NCBI GenBank assembly: GCA_022447525.1
Contig: JAKVBA010000032.1
Location: 1 to 58,171, forward strand
DNA: 58,171 nucleotides
From: Gammaproteobacteria bacterium
GTDB taxonomy: Bacteria; Pseudomonadota; Gammaproteobacteria; Arenicellales; Arenicellaceae
Reading direction: 5' to 3'
The translations under genes were made by a program, and so were the position numbers. Below, in pieces: positions 1 to 58,171 of the stretch (position 1 is its first letter; every line of letters starts with the position of its first letter). The notes beneath the pieces were generated by a model. It was given only the letters and a program-made list of their open reading frames with translations. It did not search any database and was not told where the DNA came from.

Positions 1-3000
1 GCAAGCATTGCCCAAACCACAACGTCTTCGATCCGGGGTAAAATTTTAGATGTCTCCGGAGCTCCAGTTTCAAATGTTGAAGTAACAGTAGTTGACCAAA
101 GAACTGGCGCAACCCGCCGCGTAAGTTCTAACAACACGGGAACGTTTTTCGCATCAAACCTTTCGGTTGGTGGACCGTTTGTCGTAACGGCTAATGGTCA
201 GACTGTTAAAGTTAACAACATCGCGCTTGGCGATATCTACAATCTCACTATACAGGCCGCTCCAGAAGCGATTGAAGAGGTTGTGGTAACTGGTAAAGCA
301 CTCAATATCGCAGACGTGGCATCTGGGCCATCTGCTATATTTTCACTTGCAGATCTTGAAGACGCAGTTGCTTTTGAGCGTGACATCAAAGATGTTTTCA
401 GTAATGACCCGCGCATCAACCTAGACGACTCAACAAGAGGATCTGGTGTTAACTGTGGTGGCAAAAACCCACGCTTCAATGGCATCACAGTCGACGGTGT
501 TTCGCAAGCTGATCGCTTCGGTTTAAACAACAACGGTTTTGCTACTGCCAATGGACAACCTTTTCCATTCGACGCCATCCAAAACGTTTCTGTTGAACTA
601 GCTCCTTTCGACGTAACTTACGGCGACTTCTCAGCTTGTGCGATTAACGCTGTTACTAAGTCTGGTACCAATGAATTCCACGGAAACGTGTTTTATGAAT
701 ACTCAAGTGACTCTTTCCGTGGTGATACTATCAGCATTGGCGGTGAAGATATCGATGTTGGTGGCGGTCAAGACTACACCGAAGATACTTATGGCTTCAC
801 TCTAGGTGGGCCAATCATCAAAGATAGCTTGTTCTTCTCAATTTCATATGAACAAGAAGAATCACCACGCTTCACATCTCAAGGTTTCGCCGGCTCAGGT
901 AGCGGAGTCGAACGTGATTGGTTAAGCCAAGCTGACTATGAACGAATTTTGAATATTGCTCAAAACGTTTACGGCTATAACCCAGGCGGACAACCAGGAA
1001 ACGGTTCAAACGACATCGAAAAATTGCTTGGTAGAATAGACTGGGATATCAATGATTCTCATAGAGCGTCTTTTATCTACAACAGCTTTGAAGGTGTTGA
1101 GACACGCGCCTCAGACGGCGATTTGAATGAGTTTGAATTCTCAAACCACTTTTATAATAAAGGTAGCGATCTAACCACTAGCATCTTCAAACTGAATTCA
1201 CAGTGGACAGACAATCTTTCTTCTGAACTTTTCTTGAGTCGTAACGAGTTGGATGACTCACAGGTTACCGTTGGCGATCCTGATTTTGGAGATTTCCAAA
1301 TCAGTATTGGCCGAAACACTGTTTATCTTGGTGCAGACGACTCTCGTCAAGCTAACGACCTAAACTACACTTCGGATTTGATCAAGCTGAACTTCCAGTA
1401 TCTCGCAGGCGATCACGTAATTACAGCTGGCTATGAGCAAGACGAATTGGAAGTATTTAATCTGTTTGTTCAACATTCCAACGGTGGTGAGTACGACTTC
1501 TTCGACGATTCAGGTTTTGGTGGACTGAGCGGTATCGATAAGTTTGAACTTGGCTTGCCAAACCGTATCTACTACGGAAGCGGTGGTGGAACCAACAATG
1601 CGCAAGACGCAGCGGCTAACTTCACTACCACTCGTAAAACGTTCTTTATCCAAGACGAGTATTTCTTCTCGGATCTTGATCTGACTGTGGTTGGCGGATT
1701 GCGTTATGAAAAATTTGAAATTGGCGATCGTCCTCGTTTTAATCAAGCCTTCACCGACATAACTGGCGTAAGAAACGACGCTAATATCGATGGTCTTGAT
1801 TTATTAATGCCACGCTTTGGTTTCACTTGGAATAAAACCGATCAACTTACTCTTCGTGGTGGCTTAGGAGTGTTCTCAGGCGGCAACCCGAATGTATGGA
1901 TTTCAAACTCATACAGTAACGACGGTATCACCAACGTTCAGCTGAGACAGTCTTTCGACGAGTCAATCTTCAACTTGCCACTTAGCGGCCAAGGCAGACC
2001 TGGTTTCGACGTCCCACAAGCACTTGTGGATGCTGTTGCTTCTACGACCTCAGATGATGCAGCTATCGGTCGGTTAGCGATTGTTGACCCTAACTACAAG
2101 CAACCTAATGAATTGAAATTGGCGTTAGGCGCTACCTTCGATGTAAACGACAGCTTGACGATCGACGCAGATTTGTTGTACTCGAAACAACGCGATTCGG
2201 CTGTCTACGTTGACTTAGCTCAAAGTATCACAGGTCGCACCGCAGCGGGCGCGCCAGTTTACTCAAATGTGCGTGGTTTTGATAACTTCATGTTGACAAA
2301 CTCGGACAACGATGCAGACGCTCTAGTTGTTTCTTTCAGTGCTAAGCAGCAGTTTGATTCGGGCGCTGAATTTACGGTTGGATATGCCTACAGTGATGTT
2401 GAAGATGTCGCAGGTATGAACTCTTCAGTAGCGTTCTCAAACTTTGCCAACGTTGCTACAAGCAACCCTAATTCTGTTGAAGCAGGCACTTCTGAGTACG
2501 AAGTACCTCATCGTTTGACGATGCGTTATAAGTTTCAAAAGAACTTCTTTGGTGACCTTGCGACTCGTTTCTCAATCTACGGTGTATACAAAGATGGTCA
2601 AAGTACAAGTTACACCATGAGCAACAGTGGTTTGGAAGCCAATAGTCGCGGTCGCCGCCAGCTACTCTATGTACCAACATCTAATGATGGTGCAGTGATT
2701 TATGAGCAAGGCTTTGATATCGCAGGATTCAACGAGTTTATCGATGCTAACGGCCTAACTCGAGGTACATTCGTGGGACGCAACACCGCGAAGTCTAAAG
2801 CGAGCGCTCGTGTGGATTTCCGTATCGATCAAGAGCTACCTGAGTTTAATGGCTTCAAACCACGCTTATATGCAAAAGTACGCAATGTTCTTAACCTTCT
2901 GAATGACAGTTGGGGAGAGCAATACGACGCACGTTTTGTAAGTGCTCAAGTTATTGACTCTAGCGTTAACGCGCAAGGTCAATATGTGTTTGAATCGTTT

Positions 3001-3078
3001 GATCCATCAAACATTACTAACTTGCTTGAAGACCCTTCTGTGTGGGAAGCACGTATCGGGATCGAAGTTAAATTCTAA
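1..3078 (+). CDS. TonB-dependent receptor, Oar-like (5' end cut off)
   Basis: This is an outer-membrane TonB-dependent receptor missing its N-terminus. The frame is open from base 1, and 1025 residues are visible before the TAA. The first visible residues form a carboxypeptidase-regulatory-like fold (about residues 10-85), followed by a TonB-box-like EEVVVTG. Next comes a plug domain (about 100-215) with the RFNGITVDGV and NAVTKSGTNEFHG stretches typical of Oar-type receptors. The rest is aromatic-rich beta-barrel strands ending in EVKF, as in outer-membrane proteins. An internal ATG at 283 would remove the regulatory domain and the TonB box, so it is not the start. The substrate is unknown; in this family large peptides or polysaccharide fragments are possible. 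A strong hairpin terminator follows. I am confident of the family, not of the cargo. Confidence 0.93.
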   Translation, partial: ASIAQTTTSSIRGKILDVSGAPVSNVEVTVVDQRTGATRRVSSNNTGTFFASNLSVGGPFVVTANGQTVKVNNIALGDIYNLTIQAAPEAIEEVVVTGKALNIADVASGPSAIFSLADLEDAVAFERDIKDVFSNDPRINLDDSTRGSGVNCGGKNPRFNGITVDGVSQADRFGLNNNGFATANGQPFPFDAIQNVSVELAPFDVTYGDFSACAINAVTKSGTNEFHGNVFYEYSSDSFRGDTISIGGEDIDVGGGQDYTEDTYGFTLGGPIIKDSLFFSISYEQEESPRFTSQGFAGSGSGVERDWLSQADYERILNIAQNVYGYNPGGQPGNGSNDIEKLLGRIDWDINDSHRASFIYNSFEGVETRASDGDLNEFEFSNHFYNKGSDLTTSIFKLNSQWTDNLSSELFLSRNELDDSQVTVGDPDFGDFQISIGRNTVYLGADDSRQANDLNYTSDLIKLNFQYLAGDHVITAGYEQDELEVFNLFVQHSNGGEYDFFDDSGFGGLSGIDKFELGLPNRIYYGSGGGTNNAQDAAANFTTTRKTFFIQDEYFFSDLDLTVVGGLRYEKFEIGDRPRFNQAFTDITGVRNDANIDGLDLLMPRFGFTWNKTDQLTLRGGLGVFSGGNPNVWISNSYSNDGITNVQLRQSFDESIFNLPLSGQGRPGFDVPQALVDAVASTTSDDAAIGRLAIVDPNYKQPNELKLALGATFDVNDSLTIDADLLYSKQRDSAVYVDLAQSITGRTAAGAPVYSNVRGFDNFMLTNSDNDADALVVSFSAKQQFDSGAEFTVGYAYSDVEDVAGMNSSVAFSNFANVATSNPNSVEAGTSEYEVPHRLTMRYKFQKNFFGDLATRFSIYGVYKDGQSTSYTMSNSGLEANSRGRRQLLYVPTSNDGAVIYEQGFDIAGFNEFIDANGLTRGTFVGRNTAKSKASARVDFRIDQELPEFNGFKPRLYAKVRNVLNLLNDSWGEQYDARFVSAQVIDSSVNAQGQYVFESFDPSNITNLLEDPSVWEARIGIEVKF

Positions 3079-3105
3079 TTTTTCTTACACAATAGAGTAA
3101 GATTG

Positions 3106-3130
3106 AGGGCCAGCTTTGCTGGCCCTTTTT
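3106..3130 (+). terminator. Rho-independent terminator after TonB receptor
   Basis: A perfect 9-bp stem (AGGGCCAGC / GCTGGCCCT) with a TTT loop is followed by a T-rich run. It lies 28 bases after the receptor stop codon and just before the next gene. Confidence 0.9.
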
Positions 3131-3142
3131 CTTTTTGAGTTT

Positions 3143-4165
3143 ATGAGCAAAAATCTATTTAAAATCCTAGCCATTCTGATTTTGACCTTAAATATACTGA
3201 GTCATAGCGCTAGCTCTAGTGAGGAAACAGAAGTTGTTATCATTAAACTGGCGTCACCCCTAGATGAACCAGATATAGAAATCTCTGGGCTCGCATGGTG
3301 TGGTGAGCTGTTGATTTTACTACCTCAATATCCAGAGCGATTCACTGGTTCCAATCGTTCATACTTCTATACCGTTTCAAAAAGCGAAATCCTATCTTAC
3401 TTAAACTCGAGTTCTCGAGAGACAAAACTCAGAGCCCAAAAGCTCTTAGTATATGAAAACGAAATACGAGATCGCATGTCTTTTTTTGAAGGCTTCGAAG
3501 CAATTGCCTGCGAAGATAACGTCATCTGGCTTAGTATAGAGGCACAAAACTTGTTAGGAACACATCAGGCTTACCTAGTGCCTGCTGAATTAGACCTTGC
3601 TGGATCAACGCCTAACATCAGCGTAAGAACAGATCAAATCCGCTACATAAAGTCTCAAAGCGGCATCCACAATAAAGGAGAGGAAGCAATCGTGTTGCAC
3701 GGTGAACATCTTGTAAGCTTGCATGAAGTTTATGATCAAAGAGCGGTTGCGTTTCCAAAGGCTAACCGGGTAAATCGAGTAACAGGAGAACAGAGTTCGA
3801 TTGACATCAGCCACCTACCCTATCGTTTAACAGACGCCACTAGCGTTGACGAGGACAATAGGTTTTGGGTAATCAACTATCAGTACAGTGGTGATAGATT
3901 TGCTCGGGGTGCGAACGACCCCTTGGCAACAGAATACGGTAAAGGCGCGAGCCATAAACGATCCTACAATACCGAACGGTTAGTAGAATACCAGTTCAAT
4001 AACGATAGGATAGAACGCACAAAAGAAGCGCCCATTCAACTTCTTATGACCAGCAAGGAAGGGCGTAACTGGGAAGGGATAGTACGACTTGATGATATGG
4101 GCTTTTTAATTGCCACCGATAAACACCCCAAAACCATATTCGGTTTCGTTCCATTCACGCGATAG
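3143..4165 (+). CDS. Secreted protein of unknown function, beta-propeller-like
   Basis: This is a predicted exported protein of 340 residues. I chose the ATG at 3143 because it opens directly into a basic then hydrophobic signal peptide ([19 protein letters not shown]). The earlier in-frame start at 3116 lies inside the upstream terminator. The mature part has short motifs such as [29 protein letters not shown] and WEGIVRLDD. These recall esterase-like phytase or SdiA-regulated beta-propeller proteins, where acidic loops recur on successive blades. The likeness is weak and I do not assign an activity. The gene lies between the TonB receptor and an exported amidohydrolase on the same strand, but the terminator argues for separate transcription from the receptor. 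Confidence 0.6.
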
Positions 4166-4248
4166 AACAGACTAAAGCAGGTATTTGCCAATTTAAATTG
4201 CTGGATATAAAGTGTGGGTATCTGTTAACAACAAAAGTTCAGCACACC

Positions 4249-5526
4249 ATGAAAAAGACACTGGTTACATTAGCAACTTCGGTTTTAGCGCAAAGTGCAG
4301 CCGCAGAAATCATCGCAGTCAAATGCGCGAATTTAATTGATGTTGAATCAGCCAGTGTTACTGGACCAAGGGTCGTAAAGATACAGGACGGTAAAATTCT
4401 GTCGGTTTCAGACTCATCATTTGGTACCAGTAGGGTAATCGATTTAAGTGATCACACCTGCCTTCCTGGGCTGATCGACATGCATGTGCACCTTACCTCT
4501 CAAAGTAGCCCACAGAGTTATTCGGAGGGGTTTCGCCTAAATCCTGCTGACTTCGCATTTAGGGCAGCCAAATATGCAGAAATAACGCTTTTGTCTGGAT
4601 TTACAGCGGTTAGAAACCTAGGAGACGATGGAACGATAACGAAGTCTTTGAGAAACGCGATTAAGCAAGATATTGCCATTGGACCGAGGATTTATACTGC
4701 AGGCAAATCACTCGCTACAACAGGAGGGCATGCCGATCCAACTAACGGGGTAAGAGACTCTCTGATGGGTGACCCGATTGCTAAGCAAGGCGTCGTAAAT
4801 GGTGTTGCCGAGGCACGAAAAGCCGTACGACAAAGATATAAGGAAGGTGCAGACCTTATTAAAATTACGGCCACAGGAGGTGTGTTAAGTACAGCAAAAA
4901 ATGGTCAGAATCCACAATTTATGGTTGACGAGCTTGAGGCAATAATCGCTACCGCCAATGACTACGGCATGAAAGTAGCTGCTCACGCACACGGTGGCGA
5001 AGGTATGATAAGAGCCATCAAAGCTGGAGTAGACAGTATTGAACACGGGACACTAATGACTGATGAAGTGCGAAAGCTGATGAAAAAGCATGGCACTTAT
5101 TTAGTACCAACAATTCTGGCCGGCGAGTTTGTAGCAGAAAAGGCTGAAATTGATGGTTACTTCCCAGAAATTGTTAGGCCAAAAGCAAGGAGCATTGGAC
5201 CTCAGTTAAAAGGGAATTTCACCAAAGCTTACAAGGCCGGAGTAAAAATCGCGTTCGGCACAGACAGCGGTGTTTCAGCGCATGGCGATAATGCAAAGGA
5301 GTTCAAGTTAATGGTAGAGGCTGGTATGCCACCAATGGAAGCAATCAGGGCAGCAACCATCAATGCTGCCGACCTACTGGGGGAATCCGATAATCTAGGG
5401 TCGATCAGTTCGGGGAAATTTGCTGATTTAATTGCAGTTAGAGGAAACCCAATCAACAACATTGAGCTGCTAGAAGATGTCCAGTTTGTGATGAAAAACG
5501 GTGTTGTATATAAGCAAGCTAATTAA
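4249..5526 (+). CDS. Exported metal-dependent amidohydrolase (Xaa-Pro dipeptidase/imidazolonepropionase-like)
   Basis: This is a 425-residue amidohydrolase-superfamily enzyme, probably periplasmic, hydrolysing an amide or peptide bond. I prefer the ATG at 4249, which gives a clean signal peptide ([19 protein letters not shown]); a TTG at 4198 would put 17 residues in front of it. Visible metal-site motifs in order are MHVHLT (residues 79 and 81 are the first two His), a candidate carboxylated Lys in [21 protein letters not shown] and the final Asp in FGTDSG. The C-terminus has the usual AADLLG ... [14 protein letters not shown] segment. The order and spacing match prolidase-like members such as Sgx9260-type enzymes; the true substrate cannot be read from sequence. 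Confidence 0.88.
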
Positions 5527-5855
5527 TTCTGAACCCAAGCTCTAAGCTCAATTTTAATATTCCTCAAAGTGATGCCAAGCTTTGGCATCACTACTTACCT
5601 TGACCTAGTTGGACCCAATTAAACCAAAAGAAAACCGTTTGCACTCAATACCGACGTTGCAGGCCACTTGGGCTTGTTTGTTGCAGCCTAATTTAAACAC
5701 ATAAAGGCAAGTCTAAGTTCACGCACGAGGGCTAAATAAAGCGTCTAGAAATCCGCAGGCATACTGGATTGAGAGATACAAAACGAGGTGAGGGAACAAT
5801 AATCAATAATCTACCTTGGAGTTCATCCACTGAACTTGGTGCTCTATTTGGTTAC
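5527..5855. other. Intergenic region between convergent genes
   Basis: These 329 bases lie between the amidohydrolase and the reverse-strand beta-barrel gene. Apart from the hairpin at 5569-5591 I see no ORF with a plausible ribosome binding site, no RNA gene and no clear repeat. Confidence 0.5.
5569..5591 (+). terminator. Hairpin, probable terminator between convergent genes
   Basis: A perfect 10-bp stem (GTGATGCCAA / TTGGCATCAC) has a GCT loop, 43 bases after the amidohydrolase stop. The following bases are only modestly T-rich, so termination efficiency is uncertain. Confidence 0.55.
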
Positions 5856-6596
5856 CTACCAGCTTAAATCTGTACCCAGCAAGAACCCTGACGTCGACCC
5901 CAATTCCTCTAGTGTTGGATCTTCCAAATCCAAATTGAAGACGCGATACCCTGCCTTTAGCGAGACCGAGGGCAGAGGCTTATACAAAAGACCGGCTTCA
6001 AACTCATAAGCACTAAGAGATTGATCTGACTTCAGTGTGTCTTCCAATTCCGGGAAGTATGATGTGGCGCCGTAAACTTGGAAATCTTTTAGCAGATTAT
6101 AGGTTCCTGACAACGACAACTTGGGGCCACTAGCATCAAGCTGCGACTCAATATTGAGCGATTGCCATCCCAAACCGAGTTCTATATTCGATTTGTCTTG
6201 AGTACCAAATCTGCGTTTCACATCAAGGTTGAAGAAACTCGAATCTTTGGGTAGGCCGAGAACATTACTTTGCTCATTCTGTTTAAGCTGAGCACTCACA
6301 CCCCAATTGTCGGACCAAATCTCGCTTTTACCAAGAAAGGAGTCTTTCTCCCCATTCTCATTGAGTAAGATATCGAAGTCTCCAGACAGCTTAATTGGGT
6401 TTGCGATTAACGGTGGAGCGTTTTCAGCTAAAATCGAATCTACCAAATCCATTGGCGCATCTTCAGCACTGACCGAGTACGCGTTGACCAGACCAAAAAA
6501 AGCGAACGCAAAAGCGTGCTTAACCCAGTTGGCCTTTAAGGCACCTGAGCTTGCCAATTTCCGTGGCAGTAGTCTATTTACGTCTAGCGTTTTCAT
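5856..6596 (-). CDS. Putative outer-membrane beta-barrel protein
   Basis: This 246-residue protein is not closely recognised. A basic N-terminal stretch (residues 1-28) precedes a hydrophobic segment (about 29-44, HAFAFAFFGLVNAYSVSA), consistent with a signal peptide cleaved near residue 44. The mature part alternates polar and hydrophobic residues in about 8-10 strand-like segments and ends in DLSW, a terminal aromatic typical of barrel proteins recognised by BamA. A role as a small outer-membrane barrel is inferred from this pattern alone. The N-region before the hydrophobic core is unusually long; a later internal start is not available in a good context. It converges on the amidohydrolase gene. 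Confidence 0.55.
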   Translation of the reverse strand: MKTLDVNRLLPRKLASSGALKANWVKHAFAFAFFGLVNAYSVSAEDAPMDLVDSILAENAPPLIANPIKLSGDFDILLNENGEKDSFLGKSEIWSDNWGVSAQLKQNEQSNVLGLPKDSSFFNLDVKRRFGTQDKSNIELGLGWQSLNIESQLDASGPKLSLSGTYNLLKDFQVYGATSYFPELEDTLKSDQSLSAYEFEAGLLYKPLPSVSLKAGYRVFNLDLEDPTLEELGSTSGFLLGTDLSW

Positions 6597-7156
6597 ATTC
6601 TCTCACTCGAACATCGTCGAGTTTTCAATTTATTCCCAAAGACGCTGTGTATTTACAGCTCCAGGTAGAATCTTGTCTCTTCTAACGTCGACGTAAGGTG
6701 TTAAAATCTCACGTCTGAATCAAACAACAAAGTTGGTTCAAGGGCGTAATCTTTCTATCAGAGCCAGTGGTTAAAGAATCAAAGCCTACTCTAACTATTT
6801 CTAGTAGCGCTACTTAACACCAAAACCCACAGCGTCTAACTATTGAATCTAATGTTAGGCCACTCGACTTAGTATCTGACAACTTAGCGTATGACAACTA
6901 AGGTATCTAACAACTAAGATATCTAACAACTAAGCTTAAAAATATGAACTTCGTTGGTAGTTTTACTCAATATCACTTCCCTTGATGTCTTTTCTTAACG
7001 CAGACTTGCTCGAGAGAATTATTTAAAAGCGACGCGTAAAACTATGATTTAAAATAATATCTCGTAGTATAGCTCGAAACTGCGTCAAAGTTATGACTTT
7101 TTCACGACAAATTGAAAAATTTAATGTTCCCAACCAATGTATATCGCTAAACCACA
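6597..7156. other. Intergenic region, AT-rich, with a tandem repeat
   Basis: These 560 bases separate the divergent beta-barrel gene and hslR. They contain a four-unit tandem repeat (6871-6934) and AT-rich tracts just before hslR that probably hold its promoter. I found no credible small gene. Confidence 0.5.
6871..6934. repeat. Short tandem repeat, four units of 15-16 bp
   Basis: Four consecutive units read AGTATCTGACAACTT, AGCGTATGACAACTA, AGGTATCTAACAACTA and AGATATCTAACAACTA, then AG. Units 3 and 4 differ at one base. The array lies in the divergent intergenic region upstream of hslR; whether it is a binding array or replication slippage is unknown. Confidence 0.8.
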
Positions 7157-7558
7157 ATGAGATTCAGCACTAATAATGAGTTAAATAAGGTACGAATCGA
7201 CAAATGGCTTTGGGCTGCTCGCTTCTTTAAAACGCGTCAGCTAGCCGTAAAGGCTCTAAAAACGTCGAAGGTATCACTCAACGGACAAAACTGTAAACCG
7301 GCAGCCATGGTCAAAGCTGGAGACATCGTTTCAATAAAGCGCGGTTTTCACCAAATGGAAGTCGAGATCCGTCTACTGAGCGATAATCGAGGACCAGCCA
7401 GCGTAGCGCAAACACTTTATAGTGAGACCGAAAACAGCAAAATAACAAGGGAGAAAGTGTCTGAGCAAATTGCAGCGCAACCAAAAATAAGCTTTGAGAC
7501 GAGAAAACCAGACAAGCGCGGTGTCAGGACTAATCGTGCGCTTAAGCGAGGAGACTAG
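7157..7558 (+). CDS. hslR: S4-domain RNA-binding protein, heat-shock protein 15
   Basis: This 133-residue protein carries an S4 RNA-binding domain at about residues 12-70 (VRIDKWLWAARFFKTRQLA, KVSLNGQ, VKAGDIVSI) and a basic C-terminal tail (KPDKRGVRTNRALKRGD). Both match Hsp15 (HslR), which binds stalled 50S subunits carrying peptidyl-tRNA and helps recycle them. The length matches E. coli Hsp15 (133 residues). The start ATG at 7157 sits a few residues ahead of the domain, as usual. It is transcribed alone, convergent with thrH. Confidence 0.93.
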   Translation: MRFSTNNELNKVRIDKWLWAARFFKTRQLAVKALKTSKVSLNGQNCKPAAMVKAGDIVSIKRGFHQMEVEIRLLSDNRGPASVAQTLYSETENSKITREKVSEQIAAQPKISFETRKPDKRGVRTNRALKRGD

Positions 7559-7600
7559 CTCTGACCATGCCCAAAGTCCTTAAAGTTTTGTAAACACGTC

Positions 7601-8218
7601 TTATCGTTTTGGCATTTTCACAATTGCCGAGTCTATCTCAGCTCTAAGTTCTTGATATGACTTTGAGACTGGAAATTGAGGAAATTCGTCAATGACATTT
7701 TGAGGTGGACAAAACAAAATCCCCTGCTCTGCTTCGCTCAACATGGTTGTATCATTATATGAGTCACCAGCGGCCACTACATTGAAGTTTAACTCATGCA
7801 GTCTTTTAACAGTCTCTCGCTTGTGGTCTGCCTTTCTAAGTTTGTAATTTTCAATTTTGCCGTTTGCGCCGATAATTAATTCGTGACAGAAAATAGTTGG
7901 CCAATCTAACTGACGCATCATTGGTGTCGCGAATTCTTGAAAGGTATCCGATAAAATAATCATTTGATAGTCTTGGCGAAGTGCGCAGCTGAACTCCTTG
8001 GCACCCTCAAGCGGAGATAATGTAGAGATTACCTCCTGAATATCTTGAATTCTAAAATCATGCTTGGCACACAAATCCAAACGAAATTTCATTAATTCAT
8101 CGTAGTCAGGAATGTCTCTCGTGGTTGCCGTAAGCTCTTTGACTCCCACTTTTTCTGCAAAGTTTATCCATATTTCTGGTATCAGAACGCCCTCTAGGTC
8201 CAAACATACAATATTCAT
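7601..8218 (-). CDS. thrH: ThrH-type phosphoserine phosphatase/homoserine phosphotransferase
   Basis: This HAD-superfamily enzyme of 205 residues has the same length as ThrH of Pseudomonas aeruginosa, which dephosphorylates phosphoserine and can transfer the phosphate to homoserine. Motif I is CLDLEGVL (Asp7 and Glu9, the DxE form typical of ThrH). Motif II is IILSDTF, the motif III region includes LRKADHKRE, and motif IV is AAGDSYNDTTML. The cap has the short helical form of the SerB/ThrH group. It is a single gene on the reverse strand between hslR and hemW. The assignment to ThrH rather than SerB rests on length and the LDLEG motif. Confidence 0.9.
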   Translation of the reverse strand: MNIVCLDLEGVLIPEIWINFAEKVGVKELTATTRDIPDYDELMKFRLDLCAKHDFRIQDIQEVISTLSPLEGAKEFSCALRQDYQMIILSDTFQEFATPMMRQLDWPTIFCHELIIGANGKIENYKLRKADHKRETVKRLHELNFNVVAAGDSYNDTTMLSEAEQGILFCPPQNVIDEFPQFPVSKSYQELRAEIDSAIVKMPKR

Positions 8219-8329
8219 TTAAATCAGCTCTCGTAACGGTATTTTTAGTTGGGCGTGAACCTTAATCCCTCGGCTATTCTCATTCAATAGCGATTAGCCA
8301 ATCACGCCAATAAACACTACAATTCGTGT

Positions 8330-9496
8330 ATGCAATTCGATTGGCAATCCATTCCCTTAAGCTTATATATCCATGTTCCTTGGTGTGAACGCAAATGCCC
8401 GTATTGCGACTTCAACTCGCATCAATCAAAAGGCGTCGTGGACGAACACGAATATATTCAGGCCGTTATCAATGATCTCGACAGAGATATAACGGATTTT
8501 GGCAACATTATCACCGACCGCGAGATTCATACGGTTTTTATCGGCGGAGGAACCCCGTCTCTGTTTACGGCTGAATCATACGATTTTTTGTTCTGTGAGT
8601 TACGACAGCGATTAAACTTTAATACCAAAGCCGAGATCACACTGGAGGCAAACCCAGGCAGCAGTGATGCATGTAAGTTCAAGGGCTTTCGTGAAGTCGG
8701 TATAAATCGATTGTCAATCGGAGTTCAATCTTTCAATCAGCAACACCTCATTGCGCTAGGTCGTATTCATAGTAGCAATGAAGCTATTGCCGCTGCCAAA
8801 TTTGCAACTCAAGCTGGATTCGATAATTTCAACCTAGACCTAATGTTTGGATTACCGTCACAAAAACTTGAGCAAGCACTTAAAGATTTGAGGCACGCTC
8901 TGGAATTACGACCAACACACCTCTCTTGCTATCAGCTAACCATAGAGCCTAATACCCTATTCCATCATCGACCACCAGTGACACCATCAGATGAAACGCT
9001 TTGGGACATGCAAGAAGCACTCCAAGAAGAGCTCGCGCGAGCGAGATATCAACATTATGAGGTGTCTGCCTACGCGCAGCCTCATAGGCAATGTCAACAT
9101 AATTTAAATTATTGGGGATTCGGAGATTACCTTGGAATTGGTGCAGGCGCTCACGGCAAAATCACCACCAATAAGGACGTATTTCGGCGCTGGAAGATTA
9201 AACACCCAGCCAGCTACCTCTCAAAAGCAAGCAAGATAGGCAGCACAGACAAGATTAAGGGAGCGAATATCACCTTTGAGTTTATGTTGAATGCATTACG
9301 ATTAAACAGCGGCTTCGAAATTAATCACTTCGAGCAACGCAGTGGTCAAAGGCTTGCTCAGATAAAACCCTTATTAGATAAGCACACTGAACTGGGCTTA
9401 TTAGAACAGATCTCCAACAGAATTAGACCAACAACATTCGGCCACAATATGCTCAATAACATGCTTGAAGATTATCTCCAAATTGCGAAAGCCTAG
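8330..9496 (+). CDS. hemW: Radical SAM heme chaperone HemW
   Basis: HemW is a 388-residue radical SAM protein, long annotated as oxygen-independent coproporphyrinogen III oxidase-like, that binds heme and delivers it to membrane targets. The CxxxCxxC cluster motif is CERKCPYC (Cys19, 23 and 26). It is followed by FIGGGTPSLF, the TLEANPGS strand, RLSIGVQSF and LMFGLPSQ, all characteristic. The Cys after the cluster motif found in true HemN is Asp here (CDFNS), as in HemW. The start at 8330 gives the usual short N-terminus. It is transcribed divergently from thrH with about 110 bases between them. Confidence 0.93.
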   Translation: MQFDWQSIPLSLYIHVPWCERKCPYCDFNSHQSKGVVDEHEYIQAVINDLDRDITDFGNIITDREIHTVFIGGGTPSLFTAESYDFLFCELRQRLNFNTKAEITLEANPGSSDACKFKGFREVGINRLSIGVQSFNQQHLIALGRIHSSNEAIAAAKFATQAGFDNFNLDLMFGLPSQKLEQALKDLRHALELRPTHLSCYQLTIEPNTLFHHRPPVTPSDETLWDMQEALQEELARARYQHYEVSAYAQPHRQCQHNLNYWGFGDYLGIGAGAHGKITTNKDVFRRWKIKHPASYLSKASKIGSTDKIKGANITFEFMLNALRLNSGFEINHFEQRSGQRLAQIKPLLDKHTELGLLEQISNRIRPTTFGHNMLNNMLEDYLQIAKA

Positions 9497-9526
9497 TGCT
9501 TTAAGAAAATGATCGTTATCAACAAT

Positions 9527-9934
9527 CTAGTCGCTGCCACCAAACTCCTTAACTGCATTTAGGATTTGTCGGCATGTTACCTGACCGATCAATAAGCCAT
9601 CATCGCTTATAACTGGTCGACGACGATGTTTAAAATTAAGCATGTCGCTAGCGACATCGACGATGTTGTCTGTGGCTTTTACCGTGATGACTTCCTTGGT
9701 CATAAATTCACCAACTTTACCCACCGGACTTTTATTATAAACGGAGCTCAATATGGCTTTTAGGCAATCCAGCTCCGACAATATTCCCACCAGGTAACCG
9801 CCATCGTCAACGACGCATACGCCCGATACACGGTAAGCAGATAATAGCCTTATGGCCTCATAAACATCATCATCGGCCTTGACCTTAACTGGGTCTTTTT
9901 GGATAAAGTGCTTCATTTCTACGGATCGCAACAT
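9527..9934 (-). CDS. CBS-pair domain protein
   Basis: This 135-residue stand-alone CBS-pair protein has its first CBS motif at about residues 8-65 (VYEAIRLLSAYRVSGVCVVD, YLVGILSELDC) and its second at about 74-130 (NIVDVASDMLNFKHRRRPV, LLIGQVTCRQIL). Such proteins bind adenine nucleotides and usually regulate a partner. No partner is evident nearby, so the role is open. It is convergent with hemW. The ORF begins at the ATG preceding MKHFIQKDP; MKHF itself, six codons later, is an alternative start. Confidence 0.85.
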   Translation of the reverse strand: MLRSVEMKHFIQKDPVKVKADDDVYEAIRLLSAYRVSGVCVVDDGGYLVGILSELDCLKAILSSVYNKSPVGKVGEFMTKEVITVKATDNIVDVASDMLNFKHRRRPVISDDGLLIGQVTCRQILNAVKEFGGSD

Positions 9935-10102
9935 AGTTTCACCCTCGATACTTTGAGTCTGAGATCAAGCCCGAGCTAAAGTCGCCAATAACCTAACTGG
10001 ACCACCTAGAGCGCAGCGCAAAACCACGCTTGTGTTCCACAATAGCATCTACATACTGCAGAAAAAAGCACTTCTCAAAAATACCAACTATCCGTCAAAC
10101 AA

Positions 10103-10876
10103 CTATCGTTTACGTGCCGGGATACTCACTTCTCCATCAACATCTCGATAATCGATACTACCTGATCCGTCTTTTTCAACGACAAAATCACCTTTGACTT
10201 CATCCACATAAATTGAACCGCTACTGTCCACTTTAACAAGCAAATTGCCCTCTACCGACTCAATCTCCATATCCCCTGAGCTATCAACCAACACAATAAA
10301 ATCGCCCCCGATATCTTTTGCATCAATGTCTCCAGAGCTATCAGTGAGCTCGACTGAACCAATCTTGTTTAATTTAATACCACCAGACGAATCCGTTAAC
10401 TCCATTTGACCAAAGACATTCTTCACGGCTAGATCCCCAGAAGAATCCACCAGTTTCAAACTGGCTACATTTTTGATTTGCAAGTCACCACTACTGTCTC
10501 TGACATCCAAATTAGTCGAGTTTGGAACGGTCAGTTCCAGGTCAATTCGAGCCGAATAATTGCCGTTCCATTTTTTCGGAATATACGTTGCCACTCCGGC
10601 ATAATCGTCTTCAAATTTTGTGACCACGTCCATCTTCGATAAGACTTCCTCATCGGATGCACAGAATTTGGCAACAATGCCTATTTCTCCAGAAACATCC
10701 ACCCCTTTTATCGATAACTCGCCAGCCCCTGCTTCTACTTTGATTTTTTGTAGCTCAGCAATATCTAAGGTTTTATCTATTTTCCTCGATTCATCACAAT
10801 CCCATGCCATGGCGTTTGATGCCCATAAACACGCTATCATCGCGAATGTAGTTACTTTCTTTTTTATATCCATCAT
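10103..10876 (-). CDS. DUF4097-like exported beta-helical protein with DSSG repeats
   Basis: This 257-residue protein has a signal peptide (about residues 1-24, ending SNAMA) and a repetitive body. From about residue 123 to the end there are seven successive turns carrying DSSGD, DSSGG, DSSGS or GSGS, spaced about 17-21 residues apart, alternating with short hydrophobic strands. This is the pattern of DUF4097/DUF4098 putative adhesins, which are predicted to form right-handed beta-helices at the cell surface or in the periplasm. No sortase or autotransporter signals are seen. It is divergent from hemJ. The function is unknown; the repeat turn may bind a ligand or simply stabilise the helix. 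Confidence 0.8.
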   Translation of the reverse strand: MMDIKKKVTTFAMIACLWASNAMAWDCDESRKIDKTLDIAELQKIKVEAGAGELSIKGVDVSGEIGIVAKFCASDEEVLSKMDVVTKFEDDYAGVATYIPKKWNGNYSARIDLELTVPNSTNLDVRDSSGDLQIKNVASLKLVDSSGDLAVKNVFGQMELTDSSGGIKLNKIGSVELTDSSGDIDAKDIGGDFIVLVDSSGDMEIESVEGNLLVKVDSSGSIYVDEVKGDFVVEKDGSGSIDYRDVDGEVSIPARKR

Positions 10877-11030
10877 TTTTCTATCTCAGCTGGTGGTGAT
10901 ACAAGTTTAGCCTCTAAACAAGAGGCTATATAGGTTAGATGCAAAAGGATGATCAAGGGTTTACTTCAACATCAAAAACTTTATGCTACGCTATTCTTAT
11001 GATTCACCTTCAATGCATCATCCTCCACTT

Positions 11031-11441
11031 ATGTTATACGTAAAATCGCTACATATCATCGCCGTTATCTGCTGGATGGCAGCCATTTTTTATATGCCTA
11101 GGCTATTCGTCTATCACGCAATGTCAGAAGACCAGATTAGTCGAGATCGATTCAAAATAATGGAACGAAAACTGATGAGAGGAATAATGACCCCGTCAAT
11201 GATTGCAACCTGGGTGTTCGGTTTATGGTTGGTTAGCTATGGCTTCAACGGCGGTTGGTTGCACGTGAAAGTTTTACTTGTTGTATTTTTGTCGGCGTAT
11301 CATGGTTGGTGCGCTATGACCATGAAAAAGTTTGAACGAGACGAAATTCCACATGGCCACGTTTACTACCGCTGGCTCAATGAGCTTCCCGTCATTTTAT
11401 TAATCCCGATCGTATTTTTAGTTGTCGTCAAACCGTTCTAG
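11031..11441 (+). CDS. hemJ: Protoporphyrinogen IX oxidase HemJ
   Basis: HemJ is the integral-membrane protoporphyrinogen oxidase of heme synthesis in many proteobacteria lacking HemG/HemY. I chose the ATG at 11031 because family members begin MLYVKSLHII; the ORF extends to 10983 but would add 16 non-conserved residues. The 136-residue protein has four membrane segments. It has the conserved His in KSLHIIAVICWMA, RLFVYH, the ERKLMRGIMTP motif, VKVLLVVFLSAYHGW (second conserved His) and YRWLNELPV near the end. hemW lies 1.5 kb upstream. This is a confident family assignment. Confidence 0.92.
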   Translation: MLYVKSLHIIAVICWMAAIFYMPRLFVYHAMSEDQISRDRFKIMERKLMRGIMTPSMIATWVFGLWLVSYGFNGGWLHVKVLLVVFLSAYHGWCAMTMKKFERDEIPHGHVYYRWLNELPVILLIPIVFLVVVKPF

Positions 11442-12149
11442 GCAGGCCTGAACTGTTGAACAAAAAGCCCGATAAAAAACTCATCAAAACTGGATCAGCT
11501 ATGTGTAAACCAGCTTGATGAGCAAACGGTAAATTGTAACTGATCACCATTGATGTTGACTAAAGTCACTGTGAGCCTAGACCGACGCTAACACCAAACC
11601 AACAAGCAAATGTAGAGACAGCCGAGAAATAGGTTGATAACCAAGCAGTCTGGTCGAGAGAGCAAAGTTAATAAGAATATAAAGAGTTGTCTCTTTCAAA
11701 ATGCTGGCAAGAGTGTTCAGACCCAAAAAGCCAGAAGCGCCCGTTGTTGACGTAGTCTGATAAACATCTCCACAAAAACTGGATAATTTGAATAAGCTGA
11801 CCTAAATTCTGGCCCCAACATCACATCTTTAAACGCGGGTACAGAGAAAAAAGATGGACATAGGTTTTCTTACTTTGAAAAAGATTACTCAGATAATACC
11901 GGTCACGCGGTCAATGACAACAAATTCAACTCTATGAGTAATACCTAATCCGCGAATAAAATGAATGGGTAATTAATTTCCCATGATTGGGAAGAACCCT
12001 TTATAAAGATCAAAGAGAGGGATGAAGATATTCAAAAACCAGTTACAATGTACACTAGCAACAGTAAATAAAACATTAGAATTGCGTAATTGCACTTACA
12101 CCTTGATTGTAAAATAGCCAAGTGAATAAGTACTGGGGCCTCCGACAAC
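11442..12149. other. 708-base gene-poor region
   Basis: I see no supported gene here. There is a long imperfect hairpin at 11480-11522, a stop-to-stop open stretch of 50 codons at 11796-11948 without a usable start codon, and an inverted repeat TTCCCA-N4-TGGGAA at 11978-11993. The length and lack of genes could reflect a decayed gene, but no recognisable remnant was found. Confidence 0.5.
11480..11522 (+). terminator. Imperfect hairpin downstream of hemJ
   Basis: An 8-bp stem (CTCATCAA / TTGATGAG) and an inner CTGG / CCAG stem are separated by a small internal loop. It lies 39 bases after hemJ. No T-tract follows, so a terminator role is tentative. Confidence 0.4.
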
Positions 12150-12554
12150 ATGACACTGAGCATCACTGATCCCGCTTTTTTATTTCCGGGCATTTCTTTA
12201 TTATTTTTAGCGTACACCAACAGATATCTGGCGCTTGCTAACATTATTAGATCACTCAATAGCCACTCAGGCGATGATGAAAGCGATAACATTGCGTTAC
12301 AGATCCAGTCCCTTCACTTACGAATCATCTTGATTAAGTATATGCAAGCATTTGGTGTGTTAGCGTTCTTGTTTTGCGTACTAGCGATGATGTGTTTGTT
12401 GTTTGACCAACAGAATGGGGGCGAAACACTGTTTATCGCCAGCCTTGCATGCATGATAATTTCGCTTACTCTGAGTTTGACTGAGATTATGAAATCGGGG
12501 CACTCATTAAAGATCGAGCTGATGCGGACACAAAATAAAACCAAATCCAATTAG
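12150..12554 (+). CDS. DUF2721 membrane protein
   Basis: This 134-residue protein matches DUF2721 by eye: a short N-terminus with FLFPGISLLFLAYTNRYLALANIIR, a polar cytoplasmic stretch, and two further hydrophobic segments (about 64-86 and 94-112). The motif around LAYTNRYLALA is the family hallmark. It probably lies in the inner membrane; its function is not known. It lies 39 bases upstream of an mscS gene on the same strand and may be co-transcribed with it. Confidence 0.8.
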   Translation: MTLSITDPAFLFPGISLLFLAYTNRYLALANIIRSLNSHSGDDESDNIALQIQSLHLRIILIKYMQAFGVLAFLFCVLAMMCLLFDQQNGGETLFIASLACMIISLTLSLTEIMKSGHSLKIELMRTQNKTKSN

Positions 12555-12593
12555 ACCCTAATAAATTCCCTTCTAGAAAAACCTTTAAAGACT

Positions 12594-13436
12594 ATGGAAA
12601 CTAACTTCGAGGCTTACTCGCAATACATCAAAGCCGCATCTGAACTTGCCGCTCAATACGGTATCAAACTGCTTTTCGCGATTGCCATATTTGTAATTGG
12701 TAAACGCTTGGCAAGAGGAATCACCAACCTTGCGATTAAAGGTATGGAGAAGCAAGATATCGACGTAGAGTTAATCGGTTTTTTCGACAGCCTAATTTAC
12801 TTGGCACTTTTTGCCATGGTGATCATTGCAGCGTTGGGACAACTGGGAATTCAAACCGCGTCATTTGTCGCCATTATAGGTGCAGCGGGGCTCGCTGTTG
12901 GTTTGGCATTACAAGGCTCTTTATCTAACTTTGCGGCTGGGGTATTAATTATATTACTAAGGCCCATTCGTGTCGGTGATTTTGCTGACATTGCCGGCAC
13001 ATCAGGCACAGTAAGGAATATTCGCATCTTTACTACCGAATTACGTACAGGCGACAATAAAGCAGTGATCATCCCAAACTCGAGAGTATTAGACAGCAAC
13101 ATCACCAACTACTCCTCTACCGGCACTAGACGAATAGACATGGTGTTCGGTATCGGCTATGACGATGACATAGATCAAGCTAAAAAAGTTCTGTTGCAAA
13201 TCGTCGAGAAAGACGAACGTGTTTTACAAAACCCAGCACCAGTCGTAGCAGTAAACGAATTAGCGGACAGCAGTGTTAATTTTATTGTGCGTCCTTGGGT
13301 GAAAACTGCAGACTACTGGGGTGTTCATAACGATACTATGGAAGCGGTTAAAAAAGGTTTTGACGCCAAAGGCATATCAATCCCGTACCCGCAAAGCCAA
13401 GTACATATGATCAGCGCTAACGCAGAGAGCCAGTAA
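12594..13436 (+). CDS. mscS: Small-conductance mechanosensitive channel, MscS family
   Basis: This 280-residue protein has the full MscS architecture: TM1 (about 24-40), TM2 (63-84), and the glycine/alanine-rich pore helix TM3 with [17 protein letters not shown] at residues 96-112. The beta domain follows ([36 protein letters not shown]), then the C-terminal alpha/beta domain ending near [10 protein letters not shown]. The channel opens on membrane tension to release solutes during osmotic downshock. The length is close to E. coli MscS (286). It may form an operon with the upstream DUF2721 gene and downstream trmL (14-base gap). Confidence 0.94.
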
Positions 13437-13450
13437 ATCAGGCTATTCAC

Positions 13451-13915
13451 ATGCTGCACGTTGTTCTCCATAACCCAAAAATTCCTCCAAACACAGGCAA
13501 TATTATCAGGCTTGCCGCTAACGTCGGCTTTGAGTTGCACTTGATTGAACCATTGGGATTTGAGCTTGAACAGAAAGCTTTACGAAGAGCTGGCTTAGAC
13601 TACCACGACCTCACTCGAGTCAGACGTCACACCGACTATGCATCTTTTACAAAATCGATTAGACCGCAGCGTGTTTTTGCGATTACCACCAAAGGCACGC
13701 GAGCTTACACAGAAGCGACCTTCAGAGAGGGCGATACGTTGTTGTTTGGCTCTGAGACCGATGGACTGCCTGAACCGATTATGACCAGCATAGCGCCGAA
13801 GGCCAGGTTGCGTATTCCAATGCAACCTAACAATCGAAGCCTGAATCTTTCAAACTCGGTGTCAATCGTAGTTTACGAAGCTTGGCGTCAGCAAGGATTT
13901 AGTGGTGGCAGCTAA
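13451..13915 (+). CDS. trmL: tRNA (cytidine/uridine(34)-2'-O)-methyltransferase TrmL
   Basis: This SPOUT-class SAM-dependent methyltransferase of 154 residues modifies the wobble ribose of tRNA-Leu isoacceptors. Family signatures are the N-terminal [17 protein letters not shown] (residues 8-24), [12 protein letters not shown] at 97-108, and the trefoil-knot segment [15 protein letters not shown] at 122-136. The size is close to E. coli TrmL (157). The start is the ATG at 13451, only 14 bases after mscS, which suggests co-transcription. Confidence 0.93.
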
Positions 13916-13954
13916 GTGATGTATTAAACTGAATATCGAACGTTCGATGAGCCG

Positions 13955-14287
13955 CTAAATAAATCGATCTGAGTCACTATCTGAACCCGCTGATTTTCTG
14001 CGCAGCTTCTTTTTGAAAGAAGCTGCGGCTCCCTCGGCTGGTTCTTTCGCCACCGAGTCCAGCAACGCCGTAAACAAGTGATTAAGATCTGGATCATCAA
14101 CTTCGAGCACAGCTCTGCCCAAGTCAGCAACAGCTTGCTTACCACTCAACGCAACAACTACTCCGGATCGTTTTCTTACTTCTCTGGCAATCTTGGACGC
14201 CAGCATGATGCCTTTTGAATCAAAAGGTTTCACTTCAAGCGAGTCCAACCACTGCGCTTGTTCTTCAACATTAAAATCGTTGCTCAT
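13955..14287 (-). CDS. Small protein of unknown function
   Basis: I do not recognise this 110-residue protein. The ATG at 14287 is preferred because GAGGGG lies about 11 bases upstream on the reverse strand; the ORF continues to 14320, but that start would place this Shine-Dalgarno sequence inside the gene. The protein is soluble. It has an acidic N-terminal half (MSNDFNVEEQAQWLDSLE), a predicted helical middle (DSKGIMLASKIAREVRKRSG) and a charged C-terminal tail with FKKKLRRKSAG and alternating Asp/Ser. The gene is convergent with trmL and divergent from purD. No domain can be named. Confidence 0.6.
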   Translation of the reverse strand: MSNDFNVEEQAQWLDSLEVKPFDSKGIMLASKIAREVRKRSGVVVALSGKQAVADLGRAVLEVDDPDLNHLFTALLDSVAKEPAEGAAASFKKKLRRKSAGSDSDSDRFI

Positions 14288-14500
14288 AATACTCAACCCC
14301 TCAAGTATGTGGTCCATCAACTATTCTAAAATAGAACACATTCAAGTTGTTTAAAATAGCGCCAAACCTAAAACCTTGGTTTATTGACCGGAATCTTTGC
14401 GTATCAGGCCTCAATCAATAGTTTTTATGACACTAGCGAGGTAAAATTCGCAATCCAAAACACTAACTATTCAGAGCATCTGCTTTTCTCAATCATCAAT

Positions 14501-15787
14501 ATGAAAGTACTAATTATAGGCAGCGGCGGTCGTGAACACGCTCTAGCTTGGAAAGTTGCACAGTCAAATGACGTCACCCAAGTATTTGTTGCTCCAGGAA
14601 ACGCAGGGACCAAGAGTGAAAATAAGCTAGAAAATGTGAATATTGGTGTCGAGGACATCGAGGCACTAGTAAGTTTCGCTAGCGAAAATGAAATCGAGCT
14701 ATCGATTGTTGGCCCAGAGGCGCCTTTAGTTATCGGTGTTGTCGATGCCTTCACGAAAGCTGGCTTGAATTGTTTTGGACCAACGGCGGGTGCTGCCCAA
14801 CTCGAGGGCAGTAAAGCCTTCACCAAAGATTTCTTAGCAAAATACCAAATTCCAACCGCCGAATATCACGTGTTTACTGACGCAGATAGGGCTTGTGAGT
14901 ATATCGAGCAACAAGGTGCTCCAATCGTTATAAAAGCGGATGGGCTAGCGGCCGGTAAAGGCGTAATCGTTGCTCAAACTCTTGAACAAGCGACTGAGGC
15001 AGCTAGAGATATGCTGATTGATAATAAGTTCGGTGACGCTGGTGCTCGCATTGTTGTGGAAGAATTTTTAGCGGGTGAAGAAGCAAGTTTCATTTGCATG
15101 GTAGATGGCGAGAACGTTTTACCAATGGCCACGTCACAAGATCATAAGGCGCGTGACAATGGCGACCTTGGACCTAACACAGGAGGCATGGGCGCGTATT
15201 CTCCCGCCCCAGTGGTCACGCCAGCAATGCACGAGCGAATTATGCAGGAAGTGATTAACCCAACCGTCAAAGGCATGCAGTCTGAAGGTCATCCTTATAC
15301 AGGCTTTTTATACGCTGGCTTGATGATCACCAACGACGGAACGCCCAAAGTGATTGAATATAATTGCCGCTTTGGTGACCCAGAAACGCAACCAATCATG
15401 ATGCGTTTGCAATCTGATTTAGCTTCATTGTGCATGAGCGCACTGGAAAAGAAACTAGACACTGCAACGGCAAAATGGGATGAGCGCGCCTCATTGGGTG
15501 TCGTGCTTGCCGCTGGCGGCTATCCTGAAAGCTACGCAAAAGGTTCGGTTATTTCTGGTTTAGATCAATGCGACACAGATGACTGCAAAACCTTTCATGC
15601 TGGCACCAGCATGAGTGATGGCGATGTCACTACTGCTGGCGGTCGCGTGCTGTGTGTCACCGCTCTCGGCAACACAGTGAGTGAAGCTCAGACTCTGGCC
15701 TATGAAGGCGTGAAGAAAATTTCTTGGGAAAACATGTACCATCGTGATGACATTGGCTACCGAGCTGTAGCCAGAGAAGAGTCATAA
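14501..15787 (+). CDS. purD: Phosphoribosylamine-glycine ligase
   Basis: PurD joins glycine to phosphoribosylamine using ATP in the second step of de novo purine synthesis. The ATG at 14501 gives the canonical N-terminus MKVLIIGSGGREHALAWK; the ORF begins 39 codons earlier in sequence with no family match. The 428 residues include GPEAPLVIGVVDAF, the ATP-grasp domain (SKAFTKDFLAKY, IVIKADGLAAGKGVIV, VVEEFLAGEEAS), the QDHKARDNGDLGPNTGGMGAY signature (shown here in part: DLGPNTGGMGAYSPAP) and YNCRFGDPETQ. The length is normal. It is not beside purH here. Confidence 0.96.
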   Translation: MKVLIIGSGGREHALAWKVAQSNDVTQVFVAPGNAGTKSENKLENVNIGVEDIEALVSFASENEIELSIVGPEAPLVIGVVDAFTKAGLNCFGPTAGAAQLEGSKAFTKDFLAKYQIPTAEYHVFTDADRACEYIEQQGAPIVIKADGLAAGKGVIVAQTLEQATEAARDMLIDNKFGDAGARIVVEEFLAGEEASFICMVDGENVLPMATSQDHKARDNGDLGPNTGGMGAYSPAPVVTPAMHERIMQEVINPTVKGMQSEGHPYTGFLYAGLMITNDGTPKVIEYNCRFGDPETQPIMMRLQSDLASLCMSALEKKLDTATAKWDERASLGVVLAAGGYPESYAKGSVISGLDQCDTDDCKTFHAGTSMSDGDVTTAGGRVLCVTALGNTVSEAQTLAYEGVKKISWENMYHRDDIGYRAVAREES

Positions 15788-15847
15788 TCCTGAATTACTC
15801 TTCTTAGGATTAAAGACTAGAACCGCACCCATTAGATATAGCAAATA

Positions 15848-16753
15848 ATGAAAGCCTATTTAGATCTCTTAAAAGACGTATACGATAACGGTGTGGGTAA
15901 AAACGATCGGACTGGCACAGGGACGCGCAGTGTTTTCGGCCGTCAATTACGTTGTGACCTATCAGAAGGCTTTCCATTACTCACTACCAAAAAGGTATTT
16001 CTACGTGGAATCATTCACGAACTACTCTGGTTTGTGCGTGGTGATACCAACATTAAATATCTAGTTGATAACAAAGTAGGAATTTGGAATGAATGGCCTT
16101 TTCAAAACTATCTAAACAAAAACGGTTTAGATGACTTAGAAAAACATTCTTGCGAATGGGAAGAGAGACTGGATGAGTTTGTCATCAATATCGGTAAAGA
16201 TGCTGAGTTCGCTAAAACTTGGGGTGAACTTGGGCCAGTTTATGGCAAGCAATGGCGCAATTTTTCCGGCATTGACCAATTAGAATGGGTGGTCAACGAA
16301 ATCAAAACCAACCCGACCTCAAGAAGGCTGATTGTATCTGCTTGGAACCCCGCTGAAATAGAAGAAATGGCAAAAGCCGGGCTACCACCCTGCCACACGC
16401 TGTTCCAATTTTATGTCTCCCATGACAACAAATTGAGTTGCCAGCTTTATCAACGCAGTGCCGATCTATTCTTGGGCGTACCTTTCAATATCGCCAGCTA
16501 TGCTTTACTCACTATGATGGTCGCACAAACTTGCGATCTCGAATTAGGCGACTTTGTTCATGCCTTTGGCGATGTACACATTTACAGCAATCATGAAGAG
16601 CAGGTTCTCGAGCAACTAAGCCGCAGCCCCAAACCACTGCCAACCATGAGAATCAACCCTGAGGTTAAAAGCCTATTCGATTTTAAATTCGAAGACTTTG
16701 AACTGGTTGATTACGTTTCTGACCCAGCCATCAAAGCGCCCGTCGCGGTCTAA
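15848..16753 (+). CDS. thyA: Thymidylate synthase
   Basis: ThyA converts dUMP to dTMP using methylene-tetrahydrofolate as methyl donor and reductant. Its 301 residues carry the signatures [31 protein letters not shown], the catalytic Cys182 in [33 protein letters not shown] and GDVHIYSNH. It is longer than E. coli ThyA (264) because of an insert of about 40 residues at 83-122, as in L. casei-type enzymes. folA follows 65 bases downstream on the same strand, the usual pairing, since DHFR regenerates tetrahydrofolate consumed here. Confidence 0.97.
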
Positions 16754-16817
16754 CTCTTCGCGGTCTAACTATAATGACCTTCATTTTCCACAGAGATTTA
16801 ACTAGAGGCTTAACCAT

Positions 16818-17300
16818 ATGGAAGTAATCTTAGTTGCCGCGATCGGTGAAAACGGTGAAATGGGCCGCAATAACGAACTTCTATGGCACCTGCCAGGTGA
16901 TCTACCTCGCTTTAAAGAACTCACCATGGGCTCACCTATTATTATGGGGCGTAAGACCTATGATTCCATTGGCAGACCGCTACCCGGCCGCCAGAACATC
17001 GTGCTTACAGAAAATGAAAACTGGTCGGCCGATGGTGTTTCAGTGTGCAAGAGCTTGAAAGAGGCCTTAGCACTGGCGGAGCGGGAAGAAACTGGAAAAG
17101 CCTTCGTTATAGGCGGCGGACAGATCTACAAACTATTTTTGGCCTACGCGACTAAATTAGAGCTGACTGAAGTTGCCGATGCTCCAATGGCGGACACTTT
17201 CTTCCCAAACTTTTCTGGGCAAGACTTTAAAGAAACCAATAGAACCAAAATCACCGACACCGAACCAAGGTTCGAGTATGTCACCTATACGAAAGCCTAG
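16818..17300 (+). CDS. folA: Dihydrofolate reductase
   Basis: DHFR reduces dihydrofolate to tetrahydrofolate with NADPH. Its 160 residues match E. coli FolA in length (159). Motifs are LLWHLPGDLPRFKELT with the catalytic acid Asp28, PIIMGRKTYDSIGRPLPGRQNIVLT for NADPH and substrate contacts (given in part: IMGRKTYDSIGRPLPGR), and FVIGGGQIYKLF. The start ATG at 16818 is directly followed by the first beta strand (EVILVAAIG). It lies downstream of thyA and is probably co-expressed with it. Confidence 0.97.
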   Translation: MEVILVAAIGENGEMGRNNELLWHLPGDLPRFKELTMGSPIIMGRKTYDSIGRPLPGRQNIVLTENENWSADGVSVCKSLKEALALAEREETGKAFVIGGGQIYKLFLAYATKLELTEVADAPMADTFFPNFSGQDFKETNRTKITDTEPRFEYVTYTKA

Positions 17301-17380
17301 CTTATTTTTGTGAGCCGCTTTTAGCGCTAACAAACCTCACAGAATCCAACGCTAACAACACGCAATAAAAGAGAAGTTCC

Positions 17381-18040
17381 ATGACTCCTGAACAAGCAAA
17401 ACAACTCGTCGCTGAAGCCGCCATCGAATACATTGAGTGGGATTGGATTATCGGTGTTGGTACCGGATCGACCGCCAACCTCTTTATTGACGAACTGGCA
17501 AAGATAAAAGGTCGTATCGAAGGAACAGTCGCCAGTTCAGAAGCCTCGGCCGATCGCCTTCGCAGTCACGGCATTAAGGTATTCGAACTAGACCAAGTTG
17601 GCGACCTGCCAATATACGTAGACGGCGCGGACGAATCGACCAAACACCTACACTTGATTAAAGGTGGTGGCGCTGCTTTAACTCGTGAAAAAATCGTAGC
17701 GGCGGCCAGCGAAAAATTCATCTGCATAGCCGACGACTCTAAGTTAGTCGATGTATTGGGGGCTTTTCCATTACCAATCGAAGTAATACCAATGGCCAAA
17801 TCTTACGTTGCGCGCCAATTGGTAAAATTGGGTGGTAACCCAGTGCTCAGAGAGGGCGTAGTGACCGACAACGGCAACGTCATCATTGACGTGCATAACT
17901 TGTTGATTGATAACCCAGTTGAACTGGAAAGCCAAATCGACCACATCGCTGGCGTAGTCACCAACGGACTGTTCGCTCGACGAGGCGCCGACGTGCTGTT
18001 GCTCGGCGGCGAAAATGGTGTCACTAAGATCGAGACTTAA
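17381..18040 (+). CDS. rpiA: Ribose-5-phosphate isomerase A
   Basis: RpiA interconverts ribose-5-phosphate and ribulose-5-phosphate in the pentose phosphate pathway. The 219-residue product equals the E. coli enzyme in length and shows the phosphate loop GVGTGST (25-31), the catalytic-site DGADE (81-85) and [11 protein letters not shown] (94-104). The start is well supported: AGAAG lies about 7 bases upstream of the ATG at 17381. It is a single gene between folA and mutY. Confidence 0.97.
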
Positions 18041-18143
18041 TGCGACTTTGAGTCTGGTCTAGTTCTGATCCAATGTCGGTTGTCGCAAATGAAGTACCCA
18101 TAAATGAAAGCGCTCGGGAATAAAAGCTCATAAGCTTTACAAT

Positions 18144-19169
18144 ATGCAACTGATCAGCGATACCTTACTAAATTGGCATCAAGAGCATGGCAGGCACGAC
18201 CTGCCTTGGCAAAACACCCAAGACGCCTACCGGATTTGGGTTTCTGAGATCATGCTTCAGCAAACCCAAGTCACCACCGTCATCGATTACTATCAGCGTT
18301 TCATGCAGCGCTTTCCGAAAGTCGAGGACTTAGGAGCCGCTCCTGAGGACGAAGTACTCCACTACTGGACCGGGCTGGGTTACTACGCCAGAGCTAGGAA
18401 CTTACATAAATCAGCAAAAATCATCTCCAATCAATATGATGGCGTTTTCCCTACTGATTTCGACAACGTAATCGCTCTACCGGGTATTGGTCGATCTACC
18501 GCCGGTGCCATACTCGCGTTTTCATCCAAGCAGCGCTTTCCCATACTCGACGGCAATGTAAAACGCGTGCTCGCACGGTTCTATGCAATAGAAGGCTGGT
18601 ATGGCGTTAAAAAAGTCGAAGCCGAGCTTTGGGAACTTGCCGAGAAGAACACCCCCACACAAGGCGTTGACATATACACACAGGCAATAATGGATTTCGG
18701 CGCAACGCTCTGCACCCGCAGTAAGCCAAAGTGCGAAATCTGCCCTTTGCAAACAAACTGTATTGCGTTCAAAGACAATAGAACAGTTGAACTGCCCCAC
18801 GGCAAACCCAAAAAGGATAAGCCGACTAAGCAGACTTATATGCTGTTAATTAAAAACCAAGAAGACGCTTTCTTACTGCAAAAAAATCCACCCAGCGGGA
18901 TATGGGGCGGCTTATGGTGCCCTCCACAAACCAGCTCACTGAAGAGCGACAAAGGTGACTACCTTGAGCAAGTTGAAATACTTAAAGAACTCCCCATTTA
19001 TAAGCACACGTTTAGTCACTACCACCTTGAAATTACGCCCGTGCTTTGCCGTCTAAATGACAAGGCCACCGCGGTAAATGAGGCAGAACAAACCTGGTAT
19101 ATGCTAAACTCCGAACAACAATTGGGATTAGCCGCGCCAGTAAAAAAACTGTTAGAGTGCTATGCCTAA
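18144..19169 (+). CDS. mutY: Adenine DNA glycosylase
   Basis: MutY removes adenine mispaired with 8-oxoguanine. The 341-residue protein shows the catalytic Glu35 in WVSEIMLQQTQV, the helix-hairpin-helix LPGIGRSTAG (112-121) with catalytic Asp136 in PILDGNVKRV, and the 4Fe-4S cluster cysteines C190, C197, C200 and C206 (C-X6-C-X2-C-X5-C). It has a C-terminal Nudix-like 8-oxoG recognition domain (about 230-341) with WGGLWCPPQ and the FSHYHLEI segment. yggX follows after 36 bases, a conserved gammaproteobacterial pairing. Confidence 0.97.
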   Translation: MQLISDTLLNWHQEHGRHDLPWQNTQDAYRIWVSEIMLQQTQVTTVIDYYQRFMQRFPKVEDLGAAPEDEVLHYWTGLGYYARARNLHKSAKIISNQYDGVFPTDFDNVIALPGIGRSTAGAILAFSSKQRFPILDGNVKRVLARFYAIEGWYGVKKVEAELWELAEKNTPTQGVDIYTQAIMDFGATLCTRSKPKCEICPLQTNCIAFKDNRTVELPHGKPKKDKPTKQTYMLLIKNQEDAFLLQKNPPSGIWGGLWCPPQTSSLKSDKGDYLEQVEILKELPIYKHTFSHYHLEITPVLCRLNDKATAVNEAEQTWYMLNSEQQLGLAAPVKKLLECYA

Positions 19170-19205
19170 CTGACTTAGATAAAGCGTCAGCTACAAGAGA
19201 AAATC

Positions 19206-19505
19206 ATGTCACGAACTGTATTTTGCCAAAAACTAAACACAGAGGCTCCCGGCCTACCCTTTCAAACATGGCCGGGTGATCTGGGTAAACGCATTTTTGA
19301 AAACATTTCGCAGCAAGCATGGGACCAATGGATCAACCACCAAACCATGCTAATTAACGAGTATCGGCTTAATCCAATGGACCCCAAAGCCAAAGAAATG
19401 ATCACCACCGAAATGGAAAAGTTTCTATTTGGCGGCGGCTCAGATAAGCCCGCAGACTACGTTCCACCGGTCGATCCCAACGACCCATTAAGCGAAGAAT
19501 TCTAA
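19206..19505 (+). CDS. yggX: Probable Fe(2+)-trafficking protein YggX
   Basis: This 99-residue protein has family signatures MSRTVFCQKL (with the conserved Cys7), GLPFQTWPGDLGKRIFENIS, AWDQWINHQTMLINEYRLNP and MEKFLFGG. YggX protects iron-sulfur proteins and limits oxidative damage. It is somewhat longer than E. coli YggX (91) because of an acidic proline-rich tail. It is the second gene after mutY and lies 160 bases before tRNA-Phe. Confidence 0.96.
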   Translation: MSRTVFCQKLNTEAPGLPFQTWPGDLGKRIFENISQQAWDQWINHQTMLINEYRLNPMDPKAKEMITTEMEKFLFGGGSDKPADYVPPVDPNDPLSEEF

Positions 19506-19664
19506 TCCTGAAAAAATTGCGCAACAAGCCACAAAAATGCTTGACTAAAGAAGCGAATTCCTTTGTAATTCGCCCTCCAAACGGAACCCTCTTTCGTTGG
19601 ATAGTGTAGGTTTTGAAAGATTCGATAATCAAATATTGAGGAAGAAAAAGCAACAAACACAAAT

Positions 19665-19740
19665 GGCCAGGTAGCTCAGTCGGTAGAGCAGGGGACTGAA
19701 AATCCCCGTGTCGGCGGTTCGATTCCGTCCCTGGCCACCA
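19665..19740 (+). tRNA. tRNA-Phe (anticodon GAA)
   Basis: The 76-base tRNA has the acceptor stem GGCCAGG / CCTGGCC, a D-arm with AGCTCAGTCGGTAGAGC, an anticodon stem GGGGA / TCCCC around loop CTGAAAA giving anticodon GAA, the T-loop GTTCGATTC, and an encoded 3' CCA. Confidence 0.98.
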
Positions 19741-19899
19741 TTTTCCTCTTACTCCTTAGCTATTATAGCCGTTGATTTCCTTATTTCCTTGTCCGCCCAA
19801 GTGGTCGCTTGGGGGCAGTGGTTGCTCTCCGGTTGATGGTGACTTCGAGTTAATGGTAGTAATCGGCGATTTTTGTCTCACACCGAGAACGTGAGATGT

Positions 19900-20967
19900 T
19901 TATTTATCTTTTGATTGTCTCAAATCGGGTATTAGCCCCTCTTCAATTGCAAGCGTCTCTAAGGCAACTTCCATCTTCTTTCTAACGCCGGCTGTAACTT
20001 TATATAAGTAATCATGGAGGTGGGCGTCCACTTCGCTTGAGCTTGCGCATTCTGAACTGTATTGTTCAAACGCATTGAGGCTTGATACCAATTCAACCAA
20101 TTGGTGTGGGCATTCACAGTCGACGTTGGTGTCTACGACCAGAAGTTCGGCTAGAGCTTCATCGGAAAACAGTCTGGCAGGAATAACATCGAATTTCTCA
20201 TCGGACATTGATGGTGCGAGGCTAGCAGACTTGTCAGTAAGAGGCTGTCGGATTGCAGTAGAAATTGTCTCGAGTAGTTCCTCACCATGGCCTACATTCC
20301 TCACACAAACTATGCCATCTTCTCGCAGCCGATTGATCATTTGCCGGTTCCCGAATCGGTAGCTAACAAGCGCCTTCTTGGCGTCACTTTCGGCGATCAA
20401 GTCCTTTATCAACCTCACAGTATTGTCATTGAGTAACGGCGTCTCCATCATCAATGCGATCGGCTTTGCCGTTTTAATCTTGCTGCGGAATTTGTGCAGT
20501 GATGTTTCACAACAGACGATTTCGATGTCGCGAGGGAGTTTGTCTAGCAATCTTATCTTCGCCGCGAGATGCGCCCCGAAGACCCCTATTCGAGTTGCCG
20601 ATGAGGCCGATTCTTCCTTCGCCTTTAAAGTCGGCTCGTCACCTTCTGGAAACTCTGTCGTTCCACCGGCTGCAGTGATCCGCTGCGACTCAGATGTCTC
20701 CTGAATCATTCTGTATTTTTGTTCAAGATCATCGTCGCTTAAAGAAGCTAATCGGCTGATCGTTTCCCCTTGGTCAACCAAATATTTGAGGCAGCTAAGC
20801 CTGCGAACATCGCCAATACTGTAGACCCGTCGACCCGTTTCAGTGCGTCGCACTTCAACAGCTTTGTAACGGCTTTCCCACTTCCTGAGCGTGTGTTGAC
20901 CAACGCCAGTCAGCTGCGAAACCGTTCTTATTCCAAACGAATCATTCGGATCAAAATTACTCTTCAT
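19900..20967 (-). CDS. MerR-family regulator, CarH/LitR-type HTH with degenerate cobalamin-like domain
   Basis: This 355-residue regulator is divergent from proteorhodopsin. Residues 11-78 are a MerR winged helix of the CarH/LitR class (IRTVSQLTGVGQHTLRKWESRY, given in part: TGVGQHTLRKWESRY; then GRRVYSIGDVRRL). A polar linker (about 80-122) is too short for the four-helix bundle of CarH. Residues 125-240 look like a Rossmann or B12-binding-type alpha/beta domain. The loop after the first strand reads GAHLAA, keeping the His of DxHxxG but not the Asp or Gly, so canonical cobalamin binding is doubtful. The C-terminal 120 residues have CECPHQL (284-290), LNAFEQYSSEC and DAHLHDYLYKV. This module seems conserved in related MerR proteins, but its function is unknown to me. 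It probably controls the divergent rhodopsin operon. Confidence 0.85.
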   Translation of the reverse strand: MKSNFDPNDSFGIRTVSQLTGVGQHTLRKWESRYKAVEVRRTETGRRVYSIGDVRRLSCLKYLVDQGETISRLASLSDDDLEQKYRMIQETSESQRITAAGGTTEFPEGDEPTLKAKEESASSATRIGVFGAHLAAKIRLLDKLPRDIEIVCCETSLHKFRSKIKTAKPIALMMETPLLNDNTVRLIKDLIAESDAKKALVSYRFGNRQMINRLREDGIVCVRNVGHGEELLETISTAIRQPLTDKSASLAPSMSDEKFDVIPARLFSDEALAELLVVDTNVDCECPHQLVELVSSLNAFEQYSSECASSSEVDAHLHDYLYKVTAGVRKKMEVALETLAIEEGLIPDLRQSKDK

Positions 20968-21050
20968 AGCCGCGGAGTATACAGATTGTCGTGTGAGGCT
21001 TTGTTGATTTGAGCGAATTTATTACCGAGTTTTGAAGAAAATCGCAAAAA

Positions 21051-21130
21051 TAGACATAAATTAGACATTTAACCAAACATACTTTGACAAAGCCTATATT
21101 TCTTACAGTTATCCATTTATTTTGTAGAAT
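21051..21130 (+). promoter_or_regulatory. Candidate operator and promoter of the proteorhodopsin operon
   Basis: TAGACAT occurs at 21051 and again at 21062, exactly 11 bases apart. A TTGACA at 21084-21089 puts a third GACA 22 bases after the second, in the same 11-base register. A weaker AACA (21076) lies between them, one base out of register. Possible promoters are TTGACA (21084) with a poor -10 AGTTAT (21107), or CTTACA (21102) with a better -10 TAGAAT (21125), both at 17-base spacing. The choice decides whether the repeats overlap the -35 (repressor-like) or lie upstream of it (activator-like). CarH-class regulators bind 11-bp direct repeats. Confidence 0.55.
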
Positions 21131-21265
21131 AATTATAGATAATAGGCTGATGTCAGCGTTTTAATTGATCAGTGTTCTGAGTTTCAAATATGGGTCAAAC
21201 AAAATTATGCTGGCACATAATCAGTAAAAAAAGAAAACTAAATCAAGCTCTAATTGGAGAACGCA

Positions 21266-21970
21266 ATGAAAGAAACGATTATGTTGAACCCCAGCGATTA
21301 CGTGGGTGTTTCATTTTGGATCATCTCGGCTGCAATGGTGGCAGCAACCTTCTTTTTCTGGGTCGAGCGCGACCGCGCAGAAGGCAAATGGAAAACGTCG
21401 CTCACGGTAGCCGCTATGGTGACGGGTATCGCAGCCATCCATTACTTCTACATGCGCGAAGTCTGGGTCGTGACTGCGGCGAGCCCCACTGTCTTTAGAT
21501 ACGTGGATTGGTTGCTAACCGTGCCTCTGCAAATAGTAGAGTTTTATCTAATTCTGGCTGCTATCGCAGTTGTGAGCACTGCGCTATTTTGGCGACTGTT
21601 AATCGCATCTCTCGTGATGTTGATCTTTGGATATTTCGGCGAAGTTGGTGCAATGGCGGTATGGCCAGCCTTCATCATCGGGATGATCGGATGGATTTAC
21701 ATCATTTACGAAATTTTCGTTGGCGAAGCTAGCAAGATTAACGCCTCGTCAGGCACGGTGGCGAGTAAGAAAGCATTTAATGCACTTCGGTTAATCGTTA
21801 CTGTTGGATGGGCAATATACCCAATCGGCTATGTGCTTGGATATTCGGGAGCAGGAAGCTCTGATTTCTTAAACATCGTCTACAACTTAGCCGACTTTGT
21901 AAACAAAATAGCGTTTGGTGTCGTCATTTGGGCGGCAGCGACAAGCTCTGACGCTGGAGAACAAGCTTAA
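21266..21970 (+). CDS. Proteorhodopsin, blue-tuned, proton pump type
   Basis: This seven-helix retinal protein uses light to export protons. The ATG at 21266 has GGAG six bases upstream, giving 234 residues; an upstream in-frame TTG at 21254 is unlikely. Helix C reads RYVDWLLTVPLQIVEF. By alignment with green proteorhodopsin, Asp81 is the D97 proton acceptor, Thr85 is T101 and Glu92 is the E108 donor (DTE motif: proton pump). Gln89 is position 105, the blue-tuning residue. Helix G holds the retinal lysine Lys214 in ADFVNKIAFG. His59 (AIHYFYM) matches H75. It is the first gene of a retinal operon and is separated from crtE by a GC-rich hairpin. Confidence 0.98.
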   Translation: MKETIMLNPSDYVGVSFWIISAAMVAATFFFWVERDRAEGKWKTSLTVAAMVTGIAAIHYFYMREVWVVTAASPTVFRYVDWLLTVPLQIVEFYLILAAIAVVSTALFWRLLIASLVMLIFGYFGEVGAMAVWPAFIIGMIGWIYIIYEIFVGEASKINASSGTVASKKAFNALRLIVTVGWAIYPIGYVLGYSGAGSSDFLNIVYNLADFVNKIAFGVVIWAAATSSDAGEQA

Positions 21971-21992
21971 GTCTTGAAATAGAGCTACAAGT

Positions 21993-22016
21993 CATCCCCG
22001 GCAAGAGCCGGGGATG
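21993..22016 (+). repeat. GC-rich perfect hairpin between proteorhodopsin and crtE, REP-like
   Basis: A 10-bp perfect stem (CATCCCCGGC / GCCGGGGATG) with an AAGA loop lies 22 bases after the rhodopsin stop. No T-run follows, so it is not a standard terminator. It looks like a REP-type palindrome or an mRNA-stabilising or attenuating element that could raise rhodopsin mRNA above the downstream carotenoid genes. Confidence 0.7.
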
Positions 22017-22065
22017 GCAATCCACCTGAAATTCAACAACTGCCGTTGGGCATAACGAGAACAAT

Positions 22066-23064
22066 ATGAGCGGCAATACCGAAGGAATTAGAAAAAATTT
22101 ACATGAACGCGTCATCAAAAAAATAATCGATGTCGCAGTCATAAATGCCGGCGCTTTAGAGTTGCCATTGCGGCACCACTTCCAAGCACCAGGCAAGGGT
22201 TCTAGGAGCCAACTAATAAAAACTATACAAGGAGAGATTACCAACGAAGAATTCTTAACCACGGTGTGTGCCGTGTGTGAGTGCATCCACGAAGCATCAT
22301 TAGTACACGATGATTTGCAAGACCGAGATGAGGTTCGAAGATCAAACCCTACTGTTTGGAAGAAATTTGGAGACGACGCGGCGATTTTACTCGGCGATCA
22401 TTTGATAGTTTGTGCTTCGACCATACTTTTGAGTAGCCATCTACCAGATCAAGCTAAACTGATGATACAGGGTTTTATGAATGAAGCTGTCAGTAAAGCC
22501 ACGAACGGACAGTTTACCCAACTCGGGCTCGAAATAGGCAATTCGAACGTAGCCCATTTTTACCAAGAATCGGCCGCCAATAAGACCGGCGCTTTTTTTG
22601 CTTTCACCATGAAAAGTGCTTATGTATTGAAAAGTTTGTTACGGAGTCCAGCCGACCACCCTATCTCAAACGAGCTACCCGCCGCAATTAGGCAAGACCT
22701 GAAGGCGATAGAATTAGCTGGCCAAAACCTAGGAATTGGATACCAGATTTACAACGACTGCAAAAATCTCACCAACGCGAAGACTTTTTTCGCTACCAGA
22801 GACTGGCAGCAACAGATAGTAACAGCTCCGTTAATTATACTGAGCAAAATGGTAGATGAACCGACCAAAATACCACTCAATGTTGGTATAGCCGAGAGGG
22901 TTTTGAATCAATGCAAAGAGTGGCAAAGCAAGGCTTACGCAGACGCCGAGCTCATACTTCAAAATGTCGACCCATCCATCTTGGAAACCGTCAAGCAATT
23001 CGGTATTCGATTTAGAATTCGTACTCGAGCTGACAGCGCCGAAAACCTGAGTGCAATTCTATGA
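22066..23064 (+). CDS. crtE: Geranylgeranyl diphosphate synthase (polyprenyl synthetase family)
   Basis: This 332-residue enzyme makes GGPP from IPP and allylic diphosphates for carotenoid synthesis. The first aspartate-rich motif is intact (LVHDDLQDRDEVRR). NGQFTQL matches the usual GQ motif, and KTGAFFAFTM matches the KT motif. The second Asp-rich motif reads YNDCKN, with Asn in place of two expected Asp residues, which is unusual and may alter metal binding. crtI overlaps its end by four bases (ATGA), so the genes are translationally coupled. Identity is strongly supported by its place at the head of crtI-crtB-crtY-blh-idi. Confidence 0.92.
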   Translation: MSGNTEGIRKNLHERVIKKIIDVAVINAGALELPLRHHFQAPGKGSRSQLIKTIQGEITNEEFLTTVCAVCECIHEASLVHDDLQDRDEVRRSNPTVWKKFGDDAAILLGDHLIVCASTILLSSHLPDQAKLMIQGFMNEAVSKATNGQFTQLGLEIGNSNVAHFYQESAANKTGAFFAFTMKSAYVLKSLLRSPADHPISNELPAAIRQDLKAIELAGQNLGIGYQIYNDCKNLTNAKTFFATRDWQQQIVTAPLIILSKMVDEPTKIPLNVGIAERVLNQCKEWQSKAYADAELILQNVDPSILETVKQFGIRFRIRTRADSAENLSAIL

Positions 23065-24578
23065 ATAAAGCGATAGTAATTGGCGCTGGTTTCGGAGGCA
23101 TAGCATCGGCTTTACGTTTGCGTGCAAAGGGGTATTCCGTACAAATTATCGATAAATGCGAAAGATTGGGTGGTCGCGCTCAAGTTTTTGAGCGAGAAGG
23201 CTACAAATTCGACGCAGGGCCAACAGTTATTACTGCCCCATTTTTATTTAACGAGCTATTCGAATTGTTCGACAAAAGCAGGGAGGACTATGTTGAATTC
23301 AAAGCTGTTAACCCCTGGTACCAGTTCTATTTTGCCGATGGTACGAGATTTAACTATGGTGGATCAATTGAAAATACGTTAAACGAGATTGCGAAATTCA
23401 ATCCAGAAGATCAAAAAGGGTATCTAGATCTGGTGAAAAAATCTCAAGAGATTTTCGATGTTGGATTTACCCAGTTATCTGACAAGCCGTTTCATTCTGT
23501 TTGGTCAATGCTTCGACAAATACCTGCATTGTTAAAATTGAGAAGCGATAGGACGGTATGGCAGCTAGTAAGCCGACACATAAGCAATGAAAAACTACGT
23601 CAAGCCTTTTCAGTGCAACCGCTACTAGTGGGCGGCAACCCATTTAACACCACAAGCATCTACAACTTAATTCATTTCCTTGAGAGAAAATGGGGCATCC
23701 ACTTTGCTATGGGTGGCACTGGTGCTCTGGTTGATGCCCTCGGCAAACTAATGACGGAAGTGGGTATAGAAATAAAACTCGGCACCGAAGTGAGGCAATT
23801 GGTGGTAGAGGGTAAGCAGATCACCAAAGCCGTATTAGCGGACAACTCGGAAGTAGAGGCAGATATATTTATCTCAAATGCGGACCCTTTGCACCTATAC
23901 CGAAACATGCTGAGCTCACGCTCTTCAAACTTGCTAGCAAAACTCAAAACCAAGCGAGCAAAGCTATCGATGGGTCTGTTTGTTCTGTATTTTGGCACCA
24001 CCAAAAAATACGCAGACGTGGAGCACCACACCATTTGGTTAGGCAAAAGATACAAAGCCCTGCTAAGAGATATTTTTCAGGGTGACAGCCTTCCAGATGA
24101 TTTTTCTTTATACGTACATCGTCCGACGGCAACGGACCCAAGTTTCGCGCCCGATGGACATGATTCTTTCTACGTCTTGGCACCAGTGCCAAACTTGAAG
24201 GCCAACATCGATTGGCGTGCTGAAGGCCCGGTGCTGATGAAAAGAATCATCGATGCTCTCGAAAGAACAATACTGCCCGATTTAAAAAAACATATTGTCC
24301 ACGAATTTTATATGAATCCAGAGGACTTTCAGCGTGAATACCTTAGTGAAGCTGGAGCAGGGTTCTCAATTGCTCCATTGTTCAGCCAATCCGCCTGGTT
24401 TCGATTTCACAATCGAGGCGAGGGGCCAAGTAACTTGTATGTCAGTGGCGCCGGCACCCATCCCGGTGCTGGATTGCCCGGCGTAATAAGTTCCGCGAAG
24501 GTCGTTGATCGATTGGTCCCAAGCCCAATTAGGCAGGTTGAGACAACGCAACCTAGGGAGGTTGAAGTTGGAGTATGA
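23061..24578 (+). CDS. crtI: Phytoene desaturase
   Basis: CrtI desaturates phytoene to lycopene, bound to the membrane with FAD. The 505-residue protein opens with the dinucleotide fold AIVIGAGFGGIASALRLRA and continues LGGRAQVFEREGYKFDAGPTV. It has the QPLLVGGNPFNTTSIY segment and ends with the family signature GAGTHPGAGLPGVISSAKV. The length is typical. It starts inside the stop of crtE (ATGA overlap), and its end overlaps the crtB start. Confidence 0.97.
   Translation: MNKAIVIGAGFGGIASALRLRAKGYSVQIIDKCERLGGRAQVFEREGYKFDAGPTVITAPFLFNELFELFDKSREDYVEFKAVNPWYQFYFADGTRFNYGGSIENTLNEIAKFNPEDQKGYLDLVKKSQEIFDVGFTQLSDKPFHSVWSMLRQIPALLKLRSDRTVWQLVSRHISNEKLRQAFSVQPLLVGGNPFNTTSIYNLIHFLERKWGIHFAMGGTGALVDALGKLMTEVGIEIKLGTEVRQLVVEGKQITKAVLADNSEVEADIFISNADPLHLYRNMLSSRSSNLLAKLKTKRAKLSMGLFVLYFGTTKKYADVEHHTIWLGKRYKALLRDIFQGDSLPDDFSLYVHRPTATDPSFAPDGHDSFYVLAPVPNLKANIDWRAEGPVLMKRIIDALERTILPDLKKHIVHEFYMNPEDFQREYLSEAGAGFSIAPLFSQSAWFRFHNRGEGPSNLYVSGAGTHPGAGLPGVISSAKVVDRLVPSPIRQVETTQPREVEVGV
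24555..24561 (+). promoter_or_regulatory. Ribosome binding site of crtB
   Basis: AGGGAGG, near-perfect to the anti-Shine-Dalgarno, lies six bases before the TTG at 24568. It lies within crtI and decides the crtB start. Confidence 0.75.
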
Positions 24579-25482
24579 CATTCACTCATACAGCGCACTC
24601 GAGGTGTTGGAGAAACACGGCAAGACGTTCGCCTTTGCTGGGAAACTGCTTGACAGAAAATCACTGGATTCCTGCGCGAGGCTCTACCAGTTCTGTCGAT
24701 ATGCAGATGATTTGGTAGACGATGCAAAAGATAAAGCAGAGGCAAAATCGAAACTAAATTTACTGTCACAAGAACTCAAAGCTGGCTCGAGCAGCGACGT
24801 GGTTATACAAGATTTTATAGATCTGAGCGTAGAATTTAATTTAGATCCTCGGGTAACAGACGAGTTACTCACGGGCTTATCGGGTGATCTAGAGCAAGTG
24901 CGGATACAAACTATCGATGATCTATTAACTTATTGCTACCGCGTTGCGGGAACGGTCGGATTGCATATGTGTTCGATTTTTTCAGTTCAGGAACCCACGG
25001 CAAGAGCTCACGCTATTGATTTGGGTATAGCGATGCAACTGACCAACATATGCAGGGACGTTACGGAAGATGCCGAGGGAGATCGACGTTATTTGCCCTC
25101 AGCACTCGTAGGTCAACTTGAACCGTCTCAAATTCTGGAGCCTCGCGAGATAGATGCACAATCAATAAAGCGTAGTGTCTCAGAACTTCTTGACCTGGCA
25201 GATCAATATTACCGCTCTGGTTTCGCTGGGTTGGCATTTTTACCACCGAGATTCAGAACCACGATTGCCGTGGCGGCTCGTTTGTACCAAGAAATTGGCT
25301 GTGTCATAAAAAAGAGGGGCTACGATGTTTGGCTTGGAAGGGCTTACGTTGACTTCCCAAACAAAGTCCTCAAAGGGCTGATAGCGGCTCTGTCATTATT
25401 ACACCGACGGGCCTTATCGGAAAAACATAATCCAAAATTGCACCGGGGCCTGGGTGGCTTGCCTTGGGTGTCAATCAATTAA
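24568..25482 (+). CDS. crtB: Phytoene synthase
   Basis: CrtB condenses two GGPP into phytoene. I place the start at the TTG at 24568, because AGGGAGG at 24555-24561 lies six bases upstream and the protein then begins EYDIHSYSALEVL just before conserved sequence; the ORF runs back to 24505 inside crtI. The 304-residue product has both aspartate motifs (YADDLVDDAKD and CRDVTEDAEGDRRYLP) and AIDLGIAMQLTNI. It overlaps crtI by 11 bases and ends one base before the crtY start. Confidence 0.95.
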   Translation: MEYDIHSYSALEVLEKHGKTFAFAGKLLDRKSLDSCARLYQFCRYADDLVDDAKDKAEAKSKLNLLSQELKAGSSSDVVIQDFIDLSVEFNLDPRVTDELLTGLSGDLEQVRIQTIDDLLTYCYRVAGTVGLHMCSIFSVQEPTARAHAIDLGIAMQLTNICRDVTEDAEGDRRYLPSALVGQLEPSQILEPREIDAQSIKRSVSELLDLADQYYRSGFAGLAFLPPRFRTTIAVAARLYQEIGCVIKKRGYDVWLGRAYVDFPNKVLKGLIAALSLLHRRALSEKHNPKLHRGLGGLPWVSIN

Positions 25483-25483
25483 C

Positions 25484-26677
25484 ATGAGCACAAGAGAGTC
25501 CATCGACCTATTGGTTATTGGCGCAGGTTGCGCAGGGCTGTCCCTAGCCACCCAACTGGCCAAACTTGAACGCATGGGATCAAAAGTCCCTTCAACCATT
25601 CTGGTTGATCGGCGCGCGGAATACGTCGATGATCGCACTTGGTGTTTTTGGGAGCCACCGACATCGAAAAATCAAGGCTCAAATCAAATGTGGGACAGTT
25701 GGGAGTTCAGCGACGGCAACAACCGTGTTATTCATTGCGGTAACTCAGATTGGGCTTATCATTACACAAACGCACTCGATTTTTACCAAACATGCATCCA
25801 GAGTATCGAGCAAAGTAAGTCTCAGTCCTTACATCTGAACCAGAGTGTCAAGAAAATCAAAAAGACGTCTCAAGGCTATCTGGTGAGCACTACAAATCGT
25901 ACGTACATCGCTAAAAATATCGTTGATACAAGGCCTTGGTCGGCTGCGCCGGATCGAGATGTCTTACTCAACCAGATATTTTATGGCCTAGTAATTGATA
26001 CCAGTGAGCTCAACATGGCGGTACCAAACAGGGCTATGCTAATGACCGATATGTCAGTTGATGAATATGGTTTTAAATTTAACTATATTTTGCCGTTATC
26101 AAAGAATCGGATTCTGATCGAGGTAACACGCTTCACCGCTCACGATTTAGCACCAGAAAGCCTGGCGGCGAACTGTTACGCTTTATCCAGAAATATGACT
26201 AAAAACAAAGTGCCGTGCATTCTCAGAGTAGAGTCCGGCAATATTCCAATGGGTTTAGGCAGTATTTCAAAGAGTTCGCAAAACTACGTTTACTCTGGAG
26301 TAACGGCTGGGGCGGCTAGAGCATCGACAGGATATGCTTTTCAGCGTATCGGTAAATGGGCGAAACATTGTGCGGTTCACTTGGTAGAGCATGGCAATCC
26401 TTGTTCAGCACCAAAAGACCCAACGCTTATACATTGGATGGATACCGTATTCTTGCAAACGATCAAAAGAAACCCAAAGGTCGCTCCAAAACTATTTATG
26501 TCACTGGCGGAAAACTTAGACGCGTCTAAATTAGTAAGATTCCTGACAGACAAGCCTACTTATCGAGATTTATTCTCGGTGATGACCGCATTACCAGTGA
26601 AGTCTTTACTTAAAAGCGCAATCATAGACTTGAGCCGTAGGGCACAAAAGAAGTACCAAAGAGTAAGGGAGGCCTAG
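25484..26677 (+). CDS. crtY: Lycopene beta-cyclase
   Basis: CrtY cyclises both ends of lycopene to beta-carotene. The ATG at 25484 follows the crtB stop by one base; the ORF continues upstream only because crtB is read in another frame. The 397 residues begin with a dinucleotide fold (LLVIGAGCAGLSLATQLAKL) and contain DRTWCFWEP, VDEYGFKFNYILPLS and GVTAGAARASTGYAFQRI. All are typical of proteobacterial CrtY-type cyclases. Directly after its stop comes the GTG start of blh. Confidence 0.95.
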   Translation: MSTRESIDLLVIGAGCAGLSLATQLAKLERMGSKVPSTILVDRRAEYVDDRTWCFWEPPTSKNQGSNQMWDSWEFSDGNNRVIHCGNSDWAYHYTNALDFYQTCIQSIEQSKSQSLHLNQSVKKIKKTSQGYLVSTTNRTYIAKNIVDTRPWSAAPDRDVLLNQIFYGLVIDTSELNMAVPNRAMLMTDMSVDEYGFKFNYILPLSKNRILIEVTRFTAHDLAPESLAANCYALSRNMTKNKVPCILRVESGNIPMGLGSISKSSQNYVYSGVTAGAARASTGYAFQRIGKWAKHCAVHLVEHGNPCSAPKDPTLIHWMDTVFLQTIKRNPKVAPKLFMSLAENLDASKLVRFLTDKPTYRDLFSVMTALPVKSLLKSAIIDLSRRAQKKYQRVREA

Positions 26678-27547
26678 GTGAACTATCTTTATCTTCAAAG
26701 AGGCTTGTTCATAACGGTTGCTTCCTTGTCAATCGTATCTCATTTATTGGGCATGGCAACATCAGATTACACGATGATTGTGATACTCGCGATCTCGGTT
26801 TTTTTGTTAGGTATCCCTCATGGAGCGGCTGATCCGGTAGTAGCAAAAAGCATTGGCCTATGGAAAAGTAAGGCAGATCTTGCGATTTTTTCAATGACTT
26901 ATGTGCTGATATCGGCAATTGCTCTGCTGTTTTGGTTGTTTTTACCCCGCACAGCACTCGTGCTTTTTCTTGCGATATCGGTATGGCACTTCGCGGGAGA
27001 CTGGTATGACGATGTCGGTGGCTTGTTAAGCAATGCAATTAGCGCCTCGCTGATAAGCTTACCTGCTCTTTTCCACCCTAATGAAGTCGAGACTCTATTT
27101 CGAACCCTGACAGGTTTAGAGACGCAAGGTATCACTTTTATGATCGCCAGTCTGGCGCCAATCGTTACACTTATAGCCTTCTGTTCGGTGTTTAAGTTGT
27201 CACTAAGCAATATCACTTTGAGTATTGAAGTCTTCGTACTATTGGTTGCGGCCGCCTTGCTACCGCCGCTCTGGTTTTTCTTGTTATATTTTTGTTTTCT
27301 CCACAGCCCAAAACACATCATCGCCCTCATTAAGGAGTTTGAAGGCAAACAGCTTTTTAAAACAATTCTGATTTATACCGCTATTACAGGGTTTTTTATT
27401 TGGGGATTTTGGGATGTCGTAGATTCTATTGCTATCAGCGATGCGCTGGTAAAACTAGTATTTCTTTGCTTATTCGCTCTTACCGTGCCCCACATGATTT
27501 TAGTTGAACTTTTTAGAAAGGAGATATCGTTTGAAACCAAAGACTGA
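26678..27547 (+). CDS. blh: Beta-carotene 15,15'-dioxygenase, Brp/Blh family
   Basis: Blh cleaves beta-carotene symmetrically into two retinal molecules, the chromophore of the rhodopsin in this operon. The start is GTG at 26678, abutting the crtY TAG. The 289-residue membrane protein has the four iron-ligand histidines in family context: His48 (GIPHGAADP), His104 (VWHFAGDW), and His209 and His213 (FLHSPKHIIA). Many hydrophobic helices fill the rest, and PHMILVELF is near the end. It overlaps idi by 17 bases. Confidence 0.96.
   Translation: MNYLYLQRGLFITVASLSIVSHLLGMATSDYTMIVILAISVFLLGIPHGAADPVVAKSIGLWKSKADLAIFSMTYVLISAIALLFWLFLPRTALVLFLAISVWHFAGDWYDDVGGLLSNAISASLISLPALFHPNEVETLFRTLTGLETQGITFMIASLAPIVTLIAFCSVFKLSLSNITLSIEVFVLLVAAALLPPLWFFLLYFCFLHSPKHIIALIKEFEGKQLFKTILIYTAITGFFIWGFWDVVDSIAISDALVKLVFLCLFALTVPHMILVELFRKEISFETKD
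27517..27523 (+). promoter_or_regulatory. Ribosome binding site of idi
   Basis: AAAGGAG lies seven bases before the TTG at 27531, within the 3' end of blh, and sets the idi start. Confidence 0.75.
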
Positions 27548-28538
27548 TATTTTGAAAAGAAAATCAGACCATATTGATGTGGTCTTAGATCAGGCACGCA
27601 ATCAAACTGAAACCAACAATCCGTTTGATCGTTACCAACTGGTCCCTGATGCCCTGCCAGAGTGCGATTTAAAAACTTTTCCTCTTGCAACCGAATTTCT
27701 TGGAAGAAAGTTAAAACTACCTTTTTTGATCAGCTCGATGACCGGGGGGCCACTTCGGGCTAAAAGAATAAATTTACACCTAGCCGAAGCCGCTCAAGAA
27801 TTAGGGATCGCTCTGGCTATAGGGTCTCAACGAGTGGCTCTTCTCGATGAGGGCGCCTGTGGCCTTACCTGTGAGATAAGAGACCACGCACCAAACGTAC
27901 CAATCTACTCAAACTTAGGGGCTTCTCAGATTCGAGATGACTTTTCTCTCGATGACGTCAAAAGAGCCGTAGAGATGATAAGGGCTGATGCCTTGATTAT
28001 TCATTTAAATCCAATGCAAGAAGCATTACAAGAGCATGGCGATACTGATTGGACCGGAATTGAAGCTTCGATAGAACGTCTTTGTCACGACCTAGACCTC
28101 CCCATCATTGTCAAGGAGGTAGGTATGGGCATATCCGCATCTGTTGCACAGAGACTATCAAACATCGGGGTTTCCGCTGTGGATGTGGCCGGCAACGGGG
28201 GTACCAACTTTATTATGGTTGAAGGAGCAAGGAGTTCTGACCCAACCATTTCTGGCTTAGCAGAAACGTTCAAGGACTGGGGCTTAGCGACCCCCGAGGC
28301 GATAATCAGAATTCGTGAGTCTTGCCCCGAAATACCCTTAATTGCATCGGGTGGAATCCGAAACGGTCTTGACGCCGCAAAAGCGCTCAGACTGGGTGCA
28401 GATCTGGTCGCTCAAGCAGGTCCAGTGTTGGCAGCAGCTTGCGATTCATCAACAGCAGTAGTAGAGCACTTTGAATTCATGGCAAAATGCACCAGACTAG
28501 CCCTGGCTTGTTCTGAAAAATCTTTGCTCACCACTTAA
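27531..28538 (+). CDS. idi2: Isopentenyl-diphosphate isomerase, type 2 (FMN-dependent)
   Basis: This type 2 IPP isomerase balances IPP and DMAPP for the carotenoid pathway; it is an FMN- and NADPH-dependent TIM-barrel enzyme unrelated to type 1 Idi. The start is a TTG at 27531, given by AAAGGAG upstream, with the protein beginning KPKTDILKRKSDHIDV. Of 335 residues, signatures include KRKSDH, LPFLISSMTGGP, GIALAIGSQR, HLNPMQEALQ, VGMGIS, VDVAGNGGTNF and IASGGIRNGLDAAKALRLGA (cut here). It is the last gene of the retinal cassette. Confidence 0.95.
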   Translation: MKPKTDILKRKSDHIDVVLDQARNQTETNNPFDRYQLVPDALPECDLKTFPLATEFLGRKLKLPFLISSMTGGPLRAKRINLHLAEAAQELGIALAIGSQRVALLDEGACGLTCEIRDHAPNVPIYSNLGASQIRDDFSLDDVKRAVEMIRADALIIHLNPMQEALQEHGDTDWTGIEASIERLCHDLDLPIIVKEVGMGISASVAQRLSNIGVSAVDVAGNGGTNFIMVEGARSSDPTISGLAETFKDWGLATPEAIIRIRESCPEIPLIASGGIRNGLDAAKALRLGADLVAQAGPVLAAACDSSTAVVEHFEFMAKCTRLALACSEKSLLTT

Positions 28539-28824
28539 CAAAGCTGCCTACCCAAGCAGATAGGATAAGCATGCAAAATGTATGCTACATCATTGTGGTA
28601 TGGGTGTTAGATTTAAAGGACAAGAAAAACATGACCGATCAACGTTAAGTGAATGGGTTATGAGTTTAGCGATCAACCCAAAAGCAGCAAAGCAGTCGAC
28701 GTTTTTAGCATTTAAACTGGAGAGTATCGGCAATTGTTAAATTTTATTACCAATAGTAATACCGATAGTAAGCCTGTTGAGGGAAAGACTATGAGCTCTC
28801 TCTCCACAGGCATACAAGACACGC

Positions 28825-29694
28825 ATGAAGTTCAAGACTTTAGATCACCTCAATAAAGCTCTTTTTATATATCTCTTTAGTTTTACTTGCAGTGATATAG
28901 TTGCTCAAGAAAGCTGCTTAGAGAGTGATGATGACTTATGTGTTTATGTCATCGAAAAAGCTGATTCATTTGCGGTGTTTGCAAGAAACACGAAACATCA
29001 TGACACCAGCCTAGAGATCGAGTTTATATTGCAGAATATGACCGCTAGGGGTGGCGCGAAGCAGATGCATGTTGTGGCACCAAAATCGGAATTGTTTTTG
29101 ACCGAGCTCAGCGTATCTAATCGGTATCAGCGGTCCACGTTCGAATACACCTATCGTTACCAACGAGGCAATGTTGAAGCTGAGCATGATGAATCTGCTG
29201 TCTATCAACTCCCCTACGCACTTGGTAAAACAATCTACGTTGGCCAATCGTGCGATACCAACGGAACCCACAAGGGCGTCTTCAACCGCTTTGCAGTAGA
29301 CTTTATTATGCCGATTGGAACACCAGTACATGCAGCCAGGGCAGGTAGGGTGATTGACTTTCATCAGCTGTCTGACTCAGGTGGTACCTCATCTATGCAT
29401 ATGGACAAAGGTAATTTTATTGAAATCCAACACAAGGACGGAACTGTTGCGCACTATCATCATCTGAGAATAATGGGTGTAAAAGTAGACAAAGGAGAGC
29501 AGGTTTCACAAGGCCAATTTATTGGCTTATCTGGCAACACCGGCTTCTCTAGTGGACCGCATTTGCATTTTGCTGTGACTAAACTTGAGAGTCTTGGCAA
29601 ATCGGTGTCTCTCAAAGTCCCTTTTCAGGCCAAACGCGGCATTATCAAATGCCCAAGATTTGGCTTGGCTCTGACCGCAATAGCGGTTAAATAA
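28825..29694 (+). CDS. Exported M23 (LytM-type) metallopeptidase
   Basis: This 289-residue protein has a signal peptide ending near IVAQ (residue 28). A less conserved N-terminal domain (about 30-135) is followed by an M23 zinc endopeptidase domain (about 140-265). Candidate zinc ligands are His149 and Asp159 (THKGVFNRFAVDF) and the HxH of GPHLHFA (His246, His248), with His212 in HYHHL as catalytic His. GNTGFSSGPHLHF is the classic family motif. It probably cuts peptide crosslinks in peptidoglycan or acts on another periplasmic peptide. It stands alone, 287 bases after idi. Confidence 0.9.
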   Translation: MKFKTLDHLNKALFIYLFSFTCSDIVAQESCLESDDDLCVYVIEKADSFAVFARNTKHHDTSLEIEFILQNMTARGGAKQMHVVAPKSELFLTELSVSNRYQRSTFEYTYRYQRGNVEAEHDESAVYQLPYALGKTIYVGQSCDTNGTHKGVFNRFAVDFIMPIGTPVHAARAGRVIDFHQLSDSGGTSSMHMDKGNFIEIQHKDGTVAHYHHLRIMGVKVDKGEQVSQGQFIGLSGNTGFSSGPHLHFAVTKLESLGKSVSLKVPFQAKRGIIKCPRFGLALTAIAVK

Positions 29695-29736
29695 TTCTTT
29701 ATAGCCGTTGTAAATATCTCCATTGCCACAATAACA

Positions 29737-29767
29737 AAGAGGGCCCGGCAATCGCTCAGACCCTCTT
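29737..29767. terminator. Bidirectional terminator
   Basis: The inverted arms AAGAGGG / CCCTCTT have a 17-base loop, between the convergent M23 peptidase and beta-barrel genes. Confidence 0.6.
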
Positions 29768-29791
29768 CGTCGGTAGGTTTACACGTACCTA

Positions 29792-30586
29792 CTAGAAACC
29801 GTAACGTAAACCAATATCGAATTGAGTTGATTGGTTCTCTACGTCAAAGGTCGCTGGAAACAGGCTCGCCTCAACCTCTGCATCACCGAAGTCTCGGTAA
29901 CGAAGCGTACCAACAATATCCAAATTATCAGTTAGTGAGAACGACGCGCCAGCCATTACCTGATATGCAAAGTTATCGTCAGAGTCATTGATAATTTCTA
30001 CGCCACTTGGTCGATAATTCACGTCAGTACTTGCATACCCAACACCAACACCTAAAAATGGGGTAAAAGAGCTACTGTTAGCTAGATCGTAAAAGTAGTT
30101 AACAAAAATACTTGATGTCTCTAATGAGCCTTGTCCGGCTGCGACTAGGTCGGCAACGGAGACACCCAAGTCCCCAACATTGCCACTGATCAATACACCC
30201 GCATCGATCGCACCCAGGGCAAGTCCGCCAGCTTCAACTCCAGTGTGAGTTTCGACGTCGGAATCGATTTCAGTGTACTCAAGCTCCCAACGACCAGAGC
30301 CATTCTTATTACCTAAAACTATGCTATACGTGTCACCATTATCAAACTCGGTGTTCCAGCCAACATCAGCGCCCTCAGGCAAAGTGAGCGGAGGGTTAAC
30401 GCCGGTAACAGTTCCAGTTGTAAAATCAGTTGTGAAACGACCGGCATTATCCGATGAACTGGTGTCTGCAGTGCCGATGCTGACTGCGGCATAAAAACCG
30501 TCTTCGATAGCCATGGTAGCAAAGGGGGTACTCAGAGCAAGCGAGGCAATAAAAATGTTTCTCAAGGGGTTGAGGTGTTTATTCAT
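29792..30586 (-). CDS. Outer-membrane beta-barrel protein
   Basis: This 264-residue protein has a signal peptide ending TMA (about residue 26) and a barrel of the OmpA/OprF-like small-barrel type. It has alternating strand patterns, long acidic loops rich in Asp and Thr (DTSSSDNAGRFTTDF), FFTPFLGVGVGY-like turns (here SFTPFLGVGVGYASTDV) and a C-terminus ILGLRYGF-like (FDIGLRYGF) ending in Phe. These are the features of the outer-membrane protein beta-barrel domain family. Its ligand or function is unknown. It is convergent with the M23 gene. Confidence 0.85.
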   Translation of the reverse strand: MNKHLNPLRNIFIASLALSTPFATMAIEDGFYAAVSIGTADTSSSDNAGRFTTDFTTGTVTGVNPPLTLPEGADVGWNTEFDNGDTYSIVLGNKNGSGRWELEYTEIDSDVETHTGVEAGGLALGAIDAGVLISGNVGDLGVSVADLVAAGQGSLETSSIFVNYFYDLANSSSFTPFLGVGVGYASTDVNYRPSGVEIINDSDDNFAYQVMAGASFSLTDNLDIVGTLRYRDFGDAEVEASLFPATFDVENQSTQFDIGLRYGF

Positions 30587-30972
30587 AGTTAGTAAGGAGC
30601 TGATAAAAGCTCGCTAATTTGTTAAACGGGCCTCAGAGTATCAACGACTCTGCGAAAGACTGCTGTCACATCCGTGAGATCAGCATTTACAACTGTGAGA
30701 CCAGCACCGACAACTGTGAATTTTCAATCAAATCAAACAACTCAAATAAACAGTGTGTTTATGTCAGCAAATACCCTACCGAAATCTAGGCAACTGAAAA
30801 CAAACGCCTTTCAATACACAAACTTTCATCTGTCCCGCCGTTCTGCTTAATGAAGGTGCTTAGCCAATTATTCTAAAACTTGGGCGAGAGACTTGTTTAC
30901 TAATTAGAAGCATGACTACTGAAACTATAGACCAATCCATGGTCGCAAATTATCCGAAATAGTCTTGCAACA
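30587..30972. other. Intergenic region with a 21-bp tandem duplication
   Basis: These 386 bases lie upstream of the beta-barrel gene and downstream of the VOC gene, both on the reverse strand. The beta-barrel gene's promoter should lie here. A 21-base tandem repeat occurs at 30674-30720. No supported gene. Confidence 0.5.
30674..30720. repeat. Tandem duplication of a 21-bp unit
   Basis: Two 21-base units share GTGAGA-CAGCA-ACAACT with four differences and are followed by a partial third unit (GTGAA). It lies about 90-130 bases upstream of the reverse-strand beta-barrel gene, where a regulator could bind. Confidence 0.7.
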
Positions 30973-31359
30973 CTACTCAACCATGCAGAAGGCGTTAATT
31001 TTGTTGCCATCAAGGTCTCTGAAGTAGCCCGCATAAAAACCATTGGTGGCTTCCTCAGGTCTGAATCCTGGTTTACCTTCGCAGGTTCCACCTAACTCAA
31101 TTGCCTTAAGGTAAAATGCATCTACCTGTTCAGTGGATTCCATCAACAAAGCGATCATAGTACCGTTACCAATGGTGGCCTCTTTCTTATCGAACGGTAC
31201 CGACACCGCTAATGAAGGTTGGTCTGGTGCTGTCGCCCAGGCCACAAAATAGTTTGCTTCCTCCATAAATCGGCTAGCACCGATGGTGGCGAGAAGAGCG
31301 TCGTAATATGCCGAAGATCGAGCTAAATCATTTGTACCTAATGTTACGTAACCAATCAT
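30973..31359 (-). CDS. VOC-superfamily (glyoxalase-fold) protein
   Basis: This 128-residue single-domain vicinal oxygen chelate protein has an N-terminal YVTLGTNDLARSSAYYDALL, SLAVSVPFDKKEAT, and FYAGYFRDLDGNKINAFCM at the end, carrying the conserved DLDGN and a terminal Glu region (CMVE). Members include glyoxalases, dioxygenases and resistance proteins; the activity cannot be told. It lies upstream of a CoA-transferase family gene's end on the same strand, but an 88-base gap separates them. Confidence 0.88.
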   Translation of the reverse strand: MIGYVTLGTNDLARSSAYYDALLATIGASRFMEEANYFVAWATAPDQPSLAVSVPFDKKEATIGNGTMIALLMESTEQVDAFYLKAIELGGTCEGKPGFRPEEATNGFYAGYFRDLDGNKINAFCMVE

Positions 31360-31447
31360 TTTTTACTCCTTGGTATTGAGTGAAATTATAGCTGTATATT
31401 TATACAGTTTTAATTTCAAATCAAGCGACAATTTAATTGTCGCCATC

Positions 31448-33325
31448 TCATTGCCAGTAATTAGGTTTTTCGGTGGCAATCAAACCCAAGAGAACGGCCT
31501 TTGTTAAACGGTCTGCAAGCGTACGAGTATCAATTAAACCCAATCTCTCCAACACACTAGTGGCGAAATCATTTGGCCTGGTCGACCACCCTTTCATCGC
31601 CAATTTAATGGTCTTTAATTTTGACTCACTAACTTGTCTAAGTTCCTGCAGCAGCGGGATAATTTGTTGTTCTAATTCATTAAAATCGGTGCCAAATGGG
31701 TAATCCGGCAACAAGCCTTGATCTATAAACGGGCTAAGTCGTTTTTTTAATTCGTTTTGATTGTTTGCTTGCCAATCACTGTCTAACTGAAAATCCCTAC
31801 TGATCTTATTGTTCTTTTTTGCGATGTCCAATAGCCCTTGCTGAAACTCATAATCAGTAATAGATAACATTTGCTCTATTACGTCTACGTCCTTCGCCCC
31901 ACGCAAATCAGCGATACCATATTCGTTGATAACAATGTCGCGAAGATGCCTAGGTATGGTTGTGTGACCGTAAGACCAAATTATATTACTACTGGTTTGA
32001 CCTCGACTATTACGGATAGCCTTGATCATAATGATCGAGCGTGCGCCCTTTAAAGCAAACGATTGGCGCACAAAATCATACTGCCCCCCCACCCCTGAAA
32101 CGACTCTACCGCTATCCAAACCATCAGAAACAACAGCCCCCATCAACGTGACTTTCATCGCGTTATTGATGAACCGAGCATGCTGGCGGTTTTGTTGCTT
32201 ACGATTAAAATCAATGTGCGCACCATTAATGTAACCGATCGCGGTCATATTGATTTTATTGCGTAGCTCTACAGGCAGGTCTCGCATACGCTGATACATG
32301 GAAGTAGGCCCTAAAAAAAATCCACCGTGAATCAACTTACCGTCAATCTCGCGTTTAACCACGCCTGCCTCAAGTAAGTCTAAAAACACATCTACCAACA
32401 TTTCACTGACGCCATACAAACCTTTTTGAAATGGGTCTAAATACAAATGTTCAATACATTTACCACCATTGAGCGCTTCGATAATTGCTCGATACTTATC
32501 ATTGTCTGTGTGGCGCATAATCAAGGCAAAGGCCACGGCATCACCCGCAGAGCCAATACCAATTTGCAAGGTACCCCCATCTTTTACCAAACTCGAAGCG
32601 TGAAATCCGGCCGCGTATTCGTTTAGCTGGATGGCGGCCTTTGGTACATTAAAGAGCGTAGATTTTTGACAAGCACCAGCAAGTACGTGCGTAAATTCAA
32701 CGCTATCGATCTGTGCGTCATTGGGCATAAATGGTAGCTGATCATTTAGCTCACCGACTAGGATAAACTCAGCATCACCGGCCTTTCTCTCAGCAAGCAG
32801 TTCTAGGGTTATGTCAGGATTACAAGATAGACTTAGATCGTCCCCACCGTCTGGGTTAGCAGCAACCATTTGTAAGATAACGTCAACGTTTTTCTCCAGC
32901 AGATAAGAACTTACGTGCGAATAATTTGCGCTAATATAATTTGCCTGCGAATGTTCATTGTTTAAATAAGCACCTGCCTGCAAAAAGAACTCACTGACTT
33001 CAACATTATGAGGTAGCTCCCCTGCTAAAAGTTCTCGGGCATAAAGAAGCTCTTCGTAACCTGAATAAAGCCGCTCAGCAATGGGGTTGAAAAATCGCTT
33101 GCCTAGGCCCGGCTTGGGCTGGGGTGTTTGCAAACTCAGAGCGGTTAAAATTGTCAAAGAGTATGAGTTATTCTCTTTAGCAAGTTGATACAGTGCATTA
33201 ATCGTATGATTAGCCTTGCCCAATCCAAGTGGCATTGCCACCGTCAATGAACCTTGGTGCTCATCAAAAAGGTATTTAGCTAATTCGCGTGCGTTTTCCC
33301 AGCGCTGGGTTGCCTTTGAGTTCAA
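31448..33325 (-). CDS. Acetyl-CoA hydrolase/transferase family protein, long form
   Basis: This 625-residue protein belongs to the acetyl-CoA hydrolase/CoA-transferase family. The N-terminal CoA-transferase-like half (about 1-240) holds VAMPLGLGKANHT and LGIGSAGDAVAF-like segments (here LQIGIGSAGDAVAFAL). The C-terminal half (about 300-500) holds GGQYDFVRQSFALKGARS, IIWSYGHTTIPRHLRD and INEYGIADLRGAKDVD. Classical members (succinyl-CoA:acetate CoA-transferase, 4-hydroxybutyrate CoA-transferase) have about 430-500 residues. This one carries a C-terminal helical extension (about 510-625) and fits the roughly 640-residue group found in pseudomonads. The substrate is not inferable. Confidence 0.85.
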   Translation of the reverse strand: MNSKATQRWENARELAKYLFDEHQGSLTVAMPLGLGKANHTINALYQLAKENNSYSLTILTALSLQTPQPKPGLGKRFFNPIAERLYSGYEELLYARELLAGELPHNVEVSEFFLQAGAYLNNEHSQANYISANYSHVSSYLLEKNVDVILQMVAANPDGGDDLSLSCNPDITLELLAERKAGDAEFILVGELNDQLPFMPNDAQIDSVEFTHVLAGACQKSTLFNVPKAAIQLNEYAAGFHASSLVKDGGTLQIGIGSAGDAVAFALIMRHTDNDKYRAIIEALNGGKCIEHLYLDPFQKGLYGVSEMLVDVFLDLLEAGVVKREIDGKLIHGGFFLGPTSMYQRMRDLPVELRNKINMTAIGYINGAHIDFNRKQQNRQHARFINNAMKVTLMGAVVSDGLDSGRVVSGVGGQYDFVRQSFALKGARSIIMIKAIRNSRGQTSSNIIWSYGHTTIPRHLRDIVINEYGIADLRGAKDVDVIEQMLSITDYEFQQGLLDIAKKNNKISRDFQLDSDWQANNQNELKKRLSPFIDQGLLPDYPFGTDFNELEQQIIPLLQELRQVSESKLKTIKLAMKGWSTRPNDFATSVLERLGLIDTRTLADRLTKAVLLGLIATEKPNYWQ

Positions 33326-33441
33326 TATAATTCTCTCACTCAGAGTTTATAGTCATCTAGCTCATTATAATCGATCGGAATCCAACGCTTCCTGTCTTAT
33401 GGTAAATCACTACTAGAACCATGTCTCGAAACAAGACATCA

Positions 33442-34284
33442 TTAAATAGCATCGAATATTTGTGGTTCTACGACAGTGGCCAGATAAAAAACCCAAACGA
33501 TAAGCACTACATGCAACACGTCGTTCTCTGAAAACCACTTGCCTCGTTGCCAAAGCTTCTCTGTGTATCCGGCTTTCAAATACCAATTATAGGCCATCAT
33601 GGTCACAACTAAACCAAACCACACCCCGAGAAGGGCAAGATCTATCGAGGTGCCGTAAAAGTAATATCGCCAACTGTTGACAATAATCATAAAAAAAATA
33701 AATGGCGTACAGACATTCACCATCAGTTCAAATGTTATTAATGTCTTAGTCGGCTTAAAAGCCCCATAAAGAACTGTAAAAGTGTAGGCAGCGGACACCA
33801 ACAATGCGACAGAGATACACCAATACTGACCGACCCTAGATAAGCATGAGAACGCTATGGCGACCATCATCACGGATACGGAATACTGCTGCAGGAGCAA
33901 GTAAACTATCTCGCACCAAGATGTCCAAATAGCGCGATCACGCCCCTTGCACTTCAATTGGAATCCAAAAGCCTGATAAGAAGTGCCAGCAATAAGAGCA
34001 CCCACACCCCACAAGACCAAGGCGATACCCCAAAGCACTCTCGAAGTCTGCTGCATGTGGTCAATCAAGAATAAACAACCCAAAGTCGAGGTTTGTATTC
34101 CTAAAAAGTAAACCCAGAAACTTGAACTTGGCTGAGTGATGAAGACCTCTCTGCCAAAAAAACGATAAGTTCGACAAGGTTGAATCAGACGCCAAGTTTC
34201 TTCATTCAAGTTGGGATTATCGTGTTCAATCGAATCAAGCCTTCGCCATATCGAAATCACTTGCGTCCCATCCGACCTACTCAT
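33442..34284 (-). CDS. Multi-pass membrane protein of unknown function
   Basis: This 280-residue protein has about seven to eight hydrophobic segments after a charged 50-residue N-terminus. Notable polar positions inside or next to membrane segments are IAGTSYQAFGF (about 96-106), EIVYLLLQQYS, and FSENDVLHVVLIVWVFYL near the end. The layout and the AGTSY...H pattern recall CREST-superfamily (hemolysin III/ceramidase-like) membrane hydrolases, but the His expected in GTSYHAF is Gln here, so I leave the function open. It lies 9 bases after the alcohol-dehydrogenase-like gene on the same strand and is probably co-transcribed with it. Confidence 0.6.
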   Translation of the reverse strand: MSRSDGTQVISIWRRLDSIEHDNPNLNEETWRLIQPCRTYRFFGREVFITQPSSSFWVYFLGIQTSTLGCLFLIDHMQQTSRVLWGIALVLWGVGALIAGTSYQAFGFQLKCKGRDRAIWTSWCEIVYLLLQQYSVSVMMVAIAFSCLSRVGQYWCISVALLVSAAYTFTVLYGAFKPTKTLITFELMVNVCTPFIFFMIIVNSWRYYFYGTSIDLALLGVWFGLVVTMMAYNWYLKAGYTEKLWQRGKWFSENDVLHVVLIVWVFYLATVVEPQIFDAI

Positions 34285-34293
34285 GGAACACGA

Positions 34294-35466
34294 TCACAAT
34301 GTGTCAATGTAAGCTTTTTGCTCAGAGCTTAGCGCGGGTGGAATGAGTACCAACTTACCAACATGGTGTTTCTCTAAAAATTCGACTTGCGCTAGTACAA
34401 TATCTTGCAGCGCGAATGTTTTAGCTAACAAGGGTTTTATTTCGCCACGTTCGATGTAAGCAATTAAATTGGGGAAGACTGGCGCATCCCAGCCAGTACA
34501 GCCGATCAAAGTGAGGTCTTTTAAGTAGAAATCACGCATATCAAAATTTACTATTGGGCCCGAGATTGCCCCGGATGACGCATATCTACCTCCTCGTTTT
34601 AGTATCTCCATCATCTTACCGAAATTAGCACCCGCAACGTTGTCTATGACCACGTTCATCGACTCCTCACCGAGTGCTTTCAATAAATCAGCGTTTCTAT
34701 CAACCAGCTTGTCCGCACCGATCACTTCAGCCTGTGGTATTTTTTCTCGTGATACTACTGCAGTCACATGTGCTCCACGGCGCTTACATAGCTGGACCAC
34801 TGCTGAGCCAACACCACCGGAGGCACCGGTCACCAAGATTCTGTCTCCTTCTTTGACACCGGCACGATGAACCATATTTTCAGCGGTTCCATAAGCACAA
34901 GGTATGGTCCCTAGCTCGGCATCTGTCCAGTCACAATTAATACTAAAGGCCTCAGCGGCGGCTATTCTGACAAACTGGGCAAACGCGCCATCAAAATCCG
35001 AGGCCATCCAAATATTTTCGGGAGAGGACCAACCCTCATGGTGAATACACGATCTAATCAAAATCCGCTCACCTATTCGAGACGGATCAACACCTTTACC
35101 TACCGCTACGATTCGACCACAACAATCCGTGCCTTGTATAAACGGAAACGGAGTTTGCGCGTTCCAACCACCGTCGAGCTCAGATGCTGCGCTGTCCCGT
35201 TCCCGATCATCGCCATGAAGTGCCTCAGTACCTTGTGTTACTTTTGATGAGTACCAGCCAAGACGAGTATTGATTTCAGTATTGTTAACGCCTGCCGCTA
35301 GAACCTGAACTAGCACCTCGCCAGCTTGTGGTTTTGGTATTGGTACATTTTGATAACTGAGTTGTTCGTAACCACCGTTGGCGAGGGTTACTACCGCCTT
35401 CATGACAATATCATGAGCATGCGTTTCAAAACGCGATTTATCATTTAGTTGGTCTACTATATCCAT
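34294..35466 (-). CDS. Zinc-independent MDR-family NAD(P)H quinone reductase/alcohol dehydrogenase-like
   Basis: This 390-residue medium-chain dehydrogenase/reductase has an N-terminal GroES-like domain (MKAVVTL from residue 22, PKPQAGEVLVQVLAAGVNNTEI, GTDCCGRIVAVGKGVD). It has an NAD(P)-binding Rossmann domain (ILVTGASGGVGSAVVQL, VIDNVAG). It lacks the zinc-coordinating Cys/His set of classical alcohol dehydrogenases, so a quinone- or enone-reductase role is more likely. The ATG at 35466 has AAGGA about 12 bases upstream; Met22 is a weaker alternative start. The insert WYSSKVTQGTEALHGDDRE is longer than in QOR proteins. It precedes the membrane protein gene. Confidence 0.85.
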   Translation of the reverse strand: MDIVDQLNDKSRFETHAHDIVMKAVVTLANGGYEQLSYQNVPIPKPQAGEVLVQVLAAGVNNTEINTRLGWYSSKVTQGTEALHGDDRERDSAASELDGGWNAQTPFPFIQGTDCCGRIVAVGKGVDPSRIGERILIRSCIHHEGWSSPENIWMASDFDGAFAQFVRIAAAEAFSINCDWTDAELGTIPCAYGTAENMVHRAGVKEGDRILVTGASGGVGSAVVQLCKRRGAHVTAVVSREKIPQAEVIGADKLVDRNADLLKALGEESMNVVIDNVAGANFGKMMEILKRGGRYASSGAISGPIVNFDMRDFYLKDLTLIGCTGWDAPVFPNLIAYIERGEIKPLLAKTFALQDIVLAQVEFLEKHHVGKLVLIPPALSSEQKAYIDTL

Positions 35467-35567
35467 CGAAAAATTCCTTGCGCAGCAATGATCTTCGATT
35501 AGAACATAACAAACCCGAGGCGCAAATATTACCGTCCTTAAATAAGCCTAAATGAAGCGTTCAAGCC

Positions 35568-36146
35568 CTACAGAAATTCGATTGAAGCCACTTCAAAAAC
35601 ATAGGGTGATGCCTTTTTTTCATTAGAAATAAATCCGAGACGGATGACGTTCGACAATTCCTTTGTTGAAGGACCTCCACCTAACACTTCATCAAACCGC
35701 ATTTTTTTAAAGTCGCTGAAATTAAGCGTCTTTTCCACCCACTGGTTATCTGTATCTGGTAGTGCCACCTTAAACTGCGGTCGCCAAAATCTTCTATAAT
35801 TATTAAGCGTCATCGCAAAGTCCTGGCCAGTCGATCGATACTTGATAACCACACTCGAATAGGGCGACAAATCATATCGTTGATAATCCGTTCTCAGAGA
35901 GGCAAATCCGCCATTATTTTCCAAAGAAATATCGCCCGCCATTACCATACTTTTTTCTTCAATGGTGAGTCTACCGCTGGACAAACCACCCATAACGCCA
36001 TCGACAACCACAAACCAATCGCACCGATCACAGCCCTGCTTTCCAAAATCATATCTCATTAGCTTCGAATCATCCGCAAAAACTGTGGAGGAGTGAATCC
36101 CATACAATATTAGTAAACTGATATAACAGATGTGAGTAATTCGCAT
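35568..36146 (-). CDS. CIA30-family protein (NDUFAF1-like), exported
   Basis: This is a 192-residue protein. The ATG at 36146 (with GAGGTG close upstream) gives a signal peptide MRITHICYISLLILYGI...VFA; the ORF extends to a TTG at 36170. The mature part matches the CIA30 galactose-binding-like fold: DWFVVVDGVMGGLSSGRL, NNGGFASLRT, YSSVVIKYRSTGQDFA and the C-terminal strand of IEFL. In mitochondria CIA30 helps assemble complex I; bacterial members are uncharacterised and often secreted. No nuo genes are nearby, so a complex I role is not implied. Confidence 0.85.
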   Translation of the reverse strand: MRITHICYISLLILYGIHSSTVFADDSKLMRYDFGKQGCDRCDWFVVVDGVMGGLSSGRLTIEEKSMVMAGDISLENNGGFASLRTDYQRYDLSPYSSVVIKYRSTGQDFAMTLNNYRRFWRPQFKVALPDTDNQWVEKTLNFSDFKKMRFDEVLGGGPSTKELSNVIRLGFISNEKKASPYVFEVASIEFL

Positions 36147-36250
36147 GATGCACCTCGAGAAATTTAACACTCCTCTACTATAACCAGTGAGATAAAAAGG
36201 CTGTGTGCAGAGCCATAAACCAATCCTAAGTATTACTAAACAAACTCTAA

Positions 36251-36799
36251 TCAGAGCTCGTTCACTGTTGAGGCGATGGACTCAGCATCAAACGGCCCGA
36301 TCAAGTTCAGAAACAAGGCTTTCTCTGGAGTGCTTGCCATGATTGAAAGCCCAGCGATCTGTTGCTGATCTAGGTATTGAAGAACCACAATGTGCTCTTC
36401 CTCATCTCGCACTGTCATCAAGGTCTGCCATTGCTTTTGTTTAAGGGCAGCAGCGGTTTCTGAAATCGCTCTATCAAATAAATCTCTTTTATTGCTTGAA
36501 TCAAACACCCGTAATTGCACACCTTGTAACTTTCCCAGTGCGCCTCGAAGCATTTCTTCGGGTATCTGGCTGCTATGATCAGAATGCTCAAGTGCTTTCT
36601 CAAACAACCATCGCAGAGGCTTGACGCCTCCAGGACCAACGCTAACCGATAACATAGCATTATTGGAATCTACGCTAACGCTGCCCATGTCTGCATATCC
36701 TGGCTTTGTCTTGATGCCGCTGGATGCATACAAGTATCCAGCGCCACCAATCAATACCAAGGTCCCTAAGGCTATCAATAGTATCTTTAGTATTTTCAT
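36251..36799 (-). CDS. DUF4252 protein, second copy in a sigma-factor operon
   Basis: This 182-residue protein has an N-terminal membrane anchor or signal (MKILKILLIALGTLVLIGG) and a DUF4252-like body: VQLRVFD, KQKQWQTLMTVRDEEEHIVVL, ISETAAAL and a terminal LNLIGPFDAESI. It is paralogous to the preceding gene (37330-36803), sharing about the same size and the WQTLxTV-x-EE and xINxxGEID/LNLIGPFD patterns. It is the last gene of the ECF sigma, anti-sigma, DUF4252, DUF4252 operon (three bases after its neighbour). The function is unknown. Confidence 0.78.
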   Translation of the reverse strand: MKILKILLIALGTLVLIGGAGYLYASSGIKTKPGYADMGSVSVDSNNAMLSVSVGPGGVKPLRWLFEKALEHSDHSSQIPEEMLRGALGKLQGVQLRVFDSSNKRDLFDRAISETAAALKQKQWQTLMTVRDEEEHIVVLQYLDQQQIAGLSIMASTPEKALFLNLIGPFDAESIASTVNEL

Positions 36800-36802
36800 G
36801 AC

Positions 36803-37330
36803 TTAGTCAATATCAATGTCTAGAGTTTCAGCAACTTTACCCACCTTGGCCGGATCAATTTCACCAACGATGTTTATAAACACCGCTTCTCCACCTTCCT
36901 CTTCAGGGGATACCACCATCACAACTACGCCGTCGATAACTTCATTAGTCGATTTGCTAAAGACACGAACCTTTTGATTCTCTTCGTTGTTATTAACGGT
37001 AACTAATGTTTGCCACTTATCAGAGCGCAGCTTTTTGCTTATCTGATCAACCGTCGAATTGGCTTTATCCAATTTGCCATTCAGGTTGTAGACCCGCACT
37101 TTGATCTCGACAAGATTTGCTAGAATATCTCCGATCTCTGGGTCCTCATGATTGGCAAAGCTGCCAACAATTTTCATCAAACTTTGGTTGAGATTGATTT
37201 CAACCTTCGGTTCGCCGTAATGGGCTGATAAGTCCGCAAAATCAATCTTGCCTTTCTCAACGGCGAACACCGGCGAATTTAATAAGATGGCAAATAAACC
37301 AAGTAAGCTAATTTTCTTTAGTATTTTCAT
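36803..37330 (-). CDS. DUF4252 protein, first copy in a sigma-factor operon
   Basis: This 175-residue protein is predicted to be exported or lipid-independent periplasmic. The ATG at 37330 starts the signal peptide (MKILKKISLLGLFAILLNSPVFA); the ORF extends six codons upstream. The mature part is DUF4252-like (VEIKVRVYN, DKWQTLVTVNNNEENQKVRVF, VFINIVGEIDPAKVG). In known genomes DUF4252 proteins often sit beside ECF sigma factors, mainly in Bacteroidetes; here the context is similar. It lies 33 bases after the anti-sigma gene. Confidence 0.8.
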   Translation of the reverse strand: MKILKKISLLGLFAILLNSPVFAVEKGKIDFADLSAHYGEPKVEINLNQSLMKIVGSFANHEDPEIGDILANLVEIKVRVYNLNGKLDKANSTVDQISKKLRSDKWQTLVTVNNNEENQKVRVFSKSTNEVIDGVVVMVVSPEEEGGEAVFINIVGEIDPAKVGKVAETLDIDID

Positions 37331-37362
37331 TGTGTCCTCTTTTATCAAAGGGTTGGCATATC

Positions 37363-37878
37363 CTAAAGGCTATGCGTCTGTAGTCGGGTTTCGGTGTTAT
37401 CTTGTTGACTTGATGGCGCGGTCGATCCTTTGAACGCATCACGGCCAATCTCTAAGGCCGGCTTTACGCCAGCGTTTTGAATATTGTCATTTAATGAATT
37501 GAGCACTTGAGATCTAGCAATGCGATTTGCCTCTCCTAAGTAGTGCAAGGCAGTGGCTAAATCCGCTTGTACTTGCTCTAATTGTCGTAACGTTTGGTAT
37601 TGCTGATAAAATTGAAAAGCAATAACCACAGCAAATAAACTGGCCGCCATGCCGGCAAACTTCCTGCCAAATTTTTCAGTGAAATTTGCTAAGCTGACCA
37701 CATTATCTTTGCTTACAGTCTGCTGCTCGGAGCTCGGCGCACTGTCTGCAATCGCATACAAGCGCTCACTCAAACGCACTGGTATCTCTACCTGAGGGAT
37801 GTCAGTAGCAACTTCATCATTTTGATCAGAAGATGAAGCAAACAACTGATCCAAGTAATCTTTTTCGTTCTGTCTCAT
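37363..37878 (-). CDS. Putative membrane-anchored anti-sigma factor
   Basis: This 171-residue protein has a cytosolic N-terminus (about 1-68), a single membrane helix (about 73-92, FAGMAASLFAVVIAFQFY) and a periplasmic C-terminal part with a helical, Gln-rich segment (QFYQQYQTLRQLEQVQADL). Its start overlaps the sigma-factor stop by four bases (ATGA). Position and topology suggest an anti-sigma factor, but the zinc-binding HxxxCxxC motif of the ZAS family is absent, so the assignment rests mainly on context. It is translationally coupled to the sigma gene. Confidence 0.7.
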   Translation of the reverse strand: MRQNEKDYLDQLFASSSDQNDEVATDIPQVEIPVRLSERLYAIADSAPSSEQQTVSKDNVVSLANFTEKFGRKFAGMAASLFAVVIAFQFYQQYQTLRQLEQVQADLATALHYLGEANRIARSQVLNSLNDNIQNAGVKPALEIGRDAFKGSTAPSSQQDNTETRLQTHSL

Positions 37879-38375
37879 ATCTCGGTGCCCTGTAAAAATA
37901 TGCGCAATTGTTTTCGACCACGGTGTATGTAAACCTTGGCTTGGTTTTCATTAAGACCCAATGAGCCGGCCACTTCTTTAACCGACCTTTGTTGTAAATC
38001 AGCCAATATAATTAAGGTACGATAAGGCTCTTTGAGTTTATCTATGGCAGCAGATAACCATGCGCTCATTTGCTTACTCATCAGTTGCGCAACTGGTTTA
38101 CTCTGAGAACTCTCATTTTCAAATTCATCTAATTCAGAATTGGCGATCGGTTTTCGGCGACGTAATTTATCTATACAAATGTTTCGAACAACATGTAAAA
38201 GCCATGATCTGGCTGTACTGATATCAAACTCATCGGTATGCATAGCACTCCACATCCGCTCGAAAGCTTCTTGAGTCGCATCTTCGGCATCGGACTTTTC
38301 AGTCAAGATGAAGTACGCTTGCGAATAAACTCGCTGCTGATACTGATCTATTACTTTTCTAAACTCTGCTTGCAT
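37875..38375 (-). CDS. ECF-family RNA polymerase sigma factor
   Basis: This 166-residue sigma-70 family protein has region 2 at about 5-75 (YSQAYFILTEKSDAEDATQEAFERMW shown in part: DAEDATQEAFERMW) and region 4 at about 100-160 (LKEPYRTLIILADLQQRSVKEVA shown in part: PYRTLIILADLQ, then NENQAKVYIHRGRKQLR). The ATG at 38375 is preferred to the TTG one codon upstream. It is the first gene of a four-gene operon with an anti-sigma factor and two DUF4252 genes, a layout consistent with autoregulated envelope-stress signalling. Confidence 0.92.
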   Translation of the reverse strand: MQAEFRKVIDQYQQRVYSQAYFILTEKSDAEDATQEAFERMWSAMHTDEFDISTARSWLLHVVRNICIDKLRRRKPIANSELDEFENESSQSKPVAQLMSKQMSAWLSAAIDKLKEPYRTLIILADLQQRSVKEVAGSLGLNENQAKVYIHRGRKQLRIFLQGTEI

Positions 38376-38577
38376 CAAAACTGTAGTCTTATTAATTATT
38401 GTGCAACGCGAAAATCAAAAGCGTCTTTTATTGTTGCGTTCATGTATTAATACGTATCAACTGCGTAAAGGTTACAAATTTTTTTAAATTTTTTACCGGT
38501 GCAGTAAATCCAAACCCTGAGCGCCATAATCATCATCCTTACTTGGCTCAAATCCTTGGGGTCTAATGAGATGTCTA

Positions 38578-39864
38578 TTAATTAATGACAGCCATACGGC
38601 CAATAGGCTTTTCTTTGATGGGGATATGTATCAGCGCAGCAACGACGCCCAATAGAATATTTATCAACCAAACTAAATCGTAGCTCGCCGCATCACCGTA
38701 AGTAGAAAAGCCAAGATACTGTCCACAAAATGAGGAGACAATCGCGAAAGCATCCGACTGCTCATAAAGGTACCCACCCAAATAGACTCCAAAGAAGCTG
38801 CCAATCTGATGTGATAAGAACACCACTCCGTAGAGTAACGCCATGTATCTGGTTCCAAACATAACGGCAACTAAACCCGAGGTAGGCGGAACGGTCGCCA
38901 ACCACAATACCCCGATACCGATACTGAATAAAATTACCGAATAAACGCTGGGCGGTACAATCACAAAGGCTGCGATCACCACGGCTCTTAACATGTAAAT
39001 CCAGGCCAACATTTGTTGCTTGGGGTACTTACCAGACCATACACCAGCGAAGTAAGAACCAACCATGTTAGATACGCCAATTACGGATAGGCTCAATGCT
39101 GCGATCCTCGCATCAAAACCTAGGTCGGTCAGATATGAAGGCATATGAACCGTAATAAAAGCCAGATGAAAGCCACAAACAAAAAAGCCTGCGACCAACA
39201 ACAAATAGTGCTTTTGACCGAATGCCTCAATCAGTGCTTCACCTATACTTTGATCAGACTTTGTGTCGGTAACTTCACTCGCACCAGAATAAGGCGCCAA
39301 AGGTATCGCCATAAAGACCATCAACAAAGTAATAACAGAAAGAATTTGCAGCGAAGAAAACCAGCCAAATAACTCAATCAATGTTTGTGAAAATGGCACA
39401 ATGATAAATTGCCCCATCGAACCAGCCGCGGTACCGACTCCAGCAACCCATTGACGTCGATCTTCTGGAACCGCTCGCATCAGTGCTGGAATTACGATTC
39501 CGAATGATGTCCCTGCAATCCCAGAACCGATCAAGATCCCCGCTGACATATTTAATGAGAAGGGATCAGCTGCATAAGCCATCCATAGCAGCCCTATGGC
39601 GTACATCGCCACCGCACTGAGGATGACTTTCACATTACCGTATTTATCGGCCAAGCCTCCAGCGAAAACAGCAACTATGCCCCAAGTAAGATTCTGAATA
39701 GCGAGTGCTGTCGCTATGGTATCTCGCCCCCAAGAATGGAACTCACTCATGGGCTTTACGAACATTCCAAATGACGATCTAAATCCAAAGGATGTCATCA
39801 CCAGCAAACACGAGCTAATGATAAGGATAATCAATGAGGGAGATAACTTACTGGCCTTTTCCAT
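38578..39864 (-). CDS. MFS transporter
   Basis: This 428-residue major facilitator protein has about 12 membrane segments. It has an early FRSSFGMFVKPMSEFHSWG, a GGLADKYGNVKVI cytoplasmic loop (the 2-3 loop motif), and a central hydrophilic loop (about 196-212, SGASEVTDTKSDQSIGEA). It resembles the oxalate/formate or monocarboxylate branch by the F(G)MF-VKP start. The transported solute is unknown. It is a single gene divergent from the ytrA-type operon, with about 170 bases between. Confidence 0.85.
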   Translation of the reverse strand: MEKASKLSPSLIILIISSCLLVMTSFGFRSSFGMFVKPMSEFHSWGRDTIATALAIQNLTWGIVAVFAGGLADKYGNVKVILSAVAMYAIGLLWMAYAADPFSLNMSAGILIGSGIAGTSFGIVIPALMRAVPEDRRQWVAGVGTAAGSMGQFIIVPFSQTLIELFGWFSSLQILSVITLLMVFMAIPLAPYSGASEVTDTKSDQSIGEALIEAFGQKHYLLLVAGFFVCGFHLAFITVHMPSYLTDLGFDARIAALSLSVIGVSNMVGSYFAGVWSGKYPKQQMLAWIYMLRAVVIAAFVIVPPSVYSVILFSIGIGVLWLATVPPTSGLVAVMFGTRYMALLYGVVFLSHQIGSFFGVYLGGYLYEQSDAFAIVSSFCGQYLGFSTYGDAASYDLVWLINILLGVVAALIHIPIKEKPIGRMAVIN

Positions 39865-39982
39865 TCAAACATTATTGCTCAACGATCACTACTAACACAA
39901 CAACACACACTCAACTGAACCATAAAGCCTGAAGAACACAAACAAATAGCTGCGGTTGAACGCTTGCCTTACTTACCTCACA

Positions 39983-40011
39983 GGTGTTATGGTTATATAT
40001 AACACCATAAC
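39983..40011. promoter_or_regulatory. Nested palindromes, candidate YtrA-type operator
   Basis: GGTGTTAT-N8-ATAACACC (39983-40006) is nested with GTTATGGT-N10-ACCATAAC (39986-40011). Both are perfect, and they end 24 bases before the ATG of the GntR gene. Their position fits an autoregulatory operator of that regulator overlapping its promoter. Confidence 0.7.
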
Positions 40012-40034
40012 ATTCAACCTGACATATTCGATTG

Positions 40035-40406
40035 ATGTCTGAAAATTGGGACGACAAATCACCCATCTATCACCAACTCAAAGAACGAGTTGCGAAATTA
40101 ATTATGGATGGTTCTTTTGCCGAGGGCGAGGCCATCCCTTCTGTGCGTCAGGTCTCAAGTGAATACAAAATCAACCACATTACGGTGTCTAAAGCTTATC
40201 AAGAGCTCGTGGATATGGGTGTACTCGAAATGCGACGCGGTCGAGGCATGTTTGTTTTAACAGGTGCACAAACCCGGTTAATCGTCGATGCTCGAAATGA
40301 ATTTGAAAATATTGAACTTCCCGAAATAGTCAAACGCGCAAGTCAGCTGGGAATTTCGTCAGAAGAACTAATACAAAAGATAGAAAGATTTGTGGATGGT
40401 AGCTAA
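40035..40406 (+). CDS. GntR-family regulator, YtrA subfamily
   Basis: This 123-residue protein has an N-terminal winged helix (about 5-75: SPIYHQLKERVAKLIMDGSF, EGEAIPSVRQVSSEY, NHITVSKAYQELVDMG, RGRGMFVL) and a short C-terminal helix rather than a ligand domain. This is the YtrA subfamily, which usually represses its own ABC transporter operon. The ATG at 40035 is chosen over the adjacent TTG at 40032. It is followed after three bases by the ABC ATPase. The upstream palindrome is a likely binding site. Confidence 0.93.
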   Translation: MSENWDDKSPIYHQLKERVAKLIMDGSFAEGEAIPSVRQVSSEYKINHITVSKAYQELVDMGVLEMRRGRGMFVLTGAQTRLIVDARNEFENIELPEIVKRASQLGISSEELIQKIERFVDGS

Positions 40407-40409
40407 ACG

Positions 40410-41255
40410 ATGAATACTATTATCAAAGCCAAAGGTGTAACCAAGTTATATGGCGGTTTCGCTGCACTAAATAACGTAGACCTAGATATACCCGCTGGAC
40501 GTATCGTTGGTTTAATTGGCCCCAACGGCGCAGGTAAATCAACACTTCTTAGGTGCATGATGGGAATGACAAACCATCACGGGGAACTTAGCGTCATGAG
40601 CATGAAGCCCGCCGAGAGTCGTCGTCAACTGATGCAAAAAGTTGCCTACATTGCCGATACTGCGGTCCTTCCGAAATGGATAAGAGTCGCACAACTTCTT
40701 GAGTACGCTGAGGGCGTGCACCCCAACTTCGATCGTAAACGGGCTGAGAGTTTTCTTGCCAAAACTCAGATAAAACTAAAAAGTAAAGTGAGCACGCTGT
40801 CTAAAGGTATGACCACTCAAGTTCACCTTGCTATTGCTATATCTATTGACGCCAAATTGCTGGTTTTAGATGAACCCACATTGGGCTTAGATATTTTGTA
40901 TCGCAAACAATTCTACGAACAACTTCTCAATGATTTCTTTGATGAACAGCGCACTATAATTATCACAACACACCAAGTCGAAGAGGTGGAGGCGCTGCTA
41001 AGTGACGTAGTCTTTATCCAACAAGGAAAAATTGTTTTGGATATGTCCATGGAGGAACTATCTGAACGATTTTATCAAGTTGAGGTTTCTAACGATCGAA
41101 TTAGCGAAGCATCAAAGCTTAATCCAATCTATCGAACCAAGACGCTTGGTGGCGAGAGAATAATAATCGAGGGAAGTCACAACAGCGATTTACCAAGCAT
41201 AGGCACCGTAACCACACCCAGTATTGCCGACTTGTTTATGGCCAAAATGGCTTAA
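40410..41255 (+). CDS. ABC transporter ATP-binding protein
   Basis: This 281-residue ATPase has Walker A GPNGAGKST (37-45), an unusual signature LSKGM (130-134) as in YtrB-like ATPases, Walker B LLVLDEPTLGLD (150-161) and H-loop ITTHQVEE. The C-terminal 75 residues form a small extra domain. It pairs with the permease that starts 13 bases after its stop. In YtrA-controlled operons such transporters are linked to envelope stress or antibiotic response, but the substrate is unknown. Confidence 0.92.
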   Translation: MNTIIKAKGVTKLYGGFAALNNVDLDIPAGRIVGLIGPNGAGKSTLLRCMMGMTNHHGELSVMSMKPAESRRQLMQKVAYIADTAVLPKWIRVAQLLEYAEGVHPNFDRKRAESFLAKTQIKLKSKVSTLSKGMTTQVHLAIAISIDAKLLVLDEPTLGLDILYRKQFYEQLLNDFFDEQRTIIITTHQVEEVEALLSDVVFIQQGKIVLDMSMEELSERFYQVEVSNDRISEASKLNPIYRTKTLGGERIIIEGSHNSDLPSIGTVTTPSIADLFMAKMA

Positions 41256-41268
41256 GGAGCAGCGACTG

Positions 41269-42255
41269 ATGATCAATTTTACTACTCTTATAATGAACTT
41301 GAAGCGCGAGTTTTGGGAGAACCATCGCATACTAATTACTTTACCGTTAATCATAAGCGCCCTGATGATACTCGCCGCTATCGGTACGGTAATTTACTCC
41401 AATCATAGCAACGCAATTACGGATAGCGACAGCGCAAGCACGATCTCTAAAAACGTTACAAATGAGATAACAAGCGGAGTTTCGACTGATCCTTCCGTGT
41501 TGGATCTCAATAAAAAGTCCAATACAGATAAAAATACGCAACTAGAGAGTGACGTTACTGCATCAGGCAACCCAAGTGACGAAGTAACCGAGAACAACTT
41601 TTGGTATATAGGGATCTACTTTGCTTTCTGCTGGTTCATCGCGCTTTTCTACTTATTGAATAGCCTGCATAGCGATCGCAGTGATAGAAGCATACTGTTT
41701 TGGAAGTCGATGCCAGTGTCTGATTGGGAGTCGATTTTTAGCAAGTATTTATTCGCCAGTCTTGCATTTGCATTTTTTGCAATGATCATTGCTTGGGCTA
41801 ACTCTATTGTTCTGTATGGTCTAGTAGCATCTGGTATTAACCCAGATTTAGTAGATCCAAACGCAGAGGAAATGGCTTTCGACTTTGCACAAATGTTTGT
41901 CTGGCCTCTTATAGTAATTGGCATTACATGGCTTTGGAGCAGCATATGGTTTAGTTGGGCTTTGTTTTGTAGCGCCCGTGCAAAACGGTTTCCAGTATTG
42001 TTGTTCATTCTCGTACCCACGCTATATGGCTTCGTTGAAAAGCTTATAACTGGACAAAACCCATTGATGAGCTTTGTGATCGCACACTCGCCATGGAAAC
42101 TACTATCGTATATCTCGAAAGAACCGCGCCTTGGAGACTTTTTTCAATATCTCTTCATCGACAATGCCGGTGGCCTTGTTGCCTCAATAATCATCTCAAC
42201 CGGACTGCTTTATGCAACGACCTGGCATCGAGCAAATCGCATTGAATGCGAATAA
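41269..42255 (+). CDS. ABC transporter permease with a Ser/Asp/Asn-rich extracytoplasmic insert
   Basis: This 328-residue protein starts at the ATG at 41269, with AAGGAG nine bases upstream; the ORF extends back into the ATPase gene. The first membrane helix is at about 20-44. It is followed by a hydrophilic insert of roughly 65 residues rich in Ser, Thr, Asn and Asp (about 46-108, NAITDSDSASTIS, DLNKKSNTDKN), then five or more helices including NFWYIGIYFAFCWFIALFY. It is the membrane partner of the upstream ATPase. The insert would lie outside the membrane between TM1 and TM2 and could bind substrate or a partner. Confidence 0.88.
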   Translation: MINFTTLIMNLKREFWENHRILITLPLIISALMILAAIGTVIYSNHSNAITDSDSASTISKNVTNEITSGVSTDPSVLDLNKKSNTDKNTQLESDVTASGNPSDEVTENNFWYIGIYFAFCWFIALFYLLNSLHSDRSDRSILFWKSMPVSDWESIFSKYLFASLAFAFFAMIIAWANSIVLYGLVASGINPDLVDPNAEEMAFDFAQMFVWPLIVIGITWLWSSIWFSWALFCSARAKRFPVLLFILVPTLYGFVEKLITGQNPLMSFVIAHSPWKLLSYISKEPRLGDFFQYLFIDNAGGLVASIIISTGLLYATTWHRANRIECE

Positions 42256-42282
42256 CCTCAATAGCAATTTACGGAGCAAACG

Positions 42283-42999
42283 ATGACGTCACATTCAATT
42301 CTTTTGACTTTCCATATTTTTATGGGTGCGCTGTCAATTGTCAGCGGGTTTGTCGCAATTGGGAGCCGAAAAGGACAAGCAAAACACCTAAAAGCTGGTA
42401 AAACATTTCTGATCGCAATGTTGGCGATGTGCTCAAGCGGCGCCGCTTTATCAATTTGGGGTGGGATTACACTCTCTCTGTTAGTCAGCGTGTTTACTAT
42501 CTATTTGGTTGCTACGGCTTGGAGAGCGTCAACCCGTTTTACCCAAACAGTAACCTGGGGCGATGCCTTTGGATTGGTGCTGGTGTTGAGTCTATCGATT
42601 GGCTTTTTCTACCACGGACACCTTGCCTCGATAAGCCCCTCAGGCACAATCGATAACATTCCCATTGGTCCGATCCCTTATTATGTCTTCGGCTTTATTT
42701 CGTTGTTCGCTGGCTTACGTGATTTGATCTTCATTTTGAATATCAAACGCACCAGCAAACAGGCTCGTCCGGCGCATATTTGGCGCATCAGTTTGTCTCT
42801 TTTTATCGCCACGTCGTCGTTCTTTACTGGCAATCCGCAGGTATTTCCTAAATGGTTTAATGATTCATTCTTGTCATCATTGCCAGAGCAATTTGTTTTA
42901 CTCGCAATGGTCTACTACCTGTTTACGCATTTTTCCGGTTTTTCTGTATCCAAACTTATCAATCGGAAAAGAGTATTAGTTAAAATCGAAAGCTTTTAA
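42283..42999 (+). CDS. DUF2306-like membrane protein
   Basis: This 238-residue protein with about seven membrane segments has an N-terminal ILLTFHIFMGALSIVSGFVAI with His11 (HIFMGALS), KGQAKHLKAGKTF, a central TVTWGDAFGLVLVLSLSIGF and a C-terminal AHIWRISLSLFIAT. The HIxxG and H-R-xxG pattern is that of the DUF2306 family, whose function is unknown. ACGGAG six bases upstream fixes the start. It is the fourth gene of the ytrA operon, and its stop overlaps the next start (TAATG). Confidence 0.75.
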   Translation: MTSHSILLTFHIFMGALSIVSGFVAIGSRKGQAKHLKAGKTFLIAMLAMCSSGAALSIWGGITLSLLVSVFTIYLVATAWRASTRFTQTVTWGDAFGLVLVLSLSIGFFYHGHLASISPSGTIDNIPIGPIPYYVFGFISLFAGLRDLIFILNIKRTSKQARPAHIWRISLSLFIATSSFFTGNPQVFPKWFNDSFLSSLPEQFVLLAMVYYLFTHFSGFSVSKLINRKRVLVKIESF

Positions 43000-43871
43000 T
43001 GAACTCCAAAAACATCACTTCAGATTGGCAAAAGGCTTTAGAATTATTTGGCTCAAACCAAACTCTAAAGAATCAGTTCCTTACGCCTATCGTGCATTCA
43101 GAGCTCAACGCTCGGGAGATTGTTAATGGGTTTATCGAGGTTGAAAGGTTACTTAAAGACCTAAAAAACCAGGGAGAAAAAATCAGCTTACGAACACTTT
43201 CTGCTCACTGTTTTCGTGCTGATTCGAAGTTTTTAGATAGGCGCCGGAAATTCTTAGAGCACGCCTTCCCGATAGCAAAGGATACTGTTGAACCGCGAGT
43301 TATCATGCTATCGGCTTACATTCCCGAAAAGTTACAGAGAGCAATTTTTATTGAGAATTTCGATAGCTTCAGAGCCGCCGTTAAAGCCATTGAAGCAGGC
43401 GATTTTTCCAAATCGACCGCGGTAATCTACAGTGCTGGTTACCGTGGCTCTGCAGCTCAAATCAGGCAACTTAATACCTGTCAGTTCGTAACCATCAACC
43501 ATACCCCAATCGAGCACTACGATGAATTCGTAAACTGGTGGTTTTCATCGGACCAATCGATTGCCGTTTATTTCTGGGGTGACTTTGATTTTGATGGTAT
43601 GAGCATCATCAAGTCGCTACGTGAAAAATTCCATAACGTGACCGCTCTAAAACCACTTTATGAGGCCGTATTAGCGTATCATCGAGACGGCGTCTCACAT
43701 AGAGACCTAAGCCCCAAGAAAAATTCGCAGACAGACCCAATTAGGACAGGTTGTTCCTATACTGACACAGTGCTACTGCCACTTCTTCGAGAATCCGGGC
43801 AATTTACCGATCAAGAGGTGCTTGGTGGTAAAGAACTATACCAAGTGATTAATACAGCCTTTACCAAATAA
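42999..43871 (+). CDS. Orphan JetD-like protein (DUF2220, TOPRIM-like)
   Basis: This 290-residue protein resembles the C-terminal half of JetD, the DNA-cleaving subunit of Wadjet anti-plasmid systems. Visible features are FRADSKFLD (72-80, like the GDSK segment), the TOPRIM Glu119 in IFIENFDSF, a GYRGSAAQIRQL loop, and the DxD-like YFWGDFDFDGMSII with Asp195 and Asp197. The N-terminal arm is only about 100 residues, so the protein is shorter than JetD (about 380-400). No jetA, jetB or jetC is near. It is translationally coupled to the DUF2306 gene. It may be a nuclease; its substrate is unknown. Confidence 0.72.
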   Translation: MNSKNITSDWQKALELFGSNQTLKNQFLTPIVHSELNAREIVNGFIEVERLLKDLKNQGEKISLRTLSAHCFRADSKFLDRRRKFLEHAFPIAKDTVEPRVIMLSAYIPEKLQRAIFIENFDSFRAAVKAIEAGDFSKSTAVIYSAGYRGSAAQIRQLNTCQFVTINHTPIEHYDEFVNWWFSSDQSIAVYFWGDFDFDGMSIIKSLREKFHNVTALKPLYEAVLAYHRDGVSHRDLSPKKNSQTDPIRTGCSYTDTVLLPLLRESGQFTDQEVLGGKELYQVINTAFTK

Positions 43872-43891
43872 AATTACTCGCCCCATTTAGC

Positions 43892-44464
43892 TTAGGTAAT
43901 CTTTTGTACCGCCTCCTCAGCGGCTTTTACTTTCTGCACGCCATCACTACCCATAGTACCATCAGCAACAATGAGCTCTACATCACTGATGCCTAAAAAT
44001 CCAAGAAAGAAACGCAACCAAGTCGACATAAAATCGATCTCACCACCGATTGGTGTACCACCTGATACCGCGACAATATACGCCTTTTTGTTCTGCAGTA
44101 ATCCCTGTGGGCCATTTGCAGTGTACTTAAATGTGGTGCCTGCACGAGCGACTAAATCTGCCCAAGCTTTTAAACTGGCAGGTGGGCCAAAGTTATAAAC
44201 AGGCGCACCCATAACAATGGTATCTGCGCGTTTGAGTTCATCAATTAACTCGTCCGCCAGTTCAGCTGACTTTTTTTGAGAGTCGTCTCTCTCATCTAAC
44301 GGCACTTGAGCGGCGATAAAGCTTTGCTCAGAAATAAAATCTAGCCCCATGGTAAGGTCACGATAAATTACCTCACCATCCAGCCGCTCAACTACTTGAT
44401 GGCTCAATGAGCGAGAGATGGAATCCTGGCTCCGAATACTCGAATCAATATGTAGAATTGTCAT
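43892..44464 (-). CDS. azoR: FMN-dependent NADH-azoreductase
   Basis: This 190-residue flavodoxin-fold enzyme reduces quinones and azo compounds. Motifs are ILHIDSSIRSQDSISRSLS at the N-terminus (FMN phosphate loop), VMGAPVYNFGPPASLKAWAD and KAYIVAVSGGTP, all typical of AzoR. The length is close to E. coli AzoR (201). The ORF is convergent with the JetD-like gene and divergent from the BASS transporter across a 339-base region with two strong palindromes. Confidence 0.93.
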   Translation of the reverse strand: MTILHIDSSIRSQDSISRSLSHQVVERLDGEVIYRDLTMGLDFISEQSFIAAQVPLDERDDSQKKSAELADELIDELKRADTIVMGAPVYNFGPPASLKAWADLVARAGTTFKYTANGPQGLLQNKKAYIVAVSGGTPIGGEIDFMSTWLRFFLGFLGISDVELIVADGTMGSDGVQKVKAAEEAVQKIT

Positions 44465-44561
44465 TGCTGACCTCCTATTAAATGTTTAATTAACAGACAA
44501 ACTAACTTATGCCTGCATTATCACTCATTCTATTATTTTTTTAATAAGACTATTAAGAACT

Positions 44562-44588
44562 ATATTAATTCCATATTGGAATTAATAT
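44562..44588. repeat. Perfect palindromic hairpin followed by T-run
   Basis: An 11-bp stem (ATATTAATTCC / GGAATTAATAT) has an ATATT loop and T-rich sequence after it. Between divergent genes it is more likely an operator or a small-RNA terminator than a gene terminator. Confidence 0.65.
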
Positions 44589-44613
44589 TTTTTACCAAGA
44601 ATCCTCGTCTTTA

Positions 44614-44649
44614 GCCTTAGTGGGATTCGAAGACGAATCCTACTAAGGC
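44614..44649. repeat. Long inverted repeat, REP-like
   Basis: A 16-bp stem (GCCTTAGTGGGATTCG / CGAATCCTACTAAGGC) has one G-T pair and an AAGA loop, the same loop as the hairpin after proteorhodopsin. Confidence 0.7.
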
Positions 44650-44803
44650 CCATCCAAGAGGGGTTATAAAGCAGGTGTTTTAGAGGCTACCAGCGAATAT
44701 GAATCAATTTTGTTATTTAAGTCTGAGGTAAAAGTAAGTGATTTATAAAGCCACCTAAGCCACACTTAGCTGACGAAAAAAACCAGCCCAAGCGCCAATC
44801 GAC

Positions 44804-45748
44804 ATGCTAAGAAACGCACTGTTTACTATTTCGATTCTACTAATCGTTATTACCGCTCTATCTTTCCCTGATTTATTTAGAGAATACAATGGTTACCAAA
44901 CCACTGGTCTGATCGTACCGTTGTTGATGATTATCATGTTTGGCATGGGCACCTCGGTAGGAATCGAAGATTTTATACGTGTGTTTAAAATGCCCAAGAG
45001 CATTACCATAGGTTTAGTCTGCCAGTTTAGTATCATGCCATTTGTTGCCGTAGTACTCGCAACGGTCTCTGGTTTTCCACCCGAAATAGCCGCTGGAATC
45101 ATATTGGTCGGCTGCTCACCTGGAGGACTTGCCTCGAACGTAATGGCCTATATCGCCGGCGCGAACCTAGCACTTTCCCTGTCGCTAACCGCTCTCTCCA
45201 CTTTGATGGCACCAATCATGACCCCCCTACTAATGTCTTGGTTAGCAGGCCAACATGTGCCTATTGATGCTTTCGGCATGTTCTGGAGTATTACCAAGAT
45301 TGTAGTTCTACCGGTCATAGCTGGCCTTGTATTCAACCACTTTCTACATGGCCGATTTGCGTTTATTGATAAAGCAATGCCTAGGGTGTCAATGATTGGA
45401 ATTGTGGTCATCATTGGTATCATTACAGCCGCTGGTAGAGAAAACTTATTAACCCTGGGCTTCACGCTACTTGCGATTGTTATTTTGCAAAATCTGTTTG
45501 GTCTAGTAATCGGGTATGCCGCCGCAAAACTCGCAAACATGGATGAAGCCTCAGCACGCACAATTGCATTTGAAGTTGGTATGCAAAACTCCGGGCTAGC
45601 CTCAGGCATAGCCGTAGAGATGGGCAAGGTAGCCACCATGGGGATTGCACCAGCCTTGTTTAGCCCAAGTATGAACATCAACGGCTCCATCCTCGCCTCG
45701 TTATGGAAAAAATCGTCTACCGAGAAATCGACCTCAAGCACAACCTAA
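44804..45748 (+). CDS. Bile acid:sodium symporter (BASS) family transporter
   Basis: This 314-residue protein has about ten membrane segments. Family landmarks are MIIMFGMGTSVGIEDF, GIILVGCSPGGLASNVMAYIAGANLALS (given in part: GCSPGGLASNVMAYIAGAN), the crossover segment typical of BASS carriers, and AFEVGMQNSGLASGIA. Such carriers move organic anions (bile acids, pyruvate, pantoate and others) with sodium. The substrate is not determined. It stands alone, 105 bases before the phoD-like gene. Confidence 0.9.
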   Translation: MLRNALFTISILLIVITALSFPDLFREYNGYQTTGLIVPLLMIIMFGMGTSVGIEDFIRVFKMPKSITIGLVCQFSIMPFVAVVLATVSGFPPEIAAGIILVGCSPGGLASNVMAYIAGANLALSLSLTALSTLMAPIMTPLLMSWLAGQHVPIDAFGMFWSITKIVVLPVIAGLVFNHFLHGRFAFIDKAMPRVSMIGIVVIIGIITAAGRENLLTLGFTLLAIVILQNLFGLVIGYAAAKLANMDEASARTIAFEVGMQNSGLASGIAVEMGKVATMGIAPALFSPSMNINGSILASLWKKSSTEKSTSSTT

Positions 45749-45852
45749 TGGCTTTGACACGGACTACGATTGGGAAATCTAGAATTAATCGGAGATTCCT
45801 TAAACTTTTCCGGCATATAATGAAACGAGAGAACACAGCCATTTGACGAATC

Positions 45853-47550
45853 ATGCCGAGCAATAACCGTCGTTTATTCTTAACTCGCGTCGCCCAGTTT
45901 ATTGGCGGCAGTATTGCTCTGACAGCCTGCACGAGCAATACTTCGCTAAGGTCATCAAAGGCTATCAAAGACATAACTCGTGTCAAAAATGTCCCTGTAG
46001 ATTTTAAAGAAGGCGTCGCCAGTGGTGACCCATACGCAGACAGAGTTATTCTTTGGACCAGATTGACACCACGTTTAGCGATACAAAATAAATCAGCGTT
46101 AATTCTCGAAAATGTCGTTTGGCAAATATCGATAGACGCGAATTTCACAGCTATTGTAAACCAAGGAGTTACCACTGCCAGCGGCGCCAACAACTTCTGC
46201 GTTAAGGTCGACGCCGCAGGTCTTCAACCAGCAACTCGGTACTTTTATCGCTTCATGTTGGGAGAGCAAAGCAGTCCAGTCGGTCGCACCAAGACTTTAC
46301 CCGTCGGAGAAACTAAAGAAGCGCGTTTTGCGGTAGTTTCCTGCTCGAATTATGGCCATGGCTATTTTCACGTCTACAACGATATCGCTGCCAGAAAGGA
46401 CCTAGATTTCGTTCTACACTTAGGCGACTATATTTACGAATATCAAGACAATATTTACTCTGACCCCAAATTAGTGGCGGGCGATCGGGCATTGGAACCG
46501 ACGCATGAGACTATCACGCTCGATGACTATCGTGCGAGATACCAATGCTATCGGGGCGATAAGGATCTGCAGGCGGTGCATGCCAGCCATCCCTTTATCG
46601 TCGTTTGGGATGATCATGAGCTTGCAAACGACGCCTGGATTGACGGCGCACAAGGTCATCAACAGGGCGAGGGAGAGTGGAGCCATCGCAAAGTCGCTGC
46701 CATGCGTGCATTCAGAGAATTCATGCCAATCCGAGACCCAGAATCCGGCAGTAAGCCACTGCAGATTTACCGCCAATTCGATATCGGTAACTTGGCTTCG
46801 TTGATCATGCTTGATACCAGACTAATTGGTCGTGACGAGCAGTTGAACTATCGCAACAATAACGTAGATAAAGAGTCCTTAGAGGACTCTTCCAGAAACT
46901 TACTTGGCACTGAACAAGAAGAGTGGCTGGTAAGAAAACTAACGGAATCTAAATCCGCAAATCAACCTTGGCAAATAATCGGTCAACAGCTATTAACTGG
47001 ACGCGTATGTATGCCCGATGTAACTGATATTATAGATCCCGTCGATCATGGACAGAGAAACTTTCAAAACGACTTAATAGAGATTGGCAAACAAGACCTA
47101 CCGATGAATATGGATGCTTGGGATGGCTATAACGCCGCTAAGCAAAGACTTCTGAATCACTATAAAATACACGCCAACAATGTCATTAGCCTAGCTGGTG
47201 ACACGCATAATTCCTGGGCCTTTGAACTCATTAGAGACGAAGATAGGCTCTGTGAATCTCCGTTAGCAGTGGCGGTTGAGTTTGGCACTCCAAGCGTCAG
47301 CTCACCAGGCATGGAAAGTTGGTTCCCAACCTCGGATCATGCCGAGTCGGCCAAACGCATGATCAACAAAAATCAGGAATTGATATTTCATGACAACAGT
47401 CAGCGCGGCTGGCTAGAACTCAAGTTAAGACAGAAACAAGCACAAAGCTATTTTCACTATATCGCAGGCGTCAAAACCAAAGCATACCGAGCATCTGGAG
47501 GTCCAAAATTTATAGTTGACGCGGGAACATCAAAGCTTAAAGTCGAGTAA
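45853..47550 (+). CDS. phoD: Alkaline phosphatase D family phosphodiesterase/phosphatase, Tat lipoprotein-like
   Basis: This 565-residue PhoD-family enzyme is a calcium/iron-dependent phosphatase or phosphodiesterase active in the periplasm or outside. The N-terminus has a twin-arginine motif (NRRLFLT, residues 5-11) and a lipobox-like LTAC (Cys26), which together suggest Tat export with lipid anchoring. The N-terminal domain (about 45-130: FKEGVASGDPYADRVILWTRL) is followed by the catalytic domain with VVSCSNYGHGYFH, HLGDYIYEY, VWDDHELANDAW, IMLDTRLIGR and LAGDTHNSWAF. Expression under phosphate limitation is common in this family; I did not confirm a Pho box. Confidence 0.92.
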   Translation: MPSNNRRLFLTRVAQFIGGSIALTACTSNTSLRSSKAIKDITRVKNVPVDFKEGVASGDPYADRVILWTRLTPRLAIQNKSALILENVVWQISIDANFTAIVNQGVTTASGANNFCVKVDAAGLQPATRYFYRFMLGEQSSPVGRTKTLPVGETKEARFAVVSCSNYGHGYFHVYNDIAARKDLDFVLHLGDYIYEYQDNIYSDPKLVAGDRALEPTHETITLDDYRARYQCYRGDKDLQAVHASHPFIVVWDDHELANDAWIDGAQGHQQGEGEWSHRKVAAMRAFREFMPIRDPESGSKPLQIYRQFDIGNLASLIMLDTRLIGRDEQLNYRNNNVDKESLEDSSRNLLGTEQEEWLVRKLTESKSANQPWQIIGQQLLTGRVCMPDVTDIIDPVDHGQRNFQNDLIEIGKQDLPMNMDAWDGYNAAKQRLLNHYKIHANNVISLAGDTHNSWAFELIRDEDRLCESPLAVAVEFGTPSVSSPGMESWFPTSDHAESAKRMINKNQELIFHDNSQRGWLELKLRQKQAQSYFHYIAGVKTKAYRASGGPKFIVDAGTSKLKVE

Positions 47551-47596
47551 ACAAATATCAATATCGAGCTGTAAGACAAAATAAGAAAATAATGCC

Positions 47597-47953
47597 ATGA
47601 AAACACTCGCGAATATTATTATTGCCATAGTTGCAATATTTCACGTTGGAATTCTGATTTTAGAAATGTTCTATTGGAATCATCCAGTAGGTCATAAAAT
47701 TTTTGCAATGACACCTGAAGTAGCCCAAGCCTCAGCAGTACTAGCCATGAATCAAGGTTTATACAATGGTTTCCTTGCCGCTGGCCTCTTTTGGGGCCTC
47801 ATCGCATCTCGATTGGACGTCAAAATATTCTTCTTGAGCTGTGTGATAATTGCCGGGTTATTTGGCGGACTTACAGCAAAACCTAGCATTATTTTCACCC
47901 AAGCACTGCCTGCGTTTATTGGCTTAATCGCTCTTAAATTTAGCAAGCACTAA
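47597..47953 (+). CDS. DUF1304 membrane protein
   Basis: This 118-residue protein has four membrane segments and matches DUF1304: IVAIFHVGILILEMFYWNHP, ASAVLAMNQGLYNGFLAAGLFWGL and a C-terminal TQALPAFIGLIALKF. The conserved His in ILILEMFYWNHPVG and NQGLYNGFLA are hallmarks. The function is unknown. It lies 47 bases after the phoD-like gene on the same strand. Confidence 0.85.
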   Translation: MKTLANIIIAIVAIFHVGILILEMFYWNHPVGHKIFAMTPEVAQASAVLAMNQGLYNGFLAAGLFWGLIASRLDVKIFFLSCVIIAGLFGGLTAKPSIIFTQALPAFIGLIALKFSKH

Positions 47954-48013
47954 TCAAGGCACTCTGCACAATCAATCTCTTTTTTTAACCTCATTTTTAA
48001 CCAAAAAACCAAT

Positions 48014-48045
48014 TTGACACATTTGCACAAATATGCAAATATAAG
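48014..48045 (+). promoter_or_regulatory. Promoter and ArsR operator upstream of arsR
   Basis: TTGACA (48014-48019) is a -35. A palindrome ATTTGCA-N6-TGCAAAT (48021-48040) sits in the spacer, and AAATAT (48037) or TATAAG (48040) serves as -10. Placement within the promoter fits autorepression released by metal. Confidence 0.65.
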
Positions 48046-48048
48046 TTT

Positions 48049-48345
48049 ATGAGCGATATCCAAGTTCAAGACACAGCTGATTTTCTCAAAGCCCTTGGAG
48101 AATTTAATCGACTATCTTTGGTGTACAGACTTTGCGATTGTCAGTCACCACAAAACGCGATGTGCCTTTGCGATTGCTGCAGCGTAGACGCATCAGTGGT
48201 ATCAAGGCATTTAAAAACACTGGTCCAAGCTGGTGTGTTAAAGCAAGAGAAAAAAGGCAGAGAGCGCACCTACAGCCTAGACCGTTCTCGCGTTGCTAAA
48301 GAACTCCGTGAACTCGCTGATCGAATTGAAACTAATATTGAATAA
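48049..48345 (+). CDS. ArsR-family metal-responsive repressor
   Basis: This 98-residue ArsR/SmtB-type winged-helix repressor has the core FLKALGEFNRLSLVYRLCDC, the recognition helix VDASVVSRHLKTLVQAGVL and wing KGRERTYSLDR. Six cysteines cluster just before and inside the recognition region (LCDCQ, CLCDCCSVD), more than in ordinary ArsR proteins, so a soft metal such as Cd, Cu, Zn or As(III) is the likely inducer. The ATG at 48049 follows a palindromic operator in its promoter. Twenty-two bases downstream begins a cysteine-rich small gene. Confidence 0.92.
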   Translation: MSDIQVQDTADFLKALGEFNRLSLVYRLCDCQSPQNAMCLCDCCSVDASVVSRHLKTLVQAGVLKQEKKGRERTYSLDRSRVAKELRELADRIETNIE

Positions 48346-48367
48346 CCGTTTGTTGGAGACCGTAAAA

Positions 48368-48460
48368 ATGAGCGAGCAAGAATGTAAATGTGATTGTAAA
48401 AAAGCTGACTGTTGCAAAGAAAAAACATGTAAATGCTGTGAGAAAAGCTGCTGTTGCTAA
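48368..48460 (+). CDS. Metallothionein-like cysteine-rich micropeptide
   Basis: This 30-residue peptide has 11 cysteines (positions 6, 8, 10, 15, 16, 21, 23, 24, 28, 29 and 30) and 8 lysines or so, beginning MSEQECKCDCKKADCC and ending in CCC before TAA. GGAG lies nine bases upstream of the ATG. The CxC, CC and CCC clusters and absence of hydrophobic residues are those of a metallothionein, although it is shorter than known bacterial SmtA/BmtA (about 50-60 residues). It is directly behind a cysteine-rich ArsR repressor and before a terminator, so it is probably induced with it to bind a soft metal. It was too short for routine gene calling. Confidence 0.85.
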   Translation: MSEQECKCDCKKADCCKEKTCKCCEKSCCC

Positions 48461-48504
48461 ACAGCAAAATAGCTAAAACACAGAATATCCGGGGGGAAGA
48501 AATG

Positions 48505-48539
48505 GGGCAGATATTAATTTAAATATCGCCCTCATTTTT
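48505..48539 (+). terminator. Terminator of the arsR-metallothionein operon
   Basis: A stem GGGC(A)GATATT / AATATCGCCC with one bulged A and an AATTTA loop is followed by TCATTTTT. Confidence 0.7.
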
Positions 48540-48551
48540 CAATCCACTAGA

Positions 48552-49052
48552 CTACCCACCACTACTTATCACCCTTGGGATGCGAACTGAGGTAGCCACG
48601 ATTTCATACTGCTTGCCTTGTTTGACCTCACCCGAATCGCCCAAGTCTTTGGAAAAATGTTTGGCTTGCGCGGCACTGACATCCACTTCGATCAACTCAC
48701 CCAGCAGGGTAACTTGTCGTCCACCAATATCGGTCGGCACAAAAAAGCCATAATCTTTAAACGACACCCGAATCGTCTTTCCAGCCTGCTGCGCGATAAA
48801 GAAACAGCCTTTCATTTGGCATACCTTATTCACCTCGACCCTAAGAGCTAATGTCTCACCAATGTAGGAGGTCGGATCTTCGAGAATAGTCGCAAGTGAG
48901 ATAATTCTTGGCAGTCTTTCAATAGGCTCTCCGAAAGTTTCTGAAGCTTGATCCGTCTGCACAGGTTGCGAGAGCCTTATACTGCCGGCGTGCGTCAAAG
49001 CTGAAAAAACTAACGTGAGCACAAAAATTATTAGTAAACGATTTCTAACCAT
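48552..49052 (-). CDS. DUF4920 exported protein
   Basis: This 166-residue protein has a signal peptide (MVRNRLLIIFVLTLVFSALTHA); the ATG at 49052 is preferred, since the ORF only extends to a TTG at 49067. The mature part matches DUF4920: ETFGEPIERL, GETLALRVEVNKVCQMKGCFF with the CxxxGC motif, VSFKDYGFFVP and ISGRQVTLLGEL-like VTLLGELIEVDVS. The two Cys could bind metal or form a disulfide. It is convergent with the arsR operon, across a terminator; a metal link is possible but only by position. Confidence 0.8.
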   Translation of the reverse strand: MVRNRLLIIFVLTLVFSALTHAGSIRLSQPVQTDQASETFGEPIERLPRIISLATILEDPTSYIGETLALRVEVNKVCQMKGCFFIAQQAGKTIRVSFKDYGFFVPTDIGGRQVTLLGELIEVDVSAAQAKHFSKDLGDSGEVKQGKQYEIVATSVRIPRVISSGG

Positions 49053-49106
49053 TGTTGAAGTTCTCAAAGAGTTTTACATGAAGCTATCATAGCAATTAAA
49101 CGCGAC

Positions 49107-49652
49107 TTAGTTTCTATTGCGCTGGTCTAAAGGCTGCTGCGGTACCATGCGCAGTTTACTTACGTCGTACCCTATCGACTCGACTTTATCCATCATTAGT
49201 TTTAGTGCTTGTTCACTGATTTGCGGTTCGCGAGCCATAATCCAAACGTAGTCTCGGGCCTTGCGCGCAATGATGGTTTGTTGGTAATCCTCGCTCAAAT
49301 ACACAATCCGATAGTCTGCCTTTATTGGCCAAATAAATTGCATTCCCCACAGTGCATTGGTGTCGGTATTTTTGATGAAACCTTTGGGCCTGTAGGTTTT
49401 CAGTGGCCCATCAAAACTGCCTTTATTGAACATAAATGTGGTCGGCACATTGCCATGCTCATCCAATGAATAGGATTCAATAGCATTGTAAGCTTCGCGC
49501 TCAATAAACGTTGGGATATTGGCGATAACGTACCAGTCCCCAGCAAAACGCTTTAAGTCAACCGATTCAACTGTCGCCATTGGTGCGCGAGTCGCACACC
49601 CCGACATTAACACCAACAGCAGCACTGCCAGTAATCTAAAATAAATATTCAT
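49107..49652 (-). CDS. blc: Outer-membrane lipocalin (Blc-like lipoprotein)
   Basis: This 181-residue lipoprotein starts at the ATG at 49652, which gives a lipoprotein signal with lipobox LMSGC (Cys19). The lipocalin fold follows: FAGDWYVIANIPTFIE (the GxWY motif), YNAIESYSLDEHGNV, KGFIKNTDTNALWGMQFIWP, DYRIVYLSEDYQQTIIARKARDYVWIMAREP (the YVWIMAREP end motif). It resembles E. coli Blc, which binds lysophospholipids. The ORF extends 17 codons upstream but lacks a signal there. Confidence 0.92.
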   Translation of the reverse strand: MNIYFRLLAVLLLVLMSGCATRAPMATVESVDLKRFAGDWYVIANIPTFIEREAYNAIESYSLDEHGNVPTTFMFNKGSFDGPLKTYRPKGFIKNTDTNALWGMQFIWPIKADYRIVYLSEDYQQTIIARKARDYVWIMAREPQISEQALKLMMDKVESIGYDVSKLRMVPQQPLDQRNRN

Positions 49653-50168
49653 AGTCCAGAGACTAGCAGTAGTGAGTTGGTGTTTTGTCAAAACGTCCCA
49701 CAAGCTTAACGTCTGAATCAGATCTGTAGGGCCAGTTAAAGCTGTTCAGATTTAATTAAAACTCGATTGTGGCCTCCTTGTTGTGCTCACAAATTTGGGC
49801 GCTAATTCTGAATAGGACTACCACGACTAATAATGCCGAGGCCGATGCCGATGCCGATACCAAAGTTTTATTAAGGGTGACAATCATGGCAAGTAGAGTC
49901 GCAGTGTCCCCACGGCAAGTGATGTCATGCATCTGACCTTTCTCCCGACATTACGATCACACAAGATTCTATTTTTGTTTGTGTAATAACCCCTAATTTG
50001 CATTCTTGAACCTCGCCGCTCGGCAATGAAGGGCGCCCGCTTAAGAAAATTTCTCACCTCTCTCTCTAGCTGACCATGTAACTGATCGCAGTCACTTTGG
50101 CACCCAAACCAATTCTTGCTAGAGTGTGGCGTATATTAAAAACGCAATGAACCGAAGGGCTCTTAATA
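49653..50168. other. Intergenic region with GCCGAT repeats
   Basis: These 516 bases lie between the divergent lipocalin and DUF2891 genes. A hexamer repeat (GCCGAG then three GCCGAT) is at 49835-49858. A promoter for the DUF2891 gene should lie close to 50100-50168. No gene is supported. Confidence 0.5.
49835..49858. repeat. Hexanucleotide repeat
   Basis: Four consecutive 6-base units (GCCGAG, GCCGAT, GCCGAT, GCCGAT), probably slippage-prone; no gene spans them. Confidence 0.7.
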
Positions 50169-51311
50169 ATGCTGAATGTTAAAAATACTCTAATCTCCCT
50201 TGCGCTACTTGCTGGCTTTCTATTTAGCTTACAGGTTTTTGCGGAAAAACCAGATCGCGTAGAAAGACTAGAATACCCCGGTGCAATCACACCAGAGTTA
50301 GCAAACCGGTTTTCTGCCCTTGCCTTGGCTTGTGTGCAACAAGAATTTCCGAACAAAATTTCGCGCACGACAGACACGGCCGAGGCGATTGGACGACCAG
50401 CAAAAATCTTTCCCACGTTTTATGGCTGTTTTGATTGGCATAGCGCAGTTCACGGCCATTGGTTATTGATTAGATTGTTGCGAGTAGGCCCACAAGACGC
50501 TGATTGGAGAGCAGAGGCATTTAAGAAGTTGAATGAGAATTTCACAGAAGAAAACTTAGCAGGAGAAGTTGCAAACTTTGCTCGCCCAGCGCGAGGATCT
50601 TGGGAGCGCCCCTATGGATTAGCGTGGTATTTACAACTAACCACCGAACTGCGTCAATGGGATCATCCTCAAGCAAAAAAATGGCTAGCAACACTAACAC
50701 CGCTGGAGCAAGATATTGCTGACAGCCTGAAAGCATGGCTACCTAAACTGGTTTACCCGATTCGCCTAGGCACCCACAATCAAAGTGCTTTCGCATTTGG
50801 TTTAATGCTCGATTGGGCACGAGCAGCTAATGATCAAGACATGCAGAGACTGGTCATCGAAAGATCGATCGCATTTCATCGCCATGACATCAATTGCCCA
50901 CTTGCGTATGAACCCAGCGGTGAGGACTTTCTGTCGCCATGCCTGATGGAGGCCGACTTAATGCGCCGTATTCTAACTGCACAAGAGTTTAGCGAATGGC
51001 TCAGTGACTTTATGCCGTCCATTCCAACTGATGGCTCTGGTGATTGGTTAGCACCCGGCATCGTCGAAGATCCAAGCGATGGAAAGCTAGTACACCTTGA
51101 TGGCGTAAACTCGTCTCGCGCATGGAATCTATATAACATTGCCCGAGCGCTACCCAAAGACGACCCCAGAGAATCAGCCTTGGTTGCGGCGGCAAAAATA
51201 CACGCCGACACAGGCGTCGCAGCAGTATCGGCCGAACATTACTCTGGCTCACACTGGTTAGCCAGTTTCGCTACCTACTTGATGACCGACCGCGGGTGGC
51301 AACAAAACTAA
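50169..51311 (+). CDS. DUF2891 protein, exported
   Basis: This 380-residue protein has a signal peptide ending VFA (about residue 25). The body is alpha-helical and matches DUF2891 by eye: FPTFYGCFDWHSAVHGHWLL (Cys-Phe-Asp-Trp-His motif), RPYGLAWYLQL, RLGTHNQSAFAFGL, YEPSGEDFLSPCLMEADLM and HLDGVNSSRAWNL. The arrangement of conserved His, Asp and Glu on a helical toroid recalls glycoside-processing enzymes, but no activity is established. It is convergent with the SURF1-like gene. Confidence 0.88.
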   Translation: MLNVKNTLISLALLAGFLFSLQVFAEKPDRVERLEYPGAITPELANRFSALALACVQQEFPNKISRTTDTAEAIGRPAKIFPTFYGCFDWHSAVHGHWLLIRLLRVGPQDADWRAEAFKKLNENFTEENLAGEVANFARPARGSWERPYGLAWYLQLTTELRQWDHPQAKKWLATLTPLEQDIADSLKAWLPKLVYPIRLGTHNQSAFAFGLMLDWARAANDQDMQRLVIERSIAFHRHDINCPLAYEPSGEDFLSPCLMEADLMRRILTAQEFSEWLSDFMPSIPTDGSGDWLAPGIVEDPSDGKLVHLDGVNSSRAWNLYNIARALPKDDPRESALVAAAKIHADTGVAAVSAEHYSGSHWLASFATYLMTDRGWQQN

Positions 51312-51320
51312 CAAAACCAC

Positions 51321-52145
51321 TCACTGTGCTGTCGCGACCTGATCTTGGTGGCGGGTATTAAGCCAAACCATCATGCCTAGCAACAGTAAGGCCATGCCAA
51401 ACCATTGAGCAGCGTAACCATAGTTAACCGCGGGGCCACGTAAACTCGGCTGCCACACTCGTCGGTAGCCGAAGGCCAAATCGCTTTGTGGTTGAATAAC
51501 CCGAGGTAACAGACGCGTTTGTAAAAGAGACGACAGCGCAGCAAAATCCTCCTCCTGAATAAGCACTGGCCAATCAGCCAACTCCGGTTTAGGATTGAGT
51601 TCTTTATAGTCTTTAGACTGCCTTACAATATTCCGCTGATAGTCTGATAGGCGAGCTTTTGGAATAACCGCTAAACCTTGGACCTCTTGTTTAGCAGCAA
51701 CACCGGAGGGCGGTGAAAGGTCTGGCTTTTTACCTGGCGTCTCGGGCAACCAACCGCGGCTTACTAATACCGCCTTATTGGGCGCGTAGTTTAAAGGCAC
51801 TAAAACCTCATAACCGGGCATTGTGTTATGCACTTGGTTGTCCAGTAAAAACTGTTTTGACCAATCCAGCTCACCAGCAACGGTAACACGCACCATGGTT
51901 TCTTTGACGCCCAGAGAGGCTTGATCCAACGCCACTGGCGCTTGCGTCATTACTAGCTGCAAGTCGTCTCTGGCCTTCTGCCGTTGAGCTGCACGCTCTA
52001 ATTGCCAGACACCTAATTTCAAGAGAACCGGCAACAGTGTTATGACTAATACAAACCAGCCAAAGGTAAGGGTGAACTCTCGTTGCCCTAGCGGTATTTT
52101 TAAAAGAGTGGCTTTAAACAGTTTCATTGCCCTAAACCCAGACAT
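51321..52145 (-). CDS. SURF1-family protein
   Basis: This 274-residue SURF1/Shy1-like protein, involved in cytochrome c oxidase maturation (heme a insertion), has an N-terminal membrane helix (about 24-42, LTFGWFVLVITLLPVLLKLGVWQL in part). The periplasmic SURF1 domain has VTVAGELDWSKQFLLDNQVHNTMPGYEVLVPL (given in part: PGYEVLVPL), ALVSRGWLP, and the C-terminal helix AQWFGMALLLLGMMVWL with the conserved YAAQWF (cut here as YAAQWFG). No cox genes are adjacent. The upstream ATG at 52145 has GAGG about 11 bases before it. Confidence 0.92.
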   Translation of the reverse strand: MSGFRAMKLFKATLLKIPLGQREFTLTFGWFVLVITLLPVLLKLGVWQLERAAQRQKARDDLQLVMTQAPVALDQASLGVKETMVRVTVAGELDWSKQFLLDNQVHNTMPGYEVLVPLNYAPNKAVLVSRGWLPETPGKKPDLSPPSGVAAKQEVQGLAVIPKARLSDYQRNIVRQSKDYKELNPKPELADWPVLIQEEDFAALSSLLQTRLLPRVIQPQSDLAFGYRRVWQPSLRGPAVNYGYAAQWFGMALLLLGMMVWLNTRHQDQVATAQ

Positions 52146-52326
52146 TTAGCAGTCCTCATCGCTCACCTACTATAGCTGTATTGACGTAAAAATTGGTGTT
52201 TTAACCATAACTCACGTAGCTCAAGGCCAATATTTCATGTTGAGACAGATATACTTCTATTCGCCTGACTACACCTGAATAGCCAAATTCATCATTGACC
52301 CCAGCATACATGCCGCCAACAAAACG

Positions 52327-53241
52327 ATGCCGCTCTTACCACTGGTAACCAATCCGTTTTACAGCTATCCATTTCCGGATCGACATCGCTTTCCGATGCA
52401 AAAATTTGCTCACTTGGTTGAGCACCTTACAGCACAAAATATACTACGAGATGACAATGTGTATCGGCCAGGTCGAATCAAACTTGAAGCTTTGACCTTG
52501 GCGCACGATGAATCTTACGTTAACAGTTTCATCGAAGGCCAACTCAGCGATAAAGAAATCCGACGAATGGGCTTACCTTGGTCCAAGGGACTAGTGAAGC
52601 GCAGCCTGATTTCACCAAATGGCACCATGTTAACGGTGTCTCTTGCTCTGCGACACGGAATTGCATGCCACCTCGCTGGTGGCACACACCATGCTTTTCG
52701 AGACTTCGCTTCTGGCTATTGTATTTTTAATGATATGGCTGTAGCCGCCCTCAACGCAGAGCGACTGGGCATAGCAAAACGCATTTTGATTTTTGATTGC
52801 GATGTACATCAGGGTGATGGCACTGCCAACATATTACAACAAGAACCGAATATTTTTACCTGTTCGATACATTGCGAAAAAAACTTTCCACACCGCAAAG
52901 CAACCAGTGACATAGACGTAGGTGTCGCTAAAGGAATTGGCGATCAAGAATATCTTGATACTGTTCGCACGACCTTGGAGCAAGCACTCGAACTCAGTCA
53001 ACCAGACCTAATAATTTATGATGCAGGAGTGGATGTTTATGAACACGACCCTCTTGGCTTGATAAACATTAGCCTAGATGGAATCAGGGCACGCGATGCT
53101 TTTGTGCTGGAAACAGCCATGCAAAACGCAATACCGGTAGCCACAGTCATCGGCGGAGGCTACGACAAAGACGAACAGGCCTTGGCTCGCAGACATGCCA
53201 TAGTGGTAGAAGAGGCACATCGATTAAGGCAACTTTACTAA
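52327..53241 (+). CDS. Histone-deacetylase-like amidohydrolase
   Basis: This 304-residue zinc enzyme of the HDAC/acetoin-utilisation/acetylpolyamine group removes acyl groups from lysine or polyamines. Motifs in order are GGTHHAF (the two catalytic His), ASGYCIFNDMAVAA, DCDVHQGDGTA (zinc Asp and His), CSIHCEKNFP, DAGVDVYEHDPLG and VIGGGYDKDEQAL. The length is typical of small bacterial class II-like members. The in vivo substrate is unknown. It is divergent from the SURF1-like gene. Confidence 0.93.
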   Translation: MPLLPLVTNPFYSYPFPDRHRFPMQKFAHLVEHLTAQNILRDDNVYRPGRIKLEALTLAHDESYVNSFIEGQLSDKEIRRMGLPWSKGLVKRSLISPNGTMLTVSLALRHGIACHLAGGTHHAFRDFASGYCIFNDMAVAALNAERLGIAKRILIFDCDVHQGDGTANILQQEPNIFTCSIHCEKNFPHRKATSDIDVGVAKGIGDQEYLDTVRTTLEQALELSQPDLIIYDAGVDVYEHDPLGLINISLDGIRARDAFVLETAMQNAIPVATVIGGGYDKDEQALARRHAIVVEEAHRLRQLY

Positions 53242-53359
53242 ACCGCTGAGTTTTGTTTGGTCAGTACAAATCAAATTCAGGCTCTGTTCAGTTTACGGAA
53301 ATTACTATTCTCCTAAGCCTGCAATAACGCAGTCAACTGCTTAAAAAAGGAGAAGAGAA

Positions 53360-53983
53360 ATGAAAACAAAATTAATTGCATCGCTCATAGTATTAATCGC
53401 AGCCACAAACTATGCGCCAGCGCACGCAAAGGGCTTTAATATTGGCGTGATGGCGGGTGAGTCAAATTTGATTGAACTCGCCAACCGAGCCTGCGATGAC
53501 TTAGGCTTTAATTCACAGGACTTTTTTGCCGCCGCAAACTGCTTAACTGGCGACGATGAATTGACCTTTGGGATCAATGCTAGCTATTACTTCACCAACC
53601 ACATTGGGGTAGAAGGTGGGTATCTAAATCTTGGCGACAGCAGCTTTGTCACCGTATCGCCGATTATCGATTTGCCATTTGGGTTCCCACCACCACTGGA
53701 AACAGTCGAAATATCCACTAACGTGGTTTATGGCGCACTCGCTGGCACCTTACCATTAAGTGAACGTTTAAGTCTGACAGGCAGAGTCGGCCTATACGAA
53801 GCCAGTATCGACGTAGCGATCGACGACGGCTTTGGCATCGCCAGCTTCGAACTTGAATCAACGTCCGATACCTACTTCGGCGCGTCAATCAATTACGACA
53901 TCACTCGTAACGTCTCTCTGCAATTGCGTCACGATAATTTCGACGTTGAAGTAAATACGGTCGGGCTAGCCTATTCATTCTAA
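53360..53983 (+). CDS. Outer-membrane beta-barrel protein (OmpX/Ail-like)
   Basis: This 207-residue protein has a signal peptide ending AHA (about residue 23), about eight predicted strands (YYFTNHIGVEGGYLNLGDS, VVYGALAGTLPLSERLSLTGRVGLYEAS, YFGASINYDITRNVSLQLRHDNF) and a terminal VGLAYSF. An N-terminal segment has two cysteines (ACDDLGF, NCLTGDD). It matches the small outer-membrane protein beta-barrel family. A clean hairpin terminator follows. The role is unknown. Confidence 0.85.
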   Translation: MKTKLIASLIVLIAATNYAPAHAKGFNIGVMAGESNLIELANRACDDLGFNSQDFFAAANCLTGDDELTFGINASYYFTNHIGVEGGYLNLGDSSFVTVSPIIDLPFGFPPPLETVEISTNVVYGALAGTLPLSERLSLTGRVGLYEASIDVAIDDGFGIASFELESTSDTYFGASINYDITRNVSLQLRHDNFDVEVNTVGLAYSF

Positions 53984-54376
53984 ACCCACAGGCTCTATCG
54001 TAGGCAATGCCGAACGTGAATTTAATATGCGTTCGGCATTTAGCCTTGGTCACAACTTTTCGCTACCCAATGGCATCGTTGATCGCCGTAGTAGTTGTCT
54101 TTGTAGTTGCACGATATTTTCTTTGTATCCGAGTGCACTGAGGAGCTATCTTGCTTGCGCCCCAGACTTGAAATAAGGATCTTGATCGTGTTCATATTTA
54201 CCTCGCATAAACAGTCTGACAGGTTAAACTCATTGGGTGTGTAAACAGTATGACCCTGAAAAGCTCAATTGGAATATTTGAAAAACTCAATGCCCACATT
54301 CTAAAAAATGAATAAATAGACAGGCTGCCAGCGGATATCCCGATAAACCAAACTGATCAGACCATGATCCCTGCCA
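53984..54376. other. Intergenic region after the beta-barrel gene
   Basis: These 393 bases contain the terminator at 54006-54040 and otherwise no supported gene or repeat. Confidence 0.5.
54006..54040 (+). terminator. Hairpin terminator after the beta-barrel gene
   Basis: A perfect 11-bp stem (AATGCCGAACG / CGTTCGGCATT) with a 13-base loop lies 22 bases after the stop codon; the tail is T-rich only for three bases. Confidence 0.7.
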
Positions 54377-55012
54377 ATGGACACTAATGACCAAGCGATA
54401 CTTTATTACGTTCACGACCCAATGTGCAGTTGGTGCTGGGGTTTTCACAAAACATGGAGCCAGGTCGAAACCCGACTCAGCCGCGATCACAACTTAAGGG
54501 TTGAATACTTGCTTGGCGGTCTTGCTCCGGATTCTAACGATCCCATGCCAGCGGCACTACGAAGCGCAATTCCCAACTACTGGCGACGTATTCAGGAGCA
54601 CATCCCCGGCACCGAATTTAATTATGACTTTTGGGAAAAATGTGAGCCAAGACGCTCAACCTATCCCGCATGCAGAGCGGTGATTACCGCAAAACGGATG
54701 GACCCGCGTAAAGAAAAAGACATGATATTAGGCATACAACAAGCTTACTATCTGCAAGCCGAGAATCCATCGGATGATTCAACCCTAATTGAGGTCGCCC
54801 AACGCATCGGCTTAAACCAAACCCAGTTTGCAAAACAGTTAAATTCAAAGACCACAAATCAATTATTTGACGATCAACTGACACTAACCTTTAAGTTAGG
54901 TGCGCGCAGCTTTCCAAGTTTGGTTTTGAAAGTGGGTCAGCGCTTGCACCAAATTTCGTTTGACTATAATTCGGTAGAGGCGACCATTTCGTACATTAGG
55001 CGATGTCTTTAA
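54377..55012 (+). CDS. DsbA-family (FrnE-like) thioredoxin-fold protein
   Basis: This 211-residue cytosolic-looking thioredoxin-fold protein has the redox motif CSWC (Cys17, Cys20) in YYVHDPMCSWCWGF. It has a long helical insert (about 70-150: CEPRRSTYPACRAV with two more Cys, AYYLQAENPSDDSTLIEVAQRIG) and the cis-Pro end SFPSLVLKVGQ. It has no signal peptide. This is the DsbA/FrnE-like or HCCA-isomerase-like family, possibly acting in thiol-disulfide or glutathione chemistry. It stands alone. Confidence 0.9.
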   Translation: MDTNDQAILYYVHDPMCSWCWGFHKTWSQVETRLSRDHNLRVEYLLGGLAPDSNDPMPAALRSAIPNYWRRIQEHIPGTEFNYDFWEKCEPRRSTYPACRAVITAKRMDPRKEKDMILGIQQAYYLQAENPSDDSTLIEVAQRIGLNQTQFAKQLNSKTTNQLFDDQLTLTFKLGARSFPSLVLKVGQRLHQISFDYNSVEATISYIRRCL

Positions 55013-55348
55013 AGCTGGGGTAGCTGATATCTGGCTGACCACTGGACACCACCAGACTAATAGACATAAGGCTCAGCTCGACGGCCATAGTAAAAAGTGG
55101 CGCCGAAGTTAGAGGCACCCCCTACAATAAGCCAGCAATAGCAATAGATGACAAAGGCAAGCATCTATATTGAAGAACACTGCACCTAATATCCAGCAGC
55201 AATCGCCGCACCGAACCGCACACCATTTTAAATAATGAGCCCAGCGCCCATAAAACACCCTGAGTTCGGGCAGAGATAACAGTTTGCTCGCTTACAAGAT
55301 GGCAAATTAGCTGGTATCGATTTAAGTCGTATCTGCTAAGATCGGGTC
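55013..55348. other. Intergenic region
   Basis: These 336 bases lie before the AraC regulator. I see no gene, hairpin with tail or repeat that stands out. Confidence 0.5.
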
Positions 55349-56422
55349 ATGTTGTTTTTTGAAGGATTTATAAAGTTCAGTGCGGTAGGCTTAATGCTTG
55401 GCATAGGCCTATTGATGTATCGAGATGGCCGCGGTACGCGCGCGTTGCGATTTAGTCTGCCTTTAATCGTAGCACTGTGCTTTATCTTAATGACCACGGG
55501 CTCGCCAGCCATCGCCATCACGGGGCCTGTTAGGATTCCCATGCGCTTATTTGACTGTTTAACTACCATTTTTGTTTGGTGGTTGGGCTTAGCGCTTTTC
55601 GATGACGATTTTAAGCTGGGTTTGCGTGAGTGGGTTATTGCCGGCATTTACGCGCTTACTGCGATTACTCTGCGCACATATAACTGGGGCTTTCACAACA
55701 TTTTGGGCGATAAAGCGGTGGTGGTGTTTTCGGGTCTATCTCTCGCACTCATGCTTCACCTTTGCTACAAAGCCATCACCGGGCATAAAGAAGATTTGGT
55801 TGAACATCGTAGGCGTATACGTATTTGGTTTATTGTCGCCGTCGCCATGGTGGTAGTGGTGTCTAACCTGGCTGAGCGCACCGCAGAATGGGTTGGTATG
55901 TACCAAGATCAAACCATATGGGTGACTTACATCTTTACGTTCATACTGGCCTTATGGGCATTACTGTGGCTTACCCGCCTGCACCCAGAAGTTATTATCT
56001 TTGACTCCAACAAACCCATCCCGCCAGAACCGAGTCGCATTGATGAACGCGATAAACCAGCCTACGAAAAATTGGTGTCGGTGATGGAAACCGACCGAGC
56101 TTACACACAGCACGGATTCGCCATTGGCGACTTGGCCGAGCTTGTCGGCATACCATCGCATCAGCTACGTAAACTGATCAACCAATCCATGGGCTATCGC
56201 AACTTTGCTAGTTTTTTAAATCAGTACCGAATAGCGCAGGTAAAACAATCACTCTCGGACCCAGAAAAAGCACGAGTGCCGGTGCTCACTCTGGCAATGG
56301 AAGCCGGTTTTTCATCCTTAGCGCCGTTTAACCGCGCGTTTAAAGCCAGCGAAGGTGTCACGCCCACTGATTTTCGCAGCGAATTTCTAGACAGAGCGAA
56401 CAATAACACTGTGCAAAACTGA
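55349..56422 (+). CDS. AraC-family regulator with a multi-helix membrane N-terminus
   Basis: This 357-residue protein has about seven hydrophobic segments in the first 210 residues (FIKFSAVGLMLGIGLLMY, ALVALCFILMTTG-like, IYALTAITLRTYNWG, IWFIVAVAMVVVVSNLAE, WVTYIFTFILALWALLWL). A C-terminal AraC DNA-binding domain follows (about 260-350: FAIGDLAELVGIPSHQLRKLINQSMG in part, AMEAGFSSLAPFNRAFKASEGVTPTDFR in part). It is a membrane-bound AraC sensor. It precedes a sterol-desaturase-family gene by 118 bases on the same strand and may control it. Confidence 0.9.
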   Translation: MLFFEGFIKFSAVGLMLGIGLLMYRDGRGTRALRFSLPLIVALCFILMTTGSPAIAITGPVRIPMRLFDCLTTIFVWWLGLALFDDDFKLGLREWVIAGIYALTAITLRTYNWGFHNILGDKAVVVFSGLSLALMLHLCYKAITGHKEDLVEHRRRIRIWFIVAVAMVVVVSNLAERTAEWVGMYQDQTIWVTYIFTFILALWALLWLTRLHPEVIIFDSNKPIPPEPSRIDERDKPAYEKLVSVMETDRAYTQHGFAIGDLAELVGIPSHQLRKLINQSMGYRNFASFLNQYRIAQVKQSLSDPEKARVPVLTLAMEAGFSSLAPFNRAFKASEGVTPTDFRSEFLDRANNNTVQN

Positions 56423-56540
56423 ATAAAGCTGTTCAATTTTAAAATCGAGCATCATTTTTCAATATCAAGCAGAGAGATTATCGCCAACAAACTAAAGTGA
56501 GCCCATCAGCATTTAGCACTCACCACTACTGAGGGTAATC

Positions 56541-57386
56541 ATGGACTTTATTATTGGCGTATTTAGCAACTTTATTAATCACTTCCCGCAAGACTTTAAA
56601 ACCGAGGCCACTCGATACGTAATCGGCGCGGTGGGTATCTGGCTACTGACTTGGGTACTGCTTAGCGGTGTTCTAGAGAATCGCCGCATTCGCAAACCTT
56701 TACCCGCTAAGTTAAGGAACAAACAAATGATTCGCGAAATAAGAAATTCGTTGATCACCATCCTCGTGTTCACCTTTTGCTTTAGCGTGACTAATCAAAT
56801 TATGGAGACTTTTTACGGTGGTTCGATATTCAAGATTTACTCGGACGTGTCTGAATACGGATGGGCTTATTTGGTGTTCTCCGTGGTGCTGTGGAGCTTT
56901 GGCCTAGACACCTACTTTTATTGGACGCACCGCTTTATGCACATGCCACGCTTCTATAAATTTTTCCACCGCACACACCATCGCTCACACAACCCAACGC
57001 CGTTCACCGCGTATTCGTTTGCGCCGCCTGAAGCCGTGCTGGTGTACATATTCGTACCTGTGTTTTTCATACTCGTACCCATGCACCACACCGCGTTTTT
57101 GGTCGCCATGCTAATACAGATAATTCGCAACGCCATGGCGCACTGCGGCTACGAACTGTTCCCTCGCGGCTGGGCGCAACACCCTATTCTAGGTATATTC
57201 GCCACCGTGACCCACCACGACCTGCACCACGAAAAAAGCAATGGCAACTACGCCTTCTACTTCACCTTCTGGGATCGAGTAATGGGCACCGAACACCCCG
57301 AATACATTCAGCGATTTGAAAAAGCAACCGAGCATAAGCGAGCCATGCCAAATGCATTAAAGAACCCAAAAGTTGGTCAAAACTAA
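56541..57386 (+). CDS. Sterol desaturase/fatty acid hydroxylase superfamily
   Basis: This 281-residue membrane di-iron enzyme has the eight-histidine motifs HRFMH (His130, 134), HRTHH (His143, 146, 147) and THHDLHH, set between membrane segments at about 27-45, 70-90 and 110-125. Such enzymes hydroxylate or desaturate sterols, fatty acids or carotenoids. The last is worth noting because beta-carotene is made by genes elsewhere in this window, but nothing here links them. It follows an AraC regulator. A hairpin terminator separates it from the downstream gene. Confidence 0.92.
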   Translation: MDFIIGVFSNFINHFPQDFKTEATRYVIGAVGIWLLTWVLLSGVLENRRIRKPLPAKLRNKQMIREIRNSLITILVFTFCFSVTNQIMETFYGGSIFKIYSDVSEYGWAYLVFSVVLWSFGLDTYFYWTHRFMHMPRFYKFFHRTHHRSHNPTPFTAYSFAPPEAVLVYIFVPVFFILVPMHHTAFLVAMLIQIIRNAMAHCGYELFPRGWAQHPILGIFATVTHHDLHHEKSNGNYAFYFTFWDRVMGTEHPEYIQRFEKATEHKRAMPNALKNPKVGQN

Positions 57387-57430
57387 AACTCAAAACGCAA
57401 AACTCAAACAAAAATTGAATCACAACACCC

Positions 57431-57455
57431 GCGGAGCAAACAAAGGTTGCTCCGC
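57431..57455. terminator. Hairpin terminator between convergent genes
   Basis: A stem GCGGAGCAA / TTGCTCCGC with a 7-base loop is followed by ATTTGTAG on the forward strand. It lies between the desaturase and the reverse-strand yceH-type gene. Confidence 0.75.
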
Positions 57456-57484
57456 ATTTGTAGTGATCGGCTTATTTACACTAT

Positions 57485-58156
57485 CTATGAAGAACCTTCC
57501 TCTAAACTCTCATCCGCTTGCCACTGCATATCCAAGGCTTTCTCAAGCCTAGCGATGCGCTGCTCCAGCTCTTCTAATTTTGCCGCAGCTGAACCGCTCA
57601 CAGCACTAGGGCTAGATGATTTACTTGGTTTAAAACTAACGTCACTCAAGTCTGGTTGTCCAGCAAGCAAATGCGTGTACCGCTCCTCTCGTTGACCAGT
57701 AAACAACGGCAACTCAACCAACAAGGCTGGGCTTCTTGAAATCATGGAGTCAACCACCTCTTTCACAGCAGAAAGCGACTCAAAGCCAACCGTCTTCTCA
57801 GTACGCGCTTTAATATCAGACAAGGTCAACGGCTCACGCAACATCAAAATAGACAACACCCCTTGCTCCTCACGAGTGATCTCAAACGCACCCGGCGCCC
57901 GATGCGAGAACTTATCAATCCGCTCACCGCGCTGAATACTCACCAACTCCAACTGATTAAGCTGAGTGGCAACATTAACCACCTTACCCTCATCCATCTG
58001 CATCACCGGATGCCTATTAGACTTTTGGTTACATGCCAAGGTCAATGAATTAGGCGTTAATGGATAGTTACTCGGAGTAGCCAAATGCTTCTCCATCAAA
58101 CAACCAAGTACGCGGATTTGTTCTGGGTTTAGTGGGGTATTATTGAAGTCGAACAT
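57485..58156 (-). CDS. yceH: YceH-family protein (DUF480)
   Basis: This 223-residue protein matches YceH (DUF480) from its N-terminus: PLNPEQIRVLGCLMEKHLATPSNYPLTPNSL (in part: EQIRVLGCLMEK and NYPLTPNSLTLACNQKSNR), GEFEITREEQGVLSILMLR-type segments and GLREPLTLSDIKART. It is predicted to fold as two winged helices and ends in a coiled coil (KLEELEQRIARLEKALD, about 186-205). The function is unknown. The complete ORF fits the window; the ATG is 16 bases from its end. Confidence 0.92.
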   Translation of the reverse strand: MFDFNNTPLNPEQIRVLGCLMEKHLATPSNYPLTPNSLTLACNQKSNRHPVMQMDEGKVVNVATQLNQLELVSIQRGERIDKFSHRAPGAFEITREEQGVLSILMLREPLTLSDIKARTEKTVGFESLSAVKEVVDSMISRSPALLVELPLFTGQREERYTHLLAGQPDLSDVSFKPSKSSSPSAVSGSAAAKLEELEQRIARLEKALDMQWQADESLEEGSS

Positions 58157-58171
58157 GGTGATGTTTATTCC

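Follow-up and report, generated by a model that had tools for sequence, protein, structure and literature searches.

A short gene for an 11-cysteine, probably metallothionein-like peptide behind an ArsR-family repressor gene in a marine-type gammaproteobacterium

A repressor gene followed by a very short gene

The window analysed here, that is, the whole stretch of 58,171 nucleotides (positions 1 to 58,171 of contig JAKVBA010000032.1, assembly GCA_022447525.1, Arenicellaceae), carries a gene for a predicted ArsR/SmtB-family repressor that is followed, after a gap of 22 bases, by an open reading frame of 30 codons (ATG at 48368, TAA at 48458-48460; Table 1). The product of this frame, MSEQECKCDCKKADCCKEKTCKCCEKSCCC, consists of 30 residues, 11 of them Cys (37%) and 7 Lys, and contains no His, Phe, Tyr, Trp, Pro or Gly; its computed mass and pI are 3.4 kDa and 7.4, respectively. 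The initial annotation had described the ArsR gene, the gap, a GGAG nine bases before the ATG, the 30-codon frame with 11 Cys, the TAA and a terminator-like hairpin, and this description, when checked against the sequence, was correct to the base. The hairpin is absent from the list produced by a simple terminator scan; the segment 48445-48545, compared with shuffled sequence, folds about 4.5 standard deviations better. The initial annotation had called the peptide gene too short for standard gene calling; at 93 nt, however, it lies slightly above, and not below, the minimum of 90 nt that a common gene caller applies, so that such a gene would be easily missed, rather than excluded, by gene calling.

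Table 1. Features of the ArsR-peptide unit in the window
Feature	Position	Strand	Evidence
Candidate -35 element TTGACA	48014..48019	+	sequence; identical in G421
Candidate operator of ArsR (inverted repeat ATTTGC-N8-GCAAAT), overlaps the promoter	48021..48040	+	unique in the window, conserved in place in G421
ArsR/SmtB-family metal-sensing repressor (predicted), 98 aa	48049..48345	+	NCBIfam NF033788, Pfam HTH_5; CadC alignment; model fold
Shine-Dalgarno GGAG of the peptide gene	48355..48358	+	sequence, 9 bases to ATG; TGGAGA before the start in 6 of 7 family members
Peptide gene, metallothionein-like, 30 aa, 11 Cys	48368..48460	+	invariant Cys pattern in 7 genomes, Cys codons differ at position 3 only
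Terminator-like hairpin and T run, end of the unit	48504..48539	+	sequence; fold of 48445-48545, z = -4.49

The repressor scores 56.2 bits against the ArsR/SmtB metalloregulator model NF033788 of NCBIfam (cut-off 55) and reaches the cut-off of 22 for Pfam HTH_5 (PF01022). Among solved proteins, Lmo1102 and CadC are closest to it by sequence, and its MCLCD aligns with LCVCD of CadC, i.e. with the alpha3N metal motif. The six Cys are C29, C31, C39, C41, C43 and C44, the last four within the motif MCLCDCC; in the predicted structure (mean pLDDT 77, with only two sequences in the underlying alignment), C39, C41, C43 and C44 are located on the second helix (residues 37-44), whereas C29 and C31 come just after the first long helix, and the fold matches are CzrA, SmtB, ArsR and CadC. 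Judging by sequence and model fold, the protein is a winged helix-turn-helix regulator of the ArsR/SmtB family with a putative CxC metal motif of the alpha3N type. It shares with CadC and R773 ArsR the ArsR fold and the CxC(D) motif at the alpha3N site but has the extra C29, C31 and C43 and no N-terminal Cys, and its neighbour is a gene for a peptide of metal-binding type rather than one for an efflux pump or a reductase.

The block from TTTGACA to the ATG of arsR is almost unchanged between the window and G421, a genome of the same class but another order (see below), whereas the DNA further upstream has diverged. The inverted repeat within this block is the sole match in the window even with one mismatch allowed, about 0.5 matches being expected by chance with one mismatch; among 264 loci, it is found only in the copies of the ArsR-peptide unit, namely those of the window and G421. 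Its conservation is consistent with a metal-released operator. A promoter scan did not list the candidate promoter, whose -10 element is weak, being either AAATAT at 17 bases or one of the A/T-rich stretches further on. The arsR gene has no ribosome site (window 48014-48049), an arrangement that is conserved in G421. With a weak -10 element and a promoter close enough to place the start of transcription on the ATG or right beside it, the message of arsR may have almost no leader.

Conservation of the peptide and selection on its cysteines

No open reading frame of the window other than that of the peptide combines 7 or more Cys with a Cys content of 20% or higher. A simulation of 180 windows, with Markov models of orders 1, 2 and 5, yielded a single frame with 9 or more Cys and a content of 20% or higher; for the status of the gene, conservation in other genomes is more decisive than such simulations. 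A protein search of 369 genomes of the class with the window ArsR produced one close relative, in G421, which is 76% identical. Behind it, in the same arrangement, lies a 30-codon frame, MTTQKCKCDCKNSKCCQDKTCKCCNSKCCC, with all 11 Cys in register with those of the window peptide. Since G421 was found by the ArsR query, with the peptide unused, it provides independent support for the pairing of the two genes. Two other weak matches within the class, in G099 and G102, turned out, on inspection, not to be Cys-rich genes.

A loose scan of genome contigs for the Cys pattern yielded a third relative, in a Methylophilaceae genome (L053); among the matches listed, nearly all others were poly-Cys readings of simple repeats. 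With a profile made of the three sequences, the peptide was found in 5 of 187 Methylophilaceae genomes, and these five relatives are 31-36 residues long, every sequence being distinct. The spacing CxCxCx4CCx4CxCCx3CCC is invariant in all seven genomes (the window, G421 and the five Methylophilaceae), as is the Lys-Thr ahead of the sixth Cys. Conservation of the Cys pattern among relatives had been proposed in the initial annotation as a check on the gene, and the outcome is in its favor.

The codons of the seven genes point in the same direction. Both TGT and TGC are used in 9 of the 11 Cys columns, and there is not a single column with a change at positions 1-2; in the other 18 columns, 11, 10 and 15 are variable at codon positions 1, 2 and 3, respectively. 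Under simulated neutral change at the divergence between the window and G421, the probability that all 11 Cys would be kept is about 4e-5. The invariant spacing, the exclusively synonymous change of the Cys codons and the TGGAGA ribosome site, kept in six of the seven genes, indicate selection for the translated Cys pattern. Thus, the peptide gene is real and under protein-level selection on its cysteines; the earlier proposal of a genuine short gene behind ArsR holds, with the pair and the operator recurring in G421. In one member of this conserved family of small genes, G876 (L248:1483-1593), the start site has shifted: ATA stands in place of the usual ATG, and the frame now opens at a new ATG that lies four codons further upstream and lacks the GGAGA seen as a rule.

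Relation to known metallothioneins and genomic distribution

In composition, the peptide qualifies as a metallothionein: small, Cys-rich, with CC and CxC motifs and no aromatic residue. It has no match in Pfam up to E = 1, two of its relatives have no match to PF02069 (bacterial metallothionein, SmtA/BmtA type) up to E = 10, and no NCBIfam model matches it; the peptide alignment, used as a profile against solved structures, hit a single entry, without significance (E = 7). His is absent from the window peptide and from all six relatives. A literature search, thin on subscription papers, found no description of the family. The peptide likely works as a metallothionein but, by profile and lack of His, stands outside the described SmtA/BmtA family; its own family is small, conserved and unnamed, and the members most likely sequester toxic metals, as metallothioneins of roughly half the bacterial norm in size.

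SmtB/ArsR repressors, which come off the DNA upon binding metal, control metallothionein genes, and smtA and smtB are divergently placed in cyanobacteria (PMC8790569; PMC7387436). Like the SmtA/SmtB system of Synechococcus, the unit of the window places a small Cys-rich protein beside an ArsR/SmtB-family repressor, with an operator (in the window, a candidate) that overlaps the promoter; unlike smtA, which is divergent from smtB, the peptide gene lies on the same strand, downstream of the repressor, and encodes a His-free product of 30 residues, 11 of them Cys. SmtA has about 56 residues, 9 Cys, His ligands and a zinc-finger element, and the few known bacterial metallothioneins are about 50-80 residues long. 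The zinc finger fold of the SmtA type has been described, as have the M4Cys11 domains of animal metallothioneins (PMC10612145). The animal alpha domain (M4Cys11) resembles the window peptide in its 11 Cys in CC and CxC motifs and in the absence of aromatic residues and His, but its Cys are spaced differently and it makes up half of a two-domain protein, whereas the peptide is free-standing. The two are also alike in size, the animal M4Cys11 domain being about 30 residues long; given the different spacing, the likeness appears to be one of analogy, not homology. Very short, single-cluster metallothioneins are also found in fungi, namely the 25-26-residue copper proteins of the Neurospora type, which are comparable to the peptide in shortness and in the single cluster proposed for it but are eukaryotic and have seven Cys in CxC pairs, whereas the 11 Cys of the peptide include CC and CCC.

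The family is rare and patchy. The peptide was not found in the other 17 genomes of the genus, elsewhere in the order sample (109 genomes), elsewhere in the order of G421 (63 genomes) or in a phylum sample of 398 genomes, and among relatives of the genus, family and order the closest ArsR is at most 39% identical, ArsR genes of this subfamily being rare themselves. A search with the ArsR found none on viral contigs and only distant ArsRs (below 40% identity) on plasmids; searches for the peptide and for the ArsR-peptide unit on plasmids, and for the unit in phages, found none. Such a distribution suggests horizontal transfer or repeated loss. In two congeners, the SBF transporter gene (75% identical) and the DUF4920 gene are immediate neighbours, and the stretch compared contains neither ArsR nor the peptide, whereas in the window the two are separated by PhoD, DUF1304, ArsR and the peptide, and DUF4920 is flipped; from this gene order, the unit seems to belong to a block that was gained or rearranged here. 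Among the genes beside it in the window, there is no known metal exporter or metal-modifying enzyme.

The five Methylophilaceae copies have no adjoining ArsR, and a search of the L053 genome for this ArsR type, run without a positive control, found none. Two of the five adjoin smpB, with a small SEC-C protein encoded downstream; in L053, a tmRNA-like stretch (read by eye) follows smpB near the peptide gene. The small proteins (L053:379-564, minus strand; L249:1753-1905, plus strand), encoded after the 11-Cys peptide gene and near smpB, combine the SEC-C zinc motif with a Cys-rich N-terminal part, CCNDTTCCPSK, and are possibly functional partners of the peptide in these two Methylophilaceae. 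The expectation that overlooked relatives would form a family behind ArsR genes has thus come true in part: a family without a Pfam or NCBIfam model does exist, but it is scarce, and the ArsR link is present in two of its seven copies only.

A possible metal-responsive unit and its alternatives

The order of the genes, the selection on the cysteines and the fact that G421 conserves both proteins as well as the operator are direct observations. Building on these, we consider it quite probable that the two genes form an autoregulated detoxification unit of a repressor and a single-cluster metallothionein-like peptide. The ArsR protein, bound to the inverted repeat over its own promoter, would keep both genes off; upon binding of a thiophilic metal ion to its CxC-type cysteines, it would leave the DNA, and one short transcript would then yield more repressor along with the His-free peptide. 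The latter would wrap metal ions into a single thiolate cluster; its 11 Cys would suffice for four divalent ions, the number in the animal M4Cys11 domain. When the metal level falls, repression would return. In other bacteria, the same family would be made from ArsR-free loci. Co-transcription, repression, metal binding, the identity of the metal and induction are what we infer for the unit; as five of the seven relatives lack ArsR, the context points to metal control for only two. The missing match to the bacterial metallothionein model of Pfam and the lack of a neighbouring known metal exporter or metal-modifying enzyme also weigh against this reading.

A broader scenario can be envisaged, in which these peptides, as stand-alone 11-Cys metallothioneins without His and of roughly half the known bacterial size, make up a family of their own that arose independently of SmtA, each holding one M4Cys11-like (or three-arsenite) cluster, and were captured in some lineages as an ArsR-controlled module moving between distant gammaproteobacteria; our belief in it is evenly divided. 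As a metallothionein, the peptide would be the smallest natural bacterial one known to us (30 residues, with an 11-Cys pattern invariant in seven genomes), a single animal-like cluster of M4Cys11 size could stand alone in bacteria, and short Cys-rich genes would be among those being missed by annotation. A peptide of 30 residues is, moreover, easy to synthesise and test.

Which metal would be handled by the proposed unit is a separate question, and a metalloid variant of the same mechanism, with the repressor as an As(III) sensor and the peptide as an arsenite-specific buffer binding As(III) by sets of three Cys, is a tentative option that we hold to be possible rather than probable. The spacing C39-x-C41-x2-C44 equals that of the As(III) site of R773 ArsR (Cys32-x-Cys34-x2-Cys37), and there is no counterpart of the N-terminal cysteines by which the cadmium site of CadC is completed; hence, the Cys layout leans to As(III), being compatible with Cd(II) or Pb(II), too. 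In a congener (G001, L003:1375-2292), a 39% identical ArsR gene directly precedes a VOC-domain gene that resembles, by eye, the ArsI/CadI family. However, a four-thiolate site could be built with the extra C29, C31 and C43, the unit has no arsenic gene next to it, and As(III) is not separable from Cd(II) or Pb(II) by sequence alone.

A role of the peptide as a metallochaperone or cluster donor, e.g. in Cu(I) or Fe-S delivery, instead of a storage or detoxification sink, would suit the copies near smpB/ssrA in two Methylophilaceae, which have no metal-resistance context; it is improbable, as 11 Cys in 30 residues exceed those of known single-ion chaperones and ArsR control in two genomes suggests a response to excess. 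Slighter still is the case for a Cys- or metal-sensing leader peptide (attenuator), in which ribosomes that pause on the Cys codons, above all on the terminal CCC, would regulate a downstream gene. Polycysteine leader peptides are known in mycobacteria, and both the terminal Cys-Cys-Cys and the hairpin with its T run past the stop would fit; but a leader needs Cys codons near its end, not all 11 at fixed spacing, and no co-oriented gene directly follows the peptide gene in the window (where DUF4920 is convergent) or in G421, G884 and G880 (all convergent), a co-oriented SEC-C gene being directly downstream only in G864 and G886. That the frame is no gene but a Cys-rich ORF due to chance or an extension of ArsR by read-through, as its shortness and the small number of genomes might suggest, can hardly be maintained, given the invariant spacing, the synonymous-only Cys codon change in seven genomes, the conserved ribosome site and the frame's own start codon past the ArsR stop.

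Two other gene sets of the window deserve mention. At 40410-43868, genes for an ABC transporter ATPase and permease are followed by one for an unmatched 238-aa protein and then by one whose product carries the C-terminal domain of JetD (Wadjet family; E = 2.5e-9 in Pfam), an unusual set of partners. At 21266-26674, a rhodopsin-family gene is followed by genes for a polyprenyl synthetase, an amine-oxidase-type (phytoene-desaturase-like) protein and a lycopene cyclase, the set expected of a proteorhodopsin/retinal cluster.
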